Assembly: GCA_902782875.1 (NCBI GenBank)
Contig: CACZPE010000360.1
Span: 1 to 10,104 of the forward strand
Direction: 5' to 3'
Source of the DNA: an uncultured Ruminococcus sp.
Lineage (GTDB): Bacteria; Bacillota_A; Clostridia; Oscillospirales; Ruminococcaceae
DNA length: 10,104 nucleotides
Position numbers and translations under genes: made by a program. Every line of letters starts with the position of its first letter. Position 1 is the first letter of the stretch. This document shows, in pieces, positions 1 through 10,104 of this stretch. The notes beneath the pieces were generated by a model. That model had not been told where the DNA came from, ran no database searches, and saw nothing but the letters and a program-made list of their open reading frames with translations.

Positions 1-216
1 CAGATCTTCCCTGCGGAAAATACCTGAGAAATGCGCTTTTATATCACCTGTAAGACACAGCACTGCCGCCGCCGATATTGACGGTGCTGCCGCCTGTATT
101 CCGAACAGGATAAACCGCATTATTTCATTTGAAACGACATTCTGCAGCATCATTGCCGCAAACGCCGTCAAGAACGCACACTGCAGAAATATAATAATAT
201 CAAAATGTTTTTTCAT
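1..216 (-). CDS. Membrane protein, N-terminal fragment, possibly CPBP-family (CAAX-like) protease
   Basis: This leftward reading frame starts with ATG at 216-214 and stays open for 72 codons to the window edge, so only the N-terminus is present. It was read directly from the sequence. The visible part begins MKKHFDIIIF and has two hydrophobic stretches, residues about 6-23 and 32-55, so it is an integral membrane protein. The second stretch (FGIQAAAPSISAAAVLCLTG) followed by a basic segment resembles the N-terminus of CPBP intramembrane metalloproteases, where a G-x-x-x-P-x-x-A-A helix precedes a short charged loop. The catalytic EE and H motifs would lie outside the window, so the family call is tentative. 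No good Shine-Dalgarno sequence precedes the ATG. It follows the U32-like gene by about 100 nt, with an inverted repeat between them, so co-transcription is uncertain. Confidence 0.5.
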   Translation of the reverse strand, partial: MKKHFDIIIFLQCAFLTAFAAMMLQNVVSNEIMRFILFGIQAAAPSISAAAVLCLTGDIKAHFSGIFRREDL

Positions 217-230
217 AACATCATTGTATT

Positions 231-302
231 GAAAATCACTATCCACAACTTAAGAGCTTTGAAAATAATTTATGATCCCTTAAGTTGTGGATAGTGAATT
301 TC
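231..302. repeat. Long inverted repeat (24-bp arms) between two leftward genes
   Basis: The arms 231-254 and 279-302 are inverted complements with one mismatch (an uninterrupted 18-bp core, 237-254 with 279-296). They are separated by a 24-nt AT-rich spacer. The structure sits in the gap between the stop of the U32-like gene (317) and the start of the next gene (216). Neither side has a strong T-run, so it is a poor intrinsic terminator. It looks more like a palindromic intergenic repeat or a MITE remnant. Each arm contains CTATCCACA, one base from the DnaA box TTATCCACA. Confidence 0.8.
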
Positions 303-316
303 TGATTGCTGATCGA

Positions 317-1228
317 TCAGAAGTATTTCTTCTCTTTTGTAAGCCTCAGCAGCATTTCGAGGCGTACCTCGTCCCTGTATTCGGGGCGGATCATGTAGTA
401 CATATAGTTTTCGAGCACGTTGATATCGGGTACGCTCCTGCCCTCTATCTTGAAGTTGCGGTAGCCCATATCCGCGTATACCCCGTATACCGCGTCGGGG
501 GAGATATGCAGCGGTGAATCTGTGGTCTGGTAGAGATTCTTGAGCATACACTCACATTCAAACGGCTCCGGCTCGCACATGCTGTGGTTCTTTATCAGAT
601 ACTCAGCGCACTTTATCTGGCTTCTGCCTATGGAGCGGTAATGCTCCCCCCTGCGTTTGCAGTGAGGCGTGCAGCAGGGATTTATCAGCAGCTCCGCCTT
701 TTCCTTGTGGGGAAGTCTGCGAAGCAGCTCGAAGTTGTTGTTGAAATTATAATCGAGCACAACGAGGGAGTAATCCTTCTCCAGCTCCTTTTCAAGCTCC
801 TTTTCGTCCTCTATCTGCTTGCAGGTGGAGGATGTGAGCTTCATGCCCGGGAAGTTCTTTCTGATATGCTCCTCGAGCAGGGGAGAGAACACGATGGCTT
901 CGTTGAGGCCGTTGTCCGCGGCTTTGAGTATGGAGTTGCAGAGAGGGTCCGACAGATGCTCCTTCTTCAGCACGGGATTGGTGAGGGTGAAGCGGCAGGG
1001 GATGCCTCTGCGGTTGAACTGTCCGAGTATCTCCTTTATCACTCTCGGGTCGCACTGACCCTGGAGAAATCTGCCTCCGTTCCATATCATATTCGGGAAT
1101 ATCCCGTATACCGAGCCTATCCCCGCCCCCTCCATAACGGTCTCGGGGGCGCTTGTGACATGGTCTGCCATCATTATATTTATCTTGAAGTGTCTTGCAA
1201 AATCGGGCAGGTGAAAACGATATTCCAT
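317..1228 (-). CDS. U32-peptidase-like TIM-barrel protein
   Basis: This 303-residue protein has no signal peptide or membrane segment and is presumably cytosolic. The C-terminal FKIEGRS (residues 259-265) followed by a Tyr/Arg-rich helix matches the conserved KIEGR block of the peptidase U32 family. The alternating beta/alpha pattern (TSSTCKQ around 132-138, LVVLDYNFNN around 155-164) fits a TIM barrel. Known relatives include collagenase-like proteases and tRNA/rRNA hydroxylation proteins, but the usual U32 Cys signature is not obvious. There are 11 cysteines, notably C185, C186 and C190 (CCTPHC) and C218, C225 and C227, which could bind a metal or an Fe-S cluster (inference). The ATG lies 10 nt past the stop codon of the EAL gene, and the AGGCGG there overlaps that stop, so translation is probably coupled. 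The substrate is unknown. Confidence 0.6.
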   Translation of the reverse strand: MEYRFHLPDFARHFKINIMMADHVTSAPETVMEGAGIGSVYGIFPNMIWNGGRFLQGQCDPRVIKEILGQFNRRGIPCRFTLTNPVLKKEHLSDPLCNSILKAADNGLNEAIVFSPLLEEHIRKNFPGMKLTSSTCKQIEDEKELEKELEKDYSLVVLDYNFNNNFELLRRLPHKEKAELLINPCCTPHCKRRGEHYRSIGRSQIKCAEYLIKNHSMCEPEPFECECMLKNLYQTTDSPLHISPDAVYGVYADMGYRNFKIEGRSVPDINVLENYMYYMIRPEYRDEVRLEMLLRLTKEKKYF

Positions 1229-1238
1229 AGCTATCCGC

Positions 1239-3764
1239 CTATTCAGTCTTTATGGCATCTATCGTGTCAATTATGGAGACATTGCCGTTTGTCACGATAC
1301 CGGTGCTGTTTGGAGAGAGGAGCAGCAGATCGAGTCTGCAGCTGGTGATGTCGACATCTCCGCTGCCCTCGGAATCGCCGATGCCTGTTATGCTGTTGCC
1401 GCCACACTCGATCTTGACATCGGTGTGTGACAGCTTTATGCCGAGCTTACCGCTGTCGGTGCCCACGCATCTGATGGTCCTGCCGTGGAAATCGCCGAAA
1501 ACGCTGCCGTAGTTGATATGTATCTGGCCCGAGCCGTTCTTCATAACGCCTATGCCGCAGAGATTGGAGCCCGACAGGTCGACAAAGCATCTGAAGTTGC
1601 GCAGCTCTATATCCGCGCGGCCCTCGTATGCGCCGACGCCTATGGAGTTGGAGGCATTGACATTCACCGCAAGCACGCATTCTCCGAGCTCTGCGATGCA
1701 GTTGCCCCATACGGAGCCTACTCCGACTGCCACGGTGCCTTCACAGGTGATGCGCACATCGCCGCTTACAAATCTTATCTTGCTGCCCGAATCATTCCTG
1801 CCGCCGCCTATGCCGACAGAGGTGTCGCCGTAGGAGGATATGATAAGCCTTCCCGAACAGGCTATGGTGATATTTCCGTAGCCCGAATCCCTGTCAGAGC
1901 CTATGCCGTAGGAGGATGTGCTCGACGCCTGTATCTCCAGTGTGCCTGCTCCCGTAATGCGGAGGGATGCACCGGAGGGAACGTTTATGCCCCTCTTGAG
2001 CAGACGGTTCGTGCCGACTATCTCTATCTCGGCGTCGCTGTTGTCGCCGAGGGTGATATTTGCGGATTCCTTGTCGTTTGATATCACGGCATCGCAGAGT
2101 ATGATCCTTGTCTTTATGCCGTCCTTGATTATTATGGGGATATTCACCGAGTTCTCGGTGCCGCCCTGCACGGTGACATTCTCTGTATCTATGAATACAG
2201 CGGAGTAATGCCTTGCCGCAAGATCAAAGAGGTTTATGGTCTCGTGATCGGCGGGGTGGTAGTATCTTGATACGCTGCTGAGCTCGGTATTTATCCTGAT
2301 GATCTCGTTTACCACGTTCTCGGATATGCTGCTCTGCAGGTACTGTCTCGGGCGGGCGGTGTAGAAGCCCTGCATCAGATCGACGCCGAGCTTTATCATG
2401 ACCTTCATCTCGTCATAGGTCTCCACGCCCTCTGCAAGAGCCTTGAAGCCGTTGGAGTGGATGAATTCTATTATACTTGATACCAGCTGCTGTATCTTCG
2501 GCTTCTTGTTGATGCCGTTTATCAGCGCACGGTCTATCTTTACGTAATCGGGGTTGTAGCGCAGCAGATTTGATGTATTGGAATATCCCGTGCCGTAGTC
2601 GTCTATCGCAAGCTCGATGCCGCTCTTGTTCAGGCGGTCCTTTATGTTCATCAGCTTTTCACTTACGACCTCGGTCTGCTCGGTGAGCTCTATTACGATA
2701 TGCTCCATCACATCGCCGTAGGTGTTCACAAGATCGTTCCAGTCCTCGTCGGAGAGGATATACGCAGATATGGAGTTTACAAACATCTTCTTGTCTGCAA
2801 ATTCCTCCATATGGTTTGCTACGTCGCGCAGCGCGTTGCTCATGGTGCAGCGCTCAACGTCATAGAGCCTGTTGCACTTGGCTGCAGTCTCTATTACCTC
2901 CTCGGGGGAGAGATTTATGGAGTTCTCCGTGCGCATCAGCGTCTCATAGGCATAGATGCTGCCGTTATGGGAGCTTACTATCGGCTGGAAGTTGTATACA
3001 AATAGGTTGTCGTCAACGAGCTGGGTAAATCTTCTTGCCTTGTCGTATTCGATATGGCGCTTTTCGTAAAGCTCCTTTGAGTATCTGAGTATGGAGCCCT
3101 TGCCCAGGGCGTTTGCCTGATAGAGCATGAATTCAGCGGTGTTCATCTTCTGCAGGGGGTCTGCGGTCTGGTCGGCGCAGCCTGCGGTAAAGGTGATGTC
3201 ATCCACGGATTCAAGAGCGTTTTTCTGCAGCTCTTCCAGATAGTCGCCGCAGTCTGTGTCTATATCGGGTATAAAGAGCCAGTATCTTCTCTTGCCGCAT
3301 CTGGATATGAGTGCGGCGGGCTCGCTCTCGGTTATCGCACTGAGAAGGCTCACTACCGAGAAGGGTGACGGCAGCCCATCAAAGGACTGCACCTCCATCA
3401 TGGCAAGCAGGGAATTGCCGCGGGCATTGACCAGCGCTGTCATAAGGCTGCCTCTGCTGCAGAGCCTTGCATCCGAGGAGGATACCCTGTTGAGCTTTAT
3501 TATACCTGCGGATATACCGTCCTCACATGAGAACTGTCTTACCGACAGGGGAGATACATTCTCTTTCTGTTCAGCTATCGACCTTACTATGGAAAGCATA
3601 TTCTCATAGGTAGGTTCTTCCGAGATGCCGAGCAGCTTCATGGCATTCTGGTCGAGCATGACTCTGTATTCTTTTGAGTCGGCGAGGTAGCCGCCTATTT
3701 CGGGCGACAGTGAGAGCAGCGTGTCCCATGCTTCGCCAAATATCTTATGCCAGGTCTGTTTCAT
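1239..3764 (-). CDS. EAL-domain c-di-GMP phosphodiesterase with C-terminal beta-helix domain
   Basis: The protein has 841 residues. Residues about 25-95 look PAS-like. Residues about 135-232 look like a degenerate GGDEF domain: the end YQANALGKGSILRYSKE is recognisable, but the GGDEF motif is lost. Residues about 245-485 are an EAL domain, which cleaves cyclic di-GMP to pGpG. Its key residues are all present: E274 (YETLMR), N330, E359, D388-D389 (IDDYGTGYSN), K409, E445 (AEGVE) and Q465 (QGFYTARP), so activity is expected. Residues about 518-840 form a Gly-rich beta-helix-type region. G-I/V-G-like turns recur near 620, 651, 681, 709, 737, 767, 794 and 822, about every 27-31 residues, like surface carbohydrate-binding beta-helices. 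No signal peptide or membrane helix is seen. The start is supported by GGAG 8 nt upstream and a consensus promoter at 3852-3824. Confidence 0.9.
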   Translation of the reverse strand: MKQTWHKIFGEAWDTLLSLSPEIGGYLADSKEYRVMLDQNAMKLLGISEEPTYENMLSIVRSIAEQKENVSPLSVRQFSCEDGISAGIIKLNRVSSSDARLCSRGSLMTALVNARGNSLLAMMEVQSFDGLPSPFSVVSLLSAITESEPAALISRCGKRRYWLFIPDIDTDCGDYLEELQKNALESVDDITFTAGCADQTADPLQKMNTAEFMLYQANALGKGSILRYSKELYEKRHIEYDKARRFTQLVDDNLFVYNFQPIVSSHNGSIYAYETLMRTENSINLSPEEVIETAAKCNRLYDVERCTMSNALRDVANHMEEFADKKMFVNSISAYILSDEDWNDLVNTYGDVMEHIVIELTEQTEVVSEKLMNIKDRLNKSGIELAIDDYGTGYSNTSNLLRYNPDYVKIDRALINGINKKPKIQQLVSSIIEFIHSNGFKALAEGVETYDEMKVMIKLGVDLMQGFYTARPRQYLQSSISENVVNEIIRINTELSSVSRYYHPADHETINLFDLAARHYSAVFIDTENVTVQGGTENSVNIPIIIKDGIKTRIILCDAVISNDKESANITLGDNSDAEIEIVGTNRLLKRGINVPSGASLRITGAGTLEIQASSTSSYGIGSDRDSGYGNITIACSGRLIISSYGDTSVGIGGGRNDSGSKIRFVSGDVRITCEGTVAVGVGSVWGNCIAELGECVLAVNVNASNSIGVGAYEGRADIELRNFRCFVDLSGSNLCGIGVMKNGSGQIHINYGSVFGDFHGRTIRCVGTDSGKLGIKLSHTDVKIECGGNSITGIGDSEGSGDVDITSCRLDLLLLSPNSTGIVTNGNVSIIDTIDAIKTE

Positions 3765-3823
3765 CAGATCAACTCCGCATCAACGGTTTTTTGATAAATA
3801 TGCATAAAACTGCATTCTATATT

Positions 3824-3852
3824 ATTATACATTATTATTCAATTATTGTCAA
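3824..3852 (-). promoter_or_regulatory. Consensus sigma-A promoter for the EAL gene
   Basis: On the minus strand, TTGACA (3852-3847) is followed by exactly 17 bp and then TATAAT (3829-3824), a perfect match to the sigma-70/sigma-A consensus. Transcription would start near 3817, giving a leader of about 50 nt with GGAG just before the ATG at 3764. No clear operator is seen. Confidence 0.88.
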
Positions 3853-3870
3853 GGAATTTTGGAAATAAGA

Positions 3871-3919
3871 GGGTTTAGGGTTTAGCAAGTGTGGAGTTTG
3901 GAGTGTTGAGAGTGGAGTT
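3871..3919. repeat. Degenerate heptanucleotide tandem array
   Basis: Seven consecutive 7-mers can be read in one register: gggttta, gggttta, gcaagtg, tggagtt, tggagtg, ttgagag, tggagtt. The array abuts the palindrome at 3921-3965 and lies just upstream of the EAL promoter. The 7-bp period matches the arrays at 5581-5607 and 9854-9888, although the unit sequence differs. Confidence 0.6.
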
Positions 3920-3920
3920 G

Positions 3921-3965
3921 AAACCCTTCCACCAATGCCCCGATGGGGCATTGGTGGAAGGGTTT
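3921..3965. repeat. Perfect 45-bp palindrome (21-bp stem, 3-nt loop)
   Basis: The arms 3921-3941 and 3945-3965 are exact inverted complements around the loop gat. The outer part (aaacccttccacca) is shared with the repeat at 9950-9963 (aacccttccacca). It is therefore a variant of the tail of the composite repeat family in which the three-hairpin tail is replaced by one long hairpin. It lies downstream of the leftward nucleotidyltransferase gene but has no adjacent T-run, so a terminator role is weakly supported. Confidence 0.85.
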
Positions 3966-4013
3966 CCCCGCTAATTAATCTGAAAAAGCCATCCCCGCCC
4001 GATGTGCGCAGGC
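3966..4013 (-). repeat. Right half of a composite repeat, orphaned hairpin arm plus T-run
   Basis: Read on the minus strand, this segment runs gcgcacatcgggcggggat, then ggcttttt, then taattagcgg and into aaaccc. It matches the right half of the intact repeat at 9907-9953, which has gcacacatcggatggggat, gatttttt and taattagcgg in the same order. The left hairpin arm is not adjacent here. Its partner is found at 5565-5581 in the same orientation. CAGGC at 4009-4013 is one copy of the putative target duplication. Confidence 0.75.
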
Positions 4014-4049
4014 CAGTTCCGCTATAGCTGCAGAATCGGCAGGGCCTGC

Positions 4050-5168
4050 CTACAGCAGATCATCGGCTCCGTTCAGTGCTTTGCTTTCAAAGCTTCCAGT
4101 CTCTTTATAAGCCGCTATGAACGCATCGATATCAGGGTACACTTCTGCTTTCAGGCCGATCTTCCTGTATTCCTGATGATATGCTTCCAGAATGCGGTCA
4201 AATCCTTCAGCTGTCTTTTTCAGATCATCGGGATTGAAGACTGCGAGCACATCATACGAATCGATATCGCCATCGCTTCTGATGTCCGACATCATCTCGT
4301 TCAGGCTGCTAAGACTCATGAACGCCAGATGGCGATCTCCGGTCTCTGCTGCGACCTGCATTTTGCCATGCCAGTTCGAGAACATTTCTTCATAGCTGCC
4401 GGACAGTGATCCTGCATCAGCCTTATTTTTCTCCTGTTTAAAAGTATGCTTTTCCTTTTCAAAGCAAACCGTCAGCTCTTTCACCAACAACGACAGCCGC
4501 TCTTTCAGTGCAGGGACTGTTCCTGCTGACAGTATATCTTCTATCATTCCGCAAAGCCTTTCAGGACGTTTTGTCATGGCGTACAGTTCATCATAACGGC
4601 GTCTGACGCCTTTTTTGAAATAGCATTTGTTCAGCATGGCAACTGCGTTTTCCGCAAAATACAGTACACCGCCGGCCTGCTTGCGTATCTCTGTCAGATC
4701 ATCTCCGATCATGGCCAGGGCATAGCAGTGAAGAGCATCCTTCAGGATGTTTTCCGCTTTCTGGAAATCTGCTTCACAGAAAGGTTCCGCCAGCTTCTGC
4801 AGTACCTGCTCACGCAGCGTTTCCAGTTCGCTCCGGTACTTTTCATCCGTGCAGTAAACGATCTGTGCATCCATAAGCTTGGCTATATTTGGGTGCTCAT
4901 AAGCGGCATCCCGCCGCAGGCTCTCCCAATCGGTACAGTAGATATCATGTCCTACGCCGATGTCCTCCTGTATAAACGCTTTCCCGAGCTGCCATCCGCG
5001 ATCGTCGTTGATGAGGATCAACAGATCCAGATCGGACAGCGGATGTATATCGCCAGTCTGAAATGAGCCATAGATCCCGATCAGCGCAATCGCACCGGGA
5101 CACAGTGCCTTTTCTTTTTCCAACACAGCGTCAATGATTTTCTGGTTTCTGATTTCGTTATTATCCAT
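4050..5168 (-). CDS. Nucleotidyltransferase-fold protein, aminoglycoside adenylyltransferase-like
   Basis: The 372-residue soluble protein carries the polymerase-beta nucleotidyltransferase signature near its N-terminus: G34-S35 (YGSFQTGD), then D46 and D48 (SDLDLL), with D75 (GHDIYC) a candidate third metal-binding Asp. Such enzymes transfer AMP or another nucleotide from NTP to a small molecule (ANT-type drug resistance) or to a protein or RNA. The helical C-terminal part (about 130-370) presumably binds the substrate, which is unknown. The start is supported by GAGGAG at 5177-5172, 3 nt before the ATG. Its codons favour ATC/ATT, GAA and AAA, whereas the neighbours favour ATA, GAG and AAG (judged by eye), which suggests transfer. 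It lies inside a segment that appears to interrupt a repeat. No clear promoter was found in the AT-rich upstream DNA. Resistance is possible but unproven. Confidence 0.75.
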   Translation of the reverse strand: MDNNEIRNQKIIDAVLEKEKALCPGAIALIGIYGSFQTGDIHPLSDLDLLILINDDRGWQLGKAFIQEDIGVGHDIYCTDWESLRRDAAYEHPNIAKLMDAQIVYCTDEKYRSELETLREQVLQKLAEPFCEADFQKAENILKDALHCYALAMIGDDLTEIRKQAGGVLYFAENAVAMLNKCYFKKGVRRRYDELYAMTKRPERLCGMIEDILSAGTVPALKERLSLLVKELTVCFEKEKHTFKQEKNKADAGSLSGSYEEMFSNWHGKMQVAAETGDRHLAFMSLSSLNEMMSDIRSDGDIDSYDVLAVFNPDDLKKTAEGFDRILEAYHQEYRKIGLKAEVYPDIDAFIAAYKETGSFESKALNGADDLL

Positions 5169-5561
5169 ATTCTCCTCACAATTTTACGCGATGATGCGGC
5201 CATATTTCTATATTTACTGTGTTTCATATGACCGCAGTTCATTTCAATGATGATAATGCAAACAGAAGTTTACTGTTTAAATGATAGGATGGATCATTCC
5301 TAGGCTCTCGACAGTATATTTTACACGTATTACAATAATAATGAATACATATAATAAAATCATAGCACATTTTAACAAGGCATTCAAGGGATTATAAATA
5401 ATTCACATTTCACTACGGTCATATATGACTCTTAAGACTATATAGAGAGAAAAACAAATGAATAATTGAACACCCTATACAGATCATTAATCAACAGATT
5501 TGTATAGGGTGTATTGCTATATCACGGCTTTTGTGGAATGTTCCGTTTCGGTGGTCCTGCT
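5169..5561. other. AT-rich gene-free stretch within the insert
   Basis: These 393 nt lie upstream of the nucleotidyltransferase gene and contain no supportable coding region. The longest start-to-stop reading seen by eye (5341-5397, 18 codons) has no ribosome binding site. AT-rich tracts near 5310-5360 could hold the leftward promoter, but no -35/-10 pair with correct spacing stands out. The only strong structure is the hairpin at 5470-5512. Confidence 0.6.
5470..5512. repeat. 16-bp stem hairpin near the right end of the insert
   Basis: The arms 5470-5485 (acaccctatacagatc) and 5497-5512 (gatttgtatagggtgt) pair over 16 bp with one G-T wobble, around an 11-nt AT-rich loop. No T-run follows immediately on either strand, so it is not a standard intrinsic terminator. 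It lies about 50 nt inside the right boundary of the proposed insert and could be part of an end recognised by a mobilising enzyme (inference). Confidence 0.75.
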
Positions 5562-5566
5562 CAGGC

Positions 5567-5614
5567 ACACCGGACGGGGATAATTGCTCATTGCTATTTT
5601 CTAATTGATTAATT
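5567..5614 (-). repeat. Left half of the composite repeat, heptads plus hairpin arm
   Basis: On the minus strand this reads caattag (5607-5601), aaaatag, caatgag, caatta, then tccccgtccggtgtg. The intact copy at 9868-9903 has caatgag, caattag, caattaa, then the same 15-base arm. The two differ mainly by one heptad. The right hairpin arm is missing here and is found at 3991-4007 in the same orientation. The far end of the segment runs into the -35 box of the mrp-type gene. Confidence 0.75.
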
Positions 5615-5641
5615 GACATTCCCGTAATAATGTGCTATTAT
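5613..5641 (+). promoter_or_regulatory. Sigma-A promoter for the Mrp-type ATPase gene
   Basis: TTGACA (5613-5618), a 17-bp spacer and TATTAT (5636-5641, one mismatch to TATAAT) form a near-consensus promoter. Transcription would start near 5648, about 30 nt before the start codon. The -35 box touches the outer edge of the repeat half at 5567-5614. Confidence 0.82.
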
Positions 5642-5677
5642 AGATAATGCAGATCCAACGAAAGGAAAGTGAATTTC

Positions 5678-6502
5678 ATGAGTGAATGTACAGCAGAGAG
5701 CTGTTCCTCATGCAGCCTCAACTGTTCTCAGAGAAAAGGACCGCAGAGCTTCATAGAAAAGCTCGGCGAGGGCAGCAGTGTAAAGAAAGTCATTGGCGTA
5801 GTAAGCGGAAAGGGCGGCGTAGGTAAATCCCTGGTAACGGGACTGCTCGCAACCGCTTTCTCGAAGAAATACAGCACAGCGATACTTGACGCTGATATCA
5901 CAGGTCCGTCGATACCCAAGATGTTCGGCATAAGCGAACGCGCTACAGGTACCGACAAGGGGCTTATCCCCGTAAAGAGCAAGGGCGGCATAGGTATGAT
6001 GAGCCTTAACCTCCTGCTTGAGAACCCGACTGACCCCGTTGTATGGAGAGGCCCTGTTATAGCAGGCGTTGTAAAGCAGTTCTGGGGCGAGGTAGTATGG
6101 GGCGATGTGGACTATATGTTCGTTGATATGCCTCCGGGAACGGGCGATGTGCCGCTTACGGTGTTCCAGTCGATACCCGTTGACGGCATAATCATCGTGG
6201 CATCCCCCCAGGAGCTGGTATCGATGATAGTGGGCAAGGCTGTCAATATGGCCCGCCTTATGAATATACCCATACTCGGCATAGTCGAGAATATGAGCTA
6301 TATCGAATGTCCCGACTGCGGAAAGAAGATATACCTCTACGGCGAGAGCCATGTAAGCGCGGCTGCGGAGGAATACGGCCTGAAGGTGCTCGGCAGCATA
6401 CCTGTATCGCCTGATATAGCATCACGCTGCGACAAGGGCGAGGCAGAGAGCATAGAGGGCAGCTGGCTCGATGAGGCTGTGTCCGCGATAGAAGCTCTCT
6501 GA
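5678..6502 (+). CDS. mrp: Mrp/NBP35 (ApbC) family P-loop ATPase, Fe-S cluster carrier
   Basis: The family binds iron-sulfur clusters and passes them to apoproteins in the cytosol. The 274-residue protein has an N-terminal Cys cluster (C4, C9, C12, C16), a deviant Walker A motif GKGGVGKS (residues 44-51, with signature K45 and catalytic K50), DADITGPS (from residue 71), switch II DMPPGTGD (150-157) and the family CxxC (C211-P-D-C214), which can bridge a cluster at the dimer interface. The length is normal for the short clostridial form without a DUF59 domain. ATG 5678 is chosen over an in-frame GTG at 5669 because AAGGA (5662-5666) is only 2 nt from the GTG but 11 nt from the ATG, and the resulting start MSECTAESCSSC fits relatives. 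It is driven by the promoter at 5613-5641. Confidence 0.95.
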   Translation: MSECTAESCSSCSLNCSQRKGPQSFIEKLGEGSSVKKVIGVVSGKGGVGKSLVTGLLATAFSKKYSTAILDADITGPSIPKMFGISERATGTDKGLIPVKSKGGIGMMSLNLLLENPTDPVVWRGPVIAGVVKQFWGEVVWGDVDYMFVDMPPGTGDVPLTVFQSIPVDGIIIVASPQELVSMIVGKAVNMARLMNIPILGIVENMSYIECPDCGKKIYLYGESHVSAAAEEYGLKVLGSIPVSPDIASRCDKGEAESIEGSWLDEAVSAIEAL

Positions 6503-6540
6503 TACACAAAAAAATAAACGAAAGGGGGGACTGATACTGG

Positions 6541-6563
6541 TCATCCGCAGGGTGTGCGGATGA
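6541..6563 (+). promoter_or_regulatory. Leader hairpin before the GH44-like gene
   Basis: In the 74-nt gap between the mrp stop and the next ATG, tcatccgca (6541-6549) and tgcggatga (6555-6563) form a perfect 9-bp stem with a 5-nt loop. A strong purine run AAAGGGGGG (6521-6529) lies just upstream of the hairpin, but there is no good Shine-Dalgarno sequence between the hairpin and the ATG at 6577. No T-run follows, so it is not a terminator. It may tune translation or stabilise mRNA (inference). Confidence 0.55.
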
Positions 6564-6576
6564 TGATCGGTACGAT

Positions 6577-8547
6577 ATGAGAAAGAAGCCGTTTTTTACA
6601 GCTGCTGCGGCTGCGGCAGTGCTTATGTCGTCTTTCAGTACTGCGGGATATGCCGATAATGATATCTCCGACGAGATAGACCATGCGGTATTCACCGTAT
6701 CCACAAACAGCAGCAGGGCGGTCAGCAGATATATCTACGGTATAAACGACAACAGCGATCTCTCAGGGTTCAGTCCCACCGTTATAAAGCAGTGCAGCAC
6801 AGCGGTGAGCTCCTATAACTGGGAGACCAACGCTGCCAATTCGGGTATATCGGGCGGAAGCACCAACGATGTATCCCTTGTGGGCGGATATCCCTCCACC
6901 TACTGGCGCACCCCTGCACTCTATACCGAACAGCTCGTATCCAAGGCGTCAAGATACAATATCTCCATGCGTCTTGTGACACTGCAGATGATGGGCTCGG
7001 CTGCGGGCGATTCTCTCGGTGTGGTAGACGAAGAAGATACTGCAGCGCGCTGGAAGAAGGTAAGATACTCCAAGAGCGATGCCTACTCCACCAGACCCGA
7101 TGTGCAGGACGACAGCATATACATGGACGAGTATGTGAGCTTTCTTGTCAATATGTACGGCACCTCGGACAAGGGCGGCATAAACGGATATATGCTCGAC
7201 ACCTGCCCCGATAAATGGGCGGAGGAATTCCCGTATGCGCCCACCTCAAAGGTGACTCCTTCTGAGTATACCGACCGCTCGGCACAGCTTGCACAGGCGG
7301 TCAGGACGATAGACGGCAATGCGATGATATTCGGGCCATCACTGTCCGGCCTTGACGGGTGCATAAACTTCGGCGATGAGGATGAATGGATATCGGGCGG
7401 CTATGCGGCCGACAATATGTGGTTCGTCGATTACTATCTCGATGAGATGAGAAAGAAAAGCGACGCCGCAGGCCAGAGACTGCTCGACTGTTTTGATATA
7501 CACTATTACACCGCGGCGCGTTCGCCTCTCGGGGAAGACGTGCTCACATCAAATGACGATACCTCCGACAAGTACCGCATGCAGGCGGTCAGGACACTGT
7601 GGGACCAGGACTACACCGAGAACAGTGTTACAGGCCTTGTGAACAAGCGCTTCACGCCTGTACTCCCGACCTTGCAGGCATCGCTCAGGGTGAATTACCC
7701 CGACACGTTGCTGTCGGTATCCGAATACGATTTCGGCGGCGGCGGACGCATGAGCGGCGCCATAGCCGAGGCGGAGGCCCTGGGCACATTCGCATCCGAG
7801 GGCGTGTTCCTTGCGTGCCTGGCACCGTCGGGCGACTACCGCTTCCAGAAAGCGGCCATAAGGCTCTATACCGACTATGACGGCGAGGGCTCCTCCTTCG
7901 GAAACGGCATACTCACCACTACGGGCGAGGACAGGACAAGCGCGGTATATGCAGGTATCAGCAACGACGATATCTCGTCCGTAAGGCTGGTAGTCACCAA
8001 TCAGAACCTTCTTATGGACAAGCTTATTGATATAGATATTGACAGCGGCTATGACTACCGTGTCGAGAGCGCGTATATGATAGACAGCGATACGGCGGAT
8101 ATAGTTGAGGCGGATATATCGGATTTTTCGCAGACAGACAGCGGCATATCCTTTACGGCAGGCCCTCTTTCGGCATATATGATCGTGCTCAGCGGTGAGA
8201 TGCCCGAGGAATCGCTGCCCGATGAGACCGCCATCAGTCATGTGGACAGGCCCGATGTGAAGGAGACAAGGCCCTCACAGACAGTGCGCGACGACACGGA
8301 CAGCACCGTCAGCGAGACCGCTCCGCCCGAGGAGGAGAGCGGCACGGAGAGTGTATCCTCCGATGAGACTAACGCATATGAAACACGTATATTTACAGAG
8401 CCTGCGGAGGTCACCGAAACAGAAGTGACGGAGCCCGCACCGCAGCAGAAAACTCCCGCGCCCCTGCCCGTGAAGATACTGGGCTCGCTGCTGACAGGCA
8501 TCGCCCTGCTGGGAGTATTCTATATCATCGTATTTGACAGGAAATAA
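6577..8547 (+). CDS. Secreted, membrane-anchored GH44-like protein with acid/base residue replaced
   Basis: The 656-residue protein has a signal peptide (RKK, then an Ala-rich core, cleavage near A26), a GH44-type catalytic region (about 40-440), a beta-sandwich (about 455-545), a Ser/Thr/Glu/Pro-rich linker (about 548-628) and a C-terminal membrane helix (about 634-653) ending in DRK. GH44 enzymes cleave beta-1,4-glucan and xyloglucan. Family blocks are clear: SYNWETN, DEYVSFL, MLDTCPDKW, IFGPSLSG, DYYLDEM, RLLDCFDIHYYTA, RTLWDQDYTE and SEYDFGGG. The nucleophile Glu is E383. The acid/base Glu of the family LDNEP motif is C210 here, in LDTCP. Normal hydrolysis is therefore doubtful, and glycan binding or a changed chemistry is possible. 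There is no dockerin or LPxTG signal. ATG 6577 is the first in-frame start after a stop at 6532, though its ribosome binding site is poor. Confidence 0.85.
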   Translation: MRKKPFFTAAAAAAVLMSSFSTAGYADNDISDEIDHAVFTVSTNSSRAVSRYIYGINDNSDLSGFSPTVIKQCSTAVSSYNWETNAANSGISGGSTNDVSLVGGYPSTYWRTPALYTEQLVSKASRYNISMRLVTLQMMGSAAGDSLGVVDEEDTAARWKKVRYSKSDAYSTRPDVQDDSIYMDEYVSFLVNMYGTSDKGGINGYMLDTCPDKWAEEFPYAPTSKVTPSEYTDRSAQLAQAVRTIDGNAMIFGPSLSGLDGCINFGDEDEWISGGYAADNMWFVDYYLDEMRKKSDAAGQRLLDCFDIHYYTAARSPLGEDVLTSNDDTSDKYRMQAVRTLWDQDYTENSVTGLVNKRFTPVLPTLQASLRVNYPDTLLSVSEYDFGGGGRMSGAIAEAEALGTFASEGVFLACLAPSGDYRFQKAAIRLYTDYDGEGSSFGNGILTTTGEDRTSAVYAGISNDDISSVRLVVTNQNLLMDKLIDIDIDSGYDYRVESAYMIDSDTADIVEADISDFSQTDSGISFTAGPLSAYMIVLSGEMPEESLPDETAISHVDRPDVKETRPSQTVRDDTDSTVSETAPPEEESGTESVSSDETNAYETRIFTEPAEVTETEVTEPAPQQKTPAPLPVKILGSLLTGIALLGVFYIIVFDRK

Positions 8548-8606
8548 CCGTTAAGAGCATGACGCGTTTATGATAGTACACAAAGGACTTCAAGGAGGAT
8601 TTTTCA

Positions 8607-9860
8607 ATGGCTGATCCAAGATCTACCGTTGCGGTCGCCTGCCCTATATGCGGCGGCGATGTGCAGTTCGATCCCACTCTGGGCAAGCTGGTATGTGAGT
8701 ACTGCGGCTCTGAGATAACCCCCGAGGAAGCTCAGGCACGCTATGACAAGGAGGAGGCCAAGCTCAACGAGAGGGAGCAGGCGCATCCGTCCTCCTCATC
8801 ATCCGATGACGGATGGGGAGAGGACAGCGACGACATGAAGGCTTTCAGCTGTTCGTCCTGCGGTGCCGAAATGATCGCAGAGGAGAATACCGCTGCGATG
8901 ATATGCCCCTTCTGCGGCAACAGCACTATAGTTCCCGCACAGTTTGAGGGCGCTATACGCCCCGACTGCCTTGTGCCCTTTGCGTTCACAAAGGATCAGG
9001 CGGTGTCAAAGTACAAGGGGTACTACTCGGGCAAGAAGCTGCTCCCGAAATCATTCGATGCGGGTAACCACATCGAGGAGATACAGGGCGTATACGTGCC
9101 CTTCTGGCTCTATGACGGCTCTGCGGAGATAGATGCGCGCTACAGGGCGTATGACAAGAAGGAGCATCAGGACGAGACGGAGATAATCTTCTACAACGTG
9201 CAGAGACAGGGCACGCTGGGCTTCAAGAACGTACCTACCGATGCGTCCGAGAGAATGCCCGATGACCTGATGGATTCCATAGAGCCCTATGATTTCACAA
9301 AGCTTGCGGATTTTAATATATCCTATCTTCCCGGATTTCTTGCCGAGAAATCGAACTCAGAGGAGCAGGCGGAGCTTGAAAGGGCTGAGAAGCGCATAAA
9401 GGGCTCCATATCCTCGCTTTCAAGGAAGTCCGTAAGACATGACGGCATAGACAACGCCCAAGAGGATATAGACGTGGAGTTCGGCAACAGAAGATATGTG
9501 CTGCTGCCGGTATGGTATCTTGTTACAAAGTGGAACGACAGGCAGTGGACCTTTGCGATGAACGGCCAGACGGGCAAATTCATCGGCGATCTGCCCATCG
9601 ACCCCGGCAAGATGGCTGTAAGGCTCATCATAGCGTTTATTGCGGCTCTTGCTGTGGTATACCTGCTTGCCTCCGACATATGGTACGGCATATTCGCAGG
9701 CTTCATAGCTGCGGCGATAGTGGGCTTTTCGAGCTATGCGAGCATGAAGCCCGTAAGCCGCGCAAACGATGCAGCAGGATATGTGGAGGACCTGAAGCTC
9801 TCCCTTGCCACCGAGCAGTATGACCACACGGAACATCGCAAGAAACAGAGAAACAATTGA
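8607..9860 (+). CDS. Double zinc-ribbon membrane protein of unknown function
   Basis: The 417-residue protein has two N-terminal four-cysteine zinc ribbons, C12-x2-C15 with C30-x2-C33 and C82-x2-C85 with C100-x2-C103. They are separated by an acidic, Ser-rich linker. A soluble core (about 115-330) follows, containing GVYVPFWLYDG (161-171), a helical Glu/Lys segment (about 250-275) and LLPVWYL (299-305) with NGQTGKFIGDLP (319-330). Two membrane helices lie at about 337-356 and 359-377, and the tail is charged and cytosolic. This architecture recurs in Firmicutes proteins often annotated as TFIIB-type zinc-ribbon proteins, whose role is not known to me. AAGGAGG (8592-8598), 8 nt before the ATG, is the strongest ribosome binding site in the window. 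The gene starts 59 nt after the GH44-like stop, with no terminator between. Its stop codon overlaps the first heptad of the downstream repeat. Confidence 0.85.
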   Translation: MADPRSTVAVACPICGGDVQFDPTLGKLVCEYCGSEITPEEAQARYDKEEAKLNEREQAHPSSSSSDDGWGEDSDDMKAFSCSSCGAEMIAEENTAAMICPFCGNSTIVPAQFEGAIRPDCLVPFAFTKDQAVSKYKGYYSGKKLLPKSFDAGNHIEEIQGVYVPFWLYDGSAEIDARYRAYDKKEHQDETEIIFYNVQRQGTLGFKNVPTDASERMPDDLMDSIEPYDFTKLADFNISYLPGFLAEKSNSEEQAELERAEKRIKGSISSLSRKSVRHDGIDNAQEDIDVEFGNRRYVLLPVWYLVTKWNDRQWTFAMNGQTGKFIGDLPIDPGKMAVRLIIAFIAALAVVYLLASDIWYGIFAGFIAAAIVGFSSYASMKPVSRANDAAGYVEDLKLSLATEQYDHTEHRKKQRNN

Positions 9861-9888
9861 CAATTAGCAATGAGCAATTAGCAATTAA
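9854..9888 (+). repeat. Heptanucleotide array (five 7-mers) at the 3' end of the zinc-ribbon gene
   Basis: Five 7-mers follow in register: caattga, caattag, caatgag, caattag, caattaa. The first contains the last codons and TGA stop of the zinc-ribbon gene. The array leads straight into the hairpin at 9888-9925 and forms the left end of the composite repeat. Confidence 0.85.
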
Positions 9889-9933
9889 TCCCCGTCCGGT
9901 GTGTTTGCACACATCGGATGGGGATGATTTTTT
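9888..9933 (+). terminator. Intrinsic terminator formed by the repeat hairpin
   Basis: Positions 9888-9904 pair with 9909-9925 to give a 17-bp GC-rich stem (two G-U pairs) with a ttgc loop. Six T residues follow at 9928-9933. It lies 28 nt after the zinc-ribbon stop and would end the rightward transcription unit. The same hairpin is the core of the repeat family in this window. Confidence 0.8.
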
Positions 9934-9947
9934 ATGTAATTAGCGGT

Positions 9948-10028
9948 AGAACCCTTCCACCACCAGCCGTAGGCTGGTGGTCCCCCTCATTGCTACGCAA
10001 TGAGGACTTCCCTTTCAGGGGAGGTTCT
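9948..10028 (+). repeat. Cloverleaf-like palindromic repeat tail (three hairpins inside an outer stem)
   Basis: The outer stem agaacc (9948-9953) pairs with ggttct (10023-10028). Inside are three hairpins, each with a 3-nt loop: 9960-9968 with 9972-9980 (9 bp), 9985-9993 with 9997-10005 (9 bp), and about 10008-10013 with 10017-10022 (6 bp, one G-U). The start aacccttccacca is shared with 3922-3935. No tRNA features such as a T-loop or anticodon arm of correct size are present. Confidence 0.7.
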
Positions 10029-10104
10029 GACGTATTATGTTTGTTTGAACGAAACCATTTTATTCGCAAAGACGTAAGAGTAAAGCAATAAGCACTGTAC
10101 AAAA

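What the first reader, a model, noticed from the sequence alone, without database searches (positions are those of the whole stretch)
3966..5614. A palindromic repeat split in its hairpin loop by a 1.55-kb nucleotidyltransferase cassette
Two incomplete repeat halves lie 1.55 kb apart, in the same orientation and correct order. The left half has heptads and the arm tccccgtccggtgtg; the right half has gcgcacatcgggcggggat, a T-run and the aaacccttcc tail. Joined at the CAGGC duplicated at 4009-4013 and 5562-5566, they form a 17-bp stem with a 4-nt loop (ctgc on the minus strand), as in the intact copy at 9888-9925 (17 bp, loop ttgc). The insert carries one gene, has no transposase and no clear terminal inverted repeats. 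It may be a non-autonomous cassette that targets the loop of this repeat family.
Basis: partly seen in the sequence, partly recalled or inferred. Interest (0 to 1): 0.78.

Follow-up and report, generated by a model that had tools for sequence, protein, structure and literature searches.

The report
Gene fragment lodged in hairpin loop
In a gut or rumen bacterium, a stray piece of DNA carrying one nucleotidyltransferase gene and the broken start of an acetyltransferase domain sits exactly in the loop of a terminator-like hairpin, most likely by an untidy join rather than as a purpose-built mobile cassette.

Summary
Two halves of a palindromic repeat lie 1.55 kb apart, in order; joined, they fold as one hairpin and align with the intact copy (91 of 112 columns). 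Among stems with arms 400-3000 nt apart in 3.18 Mb of fetched DNA, only a simple-repeat hit scores higher.

The cassette reading fails. The insert's gene is the first part of a two-domain gene, nucleotidyltransferase plus AAC(6')-type acetyltransferase. Homology to an uninterrupted relative (78% DNA identity) runs past the stop codon to window 4007, where the repeat's 3' arm ends. So the 'duplicated' CAGGC at 4009-4013 is gene-homologous sequence. There is no transposase, and no Watson-Crick pairing over 10 bp between the flanks. None of 20 other loci of the gene family showed a split terminator (best pair per strand sense).

Best reading: one illegitimate insertion of a horizontally acquired fragment, with up to 7 nt of microhomology at one end. 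No empty site was found. The nearest species held (G018) lacks repeat and insert, and its EAL and mrp lie apart, so two separately broken repeats are not excluded.

The parts
3920..3966 (.). perfect 22-bp inverted repeat (3-nt loop) in the tail of the split repeat
   Evidence: the repeat finder I5, 100% complementary
3967..4007 (-). 3' half of the split repeat: 3' stem arm 3991-4007, T-run 3983-3987 and start of the tail (minus-strand sense)
   Evidence: sequence; alignment to the intact copy; pairing
4007..4049 (-). remnant of an AAC(6')-type acetyltransferase domain past the NTase stop codon, cut off where the repeat arm begins; the last bases are shared with the inferred hairpin loop
   Evidence: frame comparison with P0006/P0007; DNA alignment to G1019; NCBIfam on P0006/P0007
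4050..5168 (-). nucleotidyltransferase gene, 372 aa, PF01909; first domain of a gene that is two-domain in many relatives
5169..5564 (-). AT-rich 5' part of the insert with promoter-like sites and an inverted repeat near 5469-5515; origin unknown
   Evidence: GC 0.328 for 5169-5561; promoter-like matches; no useful match; inverted repeat read from the sequence
5565..5614 (-). 5' half of the split repeat: 5' stem arm 5565-5581 and heptads up to the mrp promoter-like site (minus-strand sense)
9851..9962 (+). intact copy of the repeat: heptads, 17-bp hairpin 9888-9925, T-run, tail

Best explanation
A fragment of about 1.55 kb was inserted once, by illegitimate recombination, in the 4-nt loop of a terminator-like palindromic repeat between the divergent EAL and mrp genes. 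It carries an AT-rich upstream region, a nucleotidyltransferase gene and about 14 codons' worth of sequence past its stop codon that belong to an AAC(6')-type acetyltransferase domain. A template switch at a replication fork stalled by the hairpin, or end joining at a broken hairpin, would give this. Shown: the two hairpin halves, the truncated two-domain gene, the place of the junction at that end. Inferred: a single event, the loop sequence of the target, the microhomology mechanism, horizontal origin. The NTase itself is probably still made, since its stop codon precedes the junction; its substrate is unknown.
For: Joined halves fold and align as one element with no stem base lost. DNA homology to the uninterrupted G1019 gene runs from 5177 to 4007 and ends where the repeat arm lies. 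Relatives carry the acetyltransferase domain behind the NTase. The donor gene and a CCTGC-type loop share GCCTGCG. Patchy presence near the host, more frequent in another Clostridia family. No transposase or long terminal inverted repeat.
Against: No empty site was seen. EAL and mrp are not neighbours in G018, so the site is also a rearrangement seam. If the target loop resembled the intact copy (TTTG), only about 3 nt (TGC) were shared. The 5' junction of the donor fragment is unknown. The direct donor was not identified (best DNA match 85% over 698 bases).
Confidence: 0.55

Rival explanations
1. Two different copies of the repeat were broken separately, or the site is the seam of a chromosomal rearrangement, so that the halves only look like one element.
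For: EAL and mrp are apart in G018; homology to G018 ends at 3835 on the EAL side and resumes at 5613 on the mrp side. The 5' arms of the split and intact copies are identical, so pairing of the halves does not prove that they come from one copy.
Against: Both breaks would have to fall in the same 4-nt loop, with order and orientation kept and no stem base lost.
Confidence: 0.22
2. A transposase- or recombinase-driven non-autonomous cassette targets the loop of this repeat and leaves a GCCTG target duplication.
For: GCCTG occurs at both ends. Insertion in palindromic repeats by IS1397, ISKpn1 and IS621 has precedent (passages of PMC1525189). One more split terminator-like stem with a single GNAT gene lies in G003.
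Against: One end lies inside a coding domain, and the left GCCTG is gene-homologous. No inverted ends over 10 bp. 0 of 20 other loci of the gene family showed the arrangement. The G003 case is within the background by pairing score.
Confidence: 0.1
3. Assembly artefact: reads from different places were joined at a repeat.
For: No whole genome is held for the window, and read coverage could not be checked; the break lies in a repeat.
Against: Chimeras at a repeat usually keep a whole repeat copy (general expectation, not tested); here each side keeps a half with unique sequence inside. A gene product of the same length and C-terminus at 98% identity is on 3 other contigs (P0001).
Confidence: 0.07

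Closest known systems
Insertion sequences that target REP palindromes (IS1397, ISKpn1, IS621)
   Same: Insertion within a palindromic intergenic repeat (passages of PMC1525189; that IS1397 enters the loop is recalled)
   Different: The insert here has no transposase and one end lies inside a gene
Mobile insertion cassettes (MICs)
   Same: A passenger gene without a transposase (definition recalled; listing only)
   Different: No inverted ends; one end inside a coding domain
NTase-AAC(6') two-domain proteins of Clostridia (P0006, P0007)
   Same: NTase part at 73-75% identity
   Different: The window copy stops before the acetyltransferase domain, whose sequence is cut off by the repeat
Illegitimate, microhomology-mediated insertion of foreign DNA
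   Same: Short shared sequence at one junction, no target loss visible
   Different: Placement exactly in a hairpin loop; mechanism not shown; literature seen as listings only

Membership tests
Mobile insertion cassette | passenger gene, no transposase (definition recalled) | tested here: met
   ORFs and Pfam
Mobile insertion cassette | terminal inverted repeats derived from an IS | tested here: not met
   longest Watson-Crick pairing between the flanks 10 bp
Mobile insertion cassette | target-site duplication | tested here: inconclusive
   GCCTG at both ends, but the left copy is gene-homologous
REP-targeting insertion sequence | transposase gene | tested here: not met
REP-targeting insertion sequence | insertion in a palindromic repeat | tested here: met
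Integron gene cassette | attC site behind the gene | not tested
   no attC model was run; the 3' end lies inside a coding domain, which does not fit
Group II intron | ribozyme and reverse transcriptase | tested here: not met
   no group II intron among Rfam matches up to E 1 in the window; the insert's one gene is an NTase
Bacterial interspersed palindromic repeat (REP-like) | many copies per genome | tested here: inconclusive
   two copies in the window; exact hairpin pattern in 0 of 150 and exact tail pattern in 0 of 255 relatives of G018; own genome not held

The most novel reading that the evidence does not exclude
Loops of terminator-like hairpins in these Clostridia are capture points at which horizontally arriving genes or gene fragments (here an NTase, in G003 a GNAT gene) are joined in without loss of the stem, so that split terminators record gene gain.
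Probability: 0.12. Interest if true: 0.65.

Novelty: new member of a known kind. Interest (0 to 1): 0.33.

Why it matters
Palindromic intergenic repeats are known to attract insertions. This case shows that a tidy-looking 'cassette' in such a repeat can be a plain gene fragment whose apparent target duplication is gene sequence. If hairpin loops prove to be preferred joining points, split terminators would be a simple marker of gene capture in gut anaerobes.

Tried and rejected
Empty site: the one genome-contig scan (Mrp) gave 80 loci, best 81% identity. Blastn of the EAL-mrp intergenic stretch against these 80 found nothing at E 1e-3; I read the upstream region of only seven of them. G018 (EAL 84%) has no repeat at either place and no NTase in the 1.65 Mb fetched.

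Cassette ends: the upstream part (5178-5561 or 5178-5570) gave no useful match in fetched loci (best E 0.032), none in plasmids and one 52-nt phage match at E 9e-3. The intergenic stretch by megablast in plasmids: none. NTase protein in plasmids and phages: none; in viral contigs two pattern matches, neither a relative.

Repeat family elsewhere: DNA of the intact copy in G018, G004, G003 and G006 gave short weak matches in 3 of 4 (best E 0.0035, heptads only). Hairpin pattern in viral contigs 0. The tail pattern gave 15 viral stretches and the 5'-arm pattern 12; in the contexts printed I saw no copy of the repeat, and blastn found only short matches, the best to heptads of G004.

General split-terminator idea: four scans. 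One search listed 8 pairs and missed the window pair; no excess of near over control; 26 near and 179 far pairs, many of them repeats; the window pair was missed because a G-U pair broke its seed. (shorter seed): 63 near against 47 and 41 in two control bands at score 32 or more, 15 against 11 and 20 at 36 or more, 3 against 6 and 16 at 38 or more, not normalised for stretch ends or repeats. The G003 case does not stand out by pairing alone. In one search, 3 of the control pairs also reach 19; which loci they join was not printed, and some loci there are close relatives.

Rfam up to E 1: four matches below their gathering scores, taken as chance. Paper search for Ruminococcus palindromic repeats: 0 papers held all four terms.

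Full report
What is there. The window is a Ruminococcus-like contig by its Mrp relatives; no whole genome is held for it. Between the divergent EAL gene (1239-3764, minus) and mrp (5669-6502) lie two halves of a palindromic repeat, 3967-4007 and 5565-5614. An intact copy lies at 9851-9962 in the opposite orientation. Joined, the halves fold into one hairpin with a 4-nt loop and align with the intact copy in 91 of 112 columns. The stem has 17 pairs, 2 of them G-U. On the minus strand it is followed by a T-run, so it is terminator-like. The longest distant stem in this region is 19 (G-U allowed), against at most 17 in 100 shuffles. In 3.18 Mb of non-redundant fetched sequence, at spacing 400-3000, the window pair scores 42, below only one simple-repeat hit; the control bands at larger spacing do hold higher scores, most of them from one locus, L064.

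What the insert is. Its only gene is a 372-aa nucleotidyltransferase (PF01909, E 1.1e-6). Of 946 homologues, 120 were listed: the nearest (P0001) is 98% identical with the same length and C-terminus, the others are at most 78%. Many of those listed are longer and carry an acetyltransferase domain behind the NTase. In P0006 and P0007 that domain passes the NCBIfam cut-off for aminoglycoside 6'-N-acetyltransferase group E (175 and 185 bits against 140). The window's frame past its stop codon still matches the start of this domain. At DNA level, G1019 (L117/L128, uninterrupted 513-aa frame) aligns at 78% (911 of 1175) from window 5177 to 4004, with an identical block to 4007. From there the sequence is that of the repeat's 3' arm. 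So the insert is cut off inside a coding domain, and the CAGGC at 4009-4013 lies in gene-homologous sequence. The ORF ends before the cut, so the NTase product is not changed by it.

Upstream, DNA homology to G1019 begins at 5177, just before the start codon. The rest of the insert is AT-rich (5169-5561: GC 0.33), holds promoter-like sites and matches nothing useful in plasmids, phages or fetched loci. The 5' end of the donor fragment is therefore unknown.

Where the gene comes from. Matches: 2 of 100 relatives of G018 (52%, E up to 1e-60), 1 of 394 of its order (56%, E up to 1e-110), 0 of 391 of its class (same limit, no positive control), 7 of 49 genomes behind other Mrp loci with P0007 as query (E up to 1e-60, one of them to the acetyltransferase part only), 11 of 300 of the family of G867 (66-76%, E up to 1e-150), 1 of 6 of the genus of G1019, namely G1019 itself (E up to 1e-165), and 14 of 308 of the family of G1019 by DNA (E up to 1e-100). 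The limits and queries differ, and the genome sets overlap, so this is not one comparable rate. The best DNA match is 85% over 698 bases, in G932. Composition does not settle the origin: the gene's GC3 (0.54) is below the neighbours' (0.61-0.71), but the relatives' copies range over 0.55-0.69. The direct donor is not identified; the pattern fits horizontal gain from, or sharing with, that Clostridia family.

Is it a cassette? Of 20 other loci of the gene family (three of them only 33-40% identical to P0007), none showed a comparable stem followed by a T-run, looking at the best pair per strand sense; L099 and L100 have a 17-bp pairing without a T-run. There is no Watson-Crick pairing over 10 bp between the flanks and no transposase. 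The cassette reading is not supported; the placement in the loop stands.

Was it one event? In G018 the mrp-GH44-Zn block is conserved (93, 72 and 83% protein identity), but neither side carries the repeat, and EAL lies elsewhere. Homology to G018 ends at 3835 and resumes at 5613. So no empty site was seen, and the EAL-mrp seam is itself absent from the nearest species. One insertion in one repeat is the simplest account, because both breaks fall in the same 4-nt loop with no stem base lost, but two separately broken copies remain possible.

How it may have happened (inferred). If the target loop was CCTGC-like, donor gene and target share GCCTGCG, 7 nt, at that junction; if it was like the intact copy (TTTG), only about TGC. 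Either fits microhomology-mediated joining at a hairpin, by template switch at a stalled fork or by end joining at a broken hairpin. GCCTG at both ends then comes from shared sequence, not from a transposase's staggered cut.

Is it general? In relative G003 a perfect 14-bp stem with a T6 run, just after the stop codon of an M23-like peptidase gene (name recalled from the sequence), is split by about 710 nt with one GNAT-type gene; 3031 of 3045 candidates match that gene in the protein collection. Its placement is suggestive, but its score lies in the background: 15 near pairs at 36 or better against 11 and 20 in the control bands. It is a lead only.

Literature. Passages of PMC1525189 say that IS1397, ISKpn1 and IS621 insert within REP sequences and that strain-specific segments of E. 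coli genomes are associated with REP-containing elements. For mobile insertion cassettes and illegitimate recombination I saw search listings with starts of abstracts only. I make no claim that this is absent from print.

Noticed in passing
L098 6868-7623 (G003:C51): A second terminator-like hairpin (14 Watson-Crick pairs, T6) split by about 710 nt with a single GNAT-type gene, beside a tRNA-Leu. Within the background by pairing score.
   Followed up: partly
window 5613-9860: The block mrp-GH44-Zn-ribbon gene is flanked in the window by two copies of the repeat in opposite orientation, heptads facing the block; in G018 the same block has no repeat on either side. Repeat-linked rearrangement is possible.
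   Followed up: partly
P0001-P0060: The NTase domain is fused to at least three visibly different kinds of C-terminal extension in its relatives (for example P0002, P0006, P0036), besides solo forms, so fusion to acetyltransferases seems to have happened repeatedly.
   Followed up: no
window 231-302: Inverted repeat, 24-nt arms, 96% complementary, 24 nt apart, downstream of the first genes of the window.
   Followed up: no
window 3920-3966 and 9950-10030: Further hairpins behind both repeat copies (a perfect 22-bp one at 3920-3966), so the repeat looks composite.
   Followed up: no
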